From Caulobacterales bacterium (GTDB taxonomy: Bacteria > Pseudomonadota > Alphaproteobacteria > Caulobacterales > Caulobacteraceae), in assembly GCA_947474395.1 (NCBI GenBank), contig CANJID010000011.1, forward strand, positions 1-64,000: a stretch of 64,000 bases of DNA. The letters are read 5' to 3'. Made by a program: the position numbers and the translations under genes. Under the pieces are notes generated by a model. It had not been told where the DNA came from. It saw only the letters and a list, made by a program, of their open reading frames with translations, and did not search any database. Shown one piece after another: positions 1 to 64,000 of the stretch (positions within the stretch are counted from its first letter, which is position 1; every line of letters begins with the position of its first letter).

Positions 1-107
1 GAGCCGAGGATCACGGCCAGGCACGACACGGCCAGGAGCGTGGCCAGGCTGCAGAAGACGACGAAGGTCGCGTCGGCGAAGGAGCGGCGGGCGCGGCGGT
101 TGAACAT
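1..107 (-). CDS. pstA: PstA, phosphate ABC transporter permease (5' part only)
   Basis: Only the first 35 codons lie in the window; the gene continues past base 1. The ATG at 107 is 12 bases beyond the pstC stop, the usual pstC-pstA order, and the translation opens with a basic stretch (MFNRRARRSFADA) followed by a hydrophobic segment, as expected for the cytoplasmic tail and first membrane helix of PstA. PstA pairs with PstC to form the inner-membrane channel of the high-affinity phosphate importer. The identification rests mainly on gene order, since the fragment is short. Confidence 0.75.
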   Translation of the reverse strand, partial: MFNRRARRSFADATFVVFCSLATLLAVSCLAVILG

Positions 108-119
108 CGGCGCGCTCCC

Positions 120-1079
120 TCAGACCTGCGGCGGCCGGCCCAGCAGGGCTCGGGCCAGGGCCAGGACGGCGAAGGTGATCATGAACAGCACCAGCCCCAG
201 GGCGATCAGGGCCGAGGTGTGCAGCTCCCCCGTCGCCTCTGCGAACTCGTTGGCGATGGTCGAGGCGATGGTCGAGCCCGAGTCGAACAGGGAGTGCGGG
301 AAGCCGTGGGCGTTGCCGATGACAAAGGTCACCGCCATGGTCTCGCCCAGCGCCCGGCCCAGGCCCAGCATCACCGCGCCGATGGCGCTGCGCTTGACGT
401 AGGGCAGTGTCACCGAGCCGATCACCTCGAGGGAGGTCGCGCCCATGCCGTAGGCGCTCTCGCGCAGCTTCACCGGCACGGTGAGGAAAAGCTCGCGCAG
501 GGTGGCGGCGATGAAGGGCAGGATCATGATCGCCAGGATCACCGAGGCGGTGAAGATGTTGGCCCCGTTGGGAACCCCGGAGACCAGGCTCTCCCAGATC
601 GAGCCCGGAGGCGCGGCCAGGATCAGCGGCAGCTGGACGTACTTGGCGAACAGGGGGGCGAACACGAACAGGCCCCACATGCCGTAGACGATCGAGGGGA
701 TGCCCGCGAGCAGCTCCACCGCGATGCCGATCGGGCGGCGCAGCAGGCGCGGGCAGAACTCGGTCAGGAACACCGCCACCCCGAAGGCGACGGGCAGCGC
801 CATGGCCAGGGACAGGAAGGCCGTCACCAGGGTGCCGACGATCGGACCCGCCGCCCCATAGACCTCGGTCACCGGGTTCCAGCGGCTGGTGGTGAAGAAG
901 GCGAAGCCGAACTTGTGGAAGGCGGGCCAGCCGCCGATGGCGAGGGCCACGATCACCCCGGCGAGCGCCGTCAGCAGGAAGGTGGCCGCCGAGAAGCACA
1001 CCGCCCGGAACAGCGGGTCCAGGGCCGCGCCCCTGGGCTTGGCGCGCCTCTCGGGAAGGGGGCTGGCGGCGGCGGTCAT
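120..1079 (-). CDS. pstC: PstC, phosphate ABC transporter permease
   Basis: This 319-residue protein is one of the two inner-membrane permeases of the PstSCAB phosphate importer. It has a basic N-terminal tail, about six hydrophobic segments, and the conserved cytoplasmic loop of this family (GLGRALGETMAVTFVIGN, roughly residues 240-257) that contacts the ATPase PstB. Length is normal for PstC. It is followed after 12 bases by pstA, and a Pho box lies upstream at 1228-1245, so expression is probably induced by PhoB under phosphate starvation. No convincing ribosome binding site precedes the ATG at 1079, so it may be coupled to translation of the 20-codon ORF just upstream. Confidence 0.95.
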   Translation of the reverse strand: MTAAASPLPERRAKPRGAALDPLFRAVCFSAATFLLTALAGVIVALAIGGWPAFHKFGFAFFTTSRWNPVTEVYGAAGPIVGTLVTAFLSLAMALPVAFGVAVFLTEFCPRLLRRPIGIAVELLAGIPSIVYGMWGLFVFAPLFAKYVQLPLILAAPPGSIWESLVSGVPNGANIFTASVILAIMILPFIAATLRELFLTVPVKLRESAYGMGATSLEVIGSVTLPYVKRSAIGAVMLGLGRALGETMAVTFVIGNAHGFPHSLFDSGSTIASTIANEFAEATGELHTSALIALGLVLFMITFAVLALARALLGRPPQV

Positions 1080-1104
1080 GAGCGGCTGGGTCCGGGGGCC
1101 GTGA

Positions 1105-1167
1105 TCACTTGGCGTAGACCGGCGCAGGCAGCATCGCGCACAGGGCGGCCATAAGCCTTCCGAACAT
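1105..1167 (-). CDS. 20-residue leader-like ORF upstream of pstC
   Basis: The ATG at 1167 is preceded on the minus strand by GGAGAG at a suitable distance, and the frame runs for 20 codons (MFGRLMAALCAMLPAPVYAK) before TGA, 25 bases ahead of pstC. It sits between the Pho box and pstC, so it is on the pst transcript. The peptide looks like a short secretion signal ending in PVYA-K. It could be a remnant of a pstS-like gene, a leader peptide, or a small membrane protein. I do not know a family for it. Confidence 0.45.
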   Translation of the reverse strand: MFGRLMAALCAMLPAPVYAK

Positions 1168-1227
1168 TACGCACTCTCCAGTTGCGGCTGGAGCTCCCCT
1201 GCCGCGAGGACCCTCTAGCCCGGCTAC

Positions 1228-1245
1228 ATCACAGTTCCATGACAG
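1228..1245 (-). promoter_or_regulatory. Pho box (PhoB operator) of the pst operon
   Basis: Read on the minus strand the sequence is CTGTCAT-GGAA-CTGTGAT, two 7-base direct repeats 4 bases apart, matching the PhoB consensus (CTGTCAT repeats with an AT-rich 4-base spacer) in all but one base of the repeats. It lies about 60 bases upstream of the 20-codon ORF and about 150 upstream of pstC, on the correct strand. Confidence 0.85.
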
Positions 1246-1298
1246 TCGGCCGGGCGGGGGCGCCGGAGCCAGAAACACCCCGACATTCGGAAGGCGCG

Positions 1299-3602
<2,304 letters not shown>

Positions 3603-3715
3603 GCAGCTCTCCCCCGAAACAAGTTGCGGAGATTGACGCAATCTCGTCTCGGACTGATTAACGGATCGCACGGCCAAGCTTGGGCCCAGCCGCTCGTTGC
3701 GTTAGGCGAAGACCC

Positions 3716-4288
3716 ATGAAGATCACGCCCCAATCCATCCCCGAGGTCCTGCTGATCGAGCCCGTTCGCCGGGGCGACGACCGCGGCTGGTTCTCGGAGA
3801 TTTTCCGCAAGCAAGCCTTGGCTGAAGCCGGCTTCACCCGTGAGTTCATCCAGGAGAACCACGCCTTCTCGGGCGCCAGGGGGACCACCCGGGCCCTGCA
3901 CTTCCAGATCCCGCCCAGCGCCCAGGACAAGCTGGTGGGTCCGATCCGGGGGGTGATCGTCGATGTCGCGGTGGATATCCGCCACGGCTCCCCGACCTTC
4001 GGCAAGCACGTGGCCGTAGAGCTGGACGCGGCGACCGGCGCGCAACTGCTGGTCCCGAAGGGCTTCGCCCACGGCTACCAGACCCTGACCGACGACTGCG
4101 AGGTGCTCTACAAGGTCAGCGCCTACTACGACCCCACGACCGAGCGGGGTCTTCGCTGGAACGATGTGGGGATCGATTGGCCCATCACGGGCGAGGACGT
4201 GATCGTCCACCCCCGCGACGCCGCCTGGCCGACCCTGGCCGAAGCCGAGGTCTATTTCCGCTACGGCGAGGTCAATTCTTATCTTTAG
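3716..4288 (+). CDS. rfbC: dTDP-4-dehydrorhamnose 3,5-epimerase
   Basis: This 190-residue protein matches RfbC/RmlC over its whole length. It epimerises dTDP-4-keto-6-deoxyglucose at C3 and C5, the third step of dTDP-L-rhamnose synthesis in the cytoplasm. Visible family motifs are RGDDRGWFSE near the N-terminus, the catalytic His segment ENHAFSGARGTTRALHFQ, and VPKGFAHGYQTL. The start MKITPQSIPEVL at 3716 is the usual RfbC start. It converges with rfbD, and a nested hairpin lies between them. It is divergent from the sensor kinase. Confidence 0.95.
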   Translation: MKITPQSIPEVLLIEPVRRGDDRGWFSEIFRKQALAEAGFTREFIQENHAFSGARGTTRALHFQIPPSAQDKLVGPIRGVIVDVAVDIRHGSPTFGKHVAVELDAATGAQLLVPKGFAHGYQTLTDDCEVLYKVSAYYDPTTERGLRWNDVGIDWPITGEDVIVHPRDAAWPTLAEAEVYFRYGEVNSYL

Positions 4289-4334
4289 AGCGCGTTCGAG
4301 CGGCGAAACCGCTCACACTTTCGCCTAACGCGCT
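4289..4334. terminator. Nested hairpin between convergent rfbC and rfbD
   Basis: Outer arms AGCGCGTT and AACGCGCT (4289-4296 and 4327-4334) enclose a perfect inner hairpin GAGCGG-CGAAA-CCGCTC (4298-4314). The position between two convergent stop codons suggests a bidirectional transcription stop, although there is no long T run and the outer arm overlaps the rfbD stop region. Confidence 0.5.
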
Positions 4335-5212
4335 TTCGGTCCGACCAGCTCGTCGAGGCACAGGCCGAGCGCCTCGCGCCACGGGCGGGGCGTCAGGCCG
4401 GTGACGGTCGTGAACTTCGCGGTGTCGAGCCGCGAATTGGCGGGCCGGGCAGCCGGCGTCGGGAATTCGGCGGTCGTGATGCGGCGCACCCGCGCGGAGG
4501 GACCGCCCCGCGCCTTGGAATCCTCGAAGATCGCCTCGGCGAAGTCGGCCCAGGTCGCCTCGCCGCCGTTGCTGAAGTGGAAGACGCCCCGCGCCGCCTC
4601 GTCTTCGGCGACCAGGCGCGCGCCCAGCGCCAGCACCGCCTCGGCCAGGTCCCGAGCCCAGGTCGGGCGGCCGCGTTGGTCGGCTACCACGCCCAATTCC
4701 TCGCGGGTCTCGGCGAGGCGCAGCATGGTCCTGACGAAATTGGCCCCCTCGGCGCTGTAGACCCAGGCGGTGCGCACCACCGCCGCCCGCGCCCCGCTCT
4801 GAAGGACGGCCGCCTCCCCCGCCGCCTTGGACCGGCCGTAGGCGTTCACCGGAGCTATGGGATCGGTCTCCAGGTAGGGCCCGGCCTTGGAGCCGTCGAA
4901 CACATAGTCGGTGGAGACATGCACCAGGGCCGCCCCGGCCTTGGCGCAGGCCCGCGCCAGGGCGCCCGGCCCCTCGGCGTTGACGAGGTGGGCGAGGTCC
5001 GCCTCGGTCTCGGCCTTGTCCACGGCGGTATAGGCGGCGGCGTTGATCACCAGGTCCGGACGCCGCTCTGCGACCAGGGCGGCCAGGGTCTGCGGCTCGG
5101 CGAGGTCGATCTGCGGGCGGGCGGCGAACTCGAGCGTGCTGCCCGAGGGCGCCCCGAGCCGCTCCAGCTCGCGGGCGAGTTGGCCGTTTCGCCCGATCAC
5201 CAGGATGCGCAC
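4325..5212 (-). CDS. rfbD: dTDP-4-dehydrorhamnose reductase
   Basis: This 295-residue short-chain-dehydrogenase family enzyme reduces dTDP-4-keto-L-rhamnose to dTDP-L-rhamnose with NAD(P)H, the last step of the pathway. It has the N-terminal nucleotide-binding motif (GRNGQLARE), the segment NAAAYTAVDKAE, the STDYVFDG motif, and the catalytic YGRSKAAGE (Tyr-x3-Lys). The start is GTG at 5212 (MRILVIGR). It follows rfbB by 12 bases on the same strand, so the two are co-transcribed leftwards. Confidence 0.95.
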   Translation of the reverse strand: MRILVIGRNGQLARELERLGAPSGSTLEFAARPQIDLAEPQTLAALVAERRPDLVINAAAYTAVDKAETEADLAHLVNAEGPGALARACAKAGAALVHVSTDYVFDGSKAGPYLETDPIAPVNAYGRSKAAGEAAVLQSGARAAVVRTAWVYSAEGANFVRTMLRLAETREELGVVADQRGRPTWARDLAEAVLALGARLVAEDEAARGVFHFSNGGEATWADFAEAIFEDSKARGGPSARVRRITTAEFPTPAARPANSRLDTAKFTTVTGLTPRPWREALGLCLDELVGPKAR

Positions 5213-5224
5213 GGCCGCTATGCC

Positions 5225-6292
5225 TCAGCCGGCGGCGGCGCTGGCGGGCAGGCCCAGGCGCTGGCCGCCGTAGCGGGCCCGCAGCGGCTCCCACCAGTCC
5301 CGGTGCGCGATGTACCAGGCCACCGTGGCCTCCAGTCCGCTCTCGAAGGTCTCGCCCGCGCGCCAGCCCAGCTCGCGCTCGATCTTGGCGCTGTCGATGG
5401 CGTAGCGGCGGTCGTGGCCGGGCCGGTCGGCCACGAACTTGATCAGGCCGCGCCGAGGCCCGATCGCGGCGTCAGGCGCCAGACGGTCGAGGGCGGCGCA
5501 GACCGCGTCCACCACCTGCATGTTGGTGCGCTCGGCCCCGCCGCCGATGTTGTAGCTCTCGCCCGGCAGGCCCTGTTCAAGCACGAGCTGAAGCGCGGCG
5601 GCATGGTCATCCACGTGCAGCCAGTCGCGGACATTGCCGCCGTCCCCGTAGACCGGCAGGGGCAGGCCGGTCAGGCCGTTGATGATCATCAGGGGGATCA
5701 GCTTCTCGGGAAACTGATAGGCGCCGTAGTTGTTCGAGCAGTTGGAGACCATCACCGGCAGGCCGTAGGTCTCCCCCCAGGCCATGGTCAGGTGGTCGGC
5801 CGCCGCCTTGGTGGCCGAATAGGGCGAGCGGGGGGAATAGGCGGTCTCCTCGGTGAAGAGGCCGGTCTCGCCCAGGCTGCCGTACACCTCGTCGGTGGAG
5901 ACGTGCAGGAAGCGGAACGCCTCCCGGGCCGCGCCGGTCAGCCCGCTCCAGTGCTTCAGCGCCGCCTGCAGCAGGACATAGGCGCCCACCACATTGGTGT
6001 TGAGGAAGTCCCCGGGCCCTGTGATCGAGCGGTCCACGTGGGTCTCGGCCGCCAGGTTGATCACCGCCTCGGGGCGGAAGCGGGCGAACACCGCCTCCAC
6101 CGCCGCCGCATCAGCGATATCGGCCTGGACGAAGCTGTAGCGGGCGTCGGCCTCGATCGTCGCCACCGACGCGAGGGAGGCGGCGTAGGTCAGCTTGTCG
6201 AGGTTGACGACCTCATGGCCGGACCCTGCGATGAGCCGCCGGCACAGGGCCGAGCCGATGAAGCCCGCTCCGCCAGTCACCAGGATGCGCAA
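5225..6292 (-). CDS. rfbB: dTDP-glucose 4,6-dehydratase
   Basis: This 355-residue enzyme converts dTDP-glucose to dTDP-4-keto-6-deoxyglucose, step two of dTDP-rhamnose synthesis. It shows the Rossmann motif TGGAGFIGSALCR, the AAETHVDRSI segment, HVSTDEVYG, the catalytic YSATKAAADHL (Tyr-x3-Lys) and NCSNNYGAYQFPEKLIP. The start is TTG at 6292 with GGAGAG upstream. It is divergent from rfbA, the step-one enzyme, and the 134 bases between them must hold both promoters. Confidence 0.96.
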   Translation of the reverse strand: MRILVTGGAGFIGSALCRRLIAGSGHEVVNLDKLTYAASLASVATIEADARYSFVQADIADAAAVEAVFARFRPEAVINLAAETHVDRSITGPGDFLNTNVVGAYVLLQAALKHWSGLTGAAREAFRFLHVSTDEVYGSLGETGLFTEETAYSPRSPYSATKAAADHLTMAWGETYGLPVMVSNCSNNYGAYQFPEKLIPLMIINGLTGLPLPVYGDGGNVRDWLHVDDHAAALQLVLEQGLPGESYNIGGGAERTNMQVVDAVCAALDRLAPDAAIGPRRGLIKFVADRPGHDRRYAIDSAKIERELGWRAGETFESGLEATVAWYIAHRDWWEPLRARYGGQRLGLPASAAAG

Positions 6293-6426
6293 GGGGTTCT
6301 CTCCGTCTGAAACAATCGGGCAAATCCTTTTAGGTATTAGGCTCGCTCACGCCAACCGGCTGAGGCTTTGGGTTTGCCAAAGCCGGCCGCCCGACCCATT
6401 TTGGCGAAAAGCAGGTTACGGGGCGC

Positions 6427-7305
6427 ATGAAGGGTATCGTACTGGCGGGCGGTTCAGGGACGCGGCTCTATCCGGCGACCCGCGCCGTGTGCAAGCAGCT
6501 GCTGCCGATCTACGACAAGCCGATGATCTACTACCCGATCTCGACCCTGATGGAGGCCGGGATCCGGGAGATACTGATCATCTCCACCCCCCGCGACCTG
6601 CCCCTGTTCGAGCATATGCTGGGCGACGGTTCCGAATGGGGCGTGAGCTTCAGCTACGCCGTGCAGGACCAGCCGCGCGGTCTGGCCGACGCCTTCATCG
6701 TCGGGGAAAAGTTCGTCAACGGCGACCCCTGCGCCCTGATCCTGGGGGACAATCTGTTTTTCGGCCAGGGGCTGGCGAACCTCCTGAAGCAGGCGCGCGG
6801 CCATCGCGATGGGGCCCTGGTGTTCGCCTATCGGGTCAGCGACGCCCAGCGCTACGGGGTCGTGGAGTTCGACGAGACCGACCGGGCGCTGTCGCTGGAG
6901 GAGAAGCCGGTCGCGCCACGGTCGAACTGGGCGGTTACGGGGCTCTACTTCTACGACGCGGAAGTGACGGAGATCGCCAGGAACCTGAAGCCCTCCTCCC
7001 GGGGCGAGCTGGAGATCACGGACGTCAACCGAATCTACCTGGATCGGGGCGCCCTGTCGGTACGCAAGCTCGGCCGGGACAACGCCTGGCTGGATACCGG
7101 CACCCACGATTCCCTGCTGGAAGCGTCGAACTTCATCCGGGCGATCGAGGACCGGCAGGGACTGAAGGTCGCCTGCCCCGAGGAGATCGCCCTTGGGCAG
7201 GACTGGATCACCGCGGACGCCGTCGCCGCCATCGGCCAGTCCATGAAGACGACCGACTACGGCCGCTACCTGCTGGAGATCGCGCGGGAGCGCCAGAAGG
7301 CCTAG
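6427..7305 (+). CDS. rfbA: Glucose-1-phosphate thymidylyltransferase
   Basis: This 292-residue enzyme joins dTTP and glucose-1-phosphate to make dTDP-glucose, the first committed step of dTDP-rhamnose synthesis. It has the nucleotidyltransferase signature [38 protein letters not shown] and the [10 protein letters not shown] segment. Length is normal for RfbA/RmlA. Its TAG stop overlaps, within a CTAG, the stop codon of the convergent ABC ATPase gene, so the two genes end inside each other and there is no room for a terminator. Confidence 0.96.
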
Positions 7306-8090
7306 CTTCCGGGAACGACCTCGCTCCCCAGCTGCTCCACCACGTGGGGAGCGGCGGACATGGCCTCCAGCACTTCCGACGTCTCGCCGAAGTGCAGCAC
7401 CTCGCCGTGGTGCAGCACCAGCAGGCGATTGCAGAACCGCCGGATCAGGTCTGGCGCGTGGCTGGCGAAGACCATGGCGCGGGCCTTTGTGACGAGCTCG
7501 AGGATGCGCTCCTCGGCCTTGATCATGAACTCGGCGTCCCCGGTGGAGAGCCATTCGTCCATCAGGAGGATGTCCGGCTGGAAGGCGGTGGCCACCGAGA
7601 ACATCATCCGCCCGATCATCCCGGACGAATAGGTCTTGATCGGCAGGTCGATGAAGCTGCCCAGGCCGGAGAACTCGACGATGCCCTCGAAGGCCGCCTT
7701 GATCTCGGCGTAGGTCTTCCCGCGGTACATGCCGAGGAGGAAGATGTTCTCCCGGCCCGTGGCCTCCACATCGAGGCCGAGCCCCACGTCGAAGAAGGTC
7801 GAGATCACCGCGCCGCTGGAATCGATATGGCCGGAGGTCGGCTTGTAGATGCCCGCCAGGGTGCGCAGCAGGCTCGATTTGCCCGAGCCGTTGTGGCCCA
7901 TCAGGCCCAGGCGGTCGCCCTCGTTGAGGGTGAAGGTCACCCCGTTCAGGGCGCGGACCACCACCATGTTGTGGTCCTGCCCCATCCGGCCGCCGACCGA
8001 GAGTCCCCGCACCACGGCGCGGCGCAGCGATCGGGCGGCGATGCCGTAGACCGGATATTCCAGGCAGACCTCGTGCGCCGACAAAGCCAT
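7302..8090 (-). CDS. wzt: Polysaccharide/O-antigen ABC exporter, ATP-binding subunit (Wzt/KpsT type)
   Basis: This 262-residue ATPase has Walker [10 protein letters not shown], the degenerate signature YSSGMIGR typical of polysaccharide exporters, Walker B ILLMDEW and the switch His in FASHAPDLI. It powers export of undecaprenyl-linked glycan across the inner membrane with the permease encoded 4 bases upstream. It lacks the long C-terminal carbohydrate-binding domain of some Wzt proteins, so it resembles the short RfbE/KpsT form. Beside rhamnose genes and near perosamine genes, its likely cargo is O-antigen, by inference. Confidence 0.9.
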
Positions 8091-8094
8091 GCGG

Positions 8095-8898
8095 TCAGAC
8101 CCAGAACACGATGCGGTCGCGACCCCAGCGAAAGGCCAGGGCCGCGATCACCAGCCCGACCACCGCGATCCCGCCGACCACTGCATAGCTTTGCCAGGCG
8201 AGCGGCCCGCCTAGCAGCGGCTGCCGGAACAGGGCGATCAGGTGGTAGAACGGGTTGGAATAGATGAAGGCGCCGCGCCCTGACGCGTCTTCCGCCCGCC
8301 AGAAGATCGGCGTCAGGAACATGATGAACTGCAGCAGGTTCGTCACGATCTGCGGCACGTCGCGGAACCGCACCCCCAGCATGGCCAGGATGGCGATGGC
8401 CGGCAGCAGGGCGATCGCCACCAGGAACAGGTTCAGGAACGCCGGCACGATGCCCCAGGGATGGAGCTGGCCGGTCAGCACCAGGATCAGGATCAGCACC
8501 AGGAGGTTGTGGGCCATGATGATCGCCTGCCGGAAAAGCACCCTGAATACGTGCGACAGCAGGGGCAGGCGCACGTTGCGGATCACCCCGGCCGCCGCGA
8601 TGAAGGCGGTGGAGGCCTCGGACAGGACCTGGAACACGAAGGCCCAGACCACCAGCCCGGTCATCAGATAAGCCAGGTAGGTCTGGTAAGGTATGTGGAA
8701 CAAGGCGGCGTACATGAAGCTGACGCCCAGCCCCGTCGCGGCCAGGTTCGCCGTCAGCCACAGGGGGCCGAGGATCGAGCCCCGATAGCGCATCCGGGTG
8801 TCGTGCAGGGCCATCAGCCAGCCCAGGGAGAGGGCGGCGCGAAGCTCGCTCGGCGCCGACGGCCCCGCCTTGCTGACAGCCATACCCGGAAACGTCAT
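8095..8898 (-). CDS. wzm: Polysaccharide/O-antigen ABC exporter, permease (Wzm type, ABC-2 family)
   Basis: This 267-residue ABC-2 permease has about six hydrophobic segments after a cytoplasmic N-terminus containing the conserved DTRMRYRGSILGPLW stretch seen in Wzm/KpsM proteins. Near the C-terminus it has TPIFWRAED and IYSNPFYHLIALFRQPLL, both typical. It forms the membrane channel for the ATPase encoded immediately downstream. The ATG at 8898 is preceded by AAGGA at a good distance. It is divergent from the DUF3604 gene. Confidence 0.92.
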   Translation of the reverse strand: MTFPGMAVSKAGPSAPSELRAALSLGWLMALHDTRMRYRGSILGPLWLTANLAATGLGVSFMYAALFHIPYQTYLAYLMTGLVVWAFVFQVLSEASTAFIAAAGVIRNVRLPLLSHVFRVLFRQAIIMAHNLLVLILILVLTGQLHPWGIVPAFLNLFLVAIALLPAIAILAMLGVRFRDVPQIVTNLLQFIMFLTPIFWRAEDASGRGAFIYSNPFYHLIALFRQPLLGGPLAWQSYAVVGGIAVVGLVIAALAFRWGRDRIVFWV

Positions 8899-9271
8899 TG
8901 CGTCCTTGATCCCGACATTTCCGACGCTCCCGCTGGGAGGGCGGAGGGCCCGCCCGCGCGGGGCTGACGTACGCAGGCGCCCGTCCCGAAACTCGAGCCG
9001 TCGTGTATCCGATCGACGGCGCTGCGGGAAGGGCGCGGAGGGGCGCAGGCCCTCGCGATCCGCCGGCCCGCCCAGCGCATTGTGAATTCGGATTCAGTTA
9101 GGCGTCGACGCCGAAATCGATCTCGGCCAAGCTCCGCCCGCCGGCGGGAGCACGTCGCCCGCCCGCAAGCTTTCGCCGCCCCCTCGCCAGGGTCGGCCGC
9201 GTGGACGGTCCGCAGGGTCGCGTTCGGGTAAGCGTACAAAAAAAGCAGCCAAATATTCGGGGGAAGCATCC
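8899..9271. other. Divergent intergenic region between wzm and the DUF3604 gene
   Basis: About 370 bases with no credible ORF. It must carry promoters for both flanking genes. A GGGGGAAG ribosome binding site lies just before the DUF3604 start, and an A-rich run lies at about 9237-9245. I see no terminator, repeat or RNA gene in it. Confidence 0.5.
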
Positions 9272-11146
9272 ATGACCACGAGAACGCGCCGCGTTGCAAA
9301 ATTCGGGATAGCCGCCAGGGCCCTGGCCGTCTCCGGGGCGCTCGTCTGGAGCTTGGCCGCCGCGGGCGCCGCGCAGGCGGCGCAAGGCGCGCGGTCGACC
9401 CAACTCTACTGGGGCGAGACCCACCTCCACACCACCTTCTCCACCGACGGCTATGTGGCCAGCCCCAACGCCATCCAGCCCGAGCAGGCCTATCGCTACG
9501 CGCGGGGCCTCCCGGTCATCCATCCGACCGTCAAGAACCGGGTCCGCATCAAGCGCCCGCTCGATTTCCTGATCGTGACGGATCACTCCGACTACGCGGG
9601 CCTGCAGGTCATGCTGAACCGCAACGAGCCGGGCCTGCTGGCCACCGACACCGGCAAGCGCCTGAGCGAACTGTTCAAGACCAATCCTGGGGTGGTGGCG
9701 GGGCTGACCCGGGGCGTCGGCCAGATCACCGAGCCGCAGATGAAGGCCGCCTACAGGCCGGTGGCCGCCGTGACCTGGCTGGAAACCGTCGAGGCCGCCG
9801 AGCGCAACAACATGCCCGGCAAGTTCACCGCCTTCGCGGGGTGGGAATATTCGCCCACGCCGGACGGCCGCAACCTGCACCGCAACGTCTTCAGCTCGGC
9901 CCCGGCGGAGGCGCTGCGCAAAATCGTCCCCTACAGCACCCTCGACAGCCTGCGGCCGGAGGATCTCTGGGCCTGGCTGCAGAAGCAGTCGGACGCCCTG
10001 AAGATCGATTTCATCGCCATTCCGCACAATTCGAACATGTCCGACGGGCTGATGTTCCAGGCGGTCGACAGCGATGGCCGCCCCATCACCGCCGACTATG
10101 CCCGCACGCGCTCGCGCTGGGAGCCGGCCGTGGAGGTGACCCAGCTCAAGGGCACGTCCGAGGCCCATCCGGAGCTGTCGCCCAACGATCCCTTCGCCGG
10201 CTTCGAGCTCTACAACGGGCGGTTCTCGCCCGCGATCAAGCCGCGGGCGACCAAGGCCGACTACGCGCGCTACGCCCTGATGCTGGGGCTGAAGATCGAG
10301 CAGGATGTCGGGGTGAACCCCTACAAGTTCGGCCTGGTCGCCGGGTCCGACATCCACGTCGGCCTCTCCAGCACGGACGAGGACGCCTTCGTCGGCGCCA
10401 CGGTGGCCGCTTCCCTGCCGGAGGAGCGCAACCGCAACCGCACCGGCAACAACTTCGCGGTCTGGGGCCTGTCGGCCTCCGGGACCACCGCCGTCTGGGC
10501 GCCCGAGAACACCCGCACCGGCATCTTCGGCGCCTTCAAGCGCAAGGAGGTCTACGGCACCTCCGGGACCCGCATCCAGCTTCGAGTGTTCGGCGGGTTC
10601 GCATTCCCGGCGGGGGCGGCGGGCGCCCCGGACATCGCCCGGGTCGGCTACGGCGGCGGGGTGCCCATGGGCGGCGACCTGACCAACGCGCCGGCCGGAA
10701 AGGCGCCGCAGCTTCTCATCCGCGCGGTGAAGGACCCGATCGGCGCCAATCTCGACCGCGTCCAGGTGGTCAAGGGTTGGCTCGACGCCAAGGGCGAGAC
10801 CCACGAGAAGATCTACAACGTCGCCTGGTCGGGCGGCCGTAAGCTGGACGCCGCGGGCTCCCTGGCGGCGGTGGGCGACACGGTGGATCTGGCGACGGCC
10901 AAGTACACAAACACCATCGGCGCGCCGCAGCTGGCGGTGGTGTGGAAGGACCCGGACTTCAATCCGGCCCAGCGCACCTTCTATTACGTCCGCGTGCTGG
11001 AGATCCCGACCCCGCGCCAGCAGGTGTTCGACGCCCTGGCGCTCGGTCTTTCGGTGGATGAGATCCGCAAGATCGGCGTGCCGCCCAGCATCCAGGAGCG
11101 GGCCTATTCCTCGCCGATCTGGTACACGCCGGCCCGGCGGCGGTAA
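9272..11146 (+). CDS. Secreted DUF3604 (PHP-like metallohydrolase) protein
   Basis: This 624-residue protein has a signal peptide (residues 1 to about 37, ending AAGAAQAAQ). The mature part opens with the PHP-like metal-binding motif GETHLHTTFSTDG, followed by LDFLIVTDHSDY and later by SDIHVG, so metal ligands are visible and a hydrolase activity is plausible, though the substrate is not known. It ends with the family's tail on protein expression (IWYTPAR). It overlaps by one base the next gene, a parvulin-type isomerase, then a HupE/UreJ protein; this trio seems to travel together. Confidence 0.88.
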   Translation: MTTRTRRVAKFGIAARALAVSGALVWSLAAAGAAQAAQGARSTQLYWGETHLHTTFSTDGYVASPNAIQPEQAYRYARGLPVIHPTVKNRVRIKRPLDFLIVTDHSDYAGLQVMLNRNEPGLLATDTGKRLSELFKTNPGVVAGLTRGVGQITEPQMKAAYRPVAAVTWLETVEAAERNNMPGKFTAFAGWEYSPTPDGRNLHRNVFSSAPAEALRKIVPYSTLDSLRPEDLWAWLQKQSDALKIDFIAIPHNSNMSDGLMFQAVDSDGRPITADYARTRSRWEPAVEVTQLKGTSEAHPELSPNDPFAGFELYNGRFSPAIKPRATKADYARYALMLGLKIEQDVGVNPYKFGLVAGSDIHVGLSSTDEDAFVGATVAASLPEERNRNRTGNNFAVWGLSASGTTAVWAPENTRTGIFGAFKRKEVYGTSGTRIQLRVFGGFAFPAGAAGAPDIARVGYGGGVPMGGDLTNAPAGKAPQLLIRAVKDPIGANLDRVQVVKGWLDAKGETHEKIYNVAWSGGRKLDAAGSLAAVGDTVDLATAKYTNTIGAPQLAVVWKDPDFNPAQRTFYYVRVLEIPTPRQQVFDALALGLSVDEIRKIGVPPSIQERAYSSPIWYTPARRR

Positions 11147-12063
11147 TGGCCCCGCCGGCCGCCCTGCTGCGGCGAATCCTGCGCGAGCCCCTGGCGCATT
11201 TCGTGGCGCTCGGGGCCCTGATCTTCGCCGCCTATCTGGTCACCCATCCGACGGCCGCGTCGGACGAGCGCACCATCGTGGTCGACCGCGAAAAGATCCT
11301 GACCTTCCTGCAGTACCGCTCCAAGGCCTTCGACCAGCAGCGTTTCAGCGGCGTCCTCGACACCATGTCGCCCAAGGCGGTGCGGGACCTGGTCGCCGAC
11401 TACGTCCAGGAAGAGGCAATGTATCGCGAGGCCAAGTCGCTCAAGCTGGACGAGGGCGATTACCTGGCGAGGCGGCGCCTGGTGCAGCAGCTGGAGTTCG
11501 TCACCCAGGGCTTTGTCGCCGACGCCAGGCCCCCCAACGACGCGGAGGTCGCCGGCTATTACGCGGCCCACAAATCCGACTACGCCGCCGAGCCCTCGAT
11601 CACCTTCACCCACGTCTTCTTCGACCGGGCCAGGCACGGCGCCGAAACCCTCGCCCTGGCCCGGGCGGAGCTCGCCAGGCTGAACGCCGCCAAGGTCCCG
11701 TTCACACAGGCCCCGGCACACGGCGACCGGCCGCTCTACGACGTCAACTACGTGCAGCGGGACGCCAGTGCGATCGCCGCCGACTTCGGCGCGCCCATGG
11801 CCAAGGCTTTGTTGTCCCTGACGCCCTCCGCGGACCGCTGGCAAGGGCCGTTCGAGACCGAATACGGCGCCGAGCTCGTGATGGTCACCGACATCGCCAA
11901 AGGCGGCGCGCCGCCCCTCGATCAGATCCGCGAGCGGGTCAGGGCGGACGCGGCCGAGGCCGACAAACGCGCGCGGGTCGGCGAGGCCGTCGCCAATATC
12001 GTCAAGTCCTACCGCGTCAGGACCGAGGCCATCCAGAACAGGCCCCCGGCCCCGAAGCCATGA
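11146..12063 (+). CDS. Parvulin-like peptidyl-prolyl isomerase, membrane anchored
   Basis: This 305-residue protein has one hydrophobic segment near residues 20-35 and a periplasmic part with a SurA/PpiC-like N-domain (helical, ending KSYR...) and a region resembling the parvulin fold (EVAGYYAAHKSDYAAEPSITFTHVFF). Several classic active-site residues of parvulins cannot be recognised, so it may act as a chaperone more than as an isomerase. Its start overlaps the DUF3604 stop and its stop overlaps the next start, which implies translational coupling and a shared function, perhaps folding of the partner proteins. Confidence 0.75.
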   Translation: MAPPAALLRRILREPLAHFVALGALIFAAYLVTHPTAASDERTIVVDREKILTFLQYRSKAFDQQRFSGVLDTMSPKAVRDLVADYVQEEAMYREAKSLKLDEGDYLARRRLVQQLEFVTQGFVADARPPNDAEVAGYYAAHKSDYAAEPSITFTHVFFDRARHGAETLALARAELARLNAAKVPFTQAPAHGDRPLYDVNYVQRDASAIAADFGAPMAKALLSLTPSADRWQGPFETEYGAELVMVTDIAKGGAPPLDQIRERVRADAAEADKRARVGEAVANIVKSYRVRTEAIQNRPPAPKP

Positions 12064-13052
12064 TGCGGCTCCTGATCCTTCTTGCCCTGGCGTTCGCCCT
12101 TTGCGGGGCGCCGCGGGCCAGGGCCGACAACGTCAGCCCCCTGCTGGTCGAGATCGGGGAGATCCAGCCCGGGGTCTTCAGCGTCGCGTCACGAGTCCCG
12201 CCCAATATCCCCATCGCCAACCGCCCCGCCGTGGAGATGCCCAAGGGCTGCGTCGACGCCGCCCCCCGCGCCGGGCAGGGCGCCGTGGGCGCACGCCAGC
12301 TGTTCAAATGCGTTGACGGCCTTCGCGGCCGCACGGTCGGAGTGCGCTACCCGCAGTACAGTCCCTCGATCCCGACCATCTTCCAGCTTGGGGACCTGGG
12401 CGGCGCGCGGATATCCAAGGTCCTCGGGCCGGGCGTCTCCTCCTGGACCATCCCGGCGGCCGAGACCTGGACGCGGGTCGCGCGGGACTACGCGCTCCTG
12501 GGCATGGGGCACATCCTGGCGAGCCCGGATCACCTGCTGTTCCTGGTCTGCCTGCTGTGGATCGCCGGGACGCTGAAGCGGGTGCTCGTCACCGTCACCG
12601 GCTTCACCCTGGCCCATTCGGTCACCCTGGCGCTCTCGGCCCTCGGGATCGTCCACATCCCCGAGGCGCCGGTGGAGATCGCCATCGCCCTCTCCATCCT
12701 GTTCCTGGCGCGGGAGGCCGCGGTCGGCAGGCGCGACAGCCTGACCTGGCGCTATCCGGTGTTGATCTCCTCCTCCTTCGGCCTGCTGCACGGCCTCGGC
12801 TTCGCGGCGGCGCTGATGGAGGTCGGCCTGCCGCAAAAGGAGCTGGTCACGGGACTGCTGTTCTTCAACGTCGGGGTGGAGCTCGGCCAGATCGCCTTCA
12901 TCCTGGCCCTGACGGCGGGCGTGTGGGCGTTCAAGCGCCTGCGGCTCGACCTGCCGGGCGCGCTGATCCGGGTCCCGGTCTATGCGGTCGGGGCCATGAG
13001 CGCCTTCTGGACGATCAGGAACGCCTGGACGGCCTTCGTCGGGCCGATCTGA
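12060..13052 (+). CDS. HupE/UreJ-family membrane protein
   Basis: This 330-residue protein has a signal peptide (ending APRARA), a periplasmic domain of about 130 residues with two Cys, and a C-terminal block of hydrophobic segments starting at LGMGHILASPDHLLFL. The GxxHILxxxDHLLF motif and SFGLLHGLGFA are hallmarks of HupE/UreJ C-terminal domains, whose better-known members handle nickel or cobalt. A metal role here is inference only. Two adjacent ATGs (12060 and 12063) could serve as start. Confidence 0.85.
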   Translation: MMRLLILLALAFALCGAPRARADNVSPLLVEIGEIQPGVFSVASRVPPNIPIANRPAVEMPKGCVDAAPRAGQGAVGARQLFKCVDGLRGRTVGVRYPQYSPSIPTIFQLGDLGGARISKVLGPGVSSWTIPAAETWTRVARDYALLGMGHILASPDHLLFLVCLLWIAGTLKRVLVTVTGFTLAHSVTLALSALGIVHIPEAPVEIAIALSILFLAREAAVGRRDSLTWRYPVLISSSFGLLHGLGFAAALMEVGLPQKELVTGLLFFNVGVELGQIAFILALTAGVWAFKRLRLDLPGALIRVPVYAVGAMSAFWTIRNAWTAFVGPI

Positions 13053-13053
13053 G

Positions 13054-13926
13054 TCAGTCCGCGGCCTCGAACACGCGGACGTGGAACTCGCCCTCGTCCT
13101 CGGCGCCCGTCAGCCGGAAGCCCGTTCGCTCCGCCAGGCGCGCGGGCGCTTCCCCCAGCGGGAAGAAGACGTGGAAGCGGGTATAGGCGAAGGACCACTC
13201 GTAGCAGGGCGAGGCGTGGGCCATGCGCCCGCCGGGCTTGAGCAGGCTCTTCCAGTCGGCGAACTGCTCCGCCGGGTCGAACAGGTGCTCGATCAGGTTG
13301 TTGGAGAAGACACCGTCGAACTTGGCGCTGATCTGGTCGCGGCGCTGCACCACGAATTGGCTGTCCACCGTGGCGTGGGGCTCGAAGCCCCAGACGTCGA
13401 AGCCCTCGGCCCGCAGGCGCTCCACCGACTCGCTCCAGGCTCCGCTGCCCCAGTTGAGATAGACCCCGCCGGGCTTGGGCCCCATGGCGCGGAAGGCGCG
13501 AATCTCCGCCTCGGTGGAATCGCCCTCGCTGTAGTCGGTGTAGAGCAGGCGATAGTCGAGATCGACCAGCTCGGGCGGGGTTTGTAGATACTTCAGGGGG
13601 CCGAACAGGCAGCCGCAGTTCGGGCACTCGAGCCGCTCCAGCTTCCCACCGCCGAAGACGCAGGCGTCCGTGCGTACCGCGAACTTGGCCGCAGGGGCGG
13701 TGAAGGCGCAGGCCAGGCACACGGGTTCGCTGAGGGGCTCAGTGCGCTCATACAGGCGGTCGAGCGCATTCCACACCGCCGGCACGATGAAGGCCTTCAG
13801 GGCGTCGTGGCGCCGCTCCAGGGCCTTCTGGCGGCCCTCCATCTCACCCAGGGCGTGTTCCAGCGCGGCCAGGCGGGCCTCGGCGGGGTTCGGCGCGTCG
13901 GGCTTGCGGGTGAACATGCGCGGCAT
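13054..13926 (-). CDS. SAM-dependent methyltransferase with Cys-rich N-terminal motif
   Basis: This 290-residue protein has a coiled N-terminal stretch, then two Cys pairs (CLAC at about 71 and CPNCGC at about 101) likely to bind zinc, then a class I methyltransferase fold (NWGSGAWSESVERL, FDGVFSNNLIEHL, LKPGGRMAHAS). Such proteins methylate sugars in surface glycans. Its ATG overlaps the stop of the glycosyltransferase upstream, so it is the last gene of the leftward gmd operon. The sugar acceptor is unknown; an O-methyl cap on the O-antigen is possible. Confidence 0.8.
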   Translation of the reverse strand: MPRMFTRKPDAPNPAEARLAALEHALGEMEGRQKALERRHDALKAFIVPAVWNALDRLYERTEPLSEPVCLACAFTAPAAKFAVRTDACVFGGGKLERLECPNCGCLFGPLKYLQTPPELVDLDYRLLYTDYSEGDSTEAEIRAFRAMGPKPGGVYLNWGSGAWSESVERLRAEGFDVWGFEPHATVDSQFVVQRRDQISAKFDGVFSNNLIEHLFDPAEQFADWKSLLKPGGRMAHASPCYEWSFAYTRFHVFFPLGEAPARLAERTGFRLTGAEDEGEFHVRVFEAAD

Positions 13927-14960
13927 CAGGCCAAGAGGGCGTCGATGGTGTCCGGCCAGTCAATCCCCTTGGCCCGCCAGACCCCCCGCGCCGCTTCGCC
14001 GAGGCTGCGCGCCCGGGCGGTGTCGGAGACGATGCTCTCCAGCCCCTCGGCCAGGGCCTCGGGCGTGGGCGCGGTCACCGCCCCGGTCTCGGGACCGACC
14101 AGCTCCAGCAAGCCGCCGGAGTCTGTGGTGGTCAGCACGGCCTTGCCCGCCTCCACCGCTTCCATGGTCACATAGCCCAGGGAATCCTCGTCGTAGGGGA
14201 TATAGGCGCAGGCCCTGGCCCCGTTGACCCAGCGAGCGATGTCCTCGCGGGGATGGAAGCCGAGCCGCAGCTCCACCCGGTCCTCCAGCCCGTGCCGCGC
14301 GATCGCCTCGCGAAGGAGGTCGACATAGGCCTGGCTCTCGGGCGGCCCGCCGATCACCAGCTTCACCGGGGTCTTCACATGGGCCATGGCCTCGATCAGC
14401 AGGTGCTGGCGCTTGCCCGGGGCCACGCGTCCGCCGGCGAAGACGTAATCGCCGTACTCGCCCCCCGTGAACAGCGCCCCGTCGTTCAGCGGCGGATAGA
14501 GGACGTGGCTCTTCACCCCGTTGAAGCGCAGCATCCGGTCCTGGGTCACGGGCGAATTGACGTGGATAGCCCGGCATTCGGAGAAGCAGCGGTCGTCCGC
14601 GGCCTGGATGGCCTTGCGGATCACCGCGCCCCGCTCGTCCCCCAGGTAGCCCTGCCCCGGCTCGTGCAGGTCGTAGGCCTGGCGGAACTGGTGCAGCAGC
14701 CACAGCACCTTGTTCGGATGCGGGACCAGATAGGCCGGGAACTTCAGCCCGATCACCCTGTCGACGTTGTAGAGCCGCAAGCTGCGGCAGATCAGCATCT
14801 CGTCGATCAGCCGTTCGGCCGGCTCCCAGCTGAAGGGGATGCGCAGGAGCTCGGACTGCACCCCCGGCGTGTCGTTGAGCCGGCGGACCAGGTTGTCGGC
14901 CAGCTCCTCCGCCCCGCCCCGGATGAAGGGGACGGCGTTATTGACCACCAGCACCTTCAT
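13926..14960 (-). CDS. Family 1-type glycosyltransferase (second of a tandem pair)
   Basis: This 344-residue GT-B enzyme has the segment IPHPNKVLWLLHQFRQAYD-like near residue 75 and the nucleotide-sugar binding region PYDEDSLGYVTMEAVEAGKAVLTTTDSGGLLELV near its C-terminus, with the E-x7-E type motif of GT4. It starts MKVLVVNNAVPFIRGGAEEL at 14960, overlapping the previous gene by 4 bases. It is clearly similar to the adjacent upstream transferase, so the two arose by duplication. Being in the gmd/per operon, it probably adds perosamine or mannose-derived residues to O-antigen (inference). Confidence 0.88.
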   Translation of the reverse strand: MKVLVVNNAVPFIRGGAEELADNLVRRLNDTPGVQSELLRIPFSWEPAERLIDEMLICRSLRLYNVDRVIGLKFPAYLVPHPNKVLWLLHQFRQAYDLHEPGQGYLGDERGAVIRKAIQAADDRCFSECRAIHVNSPVTQDRMLRFNGVKSHVLYPPLNDGALFTGGEYGDYVFAGGRVAPGKRQHLLIEAMAHVKTPVKLVIGGPPESQAYVDLLREAIARHGLEDRVELRLGFHPREDIARWVNGARACAYIPYDEDSLGYVTMEAVEAGKAVLTTTDSGGLLELVGPETGAVTAPTPEALAEGLESIVSDTARARSLGEAARGVWRAKGIDWPDTIDALLA

Positions 14961-15994
14961 GTCGTCAGCGCCTGGACCACGTGGTCCCATTCGATGTTGA
15001 GCTCGCGCAGGCGCACCTGGTTCTCGGTCCCGCAGCGGGCGGCGAAGGCCTTGTCGGCGTAGAGCCGGTCCATGGCCTCGGCCAGGGCCTCGGGCTCGGG
15101 CTCGCAAACCAGGCCGTTGCGCCCGTGCTCGACCAACTCCAGCACGCCGCCGGAATCGGTGGTGGTGAGCACTCCCTTGCCCGCATGGGCGGCTTCCAGC
15201 GAGGGATAGCCGTAGGAATCCTCGTCGTGCGGCAGGTAGGCGACGGCCAGGGCGGGGGCGAGGCGCTCGACCTTCTCCTCCTCGGTGATCCAGCGGTTGT
15301 CGAAGATCACCCGGTCCTCAAGCCCCAACTCGCGGATGCGGTGCTCGACCGCGAAGCCGTAATCGGCGTTGGAAGCCATGCCGCACAGGCGCAGCTTCAC
15401 CCCCGTGCGCACGTGCTGCATGGCCTCGATCAGCATCTCCTGGCGCTTGTGGCGCTCGACCCGGCAGACCACCACGATCTCGTCCCCATAGCCGTCGTGG
15501 CGGAAGCGTTCCGGCTGGTAGATCGGCGGGTAGAGGGGCGACGCATCGATGTCGTTGAAGCGCTTCAGCCGGTCGGCCACCACCTGGGAGTTGGTGTAGA
15601 CGGCCTTGGCCTCGCCGATGGCCTGGGTGTCGGCCTCAATCAGGGCCCGGCGCAGGGCCTGCGCCCCCGGCGTGTCCGGCCGGCCGCCGTGCTCGGTGTC
15701 CCACATGTCGTAGTAGGCGCGGATGTGGTGGATGAACCACAGGACCTTGTTCGGGTGCGGAATGACATAGGCCGGCGGACGGAAGGCGATCAGCCGGTCG
15801 GACGAGCCCGCCAGGTCGATCAGCCGGAAGGCGGCGATCTGGGCCATCATGTCGTGGGGGGTCTCGAGGAACGGCAGGTAGAACCGCTCCACCTCATGCC
15901 CGTGCTCGCGGAGTTTCTCCTCCAGCCACTCGACGATGAAGCGCGCGCCCCCGTTGACGAAGGGCACGAAGGAGGAGGCGAGGACGACTTTCAA
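14957..15994 (-). CDS. Family 1-type glycosyltransferase (first of a tandem pair)
   Basis: This 345-residue GT-B enzyme shares landmarks with its downstream neighbour: VIPHPNKVLWFIHHIRAYYD against VPHPNKVLWLLHQFRQAYD, and DEDSYGYPSLEAAHAGKGVLTTTDSGG against the same region of the partner. Start is TTG at 15994 (MKVVLASSFVPFVNGGA), just after the aminotransferase stop. The ribosome binding site is weak, in line with coupling to the gene upstream. Role inferred from context is O-antigen assembly at the inner membrane. Confidence 0.88.
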   Translation of the reverse strand: MKVVLASSFVPFVNGGARFIVEWLEEKLREHGHEVERFYLPFLETPHDMMAQIAAFRLIDLAGSSDRLIAFRPPAYVIPHPNKVLWFIHHIRAYYDMWDTEHGGRPDTPGAQALRRALIEADTQAIGEAKAVYTNSQVVADRLKRFNDIDASPLYPPIYQPERFRHDGYGDEIVVVCRVERHKRQEMLIEAMQHVRTGVKLRLCGMASNADYGFAVEHRIRELGLEDRVIFDNRWITEEEKVERLAPALAVAYLPHDEDSYGYPSLEAAHAGKGVLTTTDSGGVLELVEHGRNGLVCEPEPEALAEAMDRLYADKAFAARCGTENQVRLRELNIEWDHVVQALTT

Positions 15995-16000
15995 AGCCGT

Positions 16001-17125
16001 TTAGCCAAGGCTCTTCTCGAGGGCCGAAACCACCCGGTCGATGTCCCCCTCGGTGAGCAGCCCATAGGTCGGCAGGTTGATGCCCCGCGCCGCGCAGTCC
16101 TCCGCCACCGGGAAGCCGGCGCCGGCGAGGTCGCGGTAGGGCGGCAGGGTATGCAGGGGGTGGAACACGGGGCGGGTCTCGATCCCGGCGGCGTCCATCT
16201 CGGACATGACCCGGTCGCGATGGGGCCCGAGGCCCGGCGCCAGGAGGATCGTGTACATCCAGTAGACGTGCTCGGCCCAGTTCTCGGAGGTCGGGCGCAC
16301 GATCTTGCCCGCCGCCTCCAGCCGGCCCAGCCGGTCGTGGTAGAGCCGGGCGACCCGCTGGCGGGCGGCCAGGTGGTGCTCGATCCGCTCCAGCTGGCCC
16401 AGGCCGATGGCGGCCGCCACATTGGTCATGCGGTAGTTGAAGCCGATCACCGGGAACCAGTAGCGCCGCTCCGGGTCCATGCCCTGGCCGCGAAGGAGCC
16501 GCAGCGTCTTGGCCAGCTCGTCGTCGTCGGTAGTGAGCATCCCGCCTTCGCCGGTGGTGATGATCTTGTTGCCGAAGAAGCTGAAGCTGGCGACGTCGCT
16601 GACCGAGCCGACCTTGCGCCCCTTGTAGGAAGCCCCCGTGGCCTCGGCCGCGTCCTCCAGCACGAACAGGCCGTGGGCCGCGGCGATCTCGCGGATCGGA
16701 TCCATGTCGGCGGGGTGGCCGTAGAGGTGAACCGGGATGATCCCCTTGGTGCGGGGGGTGATCGCCCGCAGAATCGCCTCGGGATCGATGTTGAGGGTGC
16801 GCGGATCGTTGTCCACGAACACCGGCGAGGCGTTGCAGTATTTCACCGTGTTGGCGGTGGCGATGTAGGTCAGGGTCGGGACGATCACCTCGTCCCCCTC
16901 GCCTACGCCGAGCCCCGCCAGGGCCAGGTGCAGGGCGGTGGTGCCGTTGTTGGCGGCGATGGCGTGCTTGACCCCGCAATAGTCTGCGAATTGGCGCTCG
17001 AACCGCTCCACGAAGGGGCCGTTGGAGGCGATCCAGTTGGTGTCGAAGCACTCCTTCACATATTCGAACTCGCGTCCGTCCAGCACGGGCTGGGCCACCG
17101 GGATGCGCGGTAGGGACCCGCTCAT
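16001..17125 (-). CDS. perA: GDP-perosamine synthase-like aminotransferase (DegT/DnrJ/EryC1/StrS family)
   Basis: This 374-residue PLP enzyme probably transfers an amino group from glutamate to GDP-4-keto-6-deoxymannose, giving GDP-perosamine. It has the family pattern: IASNGPFVERFE, NGTTALHLALAGLGVGEGDEVIVP, HLYGHPADMDPI, LEDAAEA and the PLP-binding Lys in SFSFFGNKIITTGEGG. Neighbours decide the substrate: gmd two genes upstream makes the keto sugar, and a sugar N-acetyltransferase lies between. The same set makes N-acetylperosamine in Caulobacter LPS. It overlaps the acetyltransferase gene by 4 bases. Confidence 0.85.
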   Translation of the reverse strand: MSGSLPRIPVAQPVLDGREFEYVKECFDTNWIASNGPFVERFERQFADYCGVKHAIAANNGTTALHLALAGLGVGEGDEVIVPTLTYIATANTVKYCNASPVFVDNDPRTLNIDPEAILRAITPRTKGIIPVHLYGHPADMDPIREIAAAHGLFVLEDAAEATGASYKGRKVGSVSDVASFSFFGNKIITTGEGGMLTTDDDELAKTLRLLRGQGMDPERRYWFPVIGFNYRMTNVAAAIGLGQLERIEHHLAARQRVARLYHDRLGRLEAAGKIVRPTSENWAEHVYWMYTILLAPGLGPHRDRVMSEMDAAGIETRPVFHPLHTLPPYRDLAGAGFPVAEDCAARGINLPTYGLLTEGDIDRVVSALEKSLG

Positions 17126-17771
17126 CGGCCGGCTCCGTCGAGGGGGCGGATGACCTGCGCCGGCGCCCCATAGGCCAGCACGCCCGCGGGGATGTCCCGG
17201 GTCACGCAGGCGCCCGCGCCGATGACGCTGCCCTCGCCGATCGATACGCCGGGGATGGCCAGCGTCCCTACGCCGAGGAAAGCCAGGCGCCCCACCTTCA
17301 CCCCGCCCGCCAGGGCCGAGCCCGGGCCCACGTGACTGGCCTCGCCCAGGACGCAGTCGTGGTCGATTCCGGCGTTGGTGTTGAGCACCGCGAAGTCCTC
17401 GATCCAGGAATCGGCGTTGACCACCGCCCCCGCCATGATCGCCACCCCGGCGCCGATCCGCGCGGTCGGCGAGACCGCCGCCCGGCGGCTGACCGCATTG
17501 ACCAGGAAAAAGCCCGCCGCCTCGGCCCGGCGGCCGACCTTAAGCCGCAGGCGGTTGTCGCCCAGCGCCACGAAGGCGTTCTCGATCCCCTCGCGGCGCA
17601 GGCCGGGAAGCGCCGAATCGTCCCCCACCACGGGGGCGCCGAGCACTTCGCGCCGGGTCGGATCGGCGTCGAGCACGCCCACCACCTCGTATTCGCCCCC
17701 TTCGCGGATCAGCTCGATGACCACCTTGGCGTGGCCCCCGGCGCCGATGACGATGACGGGCGCGGCGCTCA

Positions 17772-17772
<1 letters not shown>
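17122..17772 (-). CDS. perB: Sugar O/N-acyltransferase, likely GDP-perosamine N-acetyltransferase (NeuD/PglD/PerB family)
   Basis: This 216-residue protein has an N-terminal Rossmann-like half (VIVIGAGGHAKVVIELI) and a C-terminal left-handed beta-helix of hexapeptide repeats (AVSPTARIGAGVAIMAGAVV and onward). The catalytic-type His is in NTNAGIDHDCVLGE. It fits PerB, which acetylates GDP-perosamine with acetyl-CoA. The start MSAAPVIVIGAGG at 17772 overlaps the gmd stop by one base; a longer frame upstream has no better start. The acceptor is inferred from the gmd-perB-perA order. Confidence 0.82.
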
Positions 17773-20229
<2,457 letters not shown>

Positions 20230-20246
20230 GGGTATTCCTTACTCGC

Positions 20247-21974
20247 TCAGCCGCCGGCCTGCTGCGGGGGGGCCACCGGCCTCGGCCCGCCGCCGAACAG
20301 CTTGGCGACCACCTCGTCGCGGTCGCCGAAGGTCTGGGCCACGCCGTTGGCGAGGAGCAGAATCTTATCGGCCACGCTGAGGATGTTCATCTTGTGGGTG
20401 ACGATGATGATGGTCTTGCCGGCCGCCTTCAGCTCGTTGAGGGCGGCCACCAGGGCGGTCTCGCCGTCGGAATCCAGGCTGGCGTTCGGCTCGTCCAGGA
20501 CGATCAGCGCCGGGCGCTTGTAGACCGCCCGCGCCAGGGCGATCCGCTGACGCTGGCCGCCGGAAAGGGACGCGCCGCTGTCGAGGAGCGGGGTGTCGTA
20601 GCCCGACGGCAGGGCCTGGATCATCTCGTGGACCCCGGCCAGGCGGGCCGCGTCGATCACGTCCTCGGCGTTGTATTCCCCGAAGCGTGCGATGTTGTCG
20701 GCGACGGTGCCGGAGAAGAGCTCGACGTCCTGGGGCAGGTATCCGACGTGGGAGCCGAGCTGCTCGGGATCCCAGTGCTTGAGGTCGAAGCCGTCGAGGC
20801 GGACCGCGCCCATCTGGGGCGGCCAGACGCCGACCAGGCCGCGCACCAGGCTCGACTTGCCGGCCGCGCTGGCGCCGATGATGGCGAGCGAGGTGCCCGC
20901 CTCCAGCTCCAGGGACACGCCCCGGATGGTGAAGCGTTGGGTCCCCGGCGGGGCGATGGCGACGTTTTCGAGGGTGAGCTTGCCCTTGGGGGCCGGTAGC
21001 GACATGCGCTCGTAGTTCCCCTCGTCGGCCCGGAACATGCTCTGCAGCCGCTCCCAGGCGCCGCGGGTGTTGAGGAAGTTCTTCCACTGGCCCACGCCCT
21101 GTTCGATAGGCGCCAGGGCGCGGCCGACGATGATCGAGCCTGCGATCATCGAGCCGGCTGTGATCTTGCCTTCCAGCACCAGGAAGGCCCCGCCGCCGAG
21201 GATCAGGGTCTGGACCACCTGCCGGACGAACTTGATGGTGGCCATGATGCCGCCGCCGCGGTCGCTGGCCGAGGCCTGCCAGCCGATCACCTCGTCGCGG
21301 CGCAGGGCCCAGCGGTCGCGCAGGCCGCCCCACATGCCCATGGCCCTCAGGACCTCGGCGTTGCGGACGGTGGCGCCCACGTCGTTCTGAGCGGCGATGC
21401 CGGACTGGTTGGCGAGCCGCAGAGGCTCGCGCGTCGCCGAGTCGTTGGCGATGGCCAAGCCGAAGATGATCAGGCCCGAGACGATGGCCAGGACGCCGAA
21501 GTACCAGTGCAGGATGAAGCAGACCACCAGGAACACCGGGATCCAGGGGGCGTCGCAGAAGGTCAGCAGCCCCGCGCCGGTCAGGAAGTCACGCACCACG
21601 TCGGTGTCGCGGAACGATTGGGCGCCGCCGGGGGTGCGCTTGAGGGTGTTCTCCAGCACGCTGGCGAAGGTCGGGCTGCGCAGCTCTGCGTCGAACTTGA
21701 TGCCGGCGCGCACCAGCACCTGGGTGCGCAGCGCCTCGAGCAGGGCGTAGACAACGAACAGGCCGATCACGATCGCCGTGATCAGCACCAGGGTCATCAC
21801 ATTCCGGCTGCCGAGCACCCGGTCGTAGACCTGCAGCATGTAGAGCGGACTGACCAACGCCAGCAGGTTGATGAACAGGCTGAAGACCGTCGCCGTCATG
21901 ATCGCGGGGCGCACGTGCGCGAAGGCGCGATTGAGCGGCGTGGGTCGTTCTACCGGCTTGGCTGACATGGGCAT
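20247..21974 (-). CDS. rsaD: Type I secretion ABC transporter ATPase/permease (PrtD/RsaD family)
   Basis: This 575-residue fused permease-ATPase has about five or six hydrophobic segments in the first 300 residues (MLQVYDRVLGSRNVMTLVLIT is typical of the PrtD family) and then an ATPase with Walker A IGASAAGKSSL, signature LSGGQRQRIALAR, Walker B LIVLDEPNASLDSDGE and VTHKMNIL. It recognises a C-terminal signal on its substrate and drives export. It is divergent from the TolC-type gene and lies upstream of the adaptor. An ATG 6 bases inside (MSAKP) may be the true start. Confidence 0.94.
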   Translation of the reverse strand: MPMSAKPVERPTPLNRAFAHVRPAIMTATVFSLFINLLALVSPLYMLQVYDRVLGSRNVMTLVLITAIVIGLFVVYALLEALRTQVLVRAGIKFDAELRSPTFASVLENTLKRTPGGAQSFRDTDVVRDFLTGAGLLTFCDAPWIPVFLVVCFILHWYFGVLAIVSGLIIFGLAIANDSATREPLRLANQSGIAAQNDVGATVRNAEVLRAMGMWGGLRDRWALRRDEVIGWQASASDRGGGIMATIKFVRQVVQTLILGGGAFLVLEGKITAGSMIAGSIIVGRALAPIEQGVGQWKNFLNTRGAWERLQSMFRADEGNYERMSLPAPKGKLTLENVAIAPPGTQRFTIRGVSLELEAGTSLAIIGASAAGKSSLVRGLVGVWPPQMGAVRLDGFDLKHWDPEQLGSHVGYLPQDVELFSGTVADNIARFGEYNAEDVIDAARLAGVHEMIQALPSGYDTPLLDSGASLSGGQRQRIALARAVYKRPALIVLDEPNASLDSDGETALVAALNELKAAGKTIIIVTHKMNILSVADKILLLANGVAQTFGDRDEVVAKLFGGGPRPVAPPQQAGG

Positions 21975-22341
21975 TCCCGCCTTGGACTTCTAACCGACTG
22001 AACCAAGCGGGCCTGGCCGCGCCGGCGCGCTCGAAACCACCCCAATGTGGCTAAATGGGTACGACGCGTCCCACCGCAACGTCGTACGGCGGGTTCCTAA
22101 CACGAAGCCTTCGCAAGCAGGAGCGCGCCGTTGGCCGGATAGACCACGACGAATCCGCCGCGCAAAGACCCCTACGGCGTCTCAGATAGGAAATCGCCTG
22201 GCGCATGCACCCCGTGGACGGTCGCTGACCCCGCGCAGTTTGTCGCACGAGGTGGTAAACGAAACGCAGTGATTTGAGCCTGAGCTTGTCATAGCCGGGG
22301 GGACGACTTACCTACCCCCGGGGCTCCGGCGCGGTAGATGC
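21975..22341. promoter_or_regulatory. Divergent promoter region between the secretion ABC gene and the TolC-type gene
   Basis: About 365 bases without a credible ORF. A hairpin with arms CCGGGGGG (22295-22302) and CCCCCGG (22315-22321) lies in the leader of the TolC-type gene shortly before its start and could affect its translation. I see no other clear element. Confidence 0.4.
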
Positions 22342-23925
22342 ATGTCGAAAAAGTTCTTCGCGAGGGCCCTGGCTGTCGCCTCTCTGATGGCTCTGACCTC
22401 GGCCCTTGCGGGCCCGACGGCGGCCGAGACCCTGGGCGAAGCCATCGCCCTTGCCTACCAGACCAATCCGGGGATGCAGGCCCAGCGCGCCGCGATGCGC
22501 GCCCTGGACGAGAATTACACCCAGGCGCGGGCCGCCTTCGGCGTCAACGCCAGCGTCCAGGCCTCCGAGACCTATACCGAGCTGCGGCGCGGGCCGGGCG
22601 AGGCCACCGCCTATAACCCCACGGTCGGGGTCTCGATCGCCCAACCCGTCTATACCGGCGGGCGCCTGCACGCCCAGCTCACCGCCGCCGAGGCCGAGGT
22701 GATGGCCGGCCGCCAGAGCCTGCGCCGGTTCGAGCTCGACCTCCTGCAGCGGGTCATAACCGCCTACGTCGGCGTGCGGCGCGACCAGGAGACCTTGAGG
22801 ATCAGCCAGGACACCGCCTCGGTGATGGCCCAGCAGCTCTCCGACACCGAGGCCAAGTTCGAAGTCCGCCAGGTGACGGCCACCGACGTGGCCCAGTCCA
22901 AGGCCCGCCTCGCTTCCGCGCGCAGCCAAGTCATCTCGGCCGAGGGCCAGCTGGCGATCACCCGGGCCCAGTACCTCGCCGTGGTCGGCAAGAACCCCGA
23001 GGACCTCGCCCCCGAACCGCCCCTCGAAGGCGTGCCCGCCACCATCGACCAGGCCTTCGACGCCGGAGAGAACAGCAATCCCTCGCTCCTTGGCGCCGGC
23101 TTCCAGGAACAGGCCTCGCGCGCCAGGGTCGCCGAGGCCAAGGCCAGCGGCATGCCCAATGTCTCCGTGCGGGTGGACATCCGCCGCTCGCCCTACCTGC
23201 CCTATCAGGGAGGGATATTCGACAACACCATCAGCGCCACCGCGGTGGTGAGCCAGCCGATCTTCACCAGCGGGCTGATCGCCTCCCAGGTTCGCCAGTC
23301 CCTGGAGCAGAACAACCGCGACCGCATGTCGATCGAGGACGCCCGCCGCAACATGATCCAGGGCGTGGCCCAGGCCTGGGAGTCCCTGGCCGCCAGCCGG
23401 CGCGCCCTGGTCACCCAGGAAGATGAAGCCAAGCAGAACGAGACCGCCTTCTACGGGGTGCGCGAGGAGGAGAAGGTCGGTCTGCGCAGCACGCTGGAGA
23501 TTCTGAACGCGGCCCTGGAGCTGCAGCAGGCCCAGCTCTCCCTGGTCCGCGGACGTTTCAACGAATACGTCAGCCGGGCGCAACTGCTGGCGGCGATGGG
23601 CGCCCTCTCGGCCAAGACCCTCGCGCCGGGGATCGACCTCTATGATCCGGCGACGAACTTCAATCGTGTCCGCAACCGCGGGGCCATGCCGTGGGAGGCG
23701 CCGGTGCGTATCCTCGACGGCGTCGGCGGCATCCCGATCAGCCAGCCGAAGCCCGCGGTCACCCCGATGGGCCGTCCGGACGAGACCAATGTCCTGCCGC
23801 CGGCCCCGGTTGCCGCCTCCGAAACCCCGCCGATCACCTCGATCTCGGAGGTCATGGAGCGGACCCGCGGCGTCCCGGAGGCCCCGGAGACGGACGCCCC
23901 GGTGACCACCGCTCCCGCCCGCTAG
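22342..23925 (+). CDS. TolC-family outer membrane channel for type I secretion (RsaF-like)
   Basis: This 527-residue protein has a signal peptide (cleavage near ALAGPTAAE), two repeated TolC halves of long helices (ETLGEAIALAYQTNPGMQAQRAA ... and DQAFDAGENSNPSLLGAGF), and the segment VSQPIFTSGLIASQVRQS. The last 70 residues are Pro-rich and look disordered. It would form the outer-membrane exit of the exporter encoded divergently at 18910-21974, matching the role of RsaF in Caulobacter. The ribosome binding site before ATG 22342 is weak. Confidence 0.9.
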   Translation: MSKKFFARALAVASLMALTSALAGPTAAETLGEAIALAYQTNPGMQAQRAAMRALDENYTQARAAFGVNASVQASETYTELRRGPGEATAYNPTVGVSIAQPVYTGGRLHAQLTAAEAEVMAGRQSLRRFELDLLQRVITAYVGVRRDQETLRISQDTASVMAQQLSDTEAKFEVRQVTATDVAQSKARLASARSQVISAEGQLAITRAQYLAVVGKNPEDLAPEPPLEGVPATIDQAFDAGENSNPSLLGAGFQEQASRARVAEAKASGMPNVSVRVDIRRSPYLPYQGGIFDNTISATAVVSQPIFTSGLIASQVRQSLEQNNRDRMSIEDARRNMIQGVAQAWESLAASRRALVTQEDEAKQNETAFYGVREEEKVGLRSTLEILNAALELQQAQLSLVRGRFNEYVSRAQLLAAMGALSAKTLAPGIDLYDPATNFNRVRNRGAMPWEAPVRILDGVGGIPISQPKPAVTPMGRPDETNVLPPAPVAASETPPITSISEVMERTRGVPEAPETDAPVTTAPAR

Positions 23926-23959
23926 CCGCGCGAAGACCTGGCTTTAATTCAATGACTTA

Positions 23960-23980
23960 GGGATCGCCTCAGGCGATCCC
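23960..23980. terminator. Perfect hairpin at the 3' end of the methyltransferase gene
   Basis: GGGATCGCC (23960-23968), loop TCA, GGCGATCCC (23972-23980). It spans the stop codon of the leftward methyltransferase gene and also follows the rightward TolC-type gene. No T run is present, so a bidirectional stop is only possible. Confidence 0.35.
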
Positions 23981-25498
23981 GAGCTGCTGCATCACCGGCA
24001 GGTGTTTGGTCTTGAACTCTTCCTGGCGGACCTTCAGCAGCTCCAGGCTTTCCTTGTCGCCCTCGATCGTCTTGCCCTCCTTGATGAGCTGGACGCCCTG
24101 GGGCTTGAGGATGTTCCAGACGAACTGGGCCGGGTCGGCCTGCTTCTGCTGATGCGCCAGCAGCATCAGCTGGGCGATCCGGTCGACGCCGATCGCGCCG
24201 CCGGTGACGGGCGAGGCGAGGTGGTGCAGGTCCGCCGTATATTGCGCCCGGGCGATCACCGCGTTGTTGAAGGCTGTGGTCCTCTGCCCTCGCTTGGAGT
24301 CGCCCTTCGCCTCCAGGCACGGCGACAGGTGCCCGACGCCCACCAGGACGCCGAGGGCCTGCTGCAGGCGGGACCAGCCCAGGCCCAGGATGGTCGCATC
24401 CGTGACCAACTGGCGGACGGTCTTTGGACCGGTGGCGAAGGCGTCCAGGATCGGTGTGTAGACGTCGGCCTGGAGTTCGGCCTCCCCGAGCGCCCCGGTG
24501 ACCTTCAGGATCACGTCGGCCCGATTGACGGTGAGCGCGAAGCGGGTGTCGGTCCACTGGGCCTGCGCTTCGTGGAAGGTCAGCTGTTGCGGCCCCTTGG
24601 CGAAGACGTCGCGACGGAAGGCCTGGCCGACGATGTAGTCGCGGGTGGTCTGGCGCAGCGGCGATTCGGCTATGCCCGCCAGGAGCTGCTGCTGGTCGGG
24701 CGTGATGTTGATGGTGTCGATATGGTCGAGCAGGGCGGCCGAGGCGATGAAGCTCAGCTTGGCGACCTCCATCTCGGCGGCCACCTCCGAGTGGTAGAGC
24801 AGGTTCCAGGACTCGTTCAGATATTCGTGGGCGACGTAGGACCGGGCCTGGCCCTTGACCTTGTCGAAGCGGGTCTTGGCCTGGGGATTGGCCTTGAAAT
24901 AGTTCGCGCCGAGCTCGGACAGCCGGTCGACGAAGGCGAAGGCGGGCTCGATCCGGGCCCCCGTGGGCCCTGACGAACTCTGGGCGTGCAGGTAGAGCAG
25001 GTGCCGGATGGGAGCCGCCGCGGCCCATCCCGGAGGCGTGTTGTAGGAGACGTAGGCCAGGCCCCCCGGCTTCAGCCGGCGGCGGATGAACTGGGCGATC
25101 CGGCTCCGGTCCTCGGCGTTGATCCAGCTGTAGATCCCGTGCAGGGCGATGATGTCGAAGTCGGGCAGGCTGTCGTCGTTGAGACGGTCCTCGAAGCTCT
25201 GGTCCGAGAAATGGATGTTGGTCAGGCCGGCGTCCTTGGCCAGGCGCTGCGCGCCGGCGGTCTGCCCCGGATTGAAGTCGTTGGCGTAGACCTCGACGTG
25301 CGGATTGGCCGCCGCCAGGACATTGGCGGAGAAGCCCTGCCCCGTGCCCAGCTCGCAGTAGGTCAGGGGGCCTGACGGATCAGGGGCGCGGTGTCCGGCG
25401 GCCAGGGCCGCCAGGGCCAGGGTGGTCGGCATCAGCTCCCGGTAATACCCGTGAGTGTAGCCAAGGTCGGTGACGTAGCCGGCTGTCCAGGAACTCAT
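23969..25498 (-). CDS. SAM-dependent methyltransferase with C-terminal regulatory domain
   Basis: This 509-residue protein begins with a class I methyltransferase domain (YCELGTGQGFSANVLAAANPHVEVYANDFNPG, DIIALHGIYSWI, LKPGGLAYVSYN) and continues with a long region resembling the methyltransferase regulatory domain found in surface-polysaccharide and S-layer gene neighbourhoods. The substrate is unknown. GGAGG stands about 9 bases before the ATG at 25498. It sits between the TolC-type gene and the oxygenase gene, inside the S-layer region, so a surface target is a fair guess. Confidence 0.8.
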   Translation of the reverse strand: MSSWTAGYVTDLGYTHGYYRELMPTTLALAALAAGHRAPDPSGPLTYCELGTGQGFSANVLAAANPHVEVYANDFNPGQTAGAQRLAKDAGLTNIHFSDQSFEDRLNDDSLPDFDIIALHGIYSWINAEDRSRIAQFIRRRLKPGGLAYVSYNTPPGWAAAAPIRHLLYLHAQSSSGPTGARIEPAFAFVDRLSELGANYFKANPQAKTRFDKVKGQARSYVAHEYLNESWNLLYHSEVAAEMEVAKLSFIASAALLDHIDTINITPDQQQLLAGIAESPLRQTTRDYIVGQAFRRDVFAKGPQQLTFHEAQAQWTDTRFALTVNRADVILKVTGALGEAELQADVYTPILDAFATGPKTVRQLVTDATILGLGWSRLQQALGVLVGVGHLSPCLEAKGDSKRGQRTTAFNNAVIARAQYTADLHHLASPVTGGAIGVDRIAQLMLLAHQQKQADPAQFVWNILKPQGVQLIKEGKTIEGDKESLELLKVRQEEFKTKHLPVMQQLGIA

Positions 25499-25759
25499 GG
25501 TTGGCGATCCTCCCCCACCTTCTGACTATAGGGGGTTCGGACTCGGCGTCCAGAATTGCGGCGTCGGTCCTGAGCCCAATGCCGGCGCGCTTGAACGTAG
25601 ATCGTGGCGTTTACGCGCGGAATGTCAGGTGCCTGCAACGCCGGCGAGATGCACTGGCAAGTCCTGGCGGGGCGACGAAGGGAACGCAACGTCAGCGGCC
25701 CGCTGTAGCGTCCCGGAGAAAGCTGCTAGTCCTGGCGACGAGCTAAGCGGGCACGAGCG

Positions 25760-26743
25760 TTGACGGCATCTTCCGAGAACGACCAAGTTATAGGCCGCGC
25801 CCGCGACGGAGACGTAACGGCGCTCAAGGCGTTCGCGGCCATGTGTTTCAAGGGACAACTTCCTGGTGCAACCTTCGCGGACGGGGCAGATGCCTATATC
25901 CGCGCCTGGGCGCAGGGAGACGCTGAGGCAGCGCACTGCCTGAGCGCGCTCTCCGGTGTGGGGGCGGGACTCCCCAAGAATTGGCGGCAGGCCATGGTGC
26001 TGGCCGGCGGGGCGGCGGCGGCGGGCTGGACGGCAGCGCAGAAGCAACTCGCTATGCTGGGGGGGCTGGATCCCCGCGATTCACACAATTGGAGCGCCGT
26101 GGCGGCGTCCGTCGACTGGGCGGCCTGGATGGCTCCGCCAGTAGTTTCCGTCTTCAGTGAGAACCCGCGTATCCGGCTATTTCCTGAACTGATCCCGCCG
26201 ACGGCCTGCAGCCTCCTTATCGAGGAGGCGGGTGACAAACTCGTGGCCGCGACGGTCTACGGCCGTAGCGAACATTCGAACGTGGTCGAAGAGACCCGAA
26301 ACAACGCCCAGGCGACCTTCTACTGGATGGAAGGGGGGGTACTGGTCAACTTGGTGCGCGAGCGTATTGCGGCCGCCATGCAGGCCGACACGGGCGATCT
26401 CGAGTTCCTAACGATCTTGAATTACCAGCCCGGTCAGCGCTTCCTGCCGCACTTCGATTTCCTGGACCCTGAAGCGCCGGGGCACGCGGCCGAGATCGCC
26501 GCTGCAGGCCAGAGGGTCGCCACCTTCTTGGTTAGCCTTAACGACGACTACGAGGATGGCGGAACCTATTTCCCTGCTCTTGGCCACGCTCTGCGCGGCC
26601 ACCCGGGGGACGGGTTTTGTTTTTACAATGTTGATGCGGCGGGCCGTCCGGACCCGGCTAGCCGACACGCGGGGCTGCCGCCGAGGGACGGGCAAAAGTG
26701 GATCATCTCCCAATTCGTGCGTGAGGCGCGAGCGCCAGCCTAA
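25760..26743 (+). CDS. 2-oxoglutarate/Fe(II) oxygenase of the prolyl 4-hydroxylase type
   Basis: This 327-residue protein has an N-terminal half resembling Sel1/TPR-like helical repeats (DGDVTALKAFAAMCF, GDAEAAHCLSALSG) and a C-terminal P4H-like domain. Iron ligands are visible: HFDFLDP (His-x-Asp) and the later His in SRHAGLPP, with the 2-oxoglutarate-binding Lys in GQKWIISQFVR. It would hydroxylate a proline or related side chain of an unknown protein. The start is TTG at 25760 without a strong ribosome binding site, so the N-terminus is uncertain. Base use is somewhat less GC-biased than its neighbours. Confidence 0.85.
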   Translation: MTASSENDQVIGRARDGDVTALKAFAAMCFKGQLPGATFADGADAYIRAWAQGDAEAAHCLSALSGVGAGLPKNWRQAMVLAGGAAAAGWTAAQKQLAMLGGLDPRDSHNWSAVAASVDWAAWMAPPVVSVFSENPRIRLFPELIPPTACSLLIEEAGDKLVAATVYGRSEHSNVVEETRNNAQATFYWMEGGVLVNLVRERIAAAMQADTGDLEFLTILNYQPGQRFLPHFDFLDPEAPGHAAEIAAAGQRVATFLVSLNDDYEDGGTYFPALGHALRGHPGDGFCFYNVDAAGRPDPASRHAGLPPRDGQKWIISQFVREARAPA

Positions 26744-26902
26744 GCGAAACGACGAACCGCTAGCGGCTTCTCCATTCGCAGGGGGCAAGATTCGGCCGCT
26801 AGTCAGAGCGCAAAGGCCGCAAATTGGCCAAGGATTCTCCTTGCTGTGCAGGGAGTGACCGCAAGGCAGGCAGCCGCCGATGGGGGGGCGTCGAACGGAG
26901 CG

Positions 26903-27295
26903 CTAATTCCGCGCGGACGTCGGGATCGTATCGCCGGTGATGGCGATCATCGCGTCCCGGGACATGGCGTTGGCCAGGTCGAGGGCGTGGTCGCCCCGGA
27001 AGATGAAGTGCAGCCAGCCGAGGCCGGGGTGGCGAATGGCCAGGGCCCGTCCCCCGGGCACGGCGCCGTCGGGGCTGGCCCAGATCGGGCTGACGACGGC
27101 GGAGACGTCGCCGTTCTCGGGCGCGGGGGCCACCGGAGGCGACATGCCCATGCGGGCGTTGCCGAGGTCGGTGATCAGCTGCTCGAGTTCGGCCGCGTTG
27201 AGCACCGCGACCGCCGAGCCGCCGTCCTGCTGCGCGATCCGCAGGCTCAAGCCGTCCATGCCCTCGGTGAGGGTGATCTGGATCGTTTCGGTCAT
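26903..27295 (-). CDS. Hypothetical 130-residue protein downstream of the S-layer gene
   Basis: I do not recognise this protein. Start MTETIQITLTEGMDG at 27295 is chosen because the longer frame upstream runs into the terminator region. It is mostly beta-like and soluble, with no signal peptide, Cys or membrane segment; the middle contains a Pro-rich linker (PPVAPAPENGD). It follows the S-layer gene on the same strand but beyond a strong terminator, so it likely has its own promoter. Confidence 0.6.
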   Translation of the reverse strand: MTETIQITLTEGMDGLSLRIAQQDGGSAVAVLNAAELEQLITDLGNARMGMSPPVAPAPENGDVSAVVSPIWASPDGAVPGGRALAIRHPGLGWLHFIFRGDHALDLANAMSRDAMIAITGDTIPTSARN

Positions 27296-27349
27296 GCTGC
27301 TTACTCCAGGCTTTGGGCCGGTCAGCCGGCCGCGAACTGTCCCCACAAA

Positions 27350-27381
27350 AGGAAAGGCCCCCCGGATTGCTCCGGGGGGCC
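27350..27381 (-). terminator. Strong rho-independent terminator of the S-layer gene
   Basis: GGCCCCCCGGA (27356-27366), loop TTGC, TCCGGGGGGCC (27371-27381): a perfect 11-base stem. On the minus strand it is followed by TTTCCTTTTG. It lies about 22 bases beyond the S-layer stop codon, as expected for a very highly expressed gene. Confidence 0.92.
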
Positions 27382-27403
27382 TGAAGGCGAGTTTTAGTAA
27401 GGC

Positions 27404-30400
27404 TTAGAGGTTGAAGTCGGCAAGCGCCACAGTCGCGGTGCCTGCCAGCTTGATCACCAGGTCGGTGCCGGCAGTGTAGAGGCCGTCCTTGTTGACGTCG
27501 ACGACGATGAAGTCACCGAGGACGCCCGAGCTCATCCCAGCCGTACCGTGGATCTGGGCGATACCGCGGGCCAGCACGCCATCCGAGAACAGGTTGGCGT
27601 TAGCCAGCAGGGCATTGAAGCCAGCGTCGTCAGTGGCCGTTTGACCGCCAGCCGTGCCGTTGCCGCCCAGGCCGCCGCCGAGGGCGCCGGTCAGGGAGAA
27701 ACTCGACAGGTCGATCTTATCCGTACCGGTCGTGAAGCCGGTGATGACGTCCATCTTGCCGCTATTCACCGTACCGCCGGTGCCGGAAGCGCCGGAGTTG
27801 CCGGTGTTGGTCGTGACGTTCGTACCCGCAACAGCGGCCACGCCGACGTAGGTGCCGGTGAGGTCGAGCTGCGATTCCGTGCCAGCCTTGTAGACAAGGG
27901 TCTGGACACCCGTGGCGAGGTTGACCGCGTCACCGCCGGCACCGCCGTAGATCGAGGCCACGTTGGCGGTGCCGACGCTGAAGGTGTCGTTCACGCCCGA
28001 ACCGATAAGGCTGAGGGTGCCACCCGCGCCGAGTGCGGTGGTTAGCGCATCGACGATCACGCCGCCAGTCGAAGCCGAAGCGTCGATCGTTTGGCCGTGG
28101 GTAGAGGCCCCGGTGAGGATTTGGATGCCCGCCGCGCCGCTGATCTTCACGATATTCGGATCAGTGAACGGAGCAGCGCTGCCCTTCAGGGTGACGGTGT
28201 TGTAGGTGCCGGTGCCCGCAACCCGCCCAGCCGAGACGAGGTTGAGCGTCTCGATTTGGCCGACAGTGGGGCTGCCACCAAGGGCGAGGCCGCCGATGCC
28301 AATACCTTCGTTTGCGTCGCCGGTGGCGCCAGTGCCGCCGATCACCACGCCGCTGACGTTCGTCCCGGTCGTCGCCTGATTGTTCAGGGTCAGGTTGATG
28401 ACGTCCAAAGCGCCACTGGCATCGGCGAGGGCCAAGGTCAGGGTGCCCGCAACTTCAGTCGCCGCGGCGTTGGCAATACCAGCAATCGTATTGCTACCGA
28501 TCACAGTAACCGAGGCGTTCGCCAGCAAGTTGGTCAGAGTGGTGGAGCCCGTACCAGCTGCCACCTGATAGCTGTTGATGCCGGTGATGAGCAGCGGATT
28601 GTAGGTTTGGGTGACGCCAACGGCACCGCTCGACACCCGCAGGGTTTCAAAACCTGAAACCAGGGTCGTCAGGCTCGCCGCCAAATCGGCGCCGGTGCTG
28701 AAGGCGATGATGTCGTTGCCCGCACCGCCGGCGAGAGTGCCGGTCAGAGCCGCGCCGGTGCCCGCGCCGATAGTGATAATGTCGGTGCCGCCGCCGCCGG
28801 TGAAGACCGTGGCCGTGTTGGCTCCGATGGTGGCGCTGACGCCGCCATTGGTCAGGCCGCTAGCGCTGAGGGTTTTCACATTGGCGTTGAGCGTGCCCAA
28901 GGTGACCGAAGCCGCGCTAGCCGTCGTAGTCGTCGAGGTGCCCGCCACGTTGATCGTAGCGCCGGCCGAGAACATGCCGTTCGAGAAGCCGCCAGCCACG
29001 CCAAGCGTCGAGCCGTTGTTCACGTTGATGTTGAGCGTGGCGATGTTCCCGCCGCCGCCGGTGAGGCCGCCCGTGAAGGTCACCGCCGAGTTGCCGGTGA
29101 TGTTCACGGTTTCCACGGTGCTAGCGGCAACCGCAGATCCCAGACCGGAAACAGCGCCCGTGACGGTCAGAGCCGAAGTGGCCGCGACGTTCAGGGTGGT
29201 GACCGTGTTCGCCCCGGCCAGTTGCAGCGAGGCAAGGGTGTTGGTCGCGCCGCTGGAGTTGACGGTCGCGGTCACCAAGGCAGCGCCGGTGATGACCAGA
29301 GCCGGACCGACCGACGGGGAGGCGCTATTGCCGGTCCCGCCCGTCAGGTTAACGGTCTCGGCAGTCACCGTCGCGCCATAGCCGGCGGTCACGGTACCGA
29401 TAGTGGCAGCGGCGTTGCCGTTGATGCCGACAGCTTGGCCGGCGCTCAGGCCGGTGAAGGTCACGGCGTTGGTGGAGCGATCACTGACGAATTGGACGAC
29501 GCCGCCGAAGTTGCCGGCCGCCACGGTGTCAACGTCGCCAGCCGTGGTGGAGGTGCCGCGAACGAAGATGTTGCGGATACCGGTGACGCCGGCCGCCGGG
29601 ATGGTGATGCTGCCCGTGGCGCCGCCGGCCGGATCCAGGATGGTGATGTTCAGGGTGTCGTTGCCGCCGCCGCCGACGGCCGTGTCGGCCGCCTGGAAGG
29701 TGGTGACCAGCGGAGAGGTGCCGGCTTGGACGACGCCGCCGGTGACCAGCAGGGTGGCGTTGAAGGTGTCGTCGTTGACGGTGCCGCTCAGGTTGTCGAC
29801 GCCGCCGGTGAAGGCCAGCGTCGAACCCGGGGTGCCGCCGACCACCGAGCCGGTGCCGCCGATGCCGATGTTGTAGCCCGCGCCGCCCGGACCGTAGGTG
29901 GTGGTCAGGACAGTGCCGTAGATGGCCACGCCGCCGGCGATGTCGGCGTTAAACTGGTCCAGGGCCTTGGCGTAGGTCCCGACGTCGGCCTTGACGGCTT
30001 CGTTCAGGATGTAGGCGATCGCGACGGCCTTAGTGGCCAGGTCCTGGTTCAGGCCCACGGCGCGGGTCGCCGCCACTTGGGCGAAGAAGGCGCTGCGCGA
30101 GGTGATGTCGGCGATAGCGGCCGCGGCTGCGGCGCTGCCGACGTTCGCGGTGCCGACGATGGTTTCGTAGGCGGTGGCGATCGTCTGAGCCAGGGTGAGC
30201 GCGGAGTAGGTGGTGGAGAAGCCGGTCGCGGAGGTCGAACCGAACGCCAGGTTGATGGCGAAGTTGTAGTAGCGGTTCTCTTGGTTGAACGCCGCGTAAT
30301 AGGTGTCGTTCAGGTCAGTGGTGTTGGTCGCGCCGTTCACCAGGTAGGCCAGACCGGCCTGGGAGGGGACCGTGCCCGTGAAGAAGGCGTAGGTCGCGGT

Positions 30401-30589
30401 CGCGACGTTGGTCGTCACATTGGTCTGCGAGGAGTTGACCACCTTCGACAGGGTCTGGGCGTCCGTCAGGGCGCCGCCAGCGTTTTGCGTGGCGTAGGCG
30501 CTCAGCAGCAGGGCGGTCGCGGCGTCGGGGGCGACCCCTTGGTTGATGAGCGTGTAGTACGAGGTCAGCTGCGCGGCAGTATAAGGCAT
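27404..30589 (-). CDS. rsaA: S-layer RTX protein, RsaA homologue
   Basis: This 1061-residue protein opens MPYTAAQLTSYYTLINQG, much like Caulobacter RsaA (MAYTTAQLVTAYT...), with further shared landmarks such as APDAAT, AYATQ, TNTTDLNDTYYAAFNQENRYYNFAINLA. The N-terminal 250 residues would anchor to O-polysaccharide. The middle is Gly/Thr/Ala-rich beta sequence; Gly-Asp calcium motifs (GGGGNDTL, GGGGTDIITIG, LAGGAGNDIIAF, YGGAGGDAV) are present, and the C-terminus ends DLVIKLAGTATVALADFNL, like the RsaA secretion signal. There is no N-terminal signal peptide and essentially no Cys. ATG 30589 follows GGGAGAG; the upstream in-frame ATGs are less likely. Confidence 0.92.
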   Translation of the reverse strand: MPYTAAQLTSYYTLINQGVAPDAATALLLSAYATQNAGGALTDAQTLSKVVNSSQTNVTTNVATATYAFFTGTVPSQAGLAYLVNGATNTTDLNDTYYAAFNQENRYYNFAINLAFGSTSATGFSTTYSALTLAQTIATAYETIVGTANVGSAAAAAAIADITSRSAFFAQVAATRAVGLNQDLATKAVAIAYILNEAVKADVGTYAKALDQFNADIAGGVAIYGTVLTTTYGPGGAGYNIGIGGTGSVVGGTPGSTLAFTGGVDNLSGTVNDDTFNATLLVTGGVVQAGTSPLVTTFQAADTAVGGGGNDTLNITILDPAGGATGSITIPAAGVTGIRNIFVRGTSTTAGDVDTVAAGNFGGVVQFVSDRSTNAVTFTGLSAGQAVGINGNAAATIGTVTAGYGATVTAETVNLTGGTGNSASPSVGPALVITGAALVTATVNSSGATNTLASLQLAGANTVTTLNVAATSALTVTGAVSGLGSAVAASTVETVNITGNSAVTFTGGLTGGGGNIATLNINVNNGSTLGVAGGFSNGMFSAGATINVAGTSTTTTASAASVTLGTLNANVKTLSASGLTNGGVSATIGANTATVFTGGGGTDIITIGAGTGAALTGTLAGGAGNDIIAFSTGADLAASLTTLVSGFETLRVSSGAVGVTQTYNPLLITGINSYQVAAGTGSTTLTNLLANASVTVIGSNTIAGIANAAATEVAGTLTLALADASGALDVINLTLNNQATTGTNVSGVVIGGTGATGDANEGIGIGGLALGGSPTVGQIETLNLVSAGRVAGTGTYNTVTLKGSAAPFTDPNIVKISGAAGIQILTGASTHGQTIDASASTGGVIVDALTTALGAGGTLSLIGSGVNDTFSVGTANVASIYGGAGGDAVNLATGVQTLVYKAGTESQLDLTGTYVGVAAVAGTNVTTNTGNSGASGTGGTVNSGKMDVITGFTTGTDKIDLSSFSLTGALGGGLGGNGTAGGQTATDDAGFNALLANANLFSDGVLARGIAQIHGTAGMSSGVLGDFIVVDVNKDGLYTAGTDLVIKLAGTATVALADFNL

Positions 30590-30691
30590 AGGGTCTCTCC
30601 CAGTGAAATCCGCGCCCATCTGGCGCATCGGCGCACAGGAGGGCTAGTGTCCCTATAGAGCATAGGACATACGCCCGCAATGGGCTTTTTC

Positions 30692-30747
30692 AGACGGTAC
30701 AGCAAATATATATGTCGCAAAGCTTGAACGGTCCCTTAAGACCGTCT
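30692..30747. promoter_or_regulatory. Inverted half-sites in the S-layer/XRE divergent promoter region
   Basis: ACGGTC (30728-30733) and GACCGT (30740-30745) form a 6-base dyad with a 6-base spacer. A third half-site AGACGGT (30692-30698) is repeated inverted as ACCGTCT (30741-30747). Between them is an AT-rich stretch (AAATATATAT, about 30704-30713), unusual here. These could be operator sites for the divergent XRE regulator or other factors controlling the S-layer gene. Confidence 0.4.
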
Positions 30748-30833
30748 AGCTTATGGTCGGGACGCGACCTGTCGTCGCAACGGCGGCGCCCAGCCCTGTC
30801 GTTGGGCGTCCGCAAGCGAAGGCTTTGAAGACC

Positions 30834-31130
30834 ATGTACGGAAATCCACAACGGCGCACCGATCCGGGCGTGCAGGACCTCCGCCGCGAAGGCGGGCGTT
30901 GGCTCAAGGAGCAGCGCGAGAAGGCCGGCCTTTCCCAGCGCCAGCTCGCCTTCAAGGTCGGGGCCGACTATTATACCTTCATCTCCCAGCTGGAGACCGG
31001 GCGCGGGCGCATCCCCCCCGATCGTTATCGTGACTGGGCCGAAGCCCTGGGCGTGCCCCCCGCGATCTTCGTGCGGTCGCTTTTGCGGTTCTACGATCCC
31101 ATCACCTACGATATCCTTTTCAGCGAATAA
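30834..31130 (+). CDS. Small XRE-family helix-turn-helix regulator
   Basis: This 98-residue protein is almost entirely one XRE DNA-binding domain: REGGRWLKEQREKAGLSQRQLAFKVGADYYTFISQLETGRG covers roughly residues 18-58. The tail (FVRSLLRFYDPITYDILFSE) may mediate dimers. I prefer the ATG at 30834 (MYGNPQRR); an ATG at 30753 in frame would add 27 residues without a ribosome binding site. It is divergent from the S-layer gene, so control of S-layer expression or of itself is plausible but not shown. Confidence 0.78.
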   Translation: MYGNPQRRTDPGVQDLRREGGRWLKEQREKAGLSQRQLAFKVGADYYTFISQLETGRGRIPPDRYRDWAEALGVPPAIFVRSLLRFYDPITYDILFSE

Positions 31131-31167
31131 TCTTTTCGTAACGGTGGGCGGACCCTAAGTACCTAGA

Positions 31168-32706
31168 ATGGCCGCGCAGATCGTCTCCTTGCTCCGCTTC
31201 ACCCAGCCGCTTCAGCGGGACTGGTCCCAGCAGGAGCTCGCCGAATTCTACCGTGTCGAGGGCGCCCTTCTGCGCGCCGGCATGCGAATCGAGACCGAGC
31301 GGGGCGTCACCGACGACGGCGACCCCTGGTTCGCCTTCTGCCGCGCCGAGGACGGCGAGGTCTTCATTCACTTCGCGCGCATCGACGGCGAATATCTGAT
31401 CGCCGGCCCCGGCTACGAGGGCATCGCCCGCGGCCGGGACTTCGCCTCGCTGGTCCGGGACCTGATCTCCCGCCATCCGCTGGTGCAGCCGGCGACCGGG
31501 CGCGGGCCGAGCGCCAACAACAACATCTTCCTGCACCCCGCCGCCTTGCTGATCGCCGTGGTGGCCACCGCCTTCTTCAAGACCAACGAGGCCAAGGCCG
31601 ACGACGGCGACCATCGCCATGACCGCCACGCGCGGTCGGGCCTGCAGGTCGCGGTCCGGTCGATGACCGGCGGCTCGGTGATCACCGTCGATGCGGACCA
31701 GACTCTGGCGGTTGTCGCCAGCGCCATGATCGCCCTGGACCGTGAAGGCTCGCTGCTCAACGCCGCCAGCGTCCGGGCCTTCGCCGACAACCACGCGCCG
31801 CGCGCCGATCTCTTCGCCGCCGGGGCGGCCGAAGTCGCCTCGCACCAGGCGCCCGCCCAGTCGCTGGTGGAAGCCCCATCCACCCATTCCGCCGCCGGCT
31901 CTCTCCTGTCGAACGTCGGCGCCTGGCTCGCCCTCACCGTGGTGCTGAAGGATCTGGCCGCCGGTCCGTCCCCCATCGCCGCGGCCGAAGGGGTAGGCCT
32001 GCCGGTCACGCTTGCACGGCAGGACGCCGCCGTCCTGGCCGACGGCGCCCCGACTCAGGCCCAGGCCGCTGAATCAGACATGATCGCCGCGCGATCGGCC
32101 GCGGGGCGTCTCTTCGCGGTCGAGCTTTCGCCGGGGCCCCTGCCCGACGTCGCGGCCATCCGGGTGCTGCACGAGAGCGGAGTGGATACCGGCACGGTCA
32201 TCCAGGTGGCCAAGCTGCCGACCATCCTGGCCGACTACATCGCCCGCGGCGAGCATCTGCTCGAAAGCCAGGTGCCGACCGGCCTTCCGGCCGTGGATCA
32301 TAACGCGACCCTTCCGGTCCCCGCCGATTCGGTGGGCGACGCCCTGCCCGGGCTGCACGCTTCCGCGGACGGCGACAGCGCCGCGAACGACGCCGCGCCC
32401 GCCCCCGCCGTCGAGGCGGCTCAGCCTCCGACGCCGGCGCCGGCGCCGATCGATTCCGCCGCGGCGGCGGCTACTGCGGCGCGGGTCCAGCACATCACCG
32501 ACGTGATCGCCTACTTCACCGACCACACGGCCAAGGTGAGCACCGTGGTCAACAACCACCAAGTGGTCCTGTACGACGATCGGGTCATGACCGACCTGAG
32601 CGTCCTGACCTACGCCGAGAGCGTCACCTTCACCTTCGACGACGGCAGCTCCATCAGCCTGATCGGCGCCGCTTCGGCGCTTCCCGATCTGCACGGTCTG
32701 CACTAA
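31168..32706 (+). CDS. Unknown 512-residue protein in the S-layer cluster
   Basis: I do not recognise a family. Residues 1-110 look globular (a DWSQQELAEFYRVEGALLRAG start and a segment EVFIHFARIDGEYLIAGPG). Then come a hydrophobic stretch (HPAALLIAVVATAFF, about 122-136), a His/Asp-rich patch (DDGDHRHDRHARSG), a long Ala/Pro-rich middle that is probably disordered, and a compact C-terminal part (VNNHQVVLYDDRVMTDLSVLTYAESVTFTFDDGSSISLIG). It follows the XRE gene closely on the same strand. A role in S-layer expression, export or the envelope is inference only. Confidence 0.65.
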   Translation: MAAQIVSLLRFTQPLQRDWSQQELAEFYRVEGALLRAGMRIETERGVTDDGDPWFAFCRAEDGEVFIHFARIDGEYLIAGPGYEGIARGRDFASLVRDLISRHPLVQPATGRGPSANNNIFLHPAALLIAVVATAFFKTNEAKADDGDHRHDRHARSGLQVAVRSMTGGSVITVDADQTLAVVASAMIALDREGSLLNAASVRAFADNHAPRADLFAAGAAEVASHQAPAQSLVEAPSTHSAAGSLLSNVGAWLALTVVLKDLAAGPSPIAAAEGVGLPVTLARQDAAVLADGAPTQAQAAESDMIAARSAAGRLFAVELSPGPLPDVAAIRVLHESGVDTGTVIQVAKLPTILADYIARGEHLLESQVPTGLPAVDHNATLPVPADSVGDALPGLHASADGDSAANDAAPAPAVEAAQPPTPAPAPIDSAAAAATAARVQHITDVIAYFTDHTAKVSTVVNNHQVVLYDDRVMTDLSVLTYAESVTFTFDDGSSISLIGAASALPDLHGLH

Positions 32707-32775
32707 GCCTCAAACCCGGGACATCGCCGACGACGCCGGGCCTTCGCAGGTTGGGCGACAGGAAGGACGTGGGAA

Positions 32776-34086
32776 TTGAGGCCGGTGCGGCTTGACCAGA
32801 GCGTTCGCAACGCCATGCGCGAACCGGCCGCCGCCGAGCCTGCGGCCGAGGCCCCCGAACGACGACGCCCGTCCGCGCCGGCGGGACCTGCCGCCGGGCA
32901 GACCGCGCCGCGCCCGCCCGAGGGCGGCCTGAAGCGCCTGCTGCTCGTCCCCTTCCGCGTGCTGCGGCCCTTCACCCGTCGCCTCCGCTTCTTCCTCAGC
33001 GTTCCGGTCATCGCCCACACCCAGGAGATGGAGGCGCGGCTGCGCGCCCAGCTCGACGATATCGAGGCGTCCCTCGCCGCCCGCATCCGCCAGCTGGAAC
33101 ACGAGACCGCCGTCCAGACCCGCCATCTGGAGAAGGTGGTGGCGGGCCAGGCCGACGCCCTGCGCCGGGAGGCCGCCGCGGCCGGCCGTCAGGCCGCCGA
33201 CGCGAGCCGTCACGCCGCCCATCACCTCGACACGGTCGCCAGTGGAATCGGCGGGCGGCTCGACGAATTCGAGTACAAGGTCCGCCCGCTCATCCCCTTC
33301 GACGAGACCGCCTGGGCCGTGCGTCTGGCCGACGGATACATCCTGGCGCCCCGCAGCGCGCCCATGCTGACGGTGATGCTGGCGGACGCCACCTCCCGCG
33401 GGCTGGAGCCGGGCACCCGCGAGGTGATCCGCGCCCTTCTGGATCCGGGGATGAGTTGCGCCGACGTGGGCTCCAGCATCGGGTTGCACGCCATCGCCTT
33501 CGGACGGGCGGTCGGGCCGACCGGCAAGGTCTACGCCTTCGAGCCGGAGCCCATGTACCAGGACCTCCTGCGCAAGACCCTCACCCTCAACGGCCTGCGC
33601 TGGGTCCACCTCAGCCCGGACGCCGTCGGCGAAAAGGCCGGCAAGCTGACCTTCCATGTCAGCTTCATTCCGGGCCACTCCTCCCTCTATCCCCTCCCGG
33701 CCGAGGAGGTGGGGGATACCCGCCCGATCGAGGTGCAGGTCACCACCCTGGACAAGGTGATCCCGAAGGGCGGCCGGCTCGACCTCTGCAAGATCGACGT
33801 GGAGGGCGCCGAACTCGACGTCGTGGCGGGGATGAAGCGGGTCATCGCCGACAATCCCGAGCTGGCGATCATCGCCGAATACGGGCCATCGCACCTCGAC
33901 AGGGTCGGCATCACCCCGGCCCAGTGGTTCGCCGCCTTCGAGGACCACGGCCTTCGCGCCTACGCCATCGAGGACCCCACCGGCCGCTGCCGCCGGGTGA
34001 AGCCCGCCGACCTTAAGGACGTGGAGTCGGTCAACATCATCTTCGTCCGCCCCGGCGGCCGGGCCGCGGGACGCCTGCCAAAATGA
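32776..34086 (+). CDS. FkbM-family methyltransferase with N-terminal coiled coil
   Basis: This 436-residue protein starts at TTG 32776 (GGAAGGA upstream; an ATG at 32815 is an alternative). Residues 1-60 are Pro/Ala/Arg-rich, about 75-165 form a predicted coiled coil (RIRQLEHETAVQTRHLEKVV), and the C-terminal half is an FkbM methyltransferase: SCADVGSSIGLHAIAFGRAVG (SAM loop), YAFEPEP, LCKIDVEGAELDVVAGM and IIAEYGP. FkbM enzymes O-methylate sugars or natural products. Its stop overlaps the next glycosyltransferase by 4 bases, so it is part of the glycan block. Confidence 0.85.
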   Translation: MRPVRLDQSVRNAMREPAAAEPAAEAPERRRPSAPAGPAAGQTAPRPPEGGLKRLLLVPFRVLRPFTRRLRFFLSVPVIAHTQEMEARLRAQLDDIEASLAARIRQLEHETAVQTRHLEKVVAGQADALRREAAAAGRQAADASRHAAHHLDTVASGIGGRLDEFEYKVRPLIPFDETAWAVRLADGYILAPRSAPMLTVMLADATSRGLEPGTREVIRALLDPGMSCADVGSSIGLHAIAFGRAVGPTGKVYAFEPEPMYQDLLRKTLTLNGLRWVHLSPDAVGEKAGKLTFHVSFIPGHSSLYPLPAEEVGDTRPIEVQVTTLDKVIPKGGRLDLCKIDVEGAELDVVAGMKRVIADNPELAIIAEYGPSHLDRVGITPAQWFAAFEDHGLRAYAIEDPTGRCRRVKPADLKDVESVNIIFVRPGGRAAGRLPK

Positions 34087-35387
34087 GGATAGCCTGGGTC
34101 ACCCCCATGGCGCGCCGCTCCGCCATCGGCCGCTTCAGCGTGCCGGTGGCCGAGGCCCTGCACGGGCGCGGACACCGGGTCCGCATCGTCCGCTGCGAGA
34201 GCGACCCCGACCCCGCCGAGCCGATCCACGACACCCACCTGCCGGTGGACCTTGTCGACCGCCTCGATCCCGAAGCCTTCCGCGCTCGGACCGACATCGC
34301 CGTGATCAACGTCGGCGACAACTACCTCTTCCACGGCGGGATTTTCCGCATGCTGGAGATCATGCCCTGTGCGGGGGTGTTCCACGATTTCTACCTGATG
34401 AACCTCTTCAACGGCTGGGCCGCGGCGCGGGGCGCGACGGCGAACGACTACGAGAACGCCATCGTCGAGACCTATGGGCCGCAGGCGCGCGAGATGGCCG
34501 GCCGGGCCCGCACCGGCGAGCTGCCGCTGGCGACCATCGCGGCGAACCTGCCCATGACCGAATGGGTTGCCCGCCGCTGCGCCGGCGCCCTGGCCCACGC
34601 CCAGTTCTACACGCCCCGCCTGGCCGCCGCCTGCGCCGGGCCGGTGGACTTCGCCCACCTGACCATGGAGGCGCGGGACGTCGACCCCCTGCCCCCCCGC
34701 GACCGCGGCGAAGTGGTGATCGCCACCGTCGGGGTGATGAACCCCAACAAGTGCGCCGACGCGGTGATCGAGGCGATCGGGGACTCCCCCCTGCTCCGCG
34801 AGCGGGCGGCCTATCGCCTGATCGGTCCGATCTCGGACGACGAGCGGGCGCGCCTGCAAGGTCTCGCTGACGCCCGGGGTTACAAGGGCCTGACCATCTT
34901 CGGTTCGGTGGACGACGAGACCCTCGCCGACCAGTTGCAGGACGCCGACGTCATCTGCTGCCTGAGGAAGCCCGTTCTGGAGGGCGCCTCCGCCTCGGCG
35001 GTGGAGGCCCTGCTCTCGGGGCGGCCCACCATCGTCGCCGACGCGGGCTTCTACGGGGAGATTCCCGACGACTACGCCCTCAAGGTCCCGGCCGACGTCC
35101 CGCCGGCGGCCCTGACCGCCCAGCTTGAGCGGCTGGCAGGCGACGAGGCCCTCCGCCGCGAGACGGGGGCGAGGGCCCAAGCCTGGGCCAAGGACCATTT
35201 CAGCCTGGACCGCTATGTGGACCGGTGCGAGGCCCTGATCCGCGAGACCGTCGACGCCCAGCCCATCCTCGAGATCGGGGCGGCCCTCGGCCACGAGCTG
35301 GCCGGTTTCGGCCTCGGCCCGGACGATCCCGCCGTGGCGCGCATCGCCGGCCTGGTGGAGACGATGTTCCCCAGGGCGCGCCTATGA
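34083..35387 (+). CDS. Glycosyltransferase, GT-B fold
   Basis: This 434-residue protein has an N-terminal GT4-like domain (MRIAWVTPMARRSAIGRFSVPVAEALHGRGH) and a C-terminal nucleotide-sugar half (VGVMNPNKCADAVIEAIGD, SVDDETLADQLQDADVICCLRKPVLEGASASAVEALLSGRP). The EGASASAVEAL segment takes the place of the usual E-x7-E. It overlaps the FkbM gene upstream, and another glycosyltransferase follows after 42 bases. Donor and acceptor are unknown; surface glycan synthesis is inferred. Confidence 0.85.
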   Translation: MRIAWVTPMARRSAIGRFSVPVAEALHGRGHRVRIVRCESDPDPAEPIHDTHLPVDLVDRLDPEAFRARTDIAVINVGDNYLFHGGIFRMLEIMPCAGVFHDFYLMNLFNGWAAARGATANDYENAIVETYGPQAREMAGRARTGELPLATIAANLPMTEWVARRCAGALAHAQFYTPRLAAACAGPVDFAHLTMEARDVDPLPPRDRGEVVIATVGVMNPNKCADAVIEAIGDSPLLRERAAYRLIGPISDDERARLQGLADARGYKGLTIFGSVDDETLADQLQDADVICCLRKPVLEGASASAVEALLSGRPTIVADAGFYGEIPDDYALKVPADVPPAALTAQLERLAGDEALRRETGARAQAWAKDHFSLDRYVDRCEALIRETVDAQPILEIGAALGHELAGFGLGPDDPAVARIAGLVETMFPRARL

Positions 35388-35429
35388 GCGGCGCATGCCT
35401 CTGAGCGGAGACCGTCGCGGCGAGGGCCG

Positions 35430-36680
35430 ATGAGCCCGCTCGGGGCCCTGCGCCGGCTGTGGCGAGCCCTGCCCGTCCCCGGAGCCCTTCGACGCAAGCT
35501 CGGCGCCACCATCTTCGCCCTGGCGCAGGCCAGACAGAAGGAGGCGAGCGTCCGCCCCCGCGCCGGGTGGCGGATAAAAAAAGGGCCGCTGATCCTCTCC
35601 GGCTTCATCAAGGACGTCATGGGCCTGGGGCGCGCCGCGCGCCTGACAGCCTCGGCCCTGGACGCGGCGGGCCTGCCCTGCCTGCGCCATGACCTGCGTC
35701 CCGTCCTGCACTTCGACCCAAACATTCCGTATACGGAGGTACCGTTTCCGGACGCGCCCGGCGGCGGGGTCTTGATCCTGCACTGCAACGCCCCGGAGGC
35801 GACCGCCTTCTTCAACAACATCCCCGCTCGGTTCTGGGCCGACCGCTACCGGATCGGCATCTGGGCCTGGGAGCTGGAGGAGCTGCCGGAGGATTGGAGG
35901 CCCGTGTGCCGCCGGTTCCACGAGATCTGGGCGCCCAGCCGCTTCGTGGCCGATGCGGTCCGCCCCCACGCCCGCAGCGTGAAAGTCATGCCCCACCCCC
36001 TGACCGACACGGCCGCCGCGGCGCCCGACCGCGCGCGGTTCGGCTTCCGTGAGGGCGTGTTCGTCTTCGCCGCCATGGCCGACGGCCGCTCGACCCTGAC
36101 CCGCAAGAATCCCCTCGGCGCGGTCCAGGCGTTCCGCCGCGCCTTCCCCGAGCCGACCCAGGCCGCGAGCCTGGTGGTCAAGCTCGTCAACCCTGACGCG
36201 GACCCCGCGGGACTCGCGCCGCTGAAGGCCGCCGCGGAAGGCAGACCCGATATTATTCTTTATACGGAGAACTTGAGCGACGCGGAGATGCTGTCGTTCC
36301 TGGCCAGCATCGACGGTCTCCTCGCCCTGCACCGCTCGGAGGGCTTCGGTCTTTCCATGGCTGAGGCCCTGAGCCTGGCCAAGCCGGTGATCGCCACCGG
36401 CTGGTCGGGCAACACCGACTTCATGACCGGGGCGCTCGTCGAGGGCCTGGTCCGCTACGACCTGATCCCCGTCAACGACCTCAGCGGCCGCTACCAGGGC
36501 TCGCGCTGGGCGGACCCCGACCTCGACCATGCGGCGGAGCTGATCCGCAAGCTGGTTAGGGACCCGGACTTCCGCCGGCGGCTCGCCGAAGCCGGGCCCG
36601 CCGCGGCGGCCGAACTCAACGCCCCCTGGACACGGGAGCGGCTCCTGGGCCAAGCCTTCACCCGATACTTGCGGAGCTGA
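35430..36680 (+). CDS. Glycosyltransferase, GT-B fold (GT4-like)
   Basis: This 416-residue enzyme contains GFIKDVMGLGRAARLTASAL near residue 58, the WELEELPEDWR and EIWAPSRFVADAV segments, and the donor-binding region LHRSEGFGLSMAEALSLAKPVIATGWSGNTDFM with the E-x7-E motif (EGFGLSMAE). The basic N-terminus (LRRLWRALPVPGALRRKLG) may bind the membrane surface. It is followed after 8 bases by a methyltransferase, completing the glycan block 32776-37432. Confidence 0.88.
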   Translation: MSPLGALRRLWRALPVPGALRRKLGATIFALAQARQKEASVRPRAGWRIKKGPLILSGFIKDVMGLGRAARLTASALDAAGLPCLRHDLRPVLHFDPNIPYTEVPFPDAPGGGVLILHCNAPEATAFFNNIPARFWADRYRIGIWAWELEELPEDWRPVCRRFHEIWAPSRFVADAVRPHARSVKVMPHPLTDTAAAAPDRARFGFREGVFVFAAMADGRSTLTRKNPLGAVQAFRRAFPEPTQAASLVVKLVNPDADPAGLAPLKAAAEGRPDIILYTENLSDAEMLSFLASIDGLLALHRSEGFGLSMAEALSLAKPVIATGWSGNTDFMTGALVEGLVRYDLIPVNDLSGRYQGSRWADPDLDHAAELIRKLVRDPDFRRRLAEAGPAAAAELNAPWTRERLLGQAFTRYLRS

Positions 36681-36688
36681 TCCCCGGC

Positions 36689-37432
36689 ATGGCCACGTCC
36701 CCGTCCCTGACAGACCGCGACACGGACGCCGACTGGCGCGAGATCGGCGCCTCCGAGCCCTTCTGGGGCGTGCTGACCAACCCTGAGTTCAAAAGCGAAA
36801 ACCTGGACGAGGCGGCGCTCAAGACCTTCTACGGCAGCGGCGTCGATCACATCGCCTATGTCGCCTGGGAGCTGGGGATGCTGACCGGCGGCGCGCCCTT
36901 CCACGTCGGACGGGCGCTGGACTTCGGCTGCGGGGTGGGCCGTCTCACCGAGGCCATGGGATCCTTCGCCGACGCCGTGACCGGCTACGACATCTCGCCG
37001 GGGATGCTGGCGACGGCCAAGGCCAAGAGCGCGGGTAAGCCGGCCTATACCGGCGCCCTGCCGGACGGGCCCTTCGACTGGCTCAACTCCTACATCGTCT
37101 TCCAGCACATGCCCCCGCCGAAGGGCTACATCCTCCTGGACCAGCTCCTGGAGCGGCTGGCGCCCGGCGGCTACGTCAGCCTGCACTTCACCCTCTACCG
37201 CGACGCCCACCTGAAGCCCGCCGAGGCGCCGCCCGCGCCGCTTTTGAACCGGGTGTTCGGCCGCGCGCCCGCCCCCGTCGAGCCGCCCTCGGGCTCGGTC
37301 CTGATGTACGACTATGACCTCACCCGCCTGGTCGAGACCTTCAACCGCGCCGGGATCGGCCGCCTGAACCTGGCCCACACCGACCACGGCGGGCACCACG
37401 GGGCCCACATCTTCGGCAAAAAAGAAGGCTAG
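36689..37432 (+). CDS. Class I SAM-dependent methyltransferase
   Basis: This 247-residue protein has the SAM-binding motif ALDFGCGVGRLTEAMG (about residues 74-89), the acidic loop VTGYDISPGML and a motif IV-like WLNSYIVFQHMP. It likely methylates a sugar or lipid intermediate of the glycan made by the preceding genes. Its stop codon overlaps that of the convergent ada gene within a CTAG, the same arrangement as at rfbA/wzt. Confidence 0.82.
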   Translation: MATSPSLTDRDTDADWREIGASEPFWGVLTNPEFKSENLDEAALKTFYGSGVDHIAYVAWELGMLTGGAPFHVGRALDFGCGVGRLTEAMGSFADAVTGYDISPGMLATAKAKSAGKPAYTGALPDGPFDWLNSYIVFQHMPPPKGYILLDQLLERLAPGGYVSLHFTLYRDAHLKPAEAPPAPLLNRVFGRAPAPVEPPSGSVLMYDYDLTRLVETFNRAGIGRLNLAHTDHGGHHGAHIFGKKEG

Positions 37433-38490
37433 CCGGCCTTCTCGCGCGCCAGCAGGGCCCGCTTGCGCTCCACCCCCCAGCGATAGCCGGAGAGCGCCCC
37501 GTCGCTCCGCACCACCCGGTGGCAGGGAATCGCCACGGCGAGCGCATTGGCCGCGCAGGCGCCCGCCACCGCCCGCACCGCCTTGGGCGCGCCGATCCCC
37601 ATCGCGATCTCGGCATAGCTGGCGGTCCTGCCCGCGGGGATCGCCTGCAGGGCCTGCCAGACGCGCTGCTGGAAGGCGGTGCCGCGCACGTCCAGCGGCA
37701 GGTCGAGGCCGAGTTTCGGCTGCTCCACCATCCCCACCACCTTGGCGACCGTCGCCTCGAAGCCGGCGTGCCCGCCCACCAGCCGGGCCTTGGGGAAGCG
37801 GTCCTGCAGGTCCCGGGTCAGGGCGTCCGGGTCGTCCCCTAAGAGGATGGCGCAGACCCCGCGCTCGCTGCGGGCGACCAGGATGGCGCCGAGGGAGCAC
37901 TGGCCGACGGCGAAGCGGATCTCAGCCCGCGTCCCGCCCGCCCGGTAGTCGGAGGCCGTCATGCCCAGCAGGGCGTCCGCCTGGGCGTAGAACCGGCCGC
38001 TGGAGTTGAACCCGGCGCCGTAGATCGCCTCGGTGACCCCGGCCCCGGCTTCGAGCTCTCCGCGCATCCGCCCCGCACGGGCCCCCGCCGCGTAGGCGCC
38101 GGGGGTCAGGCCGGTCACCGCCTTGAACACCCGGTGAAAGTGATGGGGGCTGAGCCCGGCTTCCCGCGCCAGGTCATCGAGGCTCGGCGCCTGTTCGGCC
38201 CGGTCAATCGCGCGGCACGCCTGCGCGACCAGGGCCGCCTGGCGTTCGGCGAGCGGGGCCTCATCGGGGCGGCAGCGCCTGCAGGCCCGGAAGCCCGCGG
38301 CCTCGGCCGCCGCCCGCGTCTCATGGAAAGCCACATTCTCCGGGCGGGGCGTGCGCGCCCCGCAGGAAGGGCGGCAGTAGACCCCCGTCGTCTTCACCGA
38401 ATAGAGGAAGCTCCCGTCCGCCGCCGGATCGCGGGCGACCACCGCGGCCCAGCGCGGGTCCGCCGCCGTCGTTTCCGGATGTTCCTGCAT
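37429..38490 (-). CDS. ada: Bifunctional Ada: DNA alkyl repair protein and transcriptional activator
   Basis: This 353-residue protein has the full Ada layout. The zinc-bound Cys cluster C39, C43, C70 and C73 (VYCRPSC and CRRC) accepts methyl groups from phosphotriesters; an AraC-type HTH follows (LSPHHFHRVFKAVTGLTPGAYA); the C-terminal O6-methylguanine transferase has the active-site motif PCHRVVRSDGALSGYRWG. Methylation at the N-terminus turns it into an activator of repair genes. The ATG at 38490 is used; a GTG at 38508, with AAGGA upstream, would add 6 residues and is also plausible. Confidence 0.95.
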   Translation of the reverse strand: MQEHPETTAADPRWAAVVARDPAADGSFLYSVKTTGVYCRPSCGARTPRPENVAFHETRAAAEAAGFRACRRCRPDEAPLAERQAALVAQACRAIDRAEQAPSLDDLAREAGLSPHHFHRVFKAVTGLTPGAYAAGARAGRMRGELEAGAGVTEAIYGAGFNSSGRFYAQADALLGMTASDYRAGGTRAEIRFAVGQCSLGAILVARSERGVCAILLGDDPDALTRDLQDRFPKARLVGGHAGFEATVAKVVGMVEQPKLGLDLPLDVRGTAFQQRVWQALQAIPAGRTASYAEIAMGIGAPKAVRAVAGACAANALAVAIPCHRVVRSDGALSGYRWGVERKRALLAREKAG

Positions 38491-38652
38491 TCGCGCGAAC
38501 CTTGTCACAGGCCATTCCTTTCAGCCGATGTCCTGAAAGGCAATCTGGGCGTTCCGACGTCGGGCCGCACTCCGTCCCTTGCGGTTGAATTCGCGTGCCG
38601 AGGACGGCGGCGAGGCCCGCGGCGAGAGGGCGAGGACGGGGAGGAGGGAGGA

Positions 38653-38727
38653 TGGTGGACGCGACAGGGATCGAACCTGTGACCCCCTCGATGTCAACGA
38701 GGTGCTCTCCCGCTGAGCTACGCGTCC
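38653..38727 (-). tRNA. tRNA-Val (GAC anticodon)
   Basis: On the minus strand a full cloverleaf is visible: acceptor GGACGCG/CGCGTCC, D arm GCTC...GAGC, anticodon arm CCTCG-TTGACAT-CGAGG with anticodon GAC, T arm ACAGG-TTCGATC-CCTGT, and an encoded CCA end. Length 75 bases including CCA. Confidence 0.96.
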
Positions 38728-38814
38728 GCCTCGGGAGGCATGCCTATAGCGACGGGCGGCGGGGCAGGCAAGGACGCGGTGAGGCCCCGAGGCGGCTTCG
38801 CCCCAGGCGGCGGC

Positions 38815-39174
38815 CTAGGCGGCCATCATCCGCTCGACCTCGGCGACGATTTCGCGAAGGTGCACGGGCTTGGACAGGACCTTGGAGCCCTGGGGCGCAC
38901 GGGCCCCGGCGGCCAGGGCGACGGCGGCGAAGCCGGTGATGAACATGATGCGCAGGCCGGGCTCGCGGGCGGCGGCCTCGCGGGCCACCTCGATGCCGTC
39001 GACGCCGGGCATGACGATGTCGGTCAGGAGCAGGTCGTAGGGGCCGTCCGACAGGGCGTCGATCGCCTCCTCGCCGTCGGCGCAGGAGCGGACCTCGTAG
39101 CCCGCCCGTTCAAGGGCGCGGGACAGGAATCCGCGCAGGGATTCGTCGTCCTCGGCAAGCAGGATGCGGTTCAT
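38815..39174 (-). CDS. cpdR: CpdR-like single-domain response regulator
   Basis: This 119-residue protein is a bare receiver domain with acidic pocket E8-D9-D10, phospho-acceptor D52 (LLTDIVMPG), a Thr/Gly switch segment (FITGFA) and the conserved Lys in SKPVH. In Caulobacter, unphosphorylated CpdR goes to the cell pole and brings ClpXP protease to targets such as CtrA regulators, under CckA-ChpT phosphorelay control. The sequence matches CpdR end to end, including the ending MMAA. ATG 39174 opens MNRILLAEDDESLRGFL. Confidence 0.9.
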   Translation of the reverse strand: MNRILLAEDDESLRGFLSRALERAGYEVRSCADGEEAIDALSDGPYDLLLTDIVMPGVDGIEVAREAAAREPGLRIMFITGFAAVALAAGARAPQGSKVLSKPVHLREIVAEVERMMAA

Positions 39175-39325
39175 CGGTCGGCTTCCACCATCGAACATTC
39201 CATCCACATAACCCCTGGATGGTAAACCGGCCCTAAACCACGTTAAGCACGCAGAACGCCGCAAGGAACGCCGCGCCCGCCCCTGCCGCTGTTGACTTAG
39301 GGGCCCCCGCCCCGAATATCGGACC

Positions 39326-40222
39326 ATGAACGTCCGCGAGGTCATTGAGCCCGTGGAGGCGCCGGCGGTCGCGCCCGCCTTCGACGTGCGCCTGCCCGAG
39401 GTCCTCACCTCGCCCTTCGTCTTCGCCTCTCCGCACTCGGGCCGGCTCTACCCCGACGACATGATGGCGGCCGCCGCCCTCGACGCCGAGGCCATCCGCC
39501 GGTCGGAGGACGCCTTCGTCGATGTCCTGGCCGGGACCGCCCCGGCCCATGGCATCCCCCTGATCAGCGTCCGCTACGCCCGGGCCTATATCGACGTGAA
39601 CCGCGAGCCCTACGAGCTCGACCCCGCCATGTTCGAGGACGCCCTGCCGTCCTTCGCCCGCAGCCGCACCGCGCGGGTGGCCGCCGGCCTCGGCTCCATC
39701 GCCCGGGTGGTGGGGGAGGGCCAGGAGATCTATGCCAGGAAGCTGCTCTTCTCCGACGCGCACAACCGCATCGAGGCGGTGCACAAGCCCTACCACCAGG
39801 CCCTGACGGACCTCTTGGCCCAGGCGCGGGCCCGCTTCGGCATGTCGGTGCTGGTGGACTGGCACTCCATGCCCTCGGCCGCGGCGGGAGGCGACGCCGC
39901 CCACGGGCGCAAGGCGCCGGACTTCGTGCTGGGGGACCGCTTCGGCGCGGCCTGCTCCCCCGCGGTCACCGCCCTGGTGGAGCGTGAGCTGGAGGCCATG
40001 GGCTATGCGGTGGCCCGCAACGCCCCCTACGCCGGGGGCTACACCACCGAGTTCTACGGCCGCCCGGCCGCCGGGGCCCACGCCCTGCAGATCGAGATGA
40101 ACCGGGCGCTCTACCTCAACGAACAGACCCTGGAGCGCCGTCCCGGCTTCGCCCGGCTGGGCCGGGACCTGGAGCGGCTCTACGTCGCGCTCTCCACCTG
40201 CAACTGGCGGAAGTTCCGCTGA
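39326..40222 (+). CDS. N-formylglutamate amidohydrolase-family protein
   Basis: This 298-residue protein matches the N-formylglutamate amidohydrolase fold, which hydrolyses N-formyl-L-glutamate in histidine degradation. Family motifs visible are FVFASPHSGRLYP, the RSEDAFVD segment, RAYIDVNREPYELDP, DWHSMPS and LQIEMNRALYLNE. The zinc ligands are probably among the His and Glu of these motifs. No hut genes lie nearby, so the real substrate may differ. It is divergent from cpdR. Confidence 0.85.
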   Translation: MNVREVIEPVEAPAVAPAFDVRLPEVLTSPFVFASPHSGRLYPDDMMAAAALDAEAIRRSEDAFVDVLAGTAPAHGIPLISVRYARAYIDVNREPYELDPAMFEDALPSFARSRTARVAAGLGSIARVVGEGQEIYARKLLFSDAHNRIEAVHKPYHQALTDLLAQARARFGMSVLVDWHSMPSAAAGGDAAHGRKAPDFVLGDRFGAACSPAVTALVERELEAMGYAVARNAPYAGGYTTEFYGRPAAGAHALQIEMNRALYLNEQTLERRPGFARLGRDLERLYVALSTCNWRKFR

Positions 40223-40299
40223 GGCGAAACGCCTCCTGAGGCCCGTTGCACTCCGGCCTTTGCCCCATTAGGTTCCGCGCCTTCGCTCGGATCCCTTCA

Positions 40300-40389
<90 letters not shown>

Positions 40390-40390
40390 C

Positions 40391-40421
40391 CCACCCGGTA
40401 TAAGTCAGCTCTACCGGGTGG
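40391..40421 (+). terminator. Hairpin after tRNA-Ser
   Basis: CCACCCGGTA (40391-40400) and TACCGGGTGG (40412-40421) form a perfect 10-base stem with an 11-base loop directly behind the tRNA 3' end. It lacks a T run close by, but the position suits transcript ending or processing. Confidence 0.55.
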
Positions 40422-40639
40422 ACAGCGGCTAACGTCCCCATTTTCAAAACGTATTTGCAGCACTTCCGTGGCAATACCACAGTCTTCGCCGAGTAGAACG
40501 GCAGAATAATACTCTTCTAGCCGCCGCGTCTCTGTCGCCAGCGACGAAACTCCGGTTTGGCGTAACAGCGCCGCATTTTTCTGTTTTCCGCGCCCATTGG
40601 CCGATATGCGCCTACGATCAGTGGGTTAGATCAACGCCC

Positions 40640-40840
40640 GTGATCGCTTTAGCAGGTGAAGAACAGGAGCTCGAGCAGGCTTCGAACAGGCTTGCGACCT
40701 ATCAAAATGGCTCAAAAGCAGGCTCGGAACAGGCCTTCGAGCAGGGCAAGATTCCGAAATGCCCATTATATCGGCCCTGCGCGTTATTATATATTATTAT
40801 ATCTAACCTGCTCGGAGCCTGATCGAGCAGCGCCGACCTA
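40640..40840. repeat. Iterated GARCAGG repeats and AT-rich tract at the island edge
   Basis: Short related units recur: CTCGAGCAGGC (40670-40680), TTCGAACAGGC (40681-40691), CTCGGAACAGGC (40723-40734), CTTCGAGCAGGGC (40735-40747), with partial copies at 40648, 40661 and 40715, and inverted copies near 40807-40831. An AT-rich run (TTATTATATATTATTATAT, about 40785-40803) follows, in sharp contrast to the genome. Two small overlapping frames here read through the repeats and are probably not genes. The rest of 40422-40639 holds nothing I recognise. It could be a recombinase site or an origin-like element. Confidence 0.6.
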
Positions 40841-42415
40841 TTATATTTTGCCGAGGATGAGGCGTCGCTGCTCGGGCCAGCCGAGCGGAATGTGGCCGTC
40901 GAGGAGGCTCTGCAGGGTTATGCCGGGCCTGAGGCGCCCGGCGAGAATCGCTTCCTGGATGTCCGGCGCCAGGAAGACGAGCTTGATCAGCCGCCGCTGA
41001 TAGCTGTCGGGCGGGCTGCCCGCACCCCGATGCTGATCGAACGGCATGGCCGGCGAGACGGAAAACTTCCGGGCGCAGTCATGGGCGGCTCTCAGCGCCT
41101 TGATCATGGCGGGATCCCGCTGCGCCGTCGCGAACGGCGAGGCGCCGTCTGGGCCGACCAGCCAGGTCCGCCCGCCTCGGAACACTGGCCGCACGGCAAT
41201 GGCGATGCGCGCCCTGCCCTCCGGTTCGTCCCGGATCGTCTCGTCGCCCATGGCCGGCTTGGTGAGGATGCGAGCCGGCACGACGAGGTGGAGCGCGTCG
41301 ACGTGGATTTCGACGCGAACGTCGAGCGCCTTGGGATCTGCATTTGGCGCGTGCCGGCAGAGCCGATCGGCCACCAGCGCTTCGAGCTGCGGCGCGGAGA
41401 CCCGCCGGACGGCGTCGGGCTTGCCCCCGCGAGCGGCCGCAGCCGAGATGTAATATCGGAACGCCTTGCCGCCCTTGCCGTAGCCGAAGCTCGGCGACAT
41501 TGGCCGGCCGTGGTCGTCGAAGATCTTGCCCTTCAGCCATGAGGCGGCCGAGCGAAGCGGCCGGTCGCGGCGATCGACGGCGTTGGCGGCGAGGCGCTCC
41601 TGCACCGCATCGAACACCGCCCCGTCCACAATCGCTTGGTGCTGGCCGGGGTAAATCGCCTTTCCATGGCGGATCTTGCCCACATAGAGCGGGTTTTTCA
41701 GGAGCTGGAAGAGGGCGCCGCGGCTGAAGGGATAGCCGCCCTGCTCCTTGCCGGCCCGGCTGACCCAGTGCTTGCTGACGGCGCCCTCGCGATCGAGCTC
41801 TTCCTTCAGGGCGTGGACCGATCCCAGCTCTAGGTAGCGGGCGAACAAGCCCCGGACCCGGTCGGCTTCCTCTGGGTTGATGACCAGCTTGCGGTCCTGG
41901 ACGTCGTAGCCGAGCGAGGGACAGCCGCCCATCCACATGCCCTTGGCCTTGGAGGCGGCGATCTTGTCGCGGATCCGTTCGCCGGTGACCTCCCGTTCGA
42001 ACTGGGCGAATGAGAGGAGGACGTTCAGGGTCAGCCGCCCCATGGAGGTGGTGGTGTTGAACGCCTGGGTGATGGAGACGAACGACACGCCCTTGGCGTC
42101 GAAGGCCTCGACGATGCGCGAGAAATCCGTCAGCGAGCGCGTCAGGCGGTCCACCTTATAGACGACCACCACATCGATCAGCCCGGCCTCGATATCGGCG
42201 AGGAGCTGGGCCAGGGCCGGCCGTTTCATCGACCCGCCCGAGAACCCGCCGTCGTCATAGATCGTCTTCAGGGCCCGCCAGCCCTCCCCGGCCTGGGAGC
42301 GGATATAGGCTTCGCAGGCCTCCCGCTGGGCGCTAAGCGAATTGAACTCCTGATCGAGCCCTTCTTCCGAGCTTTTACGGGTGTAGATGGCGCAACGAAG
42401 CCGCGCCCCGGTCAT
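40841..42415 (-). CDS. Large serine recombinase (resolvase/integrase family)
   Basis: This 524-residue protein has an N-terminal resolvase domain with the catalytic Ser at residue 15 (CAIYTRKSSEEGLDQEFNS), VVYKVDRLTRS and FEREVTGERIRDKIAASKAKGMWMGG, then a recombinase domain (GSVHALKEELDREG...KNPLYVGKIRHG) and a long C-terminal part without the common zinc-ribbon Cys. Such enzymes insert or excise mobile DNA between attachment sites. ATG 42415 overlaps the DUF2924 stop by 4 bases. It probably moved the island that begins after tRNA-Ser. Confidence 0.93.
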   Translation of the reverse strand: MTGARLRCAIYTRKSSEEGLDQEFNSLSAQREACEAYIRSQAGEGWRALKTIYDDGGFSGGSMKRPALAQLLADIEAGLIDVVVVYKVDRLTRSLTDFSRIVEAFDAKGVSFVSITQAFNTTTSMGRLTLNVLLSFAQFEREVTGERIRDKIAASKAKGMWMGGCPSLGYDVQDRKLVINPEEADRVRGLFARYLELGSVHALKEELDREGAVSKHWVSRAGKEQGGYPFSRGALFQLLKNPLYVGKIRHGKAIYPGQHQAIVDGAVFDAVQERLAANAVDRRDRPLRSAASWLKGKIFDDHGRPMSPSFGYGKGGKAFRYYISAAAARGGKPDAVRRVSAPQLEALVADRLCRHAPNADPKALDVRVEIHVDALHLVVPARILTKPAMGDETIRDEPEGRARIAIAVRPVFRGGRTWLVGPDGASPFATAQRDPAMIKALRAAHDCARKFSVSPAMPFDQHRGAGSPPDSYQRRLIKLVFLAPDIQEAILAGRLRPGITLQSLLDGHIPLGWPEQRRLILGKI

Positions 42416-42840
42416 GCCGCGGCTCCTTGCCGGAGCCCGAAGAAGCGCGGCCCATTCCACCGCACGCCGGTTATGACCCGCGCGACCTCCGAGAGGCTCC
42501 GGTAGGTCCGGTCGTCGTAGCGGTAACCCTCGCTGGTGCGCTCGACATTATACTGTCGGCCCTTCCACTCCCGCGTCAGCCTGGCGCCGTCGGAGAGCCG
42601 GGCGGCCTTAAGCCGGCCTGCCGGCCCGCGAAGTTCGTTGCGGGTCTCAAGGCTAAGACCGCCGTAGGCGGCGGCCTGAAGTCTCCAGCCGAGAAGCTGG
42701 CGAAGGATGTCGGCCGACCTCAAAGGCGGCGGCGGCCCCAGATGGCGGCGCCAAACCTGGCGAAGCTCGTCCAGGGCCATGGCTTCCATGGCGGCGAGCA
42801 ACTCCGGCAGATCAGCCAAGTCCGGCGGCGGCTTGGTCAT
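42412..42840 (-). CDS. DUF2924 protein
   Basis: This 142-residue protein matches DUF2924, a family nearly always found immediately upstream of this kind of serine recombinase. Landmarks are LRQVWRRHLGPPPPLRSADILRQLLGWRLQAA and REWKGRQYNVER...YDDRTYRSLSEVARVITGVRWNGPRFFGL, which resembles a small DNA-binding domain. It probably assists the recombinase in recognising DNA; this is inferred from the constant pairing. Confidence 0.88.
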   Translation of the reverse strand: MTKPPPDLADLPELLAAMEAMALDELRQVWRRHLGPPPPLRSADILRQLLGWRLQAAAYGGLSLETRNELRGPAGRLKAARLSDGARLTREWKGRQYNVERTSEGYRYDDRTYRSLSEVARVITGVRWNGPRFFGLRQGAAA

Positions 42841-43138
42841 TCAATAGGCCCTCCAAAGCTCCAACATCGTCTGGCCGGGCAAATGAACGAAGAAACTGGC
42901 TTAATAACTATCCGGCCGGCGAGGACAGTTGCTCTCCCGTCCGGCTTATTCAAGTTCTACATTGGCGTTTACTCCTGCTATTTCGGCGTATAGACTTCGA
43001 CACTGGGCGCATTTTTTCTGCGATTACACTACGCGGGCCTTGTGGAAGGGCCGCGAGTCAGCGATCTGTGGATTCGCGTCGCGGTGTTCGGGGCGCGAGG
43101 CCCTCCTGGGCCATCCCAATCAGCAATTGAGGTATCGG

Positions 43139-44509
43139 ATGACTGTCCGAGGACTGCCCGCGCCTGCGCGGGAGCGAGATCCTGCGCCCGCCTTGCAGCT
43201 GGAGATTGTCTACCGGCCGCTCGGCGGGCTCACGCTCTACAAGAACAATCCTCGCCAGCACTCCCGGCGCCAGATCGAGATGCTAGCGGGGAGCATGGGC
43301 GCCTATGGGTTCGTGGTACCCATCCTGATCGATGAGAACGGGGCGATCATCGCCGGCCATGCCCGCTACCTCGCCGCCAAGCTCAGGGGCATGGCGGAGG
43401 TCCCGACCATCACCCTCTCGCATTTAACCGAGCGGGCGAAGCGCAAGCTGCGGATCGCCGACAACAAGCACTCGGACAACGCGCGCTTCGATATGGCCAT
43501 GCTGAAGGCCGAGGTAGCCTCGATCCTCGAGGAGGAAGAGGGCCTCAAGATCGACTGGGAGGCCGAAGGCTATGAGATCGGTGAGCTAGACATCATCCTG
43601 GCCGAAGCGCCGCTCCTGGCCGAGGATGATGTGCCCGCCGCGCCCAAGGTCGCCAGGGCCGCGCGGGGCCAGATCATACGGCTTGGTCTGCACCGCGTGG
43701 GCTGCGGGGATGCTCGGGACGAGGCTTTCTTGCAACGGGTGATGGCCGGCGAGTTGGCCGACGTCGCCTTCCAGGACGTTCCATATAATCTAAGTATCCA
43801 AGGTCACGTGAGCCGCGCCGGCAAACACCGCGAGTTTGCAATGGCTTCCGGGGAGATGTCCGACCCCGAGTTCATCGCCTTCCTGGCAGAGAGCCTGGCG
43901 CTTGGCGCCCGCTACACCCGCGACGGCGGCGTCCACTTCATCTGCATCGATCACCATCACATCGACCAGCTGATGGCGGCGGCGGCGCCAATCTATAATG
44001 TCCGGCTGAACATCTGCGTGTGGAATAAGTCCAATGCCGGCATGGGCTCACTTTACCGGTCCAAGCACGAACTGATCGTCGTCTACCGCGTCGGCGCCGC
44101 CCAACATCTCAATAACATTCAGCTCGGCCGCTATGGCAGGTCGAGGTCGAATATCTGGGAATACCCCTCGGTCAACACCGTCGGCAGCGCCAGGGCCAAG
44201 GAGCTTGACTGGCATCCGACAACCAAGCCAGTAGCCATGGTGGCTGACGCCATCAAGGATGTGACCAAGCCCGGCGACATCGTCCTCGACACTTTCCTTG
44301 GCTCCGGCACCTCGCTGATCGCGGCCGAGCGGGTTGGTCGCCGGCTCTATGGGATCGAGCTTGATCCCCACTATGTCGACATCGCCGTCGAACGCTGGGT
44401 CAACATGACCGGCGGCACGCCTGTGATTGAAGAAGAAGCTCCGGCGCCAACGCCGGCGCCGGACGGCTGGGGCGCCGCCGCCAAGTTGTGGGGCGGGGCC
44501 CATGGCTAG
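43139..44509 (+). CDS. ParB-like nuclease/DNA methyltransferase fusion
   Basis: This 456-residue protein joins a ParB/Srx-like N-terminal domain (about 28-100; YKNNPRQHSRRQIEML, IIAGHARYLAAK) to an adenine/cytosine-N4 methyltransferase (about 175-440; catalytic region FQDVPYNLSIQGH, SAM motif FLGSGTSLIAAE). Such fusions are common on phages and mobile elements. The catalytic motif, usually DPPY, reads DVPY (D213-V214-P215-Y216), which may weaken or change activity. ATG 43139 with GAGG upstream is chosen; a much longer frame upstream does not look protein-like. It overlaps the DUF5681 gene. Confidence 0.88.
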   Translation: MTVRGLPAPARERDPAPALQLEIVYRPLGGLTLYKNNPRQHSRRQIEMLAGSMGAYGFVVPILIDENGAIIAGHARYLAAKLRGMAEVPTITLSHLTERAKRKLRIADNKHSDNARFDMAMLKAEVASILEEEEGLKIDWEAEGYEIGELDIILAEAPLLAEDDVPAAPKVARAARGQIIRLGLHRVGCGDARDEAFLQRVMAGELADVAFQDVPYNLSIQGHVSRAGKHREFAMASGEMSDPEFIAFLAESLALGARYTRDGGVHFICIDHHHIDQLMAAAAPIYNVRLNICVWNKSNAGMGSLYRSKHELIVVYRVGAAQHLNNIQLGRYGRSRSNIWEYPSVNTVGSARAKELDWHPTTKPVAMVADAIKDVTKPGDIVLDTFLGSGTSLIAAERVGRRLYGIELDPHYVDIAVERWVNMTGGTPVIEEEAPAPTPAPDGWGAAAKLWGGAHG

Positions 44510-45149
44510 GTCTGGCCGAGATGATAAGGGCCGGTTCCTGCCCGGCTGCACCGGCAATGCTGAGGGCCGGCGCAAGGTGAAGGGAGGGGCCAAGCCTGAC
44601 CGCTCCAATCTCATTCCGGTCAAGCGTGGGGGGCGAACCCGCTTGGTCGACCCAAAGCCGCTGGTCATGAACAAGCTGGTGAAGGCGGCGCTGCAGGAGG
44701 GCACCTTAGAGGGGGTCCGGCTCTATTTGCGGGAGATCCGGCTTCAGGACGCCCAGAAGTTCAAGCGCGACCTGGCCCTCCACGCTACCGCCAAGAGACC
44801 CCGCCCTGCCCTGCTCTATCACGAGGACATCCTAATCGCTCTGGGGGTCCTGAAGCACGGCGCCAACGGCCACATCCTCATCCCGGCGGGGGTTTTCGCG
44901 GACCTCAATCGTCGGTACCGGCCCAAGCCGTTAAGTGGTGCGCAGCTTCGGCGGCTCGAGCTCTGTCTAGACGACGCGACCGTTCTGCGGCGCCTCTATC
45001 CGAACTATCGGCTCAAATACAGGGACGCCGACGAGGCCGATCTTGCCCGTGAAAAGTCGATCGCCGCGGCCTTTGCCGACTACGACGCCATGATGGCCGA
45101 GGTCCAGGACTACGAGGCGTTCAAGCGGTGGCGCTCCAAACGCCGCTAG
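44502..45149 (+). CDS. DUF5681 protein
   Basis: This 215-residue protein starts GRDDKGRFLPGCTGNAEGRRKVKGG after MARS, the typical N-terminal signature of DUF5681, a small family with a GxFxxGxSGNPxGRP-like motif seen in phage and mobile-element neighbours. The rest is basic and helical with no catalytic motif I know. Its start overlaps the methylase stop by 8 bases, so they are translated together. A DNA-packaging or DNA-binding role is suggested by neighbours in other genomes but is unproven. Confidence 0.75.
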   Translation: MARSGRDDKGRFLPGCTGNAEGRRKVKGGAKPDRSNLIPVKRGGRTRLVDPKPLVMNKLVKAALQEGTLEGVRLYLREIRLQDAQKFKRDLALHATAKRPRPALLYHEDILIALGVLKHGANGHILIPAGVFADLNRRYRPKPLSGAQLRRLELCLDDATVLRRLYPNYRLKYRDADEADLAREKSIAAAFADYDAMMAEVQDYEAFKRWRSKRR

Positions 45150-45239
45150 GCGGTCCAGGCGCCCGCTGGCCGTTCACGTCGGCGGGCGCCAGCCCTACCT
45201 ATCCGGCGAAGACCATCTATGTCCGCGGCGCCGCCGACA

Positions 45240-46331
45240 TTACGTCGACGGCAGTTCGTCCGCGGCGGTTTCCGCCATCCCTTGGTCGAGCTCCTGGATC
45301 CGCGCTTCGATCAAGGCGCTATATTGATAGATGTCGGTAAGGTCAGCGAGGCGGTGACGAACTTCCGTTTTGCCCTGGAACGTCCCGAAATGCTTGGCCG
45401 TCAGACTGTTGAAGTGCAGGCGAGCAATGGTCTTGCGGTTATTGTCGTCGAGCAGGACCGCGCAGTAGGACTTGGCGTCGCGCATCACCACCCGCTTCGG
45501 CTTGACCAGGCGCGAGGCGATGGCCTGAACGATATGGAAGCCGGAAATTTCCTCTGCCGTGGTGACGACCTCCCCTTCGCCATCGGCGTCCGCTGAAGGC
45601 TCGGTTTCGGAGGGAGCGGCGGCGTTCAGGGCGCTGGATAGACGGTCGTTCACGAGATCCCGCACGTGGGCGGCGATGACGGCGCCGAGGAGCTTGGCGA
45701 AGTTGTCCTTCACCTGGGGCGTCAGGCGTCCCTCATAGACGCGCCCCGCCATCATCCGTACGAACTCCTCGGACGGCTCGGCTAGCTCCTTCTCCAGCTC
45801 CTTTCGGATCAAGGATTGGAGCTTCAGCGTCCCGGCCTCTTGGACGATCTTGTCGATGTCAAAGGTCGCCTTGGAAAATTTCTCGATCGTTTTGATGTCC
45901 TGGGGCTTCAGGACGTCCATGCTGAAGGTGAAGAAGGGCCGATCATCCATCTTATTCGGCGCTTCGACGTCCGAATAAAACTGGAAGATCACCCCGTTGG
46001 TCAGCACCGCAAGCCGGGCGTCGGTGACGCTGAAGTAGCGAAAAAGCTGGCCCGCGTGGTTTAAGCTCAGCGGCACACTGGCCGGCTTGCATTCGATCAG
46101 GATTTTGACCTTGCCGGCCTGGCAGATCGCGTAATCGACCTTCTCGCCCTTCTTGGTGCCGATGTCGGCTGTGTATTCGGGCACCACTTCCGATGGATCG
46201 AACACGTCGTAACCCAGCGCCTGAATGAACGGCATGACCAAGGCCGTCTTGGCCGCCTCCTCGGTCAGCAGCACTTCGCGGTGCTGCAGGGTCCGCTTCT
46301 GAAGCTCGGCCAGACGCGTCGCAAAATCCAT
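45240..46331 (-). CDS. Stand-alone restriction-endonuclease-like nuclease (HsdR N-terminal type)
   Basis: This 363-residue protein has a PD-(D/E)xK nuclease core near the N-terminus: KVDYAICQAGKVKILIECK places D66, E80 and K82 in the catalytic pattern, preceded by PEYTADIG. This N-terminal part resembles type I HsdR, but there is no helicase part. The C-terminal half (KRVVMRDAKSYCAVLLDDNNRKTIARLHFNS) looks like a separate beta-rich domain. It is convergent with DUF5681 and has no specificity or methylase partner on its strand. It may be a nuclease of a restriction or defence system. Confidence 0.75.
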   Translation of the reverse strand: MDFATRLAELQKRTLQHREVLLTEEAAKTALVMPFIQALGYDVFDPSEVVPEYTADIGTKKGEKVDYAICQAGKVKILIECKPASVPLSLNHAGQLFRYFSVTDARLAVLTNGVIFQFYSDVEAPNKMDDRPFFTFSMDVLKPQDIKTIEKFSKATFDIDKIVQEAGTLKLQSLIRKELEKELAEPSEEFVRMMAGRVYEGRLTPQVKDNFAKLLGAVIAAHVRDLVNDRLSSALNAAAPSETEPSADADGEGEVVTTAEEISGFHIVQAIASRLVKPKRVVMRDAKSYCAVLLDDNNRKTIARLHFNSLTAKHFGTFQGKTEVRHRLADLTDIYQYSALIEARIQELDQGMAETAADELPST

Positions 46332-46388
46332 CAGCCACCTCCCCTATGGTGAAGCGGGCGCAATGCATCCCCACTCCCCCTGGTGATC

Positions 46389-46538
46389 GGGGAGTTAGGA
46401 AGCCTACCACTGGGGAAAGCCGCGCCAGACTTTAGGGCTCGCGCCCCTGGACATACTCTGACGCCTCCCCGACCGCATGGTCGAGGAGTGCTGGTGACGG
46501 CTGCACACGAGCCGCCAGTGGTAGGGGTTCCTACGCCC
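46389..46538. repeat. Possible MITE: inverted repeats flanking a hairpin
   Basis: GGAAGCCTACCACTGG (46398-46413) is mirrored by CCAGTGGTAGGGGTTCC (46515-46531); including outer bases (GGGGAGTTA... and ...TACGCCCC) the arms pair over about 24 bases with a few mismatches. Inside is a near-perfect hairpin CTCCCCGACC-GCAT-GGTCGAGGAG (46465-46488). The rest of the 440-base gap between the nuclease gene and the PIN gene (46332-46774) holds no gene I can support. Confidence 0.45.
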
Positions 46539-46774
46539 CAGGGAGCCGGTTGGCTCGCCCGCGGGCACCATGGCTCGATTGGCCGGGCAGCTCAAGGCGC
46601 TGGCGCGGCGATGATTGGCGAATGGAGACAGACCCGTTTAGGCCGAAGCCACGTGGCCGTCGCCAGACCGGCCATGGCCCAGGCCAATGCGGCGTCGGCG
46701 GTGCGCCATCAGCGGCCCTCACCGGGTCGCAATTGCGACATTGGCCAATCATTGCTCGCAAGCGCAAAGAGCGG

Positions 46775-47359
46775 TCATTGGCAGCCGCCGGAACGCCGGA
46801 AGCGGGCGGGGATGCTCAAGCAAGACGCGGCCCGGTCACCAATCAAATCGACGACAGCCACGGCATTATTCTCCGGCACCCGCATACGGGCATCAGTCAG
46901 CGCCGCGAACAACGCGTCGGCCAGCCCGGCCGCGCCGAGCGCGGCGCGTACATCAGGCCCCAGGAGCAGGTCGCAGGTGGACCGGACCTCTAAATCGGTA
47001 AACCTACGGGCCGCCAGGTTCGTCGCCTTGCGCTCATCGATGACGGCGCAAGCACCCAGCCGCACAGCACAGGCCAGTGTTGCCGCCTCCCCATCATCGA
47101 GGGTCTCGGAGGCCAGGCCGGCGACCAAGGACAGGAAGAGGGCCTCGTCGTCCACCGTGAGCGGGACGACCTGTATCAGCTTCATATGGACGAGCGCAGC
47201 GACCTCGTCGGCGGCCTGGCGGCCCTTGGGTCGACCGCGCTCGAGCTCACCTAAAGCCACGTCGGTGATCGCCAGCGGCCGCGACAGCGCCTGCAGAATC
47301 CGATGCGCACCGCCGGTGGCGGCCAGATTGATCCAAACGCTGGCGTCCGCAACCATCAT
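46775..47359 (-). CDS. PIN-domain protein, probable ribonuclease toxin
   Basis: This 194-residue protein has a PIN fold: MMVADASVWI (D5), DVALGELERG (E38), LDDGEAATLACA (D89/E91) and VIDERKATNLA (D108), the acidic residues that hold metal ions in PIN ribonucleases. About 60 residues follow the core. It lies 10 bases behind the XRE/ImmA-IrrE peptidase gene, and HTH-metallopeptidase plus PIN pairs are known as predicted toxin-antitoxin modules. It is the last gene of a four-gene operon with a QueC-like enzyme. Confidence 0.8.
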   Translation of the reverse strand: MMVADASVWINLAATGGAHRILQALSRPLAITDVALGELERGRPKGRQAADEVAALVHMKLIQVVPLTVDDEALFLSLVAGLASETLDDGEAATLACAVRLGACAVIDERKATNLAARRFTDLEVRSTCDLLLGPDVRAALGAAGLADALFAALTDARMRVPENNAVAVVDLIGDRAASCLSIPARFRRSGGCQ

Positions 47360-47369
47360 CCGGGCTTGC

Positions 47370-48542
47370 TCAACCGATCAGCCGCGGAGCGTCTTCGCGC
47401 CCGAGGCCCTCGTCCTCATAGGCGTCGATCAGCTCGCGCACCTCCACGCGCTCCAGCTGCAGGAGCCGCGCGATCTGGCCTTCGCTGAGCAGGCCCTTCG
47501 CCCAAGCCTCGCCCACCAGCAACGCCACACGCATCGACACCGGCCGTGCGGCGTCGGCGCGCGCGGAGTCCTGCCCGGCCGCCTCGCCCAGCACCAAGCT
47601 CGCCTGTTCGTCGGAGATGCCGCCCGTGTTGATGAACCAATCCCAGGTTCCCGGGCGGGTCACCCCCAGTTCCTCCAGGCGCCGGCCCATGGCCTCGCGG
47701 GAGACGCCAAAGGCGTGGGCGAGTAGAATGATGTGACGGCGGGTCAGCTGGCTGGCGCCAGCGGTGGTCTCCTTGAACATTGCCATCACCGCCCGGGCCG
47801 GGGTCAGGAAGGCCCGCGCGAAGGCAATGGCGTAGCGCTCTTCGCGGCTGGTCTCCGGCGACCCCGAGTGCAGCGCGTCGGGCGCGCGTCGGGTCGAAGT
47901 AAAGTGGCCGAGCTCATGAGCGCCGGTCTGCGTCCGCCGATCCTTCGGATGCGCGGCGTTTAACAGGATGCAGGCGCCCGCCCGGTCGTCGAAGGCGTAG
48001 AGGCCCGAGATCTTCGCCGGCAATCGGCGCACGAACACCCGCGCGCCCAGCTGCAGCTCCAACACGGACATGATGTCGTGAACCGGCGCCATGCCGATAC
48101 CCAACCATTGGCGCAGCTCGGCCGCGTCCTGCTCGGCCTGCACCGCCACGTTGCCCGGCAACAAGGGCCGCTCGGGTGGATCGTTGCGGACCCGCCGAAC
48201 CCCCAGCAGGTCCTCCAGCTCCAGTTCGGCCTGCACCAGGGTGGTCAGCAAGGCGACGGCCGCCTCTACGTCCGCGTCGGCCTCGCCGGCCCGGCGAAAC
48301 CGCGGCTTCAGATCGATCTGCACGGCCTCCCGCCGCAGCAGGCTGTTGACAGAAACCGCATAGAGGGCCGCGAATTTTTGCAGCTCATCGAGCCGGGGCT
48401 TGCGTTGGCCCTGCTCGATGGCGACCACGGTTGTGCGCGCCACCTGCAGCGCCTCGGCGGCGGCGGCCTGGGTCACCTTCGCCGATTCTCGCGCGACCCT
48501 CAGTCGGTCGCCGATCTCGGTTGCGGTCAGGTCCTCGCTCAT
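47370..48542 (-). CDS. XRE regulator fused to an ImmA/IrrE-type zinc metallopeptidase
   Basis: This 390-residue protein has an N-terminal XRE DNA-binding domain (about 9-63; AKVTQAAAAEALQVARTTVVAIEQGQRKP) and a zinc peptidase domain with HELGH at 209-213 (TGAHELGHF), followed by REERYAIAFARAFLTP, where a third zinc ligand (Glu) is expected. ImmA/IrrE enzymes cut repressors or antitoxins and act as switches for mobile elements and stress responses. Its ATG overlaps the stop of the QueC-like gene. It is the likely regulator of this operon and may bind the palindromes upstream of the first gene. Confidence 0.88.
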   Translation of the reverse strand: MSEDLTATEIGDRLRVARESAKVTQAAAAEALQVARTTVVAIEQGQRKPRLDELQKFAALYAVSVNSLLRREAVQIDLKPRFRRAGEADADVEAAVALLTTLVQAELELEDLLGVRRVRNDPPERPLLPGNVAVQAEQDAAELRQWLGIGMAPVHDIMSVLELQLGARVFVRRLPAKISGLYAFDDRAGACILLNAAHPKDRRTQTGAHELGHFTSTRRAPDALHSGSPETSREERYAIAFARAFLTPARAVMAMFKETTAGASQLTRRHIILLAHAFGVSREAMGRRLEELGVTRPGTWDWFINTGGISDEQASLVLGEAAGQDSARADAARPVSMRVALLVGEAWAKGLLSEGQIARLLQLERVEVRELIDAYEDEGLGREDAPRLIG

Positions 48543-49912
48543 GGCCTTGCGCTGGCGAGGCGCACGACGAAGGAGTCTGCGCCCAGCGCCTGGCGGAACG
48601 CACGCCACTCGGCGGCATGCCGCCCCAACATCTCACGCAACTGCTGCTCCACCTCGGCGGGGTCTACATCCAGGGCCTCCGCGGTTTCGCGCGCGGCGCG
48701 GCGAAGGGAGCGCGCGTGTAGCGGCGATTCTGCGAGGTCGGCCAGGTGGTCCATGTGCAGAACGCCGGCGACGGCGTAGCTGCGCATCTTAGATGTGATC
48801 TTATCGAAGCCGGCGGCGACCCCGTCTTCCAGGCGCGACGTGGTCAGCCGCTCCCAGATGTAGGTCTCGGCGGGCTCCTCGATCCCGGCAGTAAACATGC
48901 TCATGCGCCGCAGCATGCAGGCCGCGCAGACGCCGCACTGGCGGCGGCGTCCGTCGACCGAGCTATGGCGCGCTTGCTGCCAGCACGACCGAGTGTCGTT
49001 CCAGGTCGGCGGCTTCGGGAGCGCCTGCGCCGCCCTCAAGGTCTCGCCCTTGGTGCTCCACAGGCGAGGATATTCGTAGTGCACGTCCTTGCCGCTGATG
49101 GCGTGAAACAGGCGCTCCATGCGCCGGGAGAAGGTCGGATGAACCCGATAGTCCGGATAGATCTGGCCGCTGACGGCCAGCATCGGCCCGAAGGCGCCCT
49201 GGCCGCTTTCCGTCACCACGATGCGCTGAACGCCGGCCATCAGCGCGGCAATCCCGGTGACGGCGGCGAACTTGAACCCGCGCGACCGGGCGGACGCCTC
49301 ACCCTGGCGCGGCCGCTTAAGCTTGTAGGGGACCACGGCGAACGCCTGCTTCTTCTTGCTGCGGGGTTGATCCACCCCGCCCGCCCCCAGACGCACGGCG
49401 ACAAGACCGCCCGCACCTTCGCTAGCCGCAACCAAGGCCCGGACGGCGCGGGAATCCAAACCATCGCTGTAAGGCATGATGATCCGCGCGCCGGAATCCA
49501 AGCTCAGGCGACCTTGAGCCACGCGCGGGACGTCGCGCCGCCGCTGCACGAAGCTGAAGCGCCAGACGTCGCCGGTGAGGTGGCCAAGGGCCTCCTCGAG
49601 TGGGACACGAACGTCCGCCCGGTTCCACAGCGCCGGATCATGAACGGCGACCCGCACGTCGAACCGCCGGCTCCAGCTATATTCCGGCCGGGTGCGGCGG
49701 ATGTCGCAGAATTCAGCCGCCGCCGCGACAACCAGCAGGTCGACCAAGACCGGGTTCCAGTCAGCGAAGAAGTAAGACTCGAGCCCGGCGGTCTCGAGTT
49801 GCAGCACCTGGCCGATGGGCGCGCCAAGGGCGCCGTTACGCAGCGGGGTTCCCGGCTCCAGGGCGTCGACGACCAGGGTCGACATGTCGATGTCCAGCGC
49901 GATGGCGTTCAT
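48539..49912 (-). CDS. QueC-like PP-loop enzyme (defence-type, not queuosine synthesis)
   Basis: This 457-residue protein has a PP-loop nucleotide motif YSDGLDS (S149-S154; the usual SGGxDS has Asp in place of the second Gly), the segment VVTESGQGAFGPML comparable to the ENG region of QueC, and a Cys cluster C310, C326, C329, C332 (QCGVCAACMLRR), as in QueC zinc sites. The N-terminal 140 residues are extra and unlike QueC. Large QueC-like proteins occur in antiphage systems (QatC; Cap9 of type IV CBASS), where they act on a partner protein. No QueD, QueE or QueF gene is nearby. It overlaps both flanking genes by 4 bases. Confidence 0.82.
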   Translation of the reverse strand: MNAIALDIDMSTLVVDALEPGTPLRNGALGAPIGQVLQLETAGLESYFFADWNPVLVDLLVVAAAAEFCDIRRTRPEYSWSRRFDVRVAVHDPALWNRADVRVPLEEALGHLTGDVWRFSFVQRRRDVPRVAQGRLSLDSGARIIMPYSDGLDSRAVRALVAASEGAGGLVAVRLGAGGVDQPRSKKKQAFAVVPYKLKRPRQGEASARSRGFKFAAVTGIAALMAGVQRIVVTESGQGAFGPMLAVSGQIYPDYRVHPTFSRRMERLFHAISGKDVHYEYPRLWSTKGETLRAAQALPKPPTWNDTRSCWQQARHSSVDGRRRQCGVCAACMLRRMSMFTAGIEEPAETYIWERLTTSRLEDGVAAGFDKITSKMRSYAVAGVLHMDHLADLAESPLHARSLRRAARETAEALDVDPAEVEQQLREMLGRHAAEWRAFRQALGADSFVVRLASARP

Positions 49913-50472
49913 AGGGGCGGTCCGTCTTCCAATCCTGAGCGATCGACCTTCTGGGAGAGGCTGCGCACGCCTTCGCCGGCGGCGATGCCGGCCGCCAGCC
50001 GATCGGTCCCGATGCTGGGGATCGCGCTGTGCAACTTCTGGCGCAGCCGACCGGCGTCGGCTGACCCTTCGGCGAGGTAGTGTTCTTCCATCTGCCGCGA
50101 CCGGTGCAGGGCGCGGTCATCGAGAGTCGCCTTGATGGCAGCCTCATAGGCGGACGGCCCGGTCTGGCCGTCGCGGGCCACATCGCATGCCTGGGCCGCC
50201 AGTAGCGCCTCGACCGGGTTTTCCGCCGAGGCCTGCAGCCGCCGGGTCTCGGACACGGCCACCTCGCCGAATAGATTGCCGCGCTCGTTGTCCCCGAGCG
50301 CGGCGCGGACTTCCTTTGCGAACGCGGGCCGCACCGCGCCCCAGTCGTTCAACAGCGCCGGCTGAAAGGCCTCGGCGGTTTCGGCGACCGAGTGGGCCGG
50401 GTTTGCCGCGATCTTAGCTAGCCCTTTCCAGGGCCGGCTCATCTTCATGCTCTTGTACGGACCATCGCTCAT
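49909..50472 (-). CDS. Unknown 187-residue protein, first gene of the QueC-like operon
   Basis: I do not recognise this protein. ATG 50472 follows GGAGG; it opens MSDGPYKSMKMSRPWKGLA and is otherwise helical and charged, with no Cys-rich, membrane or enzymatic motif (ASGTDRLAAG-like stretches and VRSLSQKVDRSG near the end). Its stop overlaps the QueC-like start, so the two are produced together, and by analogy with QatB or the Cap9 substrate it may be the protein the QueC-like enzyme acts on. It lacks the N-terminal Gly used in those systems, so the analogy is untested. Confidence 0.6.
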   Translation of the reverse strand: MSDGPYKSMKMSRPWKGLAKIAANPAHSVAETAEAFQPALLNDWGAVRPAFAKEVRAALGDNERGNLFGEVAVSETRRLQASAENPVEALLAAQACDVARDGQTGPSAYEAAIKATLDDRALHRSRQMEEHYLAEGSADAGRLRQKLHSAIPSIGTDRLAAGIAAGEGVRSLSQKVDRSGLEDGPPL

Positions 50473-50485
50473 GGGCCCCTCCAGT

Positions 50486-50560
50486 GTCAGCAAGCTGACT
50501 GAGTCCACCGGTAATGTCAATTATTCCTGGAATAAAGCCTGACAATGTCAGATTCCAGGA
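50486..50560 (-). promoter_or_regulatory. Three stacked palindromes upstream of the QueC-like operon
   Basis: GTCAGC-AA-GCTGAC (50486-50499), TTATTCC-T-GGAATAA (50521-50535) and CTGACA-A-TGTCAG (50539-50551) are perfect dyads. In addition, TCCTGGAAT (50525-50533) and ATTCCAGGA (50552-50560) form an outer inverted repeat around the third. TGTCAG half-sites recur in the first and third. This packed symmetry in a promoter region suggests cooperative operator sites, plausibly for the XRE-peptidase of the same operon. The rest of 50473-50779 shows no other gene. Confidence 0.7.
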
Positions 50561-50779
50561 TCCCAGGGCGTGTCGGCGACACCCCCCGGGCAAGCGGGCC
50601 GGTAAAGGCGCCAGGCTTCACGCGGACATTCCGAAGGTCTCAACGAGCCCAAGCGGACTCCGATGGCCGCACTACCCCGGTTTGCGAGCGCGCCTTAGGT
50701 CCCTTTTTTCGATCTCGAATTGCCACTTTCAGATAATTCCGCGCACAACACTTCGATCGAAGGCTCGCGAGGGGCTGAG

Positions 50780-51391
50780 ATGGGTCAAGCCGTAGTCATC
50801 GCCGTTAGCGTGGTCGCGCTCGTGCTGACCGCGTGTGGGCCTTCGCCAGGAACCGGGCGCAAAGAAGCGTCTACGGCTAGGGAGCCGACGTTCAACCCCC
50901 TCTGGGTTCCGGCGGCTGCGGGCAAGGGCAATTTCGAGGTTTGTTATCCGGACGCTAGAGAGAATGGGCTCGAAAGCGTGACCATCCCAGCGAGGATCAT
51001 TTTTCAATCTTGGGGACCACTGACTGGACCTCTCGCGACGTCAATCAACTACAATCTGCCCGACGGCGGAGCCGAATATCGCCAGATCACGCGGTTCGGC
51101 GTGATGACCGTGGAGACCTTCACCCTTACGACGGTGCAGCCCTGCCGGATCGTCCAGGCGCGCGCCGTACTTAATAGCGGCGAAGGATGGCGAGAAACGC
51201 GAACGTTGGTGGCTGACCACCTATCGTTCCAATCGCTGGGCTTTGGCGTGTCGCCCAAATTTGTTCTTAGTCCATCGAGGTGGAACGACAACCAACGTTC
51301 ACCGGTAAGGGATGCCGTAGAAGGGGTGGGCATCAACGCTACGCCGGTTGGCGACATCGCTGACTCGGTCACGTTGATTGAGAAAGACTAG
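50780..51391 (+). CDS. Hypothetical lipoprotein
   Basis: This 203-residue protein has a lipoprotein signal: MGQAVVIAVSVVALVLTAC with the lipobox LTAC (Cys 19), so it should be anchored in a membrane facing the periplasm. The mature part is beta-rich with two further Cys (FEVCYPDAR, TTVQPCRIV) and matches no family I know. GAGGGG precedes ATG 50780; a longer frame upstream is less likely. It is divergent from the QueC-like operon, with GC content lower than the core genome, consistent with an island gene. Confidence 0.7.
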   Translation: MGQAVVIAVSVVALVLTACGPSPGTGRKEASTAREPTFNPLWVPAAAGKGNFEVCYPDARENGLESVTIPARIIFQSWGPLTGPLATSINYNLPDGGAEYRQITRFGVMTVETFTLTTVQPCRIVQARAVLNSGEGWRETRTLVADHLSFQSLGFGVSPKFVLSPSRWNDNQRSPVRDAVEGVGINATPVGDIADSVTLIEKD

Positions 51392-51541
51392 GTAGCGGCT
51401 CATTGTTGTGGTGCCACCCAGCCAACCCTATCCGTAATCACGCTCCGACAACGCATCCTCGAAGGCGCCCTCCCCGTCTCTTCCGATAAGGCCGCTTACG
51501 CGTAGCCGGTATTTCCACGCTGCGCGTCCTAGTTGACCCCG

Positions 51542-52084
51542 TTACTTCTTGCGTTCGCGGGCGGGGTAGAACGGGTAGCGGCTGACGCCGTCGGAAGGAA
51601 TTTCGGGGCGGTACTTGTCGTGGCAGGCTTGGCAGGTGTCGGTCAGGTGGTCGGCGGCCATGCCGAGCTTCATCTGGTCCTTGGCTTTGGCGGCGTCGCG
51701 CAGGACTCCCGCCGTTTTCTGGATTTCCGCGGCCCAGTTGTGAAAATCCGCGTTCACCTGCTTTTCGGCATCCTTCGCCCCGGTGGTGGCCAGCGTCATC
51801 AGGGTGGCGGCATTGGCGAGATCGATCGAGTCCTGCTCTGCCAGGAGCCAGTCGGGGTCCTCCAGCTTCTCTGCGCTCTGGGCGGCCCATATCCCATCGG
51901 CGGGGATTTCCACCGAGGCGCGCATCACCTCAAGCAGGGTGGTCGGAAGGGGCAGCGGCGCGGGCGCGGCAGGGACGGCGGCCTTTTCGGGCGCCTTGGT
52001 GCAGGCGGCTAGAGGTGCGGCGGCCGCCATGCCGAGCGAGATTGCCGCCACGAGCTTGGCAGCGCGAGGGATCGTGAAAAACAT
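51542..52084 (-). CDS. Cytochrome c-type lipoprotein (c556/c'-like)
   Basis: This 180-residue protein has a signal with lipobox LAAC (Cys 28), a Pro/Ala-rich linker and a helical domain with one heme-binding motif CQACH (151-155) near the C-terminus, the layout of cytochrome c' and c556 proteins (four helices, heme site last). GGAGGA precedes the ATG. It is the last gene of the leftward metal-efflux operon; the link between a cytochrome and efflux is unexplained. Confidence 0.82.
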   Translation of the reverse strand: MFFTIPRAAKLVAAISLGMAAAAPLAACTKAPEKAAVPAAPAPLPLPTTLLEVMRASVEIPADGIWAAQSAEKLEDPDWLLAEQDSIDLANAATLMTLATTGAKDAEKQVNADFHNWAAEIQKTAGVLRDAAKAKDQMKLGMAADHLTDTCQACHDKYRPEIPSDGVSRYPFYPARERKK

Positions 52085-52114
52085 CGCAGTTCCTCCGTTG
52101 GCAGCGCGCCCATT

Positions 52115-52612
52115 TCACTGGACGATTTTGGGCGCCGTTTTTCCCTTAGCCAGTTCGTGGAGCATTTCCTGAGCAAAGCGTTCCGCAGTTTCGAAGCCCA
52201 GCGCCACATCAATTACCGGTGACGCATCCTTCTCCAATGTCATGAGCAGGACGTCGGCGCCGGCGAGTGTTCGGCCGCGCCCGAACGTGTAACCCGTCGG
52301 AGCGAAAGGCTCGGCGCCCACGTGCATGAACACCTTCGCCTCGGACCCGAGCCGGGCAAGCTGCGCCTTATGGGCGGCCGTTCCGGCGGCCATCAGCGCC
52401 GCCATGAGACGCGTGAACAGGGGTTGCGGAAAGAGCACCGTAGCGCGCTCTCCAGAAATGAATTGAAGCTCCATGCCAACGTGCTCGCCGTGTTCGGTGA
52501 TGCCGACAGTTCCGATCCGCTCAACGAGCAGCGCCAAGTTCTCCGGAACCTCCAAGGGAACGTCGGTCAAACCTCCCGGTTTGCGGCGAGGCGCCCGCCT
52601 TTCCTTTCTCAT
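52115..52612 (-). CDS. Hypothetical 165-residue protein in the metal-efflux operon
   Basis: I do not recognise this protein. ATG 52612 has AAGGAG upstream and opens with a basic stretch (MRKERRAPRRKPGG). The body is a soluble alpha/beta sequence (ATVLFPQPLFTRLMAALMAAG, TLAGADVLLMTLEKDASPVIDVALGFETAERFAQEMLHELAKG). No signal peptide, Cys cluster or membrane segment is seen. It lies between DUF190 and the cytochrome on the same strand, so it is probably co-transcribed with them. Confidence 0.65.
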   Translation of the reverse strand: MRKERRAPRRKPGGLTDVPLEVPENLALLVERIGTVGITEHGEHVGMELQFISGERATVLFPQPLFTRLMAALMAAGTAAHKAQLARLGSEAKVFMHVGAEPFAPTGYTFGRGRTLAGADVLLMTLEKDASPVIDVALGFETAERFAQEMLHELAKGKTAPKIVQ

Positions 52613-52693
52613 TCGCTCCACTCCTTCACCGACGTTGCGGTGACGCAGACCCGATCCGAGGACCCACCACACGGCTATTCCTGAGGCGGGGAC

Positions 52694-53044
52694 TCAGGCG
52701 GGGGCCCCAGTATGATGGCCACCGTAGCGAAGAACCTCGACACGCTCGAAGGTGACCAGGCCGATATCTTTCAGGTCGTCCAGAGTGGGGAGGAAGGCCC
52801 TCAGTTGCGGTTCCTCGTCGACGATTTCGATCACCACCGGAAAGTTGTCGTTCAGACCGAATGGCCGATGATCGTGCAGCCGAGCCGCTTGCCCGAATCC
52901 CTTGCTGCCCCGCAGCACCGTGGCGCCGGCGAGGCGGGCGTCTCGCGCGCGCTGCACAATGACGTCCGTCAAGGGACGGTCGCCCAGAAGAGCATGCTCA
53001 TCCGTGTAGATGCGAAGCAGGATCGCTTGGCCGGGCACTTTCAT
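52694..53044 (-). CDS. DUF190 (PII-like) protein
   Basis: This 116-residue protein matches DUF190, small proteins with a PII-like ferredoxin fold often found with metal or ion transport genes. Landmarks are KVPGQAILLRIYTDEHALLGDRPLTDVIVQRARDARLAGATVLRG and DNFPVVIEIVDEEPQLRAFLPTLDDL. They are thought to bind small ligands or partner transporters; the role here is inferred from its place after czcA. GGAGGAAG precedes the ATG. Confidence 0.88.
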   Translation of the reverse strand: MKVPGQAILLRIYTDEHALLGDRPLTDVIVQRARDARLAGATVLRGSKGFGQAARLHDHRPFGLNDNFPVVIEIVDEEPQLRAFLPTLDDLKDIGLVTFERVEVLRYGGHHTGAPA

Positions 53045-53124
53045 GTGGTCTTCCTCCAGGAGGATTGAATCCTAAGGTGAAGGTTGCGCCGGCATGGTTG
53101 GGTGGCCCATGCCGGCGCGCCCGG

Positions 53125-56100
53125 TCAGGGCGTCTGCGGGTGCAGGCCTCCCGGGACTTCTTCCGCTCCGGACCGGCTGGGGACCAGTCGGAGAATGAGT
53201 TGCGAAATGGCCGGCAGGACGAAGAGCGTGACCGCGGTCGCCGTGATCAGTCCGCCGATGACCACCATCGCGAGAGGCTTTTGCACCTCCGCTCCGGTCC
53301 CATGGGCGATCGCCATGGGGATGAAGCCGATCGCCGGAACCAGGCCCGTCATCAGGACGGGACGAAACCGCTCCACGCACCCGGCATAGATCGCCTCGGC
53401 GACGGGCGCGCCCTCATCGATCCTCTGACCGATGTTGGTCATCACCACGAGCCCGTTCAGCACCGCCACGCCCGCCAGCACGATGAAGCCGACCGCAGCC
53501 GAGATGGAGAAGGTGATGCCCGTCAACGCCAGCGCGAAGACGCCGCCCGCAAGACCAAGGGGGATGGCGGCGAACACCGCGGCTGCGCGTGCGAAGCCGC
53601 CAAGCGCCAGGTAGAGGAGGAAGAAGATCATGACGAAACAGATCGGCACCACGAGGGCGAGCCGAGCCGTCGCCGCCTTCAGGTTCTCGTACTGACCTCC
53701 CCAGGTGAGCCAGGACCCCGTCGGCAAGGGAACGGCCCCGACCTTGGATCGCGCCTCGGCGACGAAAGAGCCGATATCGCGGTTGTGGACATTGGCCTGG
53801 ATCACGACCCGGCGTTTCCCGTCTTCCCGGCTGATCTGGTTAAGACCGTCGGCGAAGCGGAATTGCACGAGTTCGCGCAACGGTACGGAATGCTGAGGGC
53901 GTCCGTCGGCCGAAGGCAACATCACGGGCAAGGCGCCCATCGCGTCGAGATCGTCACGCTGGCCCATCGGAACCCGGACAATGATGTCGAAGCGCTTATC
54001 GCCTTCGAAGACGACGCCGGCTTCGCGCCCGCCGAGCGCGGCGGCCACCGTGTCGGCGACTTCCTCCACCCGCAGGCCGAAGCGTGCGATCGCGGCGCGA
54101 TCGAACCTCACGTCCAAGGTCGGGGCTCCAGTGGTCTGCTCCACGCGAACGCCCTCGGCTCCCGGAATTGATTCCAGCACCGCGCCGATCTTCGCCCCCG
54201 CCGCGCTCATCTTGTCGAGGTCGTCGCCGTAGAGCTTGATGGCGACATCGCCCCGGACGCCGGCGATCAGCTCATTGAACCGCATCTGGATCGGCTGGGT
54301 CACTTCGTAGCTGTTGCCGAGCAAGGGAGCGGACATGGCCTCGATCCGCGCGATGACCTTTTCCTTGCTGTCGACGCCCTTCGGCCAATCCTTCTCCGGC
54401 TTGAGGATGATGAACCCGTCGGACTGGTTCGGGGGCATGGGGTCGGTGGCGACCTCGGCTGTGCCGGTCTTGGAGAACATCATCGCCACCTCCGGCAACG
54501 AGCTGATGGCCTTCTCGACCTGCTGCTGCATGGCTCGCGACTGTTCGAGCGCCGTCGACGGGATTTTCAGCGCACCCATGGCGACGTTCTTCTCGTCGAG
54601 CTGGGGGATGAATTCCTGTCCCAGCGTCGTGTAGACGACCGCGGAGACCGCAAAGACCGCCAAGCCGCCCCCGATGAAGAGCCAGGGACGAGCTATGGCG
54701 CTGCGCAAAACCGGCGCGTAGCCCCGCTTCGAATACTCGATCGCCCGGACCTCTTTCTCGGCGACCTTCCCGCGAATGAGGATGGCGACCATGGCCGGCA
54801 CAAAGGTTAGCGAAAGGATGAAGGCCGCGCCCAGGGCGAGCATGATGGTGATCGCCATGGGGGAGAAGGTCTTGCCCTCGACGCCGGTGAAGGCGAGCAG
54901 GGGCGCGAAGACCAGGAAGATGATCGCCTGCCCGTACACGGTCGGACGGATCATCTCCTGGGATGCGTGCAGCACGGTCTCCAGGCGCTCTCGAAGCGCC
55001 AACAATCGGCCTTCGTGATGCTGACGCTCCGCAAGCCGTAGCAGACAGTTCTCGATGATGATCACCGCGCCGTCGACGATCAGTCCGAAGTCGAGGGCGC
55101 CAAGGCTCATCAGGTTCCCGGAGACCTTCAGCGAGTTCATGCCGATCGCCATCATCAGGAAGGAGAACGGGATCACGAGCACGGCGATCAGGGCGGCGCG
55201 CCAATTCCCGAGCAGGAAGAACAGGGTCGCCGCCACCAGGATGGCGCCTTCGGTGAGGTTGCGTTGCACGGTGCCGACGGTGGCGTTCACCAGAACTGAG
55301 CGGTCGAGCGTGGGCGTGGCGACCACTCCCGGCGGAAGCGACTTCCTCACCTCGGTGAGCTTCTCGCCCGCGGCCTTTGCGACCGTCCGGCTGTTCTCGC
55401 CGATGAGCATCAGCGCCGTTCCGATCACAACCTCGTCGCCGTTCTTGCTGGCGGCCCCGGTCCTCAGATCCCCTCCGACGCGGGTGACCGCCACGTCTTT
55501 CACGGCCACGGGAACGGTCTGGCGGGTGGCGATGACCGCGTTGGCTATCTCGTCCAGGGTGCGAACCCGGGCGTCGGCACGGACAAGGTAGGCCTCGCCG
55601 GCCCGCTGGACGAAGTTGGCGCCGACCGAAAGATTCGCCGCTTCGAGCGCCTTCGCCAGTTCGGAGTAGGAGATGCCGTAGGCCGCCAATTTCGACGGAT
55701 CAGGCTCAACGACATACTGCTTTTCATAGCCGCCGATTGAATCGATGCCGGCGACGCCCCTGACCGTGCGGAGTTGCGGCCTGATGATCCAGTCCTGGAC
55801 GGTGCGCAGGTACGCCGCCTGGGCGACCCTGTCGCTCAGTCGCTCCCCGTCTCCCGTCAAATAGGATCCGTCGCTCTGCCAGCCCGGGCTGCCGTCCTTC
55901 CTCGGGGCGCCTGCGCCGCCGGGGTTCGCGAACTCGACCGAGTACATATAGACCTCGCCCAGGCCGGTCGTGACCGGGCCGATCTGCGGCTGGACGTTCG
56001 ACGGCAAGGTGTCGCGGGCCTGCGTCAGGCGTTCGGCGACTTGCTGGCGCGCAAAATAGAGGCTCGTGCTGTCGGCGAAGATGGCCGTGACTTGTGAGAA

Positions 56101-56367
56101 GCCGTTGCGCGAAATCGAGCGCGTCGTCTCAAGGCCGGGGATTCCGGCAAGCGCCGTCTCGATTGGGAAGGTGACCCGCTTCTCGATCTCGACCGGCGAC
56201 AGTGCCGGCGCGATCGAATTGATCTGAACTTGATTGTTGGTGATGTCCGGCACGGCGTCGATGGGCAACTTGGTGAGTTGCCACGCCCCGAAGGCGGCGA
56301 CAAATAGGGTGAGGAGGAGGACATACCAACGCCCCTTCACCGCCATAGAGAGAATCCGACCGATCAT
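53125..56367 (-). CDS. czcA: CzcA-type heavy-metal RND efflux pump (first copy)
   Basis: This 1080-residue inner-membrane proton/metal antiporter has the RND layout: 12 membrane segments, two large periplasmic loops, and the TM4 motif DFGLIVDGAVIIIEN with its key acidic residues, which fits the CzcA/CnrA (Zn, Co, Cd, Ni) class and not the Cu/Ag class CusA. It forms a tripartite pump with the adaptor and TolC-type protein encoded upstream. It is 31 bases from the adaptor gene. Exact metal specificity cannot be read from sequence alone. Confidence 0.94.
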   Translation of the reverse strand: MIGRILSMAVKGRWYVLLLTLFVAAFGAWQLTKLPIDAVPDITNNQVQINSIAPALSPVEIEKRVTFPIETALAGIPGLETTRSISRNGFSQVTAIFADSTSLYFARQQVAERLTQARDTLPSNVQPQIGPVTTGLGEVYMYSVEFANPGGAGAPRKDGSPGWQSDGSYLTGDGERLSDRVAQAAYLRTVQDWIIRPQLRTVRGVAGIDSIGGYEKQYVVEPDPSKLAAYGISYSELAKALEAANLSVGANFVQRAGEAYLVRADARVRTLDEIANAVIATRQTVPVAVKDVAVTRVGGDLRTGAASKNGDEVVIGTALMLIGENSRTVAKAAGEKLTEVRKSLPPGVVATPTLDRSVLVNATVGTVQRNLTEGAILVAATLFFLLGNWRAALIAVLVIPFSFLMMAIGMNSLKVSGNLMSLGALDFGLIVDGAVIIIENCLLRLAERQHHEGRLLALRERLETVLHASQEMIRPTVYGQAIIFLVFAPLLAFTGVEGKTFSPMAITIMLALGAAFILSLTFVPAMVAILIRGKVAEKEVRAIEYSKRGYAPVLRSAIARPWLFIGGGLAVFAVSAVVYTTLGQEFIPQLDEKNVAMGALKIPSTALEQSRAMQQQVEKAISSLPEVAMMFSKTGTAEVATDPMPPNQSDGFIILKPEKDWPKGVDSKEKVIARIEAMSAPLLGNSYEVTQPIQMRFNELIAGVRGDVAIKLYGDDLDKMSAAGAKIGAVLESIPGAEGVRVEQTTGAPTLDVRFDRAAIARFGLRVEEVADTVAAALGGREAGVVFEGDKRFDIIVRVPMGQRDDLDAMGALPVMLPSADGRPQHSVPLRELVQFRFADGLNQISREDGKRRVVIQANVHNRDIGSFVAEARSKVGAVPLPTGSWLTWGGQYENLKAATARLALVVPICFVMIFFLLYLALGGFARAAAVFAAIPLGLAGGVFALALTGITFSISAAVGFIVLAGVAVLNGLVVMTNIGQRIDEGAPVAEAIYAGCVERFRPVLMTGLVPAIGFIPMAIAHGTGAEVQKPLAMVVIGGLITATAVTLFVLPAISQLILRLVPSRSGAEEVPGGLHPQTP

Positions 56368-56398
56368 TTCGGCATGTCTCCGAACCTGGGCAAACGGG

Positions 56399-57571
56399 TC
56401 ATTCTTCTTCGGCGCTCTTGCCGAGCTCCGCCTTCAGCAAGAAGGCGTTCTTCATCGCGACCATTTCGCCGCCCTTGAGGCCCTGCACGATCTCCGCGCG
56501 CCCACTGCTGCGTTGCCCGACGGTGACCGTCTGCACGCGGAATCCCTTGTCGGTCCGGACGAAGACCGCATCGCGACCCTCGACGGTTTGCACCGCCTCT
56601 TCAGGCACCACGATGCCCGTGGTGAGCGATTGCCGGGACGTGATCCTGGCCTTCACCAGCTGACCCGGCTGCAGACCGCTCGCCCCTCCGGTGAGCGACA
56701 GCACGACAGTCGCCGAACGAGTCTCCTCGCTCACCCCGGGGGTAACCGAGCGCACGACCGCTGTCCGGGGTTCGCCGTTAGCTTCCTCAACCACCGCCAG
56801 ATCGCCCGGACGGATGCGACGCGCGTCCGTCGCGGTTACCGCCGCCTCGATCTGGATCCGCGTCGGATCGGCAATGCGGAACAGTTCCGTTTCCGGTTGG
56901 ACGAACGCTCCAAGGTTGGCGGCCATGGCCGTGATGCGCCCGGTGATTGGACTGATCACCGCGACGTACCGGCCATCGCTTGAGACTGCCGCGGCGCTCG
57001 CCGCGCTCGACGCGCGTCGCGCTTCTGCTTCAGCCGCCGTGAGTGCTGCCTGCGCGGCCTCGTAATCTTGTCGGGGGGTGACCTTCTGCTCGTACAGCCG
57101 CTGCTCGCGGGCAAGCACCTTCCTGGCGAGGTCGGCTTTGGCCACGGCGACACTGCGGTCGGCCGAGATCTGCCCGGCTTCCCGGCTTTCGACGAGCGCG
57201 AGTGTTTCGCCGGCGCGAACCGGATCGCCGAGGCGCTTCGTGATGCGGGCCACAGAACCGGCGGCGCGCGCGGTCAGCACCGCCTGGCCGGTCGGTTCGG
57301 CCTCAACGGTCGCTTGGGCGGTGATCTCCGACGCCAATCCGCTAACCGCAACGGCCTGGACCTGAACGCCAGAGACGGTGAGGCGCTCAGGCCCCATGAC
57401 GAGGGCGTTAGCAGCGGGAGCGGCCGCCTCCTCCTTCGCTGCTTCGGCGGCCGGGGGAGCCTTACCGCTTGAGAACTTGGCCGCGGCGAAGCCGACGCCG
57501 AGGGCGACGACGACGGCGGCGCCCGAAAGGAGCCACTGCCGGTTGCTGCTTGAATAGGCTGTGCGAGGCAT
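56399..57571 (-). CDS. czcB: CzcB-type periplasmic adaptor
   Basis: This 390-residue membrane fusion protein has an N-terminal membrane anchor (WLLSGAAVVVALGVGFAAA), a lipoyl-type half (AAGSVARITKRLGDPVRAGETLALVES), a helical hairpin, the second half (ISPITGRITAMAANLGAFVQ) and a beta-barrel/membrane-proximal part. It connects the RND pump to the outer-membrane channel. No His-rich N-terminal metal-binding stretch is present. Its ATG overlaps the czcC stop by one base. Confidence 0.92.
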   Translation of the reverse strand: MPRTAYSSSNRQWLLSGAAVVVALGVGFAAAKFSSGKAPPAAEAAKEEAAAPAANALVMGPERLTVSGVQVQAVAVSGLASEITAQATVEAEPTGQAVLTARAAGSVARITKRLGDPVRAGETLALVESREAGQISADRSVAVAKADLARKVLAREQRLYEQKVTPRQDYEAAQAALTAAEAEARRASSAASAAAVSSDGRYVAVISPITGRITAMAANLGAFVQPETELFRIADPTRIQIEAAVTATDARRIRPGDLAVVEEANGEPRTAVVRSVTPGVSEETRSATVVLSLTGGASGLQPGQLVKARITSRQSLTTGIVVPEEAVQTVEGRDAVFVRTDKGFRVQTVTVGQRSSGRAEIVQGLKGGEMVAMKNAFLLKAELGKSAEEE

Positions 57572-58833
57572 CAGGAATCTCCCAGGGGGCGGCCTTGCAG
57601 CCGCGCTAGACCGGCTTCCGCGCGCAGGCGTGCGAGCTGAGCTTGAATGGTTTGTGACCGCGCGTCGGCCAGCGTCCGACGCGAGTTGATGAGTTCGACC
57701 AGGGAAGCCCTGCCGGCCTCGTAAGCTATGCGCGTTAGCCGGTAGGCTTCGTCGGCGGTGGCCTCGCCCTGCGTTGTCGCGACTACCCGCGACTGGGCTG
57801 CATCGACCTGGAAGAGCGCCGTGCGCAGTTCCGCTTCGGCGTCCAGACGCGCCGCGTTAAGCCGCGCTTCGGCTCCCTGCAGCTCCCCTTGCGCAGCGCT
57901 GATATTGCCGCGGTTCTGGTCGAACACGGGGATCGGAACCGAGACGCCCGCCACGAGGGCGACCGAATTGTCACCCGAGAATCGCCGCAGACCCGCCGAC
58001 ACCGTGACATCGGGAACCGCCCTGGTGCGTTCGACGCGCACTCTGCGAGCAGCGGCCTCCCGCTCCGCTTGAGCCGCGACCACTGCCGGGGTCCCCAACA
58101 CGTCGATCTCTCGCCGAGGAGCCGTCGGGCTGGCGATCGTCAGCAAGCTCTGGCTCAGGGAGGTCAAAGGCACGCTTGACCCGGCGAGCGCTGTCAGACG
58201 CGCGAAAGCCCCTACCCGCTCCGCCCTGGCCGCGTCGCCCGCCGCTTGGGCGCTCGTCACCGCCGCTTGCGCTTGCAGACTGCGCAACTCAGCTTCCTTG
58301 CCGGCCTCGACCAGGGCGCGAGCGACCCCCCGGTCGTCTTGGGCCAGGGTAAGTGTCTCTTCGGCGAGCATCACCTGCCGCTCGGCCGCCTCGGCAAGGG
58401 CATAGGCCTCGGCAAGGGCGAAGGCATAGTCCGCGCGGGACTGGGTCAACCGAGCGCGCGCCGCCTCGACGCCGGCCTGCCCGGCGGCCATCCGCGCCGA
58501 TCTCTTGCCGCCAAGCTCAAGCGCTTGGCCAACGGAGAAGGTCACCTGGGACTCGCGGAGCCCGCTGTAGGGACCGGAACCCGCGAAGTCCTCGAGCTCG
58601 ACCGACGCCGTCGGATTCGGGCGGGCCGCGGCCTGAAGCGACAGGCCTTCAGCCTGGCGAACCTGAGCCGCGGCTTCCGACAACCGGGGCGCTGCTGACT
58701 GCGCCTGGGCGAGCAGTTCCCGAAAGGGCGGAGCCGGCTCGGCCGCCGCGCCGCCGCACGACATAAGCGCGGCGAGGATCGCGGCCGCGCTCGCAGCCGC
58801 ATACCGCGACCGCGTACGAATGTTGAGTGCCAT
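57571..58833 (-). CDS. czcC: CzcC-type outer membrane channel (TolC family)
   Basis: This 420-residue protein has a signal peptide (ending SCGGAAAEP, with a possible lipid-Cys near residue 26) and two repeated helical halves of the TolC fold (ELLAQAQSAAPRLSEAAAQVRQAEG; SQSLLTIASPTAPRREIDVLG and VPIPVFDQNRGNISAAQGEL). It is the outer-membrane part of the tripartite metal pump. It is the second gene of the leftward operon, after the small Cys/His-rich protein. Confidence 0.92.
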   Translation of the reverse strand: MALNIRTRSRYAAASAAAILAALMSCGGAAAEPAPPFRELLAQAQSAAPRLSEAAAQVRQAEGLSLQAAARPNPTASVELEDFAGSGPYSGLRESQVTFSVGQALELGGKRSARMAAGQAGVEAARARLTQSRADYAFALAEAYALAEAAERQVMLAEETLTLAQDDRGVARALVEAGKEAELRSLQAQAAVTSAQAAGDAARAERVGAFARLTALAGSSVPLTSLSQSLLTIASPTAPRREIDVLGTPAVVAAQAEREAAARRVRVERTRAVPDVTVSAGLRRFSGDNSVALVAGVSVPIPVFDQNRGNISAAQGELQGAEARLNAARLDAEAELRTALFQVDAAQSRVVATTQGEATADEAYRLTRIAYEAGRASLVELINSRRTLADARSQTIQAQLARLRAEAGLARLQGRPLGDS

Positions 58834-58898
58834 GAAGTTGGTGATCTCCTAGGGTCCCGGATGGAAGAGCGGCGCCGTGGTCCGGCGCACATCTCACA

Positions 58899-59297
58899 TC
58901 AGGCCCTAGGTGGACGCTCCAGGAGCGAGGGGCGCGGAACCTGGCCCCACTGGTCGTTGATGACGGGCCACGCCGTCCGATCGATGCGCAGAACGATCGG
59001 CCTGGCCTGGGCCACAACCAGACATAAGGTGTGGGCCGCGCAGTGGCCCGAGCAGAGGCCTACATCAGGCTTTGCCGGGTTGCCGTGATCGTTCTGGGTT
59101 TGCTTTCCGTCGATCGGGCTCGAGACGGGAGCCGTCGAAACCGACGTACCTTCTGCGGCCGCGTGGGCCGCTGACGTCGTCGCCAACCCCCCGGAGATCG
59201 CGAAAATCGCCACGAACAACAGGATCAGGAGACGGCGCAAGGCGGCGGCGCGGGCGATCGCCGCGTCGGCCTGATTTTGATACGCCGCCCTTCTCAT
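58899..59297 (-). CDS. Small Cys/His-containing periplasmic protein (DUF2946-like)
   Basis: This 132-residue protein has an N-terminal membrane/signal segment (LRRLLILLFVAIFAISGGLATTSAAHAA) and a short mature part with CSGHCAAHTLC, a likely metal-binding site. Small proteins of this kind (DUF2946-like) often head metal resistance operons. It is the first gene behind the MerR-type promoter, 65 bases ahead of czcC. The family assignment is tentative because the protein is short. Confidence 0.6.
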   Translation of the reverse strand: MRRAAYQNQADAAIARAAALRRLLILLFVAIFAISGGLATTSAAHAAAEGTSVSTAPVSSPIDGKQTQNDHGNPAKPDVGLCSGHCAAHTLCLVVAQARPIVLRIDRTAWPVINDQWGQVPRPSLLERPPRA

Positions 59298-59414
59298 TGC
59301 GCTTCTTTTATATCGCCGCGGTGGTGTCGTGAATGCACCACCTTTATACGCACCTATGCCGTGCGCCCCTCATTTCCGACGTCCGGAATGGAAGGACACT
59401 GCAAGCAGGCAAAA

Positions 59415-59445
59415 AGCGTACATCCTCTAGTCGCTTGAGGATCAA
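59415..59445 (-). promoter_or_regulatory. MerR-type promoter and operator for the efflux operon
   Basis: On the minus strand, TTGATC (-35, 59440-59445) and TACGCT (-10, 59415-59420) are 19 bases apart, the long spacer of MerR-controlled promoters. The spacer carries a dyad, ATCCTCTAG (59422-59430) and CTTGAGGAT (59434-59442), pairing in 8 of 9 positions about a TCG centre. It points leftwards to the Cys/His protein and czcCBA, and lies 35-60 bases upstream of the divergent merR. Confidence 0.75.
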
Positions 59446-59479
59446 GGGCTAATTTTGGTCCGTTCTCACAGAGATTTCC

Positions 59480-59941
59480 ATGCCGTCCTTTTCGATCGGC
59501 AAGCTGGCCAAGGCCGCGAACGTCAAGGTTCCAACCATCCGCTTCTATGAGCAGATCGGATTGCTGCCGCTGGCCGACCGAACCGAAAGCGACCGACGGA
59601 TCTATTCTGACACCGCTGTCCAGCGCCTCACGTTCATCAAGCATGCCCGCCAGCTGGGCTTTCCCATTGAGGCGATCCGGACGTTGCTGGACCTCGCTGA
59701 GCACCCCGATCGGGCCTGCGACGACGCCAACGCGCTCGCGTCCGAGCAGCTTCAGGCGGTGGAAAACAAGATCGCTCAGCTCGAAGCCCTGCGTCGGGAA
59801 CTGCAGCGCATGCTCACGGCGGGCTGCGGTGGTCTTGCCGCCGATTGCCGGGTCATTGAAAGCTTGGCCGACCACCGGCTGTGCGCCCAGGACCATGCGC
59901 CGGCCGATCATACGCTGCCGCCGATGCCTGCCGGAACATGA
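59480..59941 (+). CDS. MerR-family heavy-metal-responsive regulator
   Basis: This 153-residue protein has the MerR HTH (SFSIGKLAKAANVKVPTIRFYEQIGLLP), a long dimer helix, and four Cys in the metal-binding part (C80, C116, C123, C135), a pattern like ZntR/CadR-type sensors of Zn, Cd or Pb. Metal binding would twist the 19-base spacer promoter beside it and turn on the efflux operon. The extra His-rich tail (CAQDHAPADHTLP) may add affinity. It is convergent with the second czcA, 35 bases away. Confidence 0.9.
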   Translation: MPSFSIGKLAKAANVKVPTIRFYEQIGLLPLADRTESDRRIYSDTAVQRLTFIKHARQLGFPIEAIRTLLDLAEHPDRACDDANALASEQLQAVENKIAQLEALRRELQRMLTAGCGGLAADCRVIESLADHRLCAQDHAPADHTLPPMPAGT

Positions 59942-59976
59942 GGAAACTCGCGCGCCAAGGGCTGACGCCTACTTAG

Positions 59977-62900
59977 TTAGTTCGGCCGCTCCTCCGTAAG
60001 CTCGTGGGTTAGCCCATCGGAGCCTGCAATTGGGCCGCCTGTTGGACGGGAGCGGCGACGGCGAAGAATCATCGCGCACACAGTGGGTAGGACCAAAAGG
60101 GTTAGGCCGGTCGAGGTGATCAGACCGCCGATCACGACCGTCGCCAAAGGCCTTTGGACCTCGGCCCCGGTTCCGTGCGCGATGGCCATGGGCACGAAGC
60201 CGAGGGAGGCCACCAGGGCGGTCATCAGCACGGGCCGCAGCCGTTCCATCGAGCCGTTGATCACGGCCATGTCCACGCCGTCGCCCATATCCAGCCTGCG
60301 TCGGAACGCGTTGATCAGGACCAGACCGTTGAGCACGGCCACGCCCGAGACAGCGATGAAGCCGACGGCTGCGGAGACTGAGAAGGGGATGCCGCGCATG
60401 GCGATGGCGAACACCCCGCCTGCGAGAGCCAGGGGCACAGCGGTGAAGACTGTGGCCGCCAAGGGGGCGCTACCGAGGGCTAGGTAGAGCATGGCGAAGA
60501 TCAGCACGAAGCAGATCGGCACCACCAGCGCGAGACGCTGGGTAGCCGCCTGCAGGTTTTGGTATTGACCGCCCCATTCGAGCCACGAGCCGGCCGGCAG
60601 CTTGACCTCCGCATCGATCCGCCGCTGCGCCTCAGAAACGAACGAGCCGAGGTCTCGGCCCCGCACATTGGCCTCCACGTAGATGCGGCGCTTGCCATTG
60701 TCCCGGCTGATCTCATTCAGGCCTTCCGTGAAATGGAAGGCCGCCAGTTCACGGAGCGGGACGGAGCCTCTCGGCGCGCCGTTCGTCTGAGGCAGCATCA
60801 CCGGCAGAGCGCCAAGAGCATCCAAGTCGTTGCGCTGGGCGCTCGGCAGGCGGACCACGATCTCGAACCGGCGGTCGCCCTCGAAGATCATCCCCGCCGG
60901 CCGGCCGCCAAGCGTCGTGGAGACAACGTCGGCCACGTCCTCGATGGTCAGGCCGTAGCGAGCGATCGCGTCGCGATCGAAGGCGATGTCGAAGGTCGGG
61001 AACCCGTGGGTCTGGGGCACACGTACGTCGGCGGCGCCCGGCACCTTTTTCAGCACGGCGGCGATTTGTTCGGCCGCGCCGCTCAGCTTGTCGAGATCGT
61101 CACCGTAGACTTTCACGGCCACGTCGCTGCGGACCCCGCCGATCAGCTCGTTGAATCGCATCTCGATGGGCTGGGTAACGTCGTAGGCGTTGCCGACGAT
61201 GGAGGCGGTCTTGGCCTCAATGCGCTTGATCACCTGGTCCTTGGTCGTCACCCCAGCGGGCCACTCGTTCTTTGGCTTGAGGATGATGTAGTTGTCCGAG
61301 GCGTTCGGAGGCATGGGATCGGCAGCGAGGCTCGCTGTCCCCGCCTTGGAATAGACCATCGACACTTCCGGTAGACTCATGACCGCCCGCTCGAGCGGCA
61401 GATCCATCGCGACCGACTGCTCGATAGACGTGGAAGGGATGCGCACGGAGGAGAGGTTCAGATTTTGCTCGTCCAGTGTCGGCATGAACTCCCGCCCGAT
61501 GAACATGAAGGTCACCAGGGCCAAAGCGAACACGCCGAGCGCGGCCGCGAGGAACGGAGCCGGCCGAGCCACGGCCCTGCGCAGCCACGGCTCGTAATGA
61601 CGCTTGGTCCAACGAATGGACGAAACCTCCGTCTCGGAGACCCGCCCCTTGACCAGGAGCGCCACCATGGCCGGGACGAATGTCAGGGACAGGACGAAGG
61701 CGCACGCCAGGGCCAGCATCAAGGTGATGACCATTGGGGAGAACATCTTGCCCTCGACGCCCTGGAAGGTCAGGCACGGGAGGAACACCAGGAAGATGAC
61801 GGCCTGGCCGTAGACCGTCGGCCGGACCATTTCCTGGGAGGACTGCACCACCTCCTCCAGCCGCTCGGGCGTCGTTAGCACCCTCCCCTCGAGGTGCTGG
61901 CGCTCTGCCAGGCGGCGCAGGCAGTTCTCGACGATGATCACCGCGCCGTCGATGATCAGGCCGAAGTCGAGCGCCCCCAGGCTCATCAGGTTGCCCGAAA
62001 TCTTCATGGCGTTCATGCCCGTGGCACTCATCAGCAGCGACAGCGGGATGACCAAAGTGGCGATGAGCGCCGCCCGCCAGTTGCCGAGCAGCAGGAAGAG
62101 GATGGCGATCACCAGCAAGGCGCCCTCGCCGAGGTTCCGGGCCACGGTGCTGATGGTGGCCACCACCAGCTGCGACCGGTCCAGGCTCGCGACGGCGGTC
62201 ACCCCGGTCGGAAGGGTCTTCTCGATCTCCTTGAGTTTCTGGCCCACGCCATGGGCCACGGTCCGGCTGTTTTCGCCGACCAGCATCAGGGCGCTGCCGA
62301 TCACGGTCTGGTAGCCGTTGCGGCTGGCGGCGCCGCGACGAAGCTCGCCGCCGACCTTCACGGTCGCCACGTCGCGCAAGGCGATCGGCACGCCCGCCCG
62401 CGTGGCGACAACCGCACGCGCGATCTCGTCCACCGTGCGGATGCGGGCGTCGGCTCGGACCAGGTAAGCCTCGCCGGATCGCTGAATGTAGTCGGCGCCG
62501 ACCGAGAGGTTGGCCTTCTTCATCGCTTCGGCGAGGTCAGTGTAGGAAAGCCCGAAGCCGGAGAGCTTCACAGCGTCCGGCTCGATCACATACTGCTTCA
62601 CGAACCCGCCGAGCGAATCCACGTCCGCGACACCCGGCACGGTGCGAAGCTGCGGCCGGACGATCCAGTCCTGCACGGTGCGCAGGTACGCGAGGCGCGC
62701 GATCTCGTCGGTGAGCCGCTCGCCGTCGTCGGTCAGGAAAGCGCCGTCGCTCTGCCAGCCGGGCTGTCCGTCGCGGACGGTCGCTCCCCGTCCGCCGGGG
62801 TGGGCGAACTCCACGCTGTAGTGAAACACCTCGCCAAGACCGGTCGAGACCGGACCCATCTGCGGCTCAACGCCGTCGGGCAGGTTGGGACGGGCCTGCG

Positions 62901-63243
62901 CCAGGCGCTCGGCGACCTGCTGACGCATGAAATAGAGGTTGGCGCTCTCCTTGAAGACCGCAGTGACCTGGCTGAAGCCGTTGCGTGAAAACGAACGGGT
63001 GCTTTCCACTCCGGCCAAGCCGGCGAGCGCCGTCTCGATCGGGAATGTGACGCGCTTTTCCACCTCGATCGGCCCGAGTGTCGGGATCACGGTGTTGATC
63101 TGAACTTGCTTGTTGGTGATGTCCGGGGTGACGTCGATGGGCAGGCGGGTCATCTGCCATGCGCCGAACACCGCCACCACGGCGGTGACGAAGACCACCA
63201 GCCAGCGAGCACGAACCGAAAAGGAAAGAATTTGGGCGATCAC
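59977..63243 (-). CDS. czcA: CzcA-type heavy-metal RND efflux pump (second copy)
   Basis: This 1088-residue protein is a full-length paralogue of the pump at 53125-56367, with DFGLIIDGAVIIVENCLRR in TM4, again the CzcA class. It has a GTG start at 63243 overlapping the stop of a small ORF as GTGA. No adaptor or outer-membrane gene follows it on its strand, and none lies upstream within the window, so it may share CzcB/CzcC from the other operon or use genes beyond base 64000. Regulation is not visible. Confidence 0.93.
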   Translation of the reverse strand: MIAQILSFSVRARWLVVFVTAVVAVFGAWQMTRLPIDVTPDITNKQVQINTVIPTLGPIEVEKRVTFPIETALAGLAGVESTRSFSRNGFSQVTAVFKESANLYFMRQQVAERLAQARPNLPDGVEPQMGPVSTGLGEVFHYSVEFAHPGGRGATVRDGQPGWQSDGAFLTDDGERLTDEIARLAYLRTVQDWIVRPQLRTVPGVADVDSLGGFVKQYVIEPDAVKLSGFGLSYTDLAEAMKKANLSVGADYIQRSGEAYLVRADARIRTVDEIARAVVATRAGVPIALRDVATVKVGGELRRGAASRNGYQTVIGSALMLVGENSRTVAHGVGQKLKEIEKTLPTGVTAVASLDRSQLVVATISTVARNLGEGALLVIAILFLLLGNWRAALIATLVIPLSLLMSATGMNAMKISGNLMSLGALDFGLIIDGAVIIVENCLRRLAERQHLEGRVLTTPERLEEVVQSSQEMVRPTVYGQAVIFLVFLPCLTFQGVEGKMFSPMVITLMLALACAFVLSLTFVPAMVALLVKGRVSETEVSSIRWTKRHYEPWLRRAVARPAPFLAAALGVFALALVTFMFIGREFMPTLDEQNLNLSSVRIPSTSIEQSVAMDLPLERAVMSLPEVSMVYSKAGTASLAADPMPPNASDNYIILKPKNEWPAGVTTKDQVIKRIEAKTASIVGNAYDVTQPIEMRFNELIGGVRSDVAVKVYGDDLDKLSGAAEQIAAVLKKVPGAADVRVPQTHGFPTFDIAFDRDAIARYGLTIEDVADVVSTTLGGRPAGMIFEGDRRFEIVVRLPSAQRNDLDALGALPVMLPQTNGAPRGSVPLRELAAFHFTEGLNEISRDNGKRRIYVEANVRGRDLGSFVSEAQRRIDAEVKLPAGSWLEWGGQYQNLQAATQRLALVVPICFVLIFAMLYLALGSAPLAATVFTAVPLALAGGVFAIAMRGIPFSVSAAVGFIAVSGVAVLNGLVLINAFRRRLDMGDGVDMAVINGSMERLRPVLMTALVASLGFVPMAIAHGTGAEVQRPLATVVIGGLITSTGLTLLVLPTVCAMILRRRRSRPTGGPIAGSDGLTHELTEERPN

Positions 63244-63353
63244 GCTTCGACCCTAGGGCGCCGTGCCATGAGCCCGCCCAACGGAAGATCCGAAGCCGCG
63301 TTGGCCGGCGCCGCAACACCACCCGCGCCTTTCGGCCGCGAAGACAAACCCAT
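63240..63353 (-). CDS. 37-residue ORF overlapping the second czcA
   Basis: ATG 63353 has AAAGGA upstream, and the frame (MGLSSRPKGAGGVAAPANAAS...) runs 37 codons to a TGA that overlaps the GTG start of the RND gene by four bases, the hallmark of coupled translation. It has no recognisable domain. It could be a coupling leader or a truncated end of a lost gene. Confidence 0.45.
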   Translation of the reverse strand: MGLSSRPKGAGGVAAPANAASDLPLGGLMARRPRVEA

Positions 63354-63787
63354 CTCGATCAGTCCTTTCGCGGCGCACTGTCTTTAGGCTTATACGCAGC
63401 TCGGCAGGTTGGCCCCGATCCAAAAGTGTCATTGGGCGGTCCGGCGACGTACTAGTCGATGAAACGCACTGCGAGGAGATGCAGACGACAAACTTTGATC
63501 GCTTGCCTGTCCGCTTTCAGTGAAGACGCCACGTCGACGCCGAAGCCATCGGCTCGTTGGAAGCGCGGTTGGCGTTGTAGAAAGCTCGGCCGCTGAGCTG
63601 CAAGGCCATACGCTCGGGCGCCTCTTCGAAATGCATGCTGGCTCGATGCCGCTCAGTGATGAATGGGCCCGAGCTTGAGCCAAAAGGAAAAGGGCGGCCT
63701 CTGGTCCTTCGATAATCAACTCTCCCCTCCCGACTTGCGCGGTCCGTCGCACCGCGCCATGGTCGGTCGGTTAGCGAGGAGGCTTAT
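63354..63787. other. Intergenic region upstream of the second efflux gene set
   Basis: About 430 bases without a gene I can support. One leftward frame (63429-63752, 107 codons) has no ribosome binding site and an unlikely composition. The stretch is divergent and must hold the promoter for the leftward ORF/RND pair and possibly for the rightward fragment at the edge. Confidence 0.4.
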
Positions 63788-64000
63788 CTGCCCAACGCCT
63801 CAACCCTGTTGGCCTTCCTGGCGGCGATCATGCTTATGGTCGCTGGCGTGCCCGGTGTTGCTTCGGCGACACCCTGCAATCCGTGTCCGGCCGACTGCGC
63901 CATCATGCAGGGAGACGCCGCCGGGCCAGCCATGGACCATCACGGCAAGGCGTCTAGTCCGGCTGGGCAGCCGGACAATCCCTGCAAGTCCGGTATGGCC
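63788..64000 (+). CDS. Cys/His-rich secreted protein, 3' end beyond the window
   Basis: Opening from a CTG at 63788, five bases after a strong GAGGAGG, the frame reads PNASTLLAFLAAIMLMVAG then VPGVASATPCNPCPADCAIMQ, a clear signal peptide followed by a Cys-rich mature part and MDHHGK. An ATG at 63830 inside the signal segment is an alternative but would cut the signal short. It resembles the small metal-related protein at 58899-59297 in layout. The gene continues past base 64000. Confidence 0.5.
   Translation, partial: MPNASTLLAFLAAIMLMVAGVPGVASATPCNPCPADCAIMQGDAAGPAMDHHGKASSPAGQPDNPCKSGMA

Follow-up and report, generated by a model that had tools for sequence, protein, structure and literature searches.

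Genes at the locus

The window (the whole 64-kb stretch of DNA that was analyzed) carries on its minus strand an operon of four genes, encoding in order a small protein that we call gene A, a QatC/QueC-like enzyme, a fusion of an XRE helix-turn-helix domain to an M78 peptidase domain (XRE-M78), and a PIN-like protein (Table 1). Gene A and the QueC-like gene overlap by 4 bp, as do the QueC-like and XRE-M78 genes, and a 10-bp gap separates XRE-M78 from the PIN gene. The QueC-like enzyme is clearly homologous to QatC, with solved QatC structures in the PDB matched by profile at an E value of 3e-26, but it scored 99.5 bits with the NCBIfam QatC model, for which the cut-off is 280. The best PADLOC model for XRE-M78 was RmrA (2.1e-24). 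The PIN-like protein matched PADLOC PDC-S70 (1.4e-08) and has invariant acidic residues; at an E value of 0.01, the PIN model matched 3/22 members of its family.

Table 1. Genes of the operon and sequence features of its promoter region, in window coordinates
Feature	Position	Strand	Remark
PIN-like protein, 194 aa	46775-47359	-	proposed toxin/effector; PF01850 E 0.0014, under its cut-off
XRE helix-turn-helix + Peptidase_M78 (ImmA/IrrE) fusion, 390 aa	47370-48542	-	PF06114 5.5e-15; PF01381 1e-11
QatC/QueC-like enzyme, 457 aa	48539-49912	-	PF06508 E 8.6e-08; PADLOC QatC 4.6e-26
Gene A, 187 aa	49909-50472	-	N-terminus MSDGPYKSM; no known family; first ATG of the operon at 50472
Shine-Dalgarno sequence of gene A, GGAGGGG	50476-50482	-	judged by eye
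O3, downstream half-site CTGACA	50485-50490	-	intact; directly before the Shine-Dalgarno sequence; overlaps half of the first dyad
First dyad, GTCAGC-AA-GCTGAC	50486-50499		perfect; not kept as a dyad in relatives
O2, middle site TTGACA-T-TACCG(G), TTGACATTACCGG	50508-50520	-	left half intact, equal to the -35-like hexamer
Second (ATTCC) dyad, TTATTCC-T-GGAATAA	50521-50535		perfect; between O1 and O2; peculiar to the window's genome
Outer 9-bp inverted repeat	50525-50560		arms 50525-50533 and 50552-50560; not conserved
O1, upstream operator CTGACA-T-TGTCAG (third dyad; CTGACA-A-TGTCAG on the plus strand)	50539-50551	-	perfect

The stretch beside the operon (42929-46331) encodes an N6/N4 DNA methylase whose N-terminus weakly resembles ParB, along with one protein that weakly matches DUF5681 and another that carries the N-terminal domain of a type I restriction R subunit; it is possibly a defense or phage-derived island. 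Translations read by eye from 53125-58833 resemble a heavy-metal efflux RND system (CzcA-, CzcB-, and CzcC-like).

Related operons and their hosts

We collected relatives in a species scan (one genome per species) using an alignment of nine QueC-like proteins and kept the best 80 of 208; eight plasmid loci, one locus from the window's own family (L098), and the window itself completed a set of 90 scored loci. The loci are not independent. They were selected for resemblance to the QueC-like protein, so the counts below describe that family rather than XRE-M78 proteins at large. Gene A and the QueC-like gene were present in all 90, XRE-M78 in 89, and the PIN gene in 88; the locus lacking XRE-M78 (L042) and the two lacking the PIN gene (L042 and L082) lie on short contigs that run out close to that position. 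Hosts include Alpha- and Betaproteobacteria, Acidobacteriota, and one “Candidatus Entotheonella” record, and several to many of the records are metagenome bins. Upstream regions were counted in 89 loci, leaving out a Mesorhizobium locus (L070) in which the motif is absent from the scored piece and gene A is broken into two reading frames; the other three genes there are long open frames. Removal of 7 near-identical upstream regions left 82 nonredundant loci, 81 of which entered the XRE-M78 tree (L042 ends before that gene).

Among plasmid records, searches with XRE-M78 (E, 1e-15) and with the QueC-like protein (coverage of 80% or more) picked the identical 25, and no XRE-M78 copy without QueC was found there. 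XRE-M78 matches occurred in 5 of 385 genomes of the class, the window's own included: two carried full operons, one of them probably the record of L047, and two, too few to count, held a distant or partial XRE-M78 (33% and 43%) with neither the other genes nor a TGACA dyad. One of these two, the distant XRE-M78 at L106 (4300-4600), has a different recognition helix and the upstream palindrome AACAT-TAT-ATGTT. Among viral contigs, 36 pattern matches included no relative, and phage records gave no match.

Gene A had no match in Pfam, NCBIfam, or PADLOC at an E value of 0.05. A structure model predicted an all-helical protein (mean pLDDT, 91), with which one fold search found nothing at an E value of 0.001 or better and a second gave as its best match a designed repeat protein (Z score of 5.7 over 77 residues), which was unconvincing. 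No QatB chain appeared among the fold matches listed, a result that says nothing on kinship either way. Across the family, gene A combines a near-invariant [M/V][ST]DGP[HYF][KR] start with a central EEH motif and lies 5' of the QatC-like gene in 90/90 loci. The N-terminus reads [M/V][ST]DGP in 89/90 loci, although the DGP motif served to place the starts and the count is therefore of loci holding the motif and silent on operons without it. The mean majority was 0.87 over the first nine residues and 0.45 over the rest (37 rows). Based on this pattern, we regard the N-terminus of gene A as a candidate site of N-terminal protein modification.

A palindrome cluster in the promoter region

An earlier note on this DNA had drawn attention to stacked palindromes in the promoter region of the operon, and we confirmed the observation. 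Three perfect dyads lie inside 66 bp (50486-50551), exactly where they had been placed and directly 5' of the first ATG; the first and third have TGTCAG in common, and a 9-bp outer inverted repeat encloses the third. The claim that such a density exceeds chance also held. The 64-kb window contains 120 perfect palindromes with arms of at least 6 bp and spacers of at most 2 bp, and in two places three or more of them fall within 66 bp, one being the promoter cluster and the other a GC-rich stretch at 32432-32500. First-order Markov simulations of the 75-bp region itself reached three palindromes in 0/5000 runs. A fourth palindrome beside the cluster (50570-50582) had no counterpart within 2 mismatches upstream of the operon in the other 88 loci. 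The outer repeat is ordinary taken alone: perfect 9-bp inverted repeats with 3- to 30-nucleotide loops number 35 in the window.

A phased array of sites conserved with the operon

A TGACA-n-TGTCA dyad (spacer of 0 to 2, at most one mismatch) was found in the 160 bp upstream of the operon in 88/89 loci, window included. When these upstreams were shuffled (first order, 20 rounds), the dyad turned up in 1.6 of 89 on average and in 4 at most, and the remainder of the same loci yielded 37 dyad matches in 926,498 bases. One locus, L010, has no dyad within one mismatch and carries a degenerate site, and at L078 the distance from the dyad to the assigned gene A start is unusual.

The position most conserved in relatives is O2 (TTGACATTACCGG in the window), which the earlier note had missed; it was present with at most one mismatch in 76/82 nonredundant loci and perfect in 62/82. 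TTGACA is the usual left half, and a TATAAT-like hexamer (at least four matches) follows in 45/82 loci, a count that takes the best of spacings 15 to 19 under an earlier anchoring and carries no chance control. Because of these two features, O2 probably overlaps the -35 box in most of the family. Downstream, O3 was seen as a perfect TGACA at +30/+31 from O2 in 61/82 loci and was missing in 21/82; at six other offsets, the same word occurred in 0 or 1 of 82. This half-site adjoins the Shine-Dalgarno sequence, and its conservation may be partly translational. Upstream, O1 was present as a dyad with at most one mismatch at -30/-31 from O2 in 12/82 loci, window included, and in 0/82 at each of eight other offsets. 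The 31-bp step corresponds to about three helical turns, and its recurrence between sites suggests that neighboring sites could be in protein-protein contact. We consider it well supported by these comparisons that the operator common to the family consists of TGACA-n-TGTCA sites arrayed at 30- to 31-bp phasing and occurs in several phyla.

The proposal of a composite operator thus survives as an array but not in the composition first given to it, since only the third dyad (O1) and half of the first (overlapped by O3) belong. These are also the parts that recur upstream of related operons. As a dyad, the first was found within 2 mismatches in 5/89 upstreams, window included. The ATTCC dyad, which falls in the spacer between O1 and O2, was found within 3 mismatches in 2/89, again counting the window, and was not seen in the promoters of the 8 nearest relatives. 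At a tolerance of one mismatch, the window was the only one of the 89 loci with both arms of the outer repeat, and 6 others had a single arm, which in five cases lay near the start codon. We rejected the ATTCC dyad and the outer repeat as parts of the family operator on the grounds that they are not kept across the 89 loci. One dyad and half of another thus appear to make up a switch common to related four-gene, defense-like operons in many bacteria, and the rest of the cluster, peculiar to the window's genome, may be chance.

The window's own version of the array is lopsided. The right half of O2 is eroded, with 3 mismatches, the worst of the 82 nonredundant loci, so that the weight of the operator has moved to the perfect O1. 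In the nearest relative (L018), O1 is likewise perfect and O2 damaged, and O3 is absent; of the sister pair, one member (L019) has both O1 and O2 perfect and the other (L038) a perfect O2 with a reduced O1. We found no sigma-70-like hexamer pair in the window's own promoter stretch, and the -10 element and start site are consequently uncertain there.

A predicted autoregulatory switch

We think it probable that the array is a phased autoregulatory switch, putatively bound by the XRE-M78 fusion encoded in the same operon. The XRE domain would bind the sites as a dimer, and occupancy would repress the operon. O1 would lie upstream, O2 over the -35-like TTGACA, and O3 before the Shine-Dalgarno sequence, near the inferred transcription start, and the 30- to 31-bp repeat would place all of them on one face of the DNA. 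The ImmA/IrrE-type peptidase domain would then help to relieve repression once the system is triggered. The helix-turn-helix region of XRE-M78, including the recognition helix, is near-invariant in the family, and HExxH is present in the M78 domain of 89/89 homologues, window included. Given this motif and the precedents of peptidase-dependent derepression described for ImmA/ImmR (PMC2701414) and IrrE/DdrO (PMC5552922), release of repression by the M78 domain is a reasonable inference, and no more. The earlier note had named the operon's XRE protein as the natural binder, and the comparison favors that choice through the motif, its place, and the 30- to 31-bp phasing across phyla.

The spacing within O2 offers a further view of the pairing between site and protein. 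An O2 without its central base (spacer 0) occurred in 7/75 loci in which O2 was good enough to be scored. These map as one change on the XRE-M78 tree, inside a single clade of eight (SH-aLRT of 100 in a quick tree) whose eighth member is L010. Rhizobium sp. RU36D (L083) has an XRE-M78 from another clade and the usual O2 spacer of 1, and on these grounds the form of the operator tracks the XRE clade, not the host genus. As a single event, the spacer-0 form fits co-adaptation or plain joint inheritance of operator and operon alike.

Autoregulation by XRE proteins is an ordinary arrangement, and the locus shows two of its hallmarks: a palindrome in the promoter region of the regulator's own operon and conservation of that palindrome across copies of the operon. 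The form of this operator is unusually regular. A survey of XRE-regulator palindromes reports that they are often autoregulatory and sorts them into 223 motif clusters (PMC12565409); TGACA and TGTCA do not occur as words in its main text.

Other explanations for the palindromes

If a regulator of the host bound these sites instead, the operon would be one member of a wider regulon. DNA palindromes of this kind are common to many regulators, the operon is found on chromosomes and plasmids alike, and the window's genome has four other places matching CTGACANTGTCAG with one mismatch. The exact dyad CTGACANTGTCAG, however, occurs in that genome once, at the operon, which favors local control, and the same site accompanies the operon through Alpha- and Betaproteobacteria, Acidobacteriota, and Entotheonella, making an operon-borne binder likelier than a host factor. 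We judge control by a host regulator to be quite unlikely, and a genome-wide regulon is not supported. TTGACAWTGTC has an exact match at one other place in the genome, and the sole exact TTGACATTGTC outside the operon is at G000:C25:15032-15042. A division of labor, with XRE-M78 on O1 to O3 and a genome-specific factor on the ATTCC/GGAAT dyad and the flanking repeat, would account for a perfect 7-1-7 dyad whose half-unit recurs in the outer repeat. The absence of the ATTCC dyad from the 8 nearest relatives counts against a second factor, as does the finding that TATTCCNGGAATA has no other copy in the genome within one mismatch, and hence no regulon; palindromes with arms of at least 7 bp also number 31 in the window. 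Two regulators are unlikely.

The earlier note had also considered the outer repeat a possible trace of a mobile element, and its two 9-bp arms do flank O1. O1 keeps the same offset in relatives that have no arms, which argues that nothing was inserted around it, and, as described above, the window abounds in perfect short-loop inverted repeats of that length; we regard a mobile-element scar as extremely improbable. A role for the dyads in RNA, as a leader hairpin or attenuator, draws on one terminator-like match on O1 on the minus strand, where shuffling gave an expectation of 0.4. O1 and O2 lie at or 5' of the -35-like hexamer, however, and would be mostly untranscribed from the inferred start, and their spacers of 0 to 1 nucleotides leave no RNA loop unless inner pairs are lost. 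A search with Rfam at gathering scores found nothing at the promoter and two tRNAs only in the window. This role is very improbable.

Relationship to known systems

The operon resembles qatABCD in that its QatC-like gene follows one for a small helical protein whose N-terminus is strongly conserved, and we likened gene A to QatB in position and in N-terminal conservation. By eye, most of the motifs that PMC13329287 gives for QatC recur in the operon's QueC-like family, which differs from QatC in having S[DE]G[LM]DS instead of SGGxDS and four zinc-region cysteines instead of three. The N-termini set the two apart. QatB has an essential MGTS N-terminus (PMC13279940), which opens all six QatB-position proteins that we aligned, whereas gene A starts with MSDGP. 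Gene A showed no detectable homology to these six proteins (hhalign probability, 0.5%), and the PADLOC QatB model gave a weak match in 1/32 gene A members (E, 0.013). Neither the QatA NTPase nor the QatD nuclease domain was found in the window's four proteins. In the seven annotated plasmid loci (L011 to L017), no gene is labeled as qatA or qatD; L011, L015, and L017 do have other ATPase genes close to the operon. Unlike in qatABCD, XRE-M78 and PIN genes follow the QatC-like gene. On sequence grounds, then, the operon does not appear to be a member of qatABCD. Two loci from the window's family (L007 and L008, in G029 and G016) carry a canonical-looking qatBCD with a QatB starting with MGTS, indicating that both kinds of QatC-like operon circulate in that family.

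Type IV CBASS offers a second point of comparison. In its Cap9-CdnD pair, a QueC-family protein modifies the N-terminus of its partner by deazaguanylation (PMC13279940), and the operon likewise joins a QueC-family enzyme to a partner protein whose N-terminus is a candidate target. The enzyme is, however, QatC-like rather than Cap9-like in length and sequence, and no CD-NTase Pfam domain was found in the operon's four proteins.

The downstream half of the operon is like RosmerTA (RmrA-RmrT), a phage defense system (PMC10440598), with an XRE and ImmA/IrrE-type fusion beside a PIN-like protein and RmrA as the best PADLOC model. COG2856-Xre fusions have been described in operons that also encode PIN or RelE toxins (Makarova 2009; PMC2701414), and here too the fusion protein is adjacent to a candidate toxin gene. 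The difference from RosmerTA is that the XRE-M78/PIN pair is joined by gene A and the QueC-like enzyme behind one promoter region and operator. DdrO/IrrE, in which DdrO is treated as a member of the XRE family (PMC12565409), also pairs a repressor with a COG2856 peptidase and has a palindromic operator at its promoters. In that system, the repressor and peptidase are separate and the RDRM motif is found at about 20 genes (PMC5552922), whereas XRE-M78 unites both domains in a single polypeptide and its predicted control extends, so far as observed, to one operon. The operon therefore looks like a Qat-like/RosmerTA-like hybrid.

Significance

The operon is more novel than its operator, with both its chemistry and its defense role putative. 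A search at the level of titles and abstract openings, beyond the reach of which lay most subscription papers and bioRxiv preprints, found no description of the gene set A-QueC-XRE/M78-PIN. We tentatively raise the possibility, which we hold to be rather less than even, that the operon is an undescribed defense system in which the QatC-like enzyme puts a deazaguanine-type group on gene A, with XRE-M78 as repressor and as antitoxin to the PIN protein. The target would be the N-terminal Ser/Thr of [M/V][ST]DGP, exposed by removal of the first residue.

From a palindrome cluster noticed by eye, the analysis derives a defined operator and predicts its binder. It also brings to light a widespread four-gene operon in which a QatC-like enzyme is combined with an antitoxin/effector pair resembling RosmerTA. 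The role of QatC-type enzymes is a question left open by PMC13279940, and the N-terminus of gene A provides a second, non-QatB candidate substrate with which to ask what they do. If the defense reading is true, a single sensor, acting through the phased switch of three sites, would govern both the modification of a protein and the release of a toxin.
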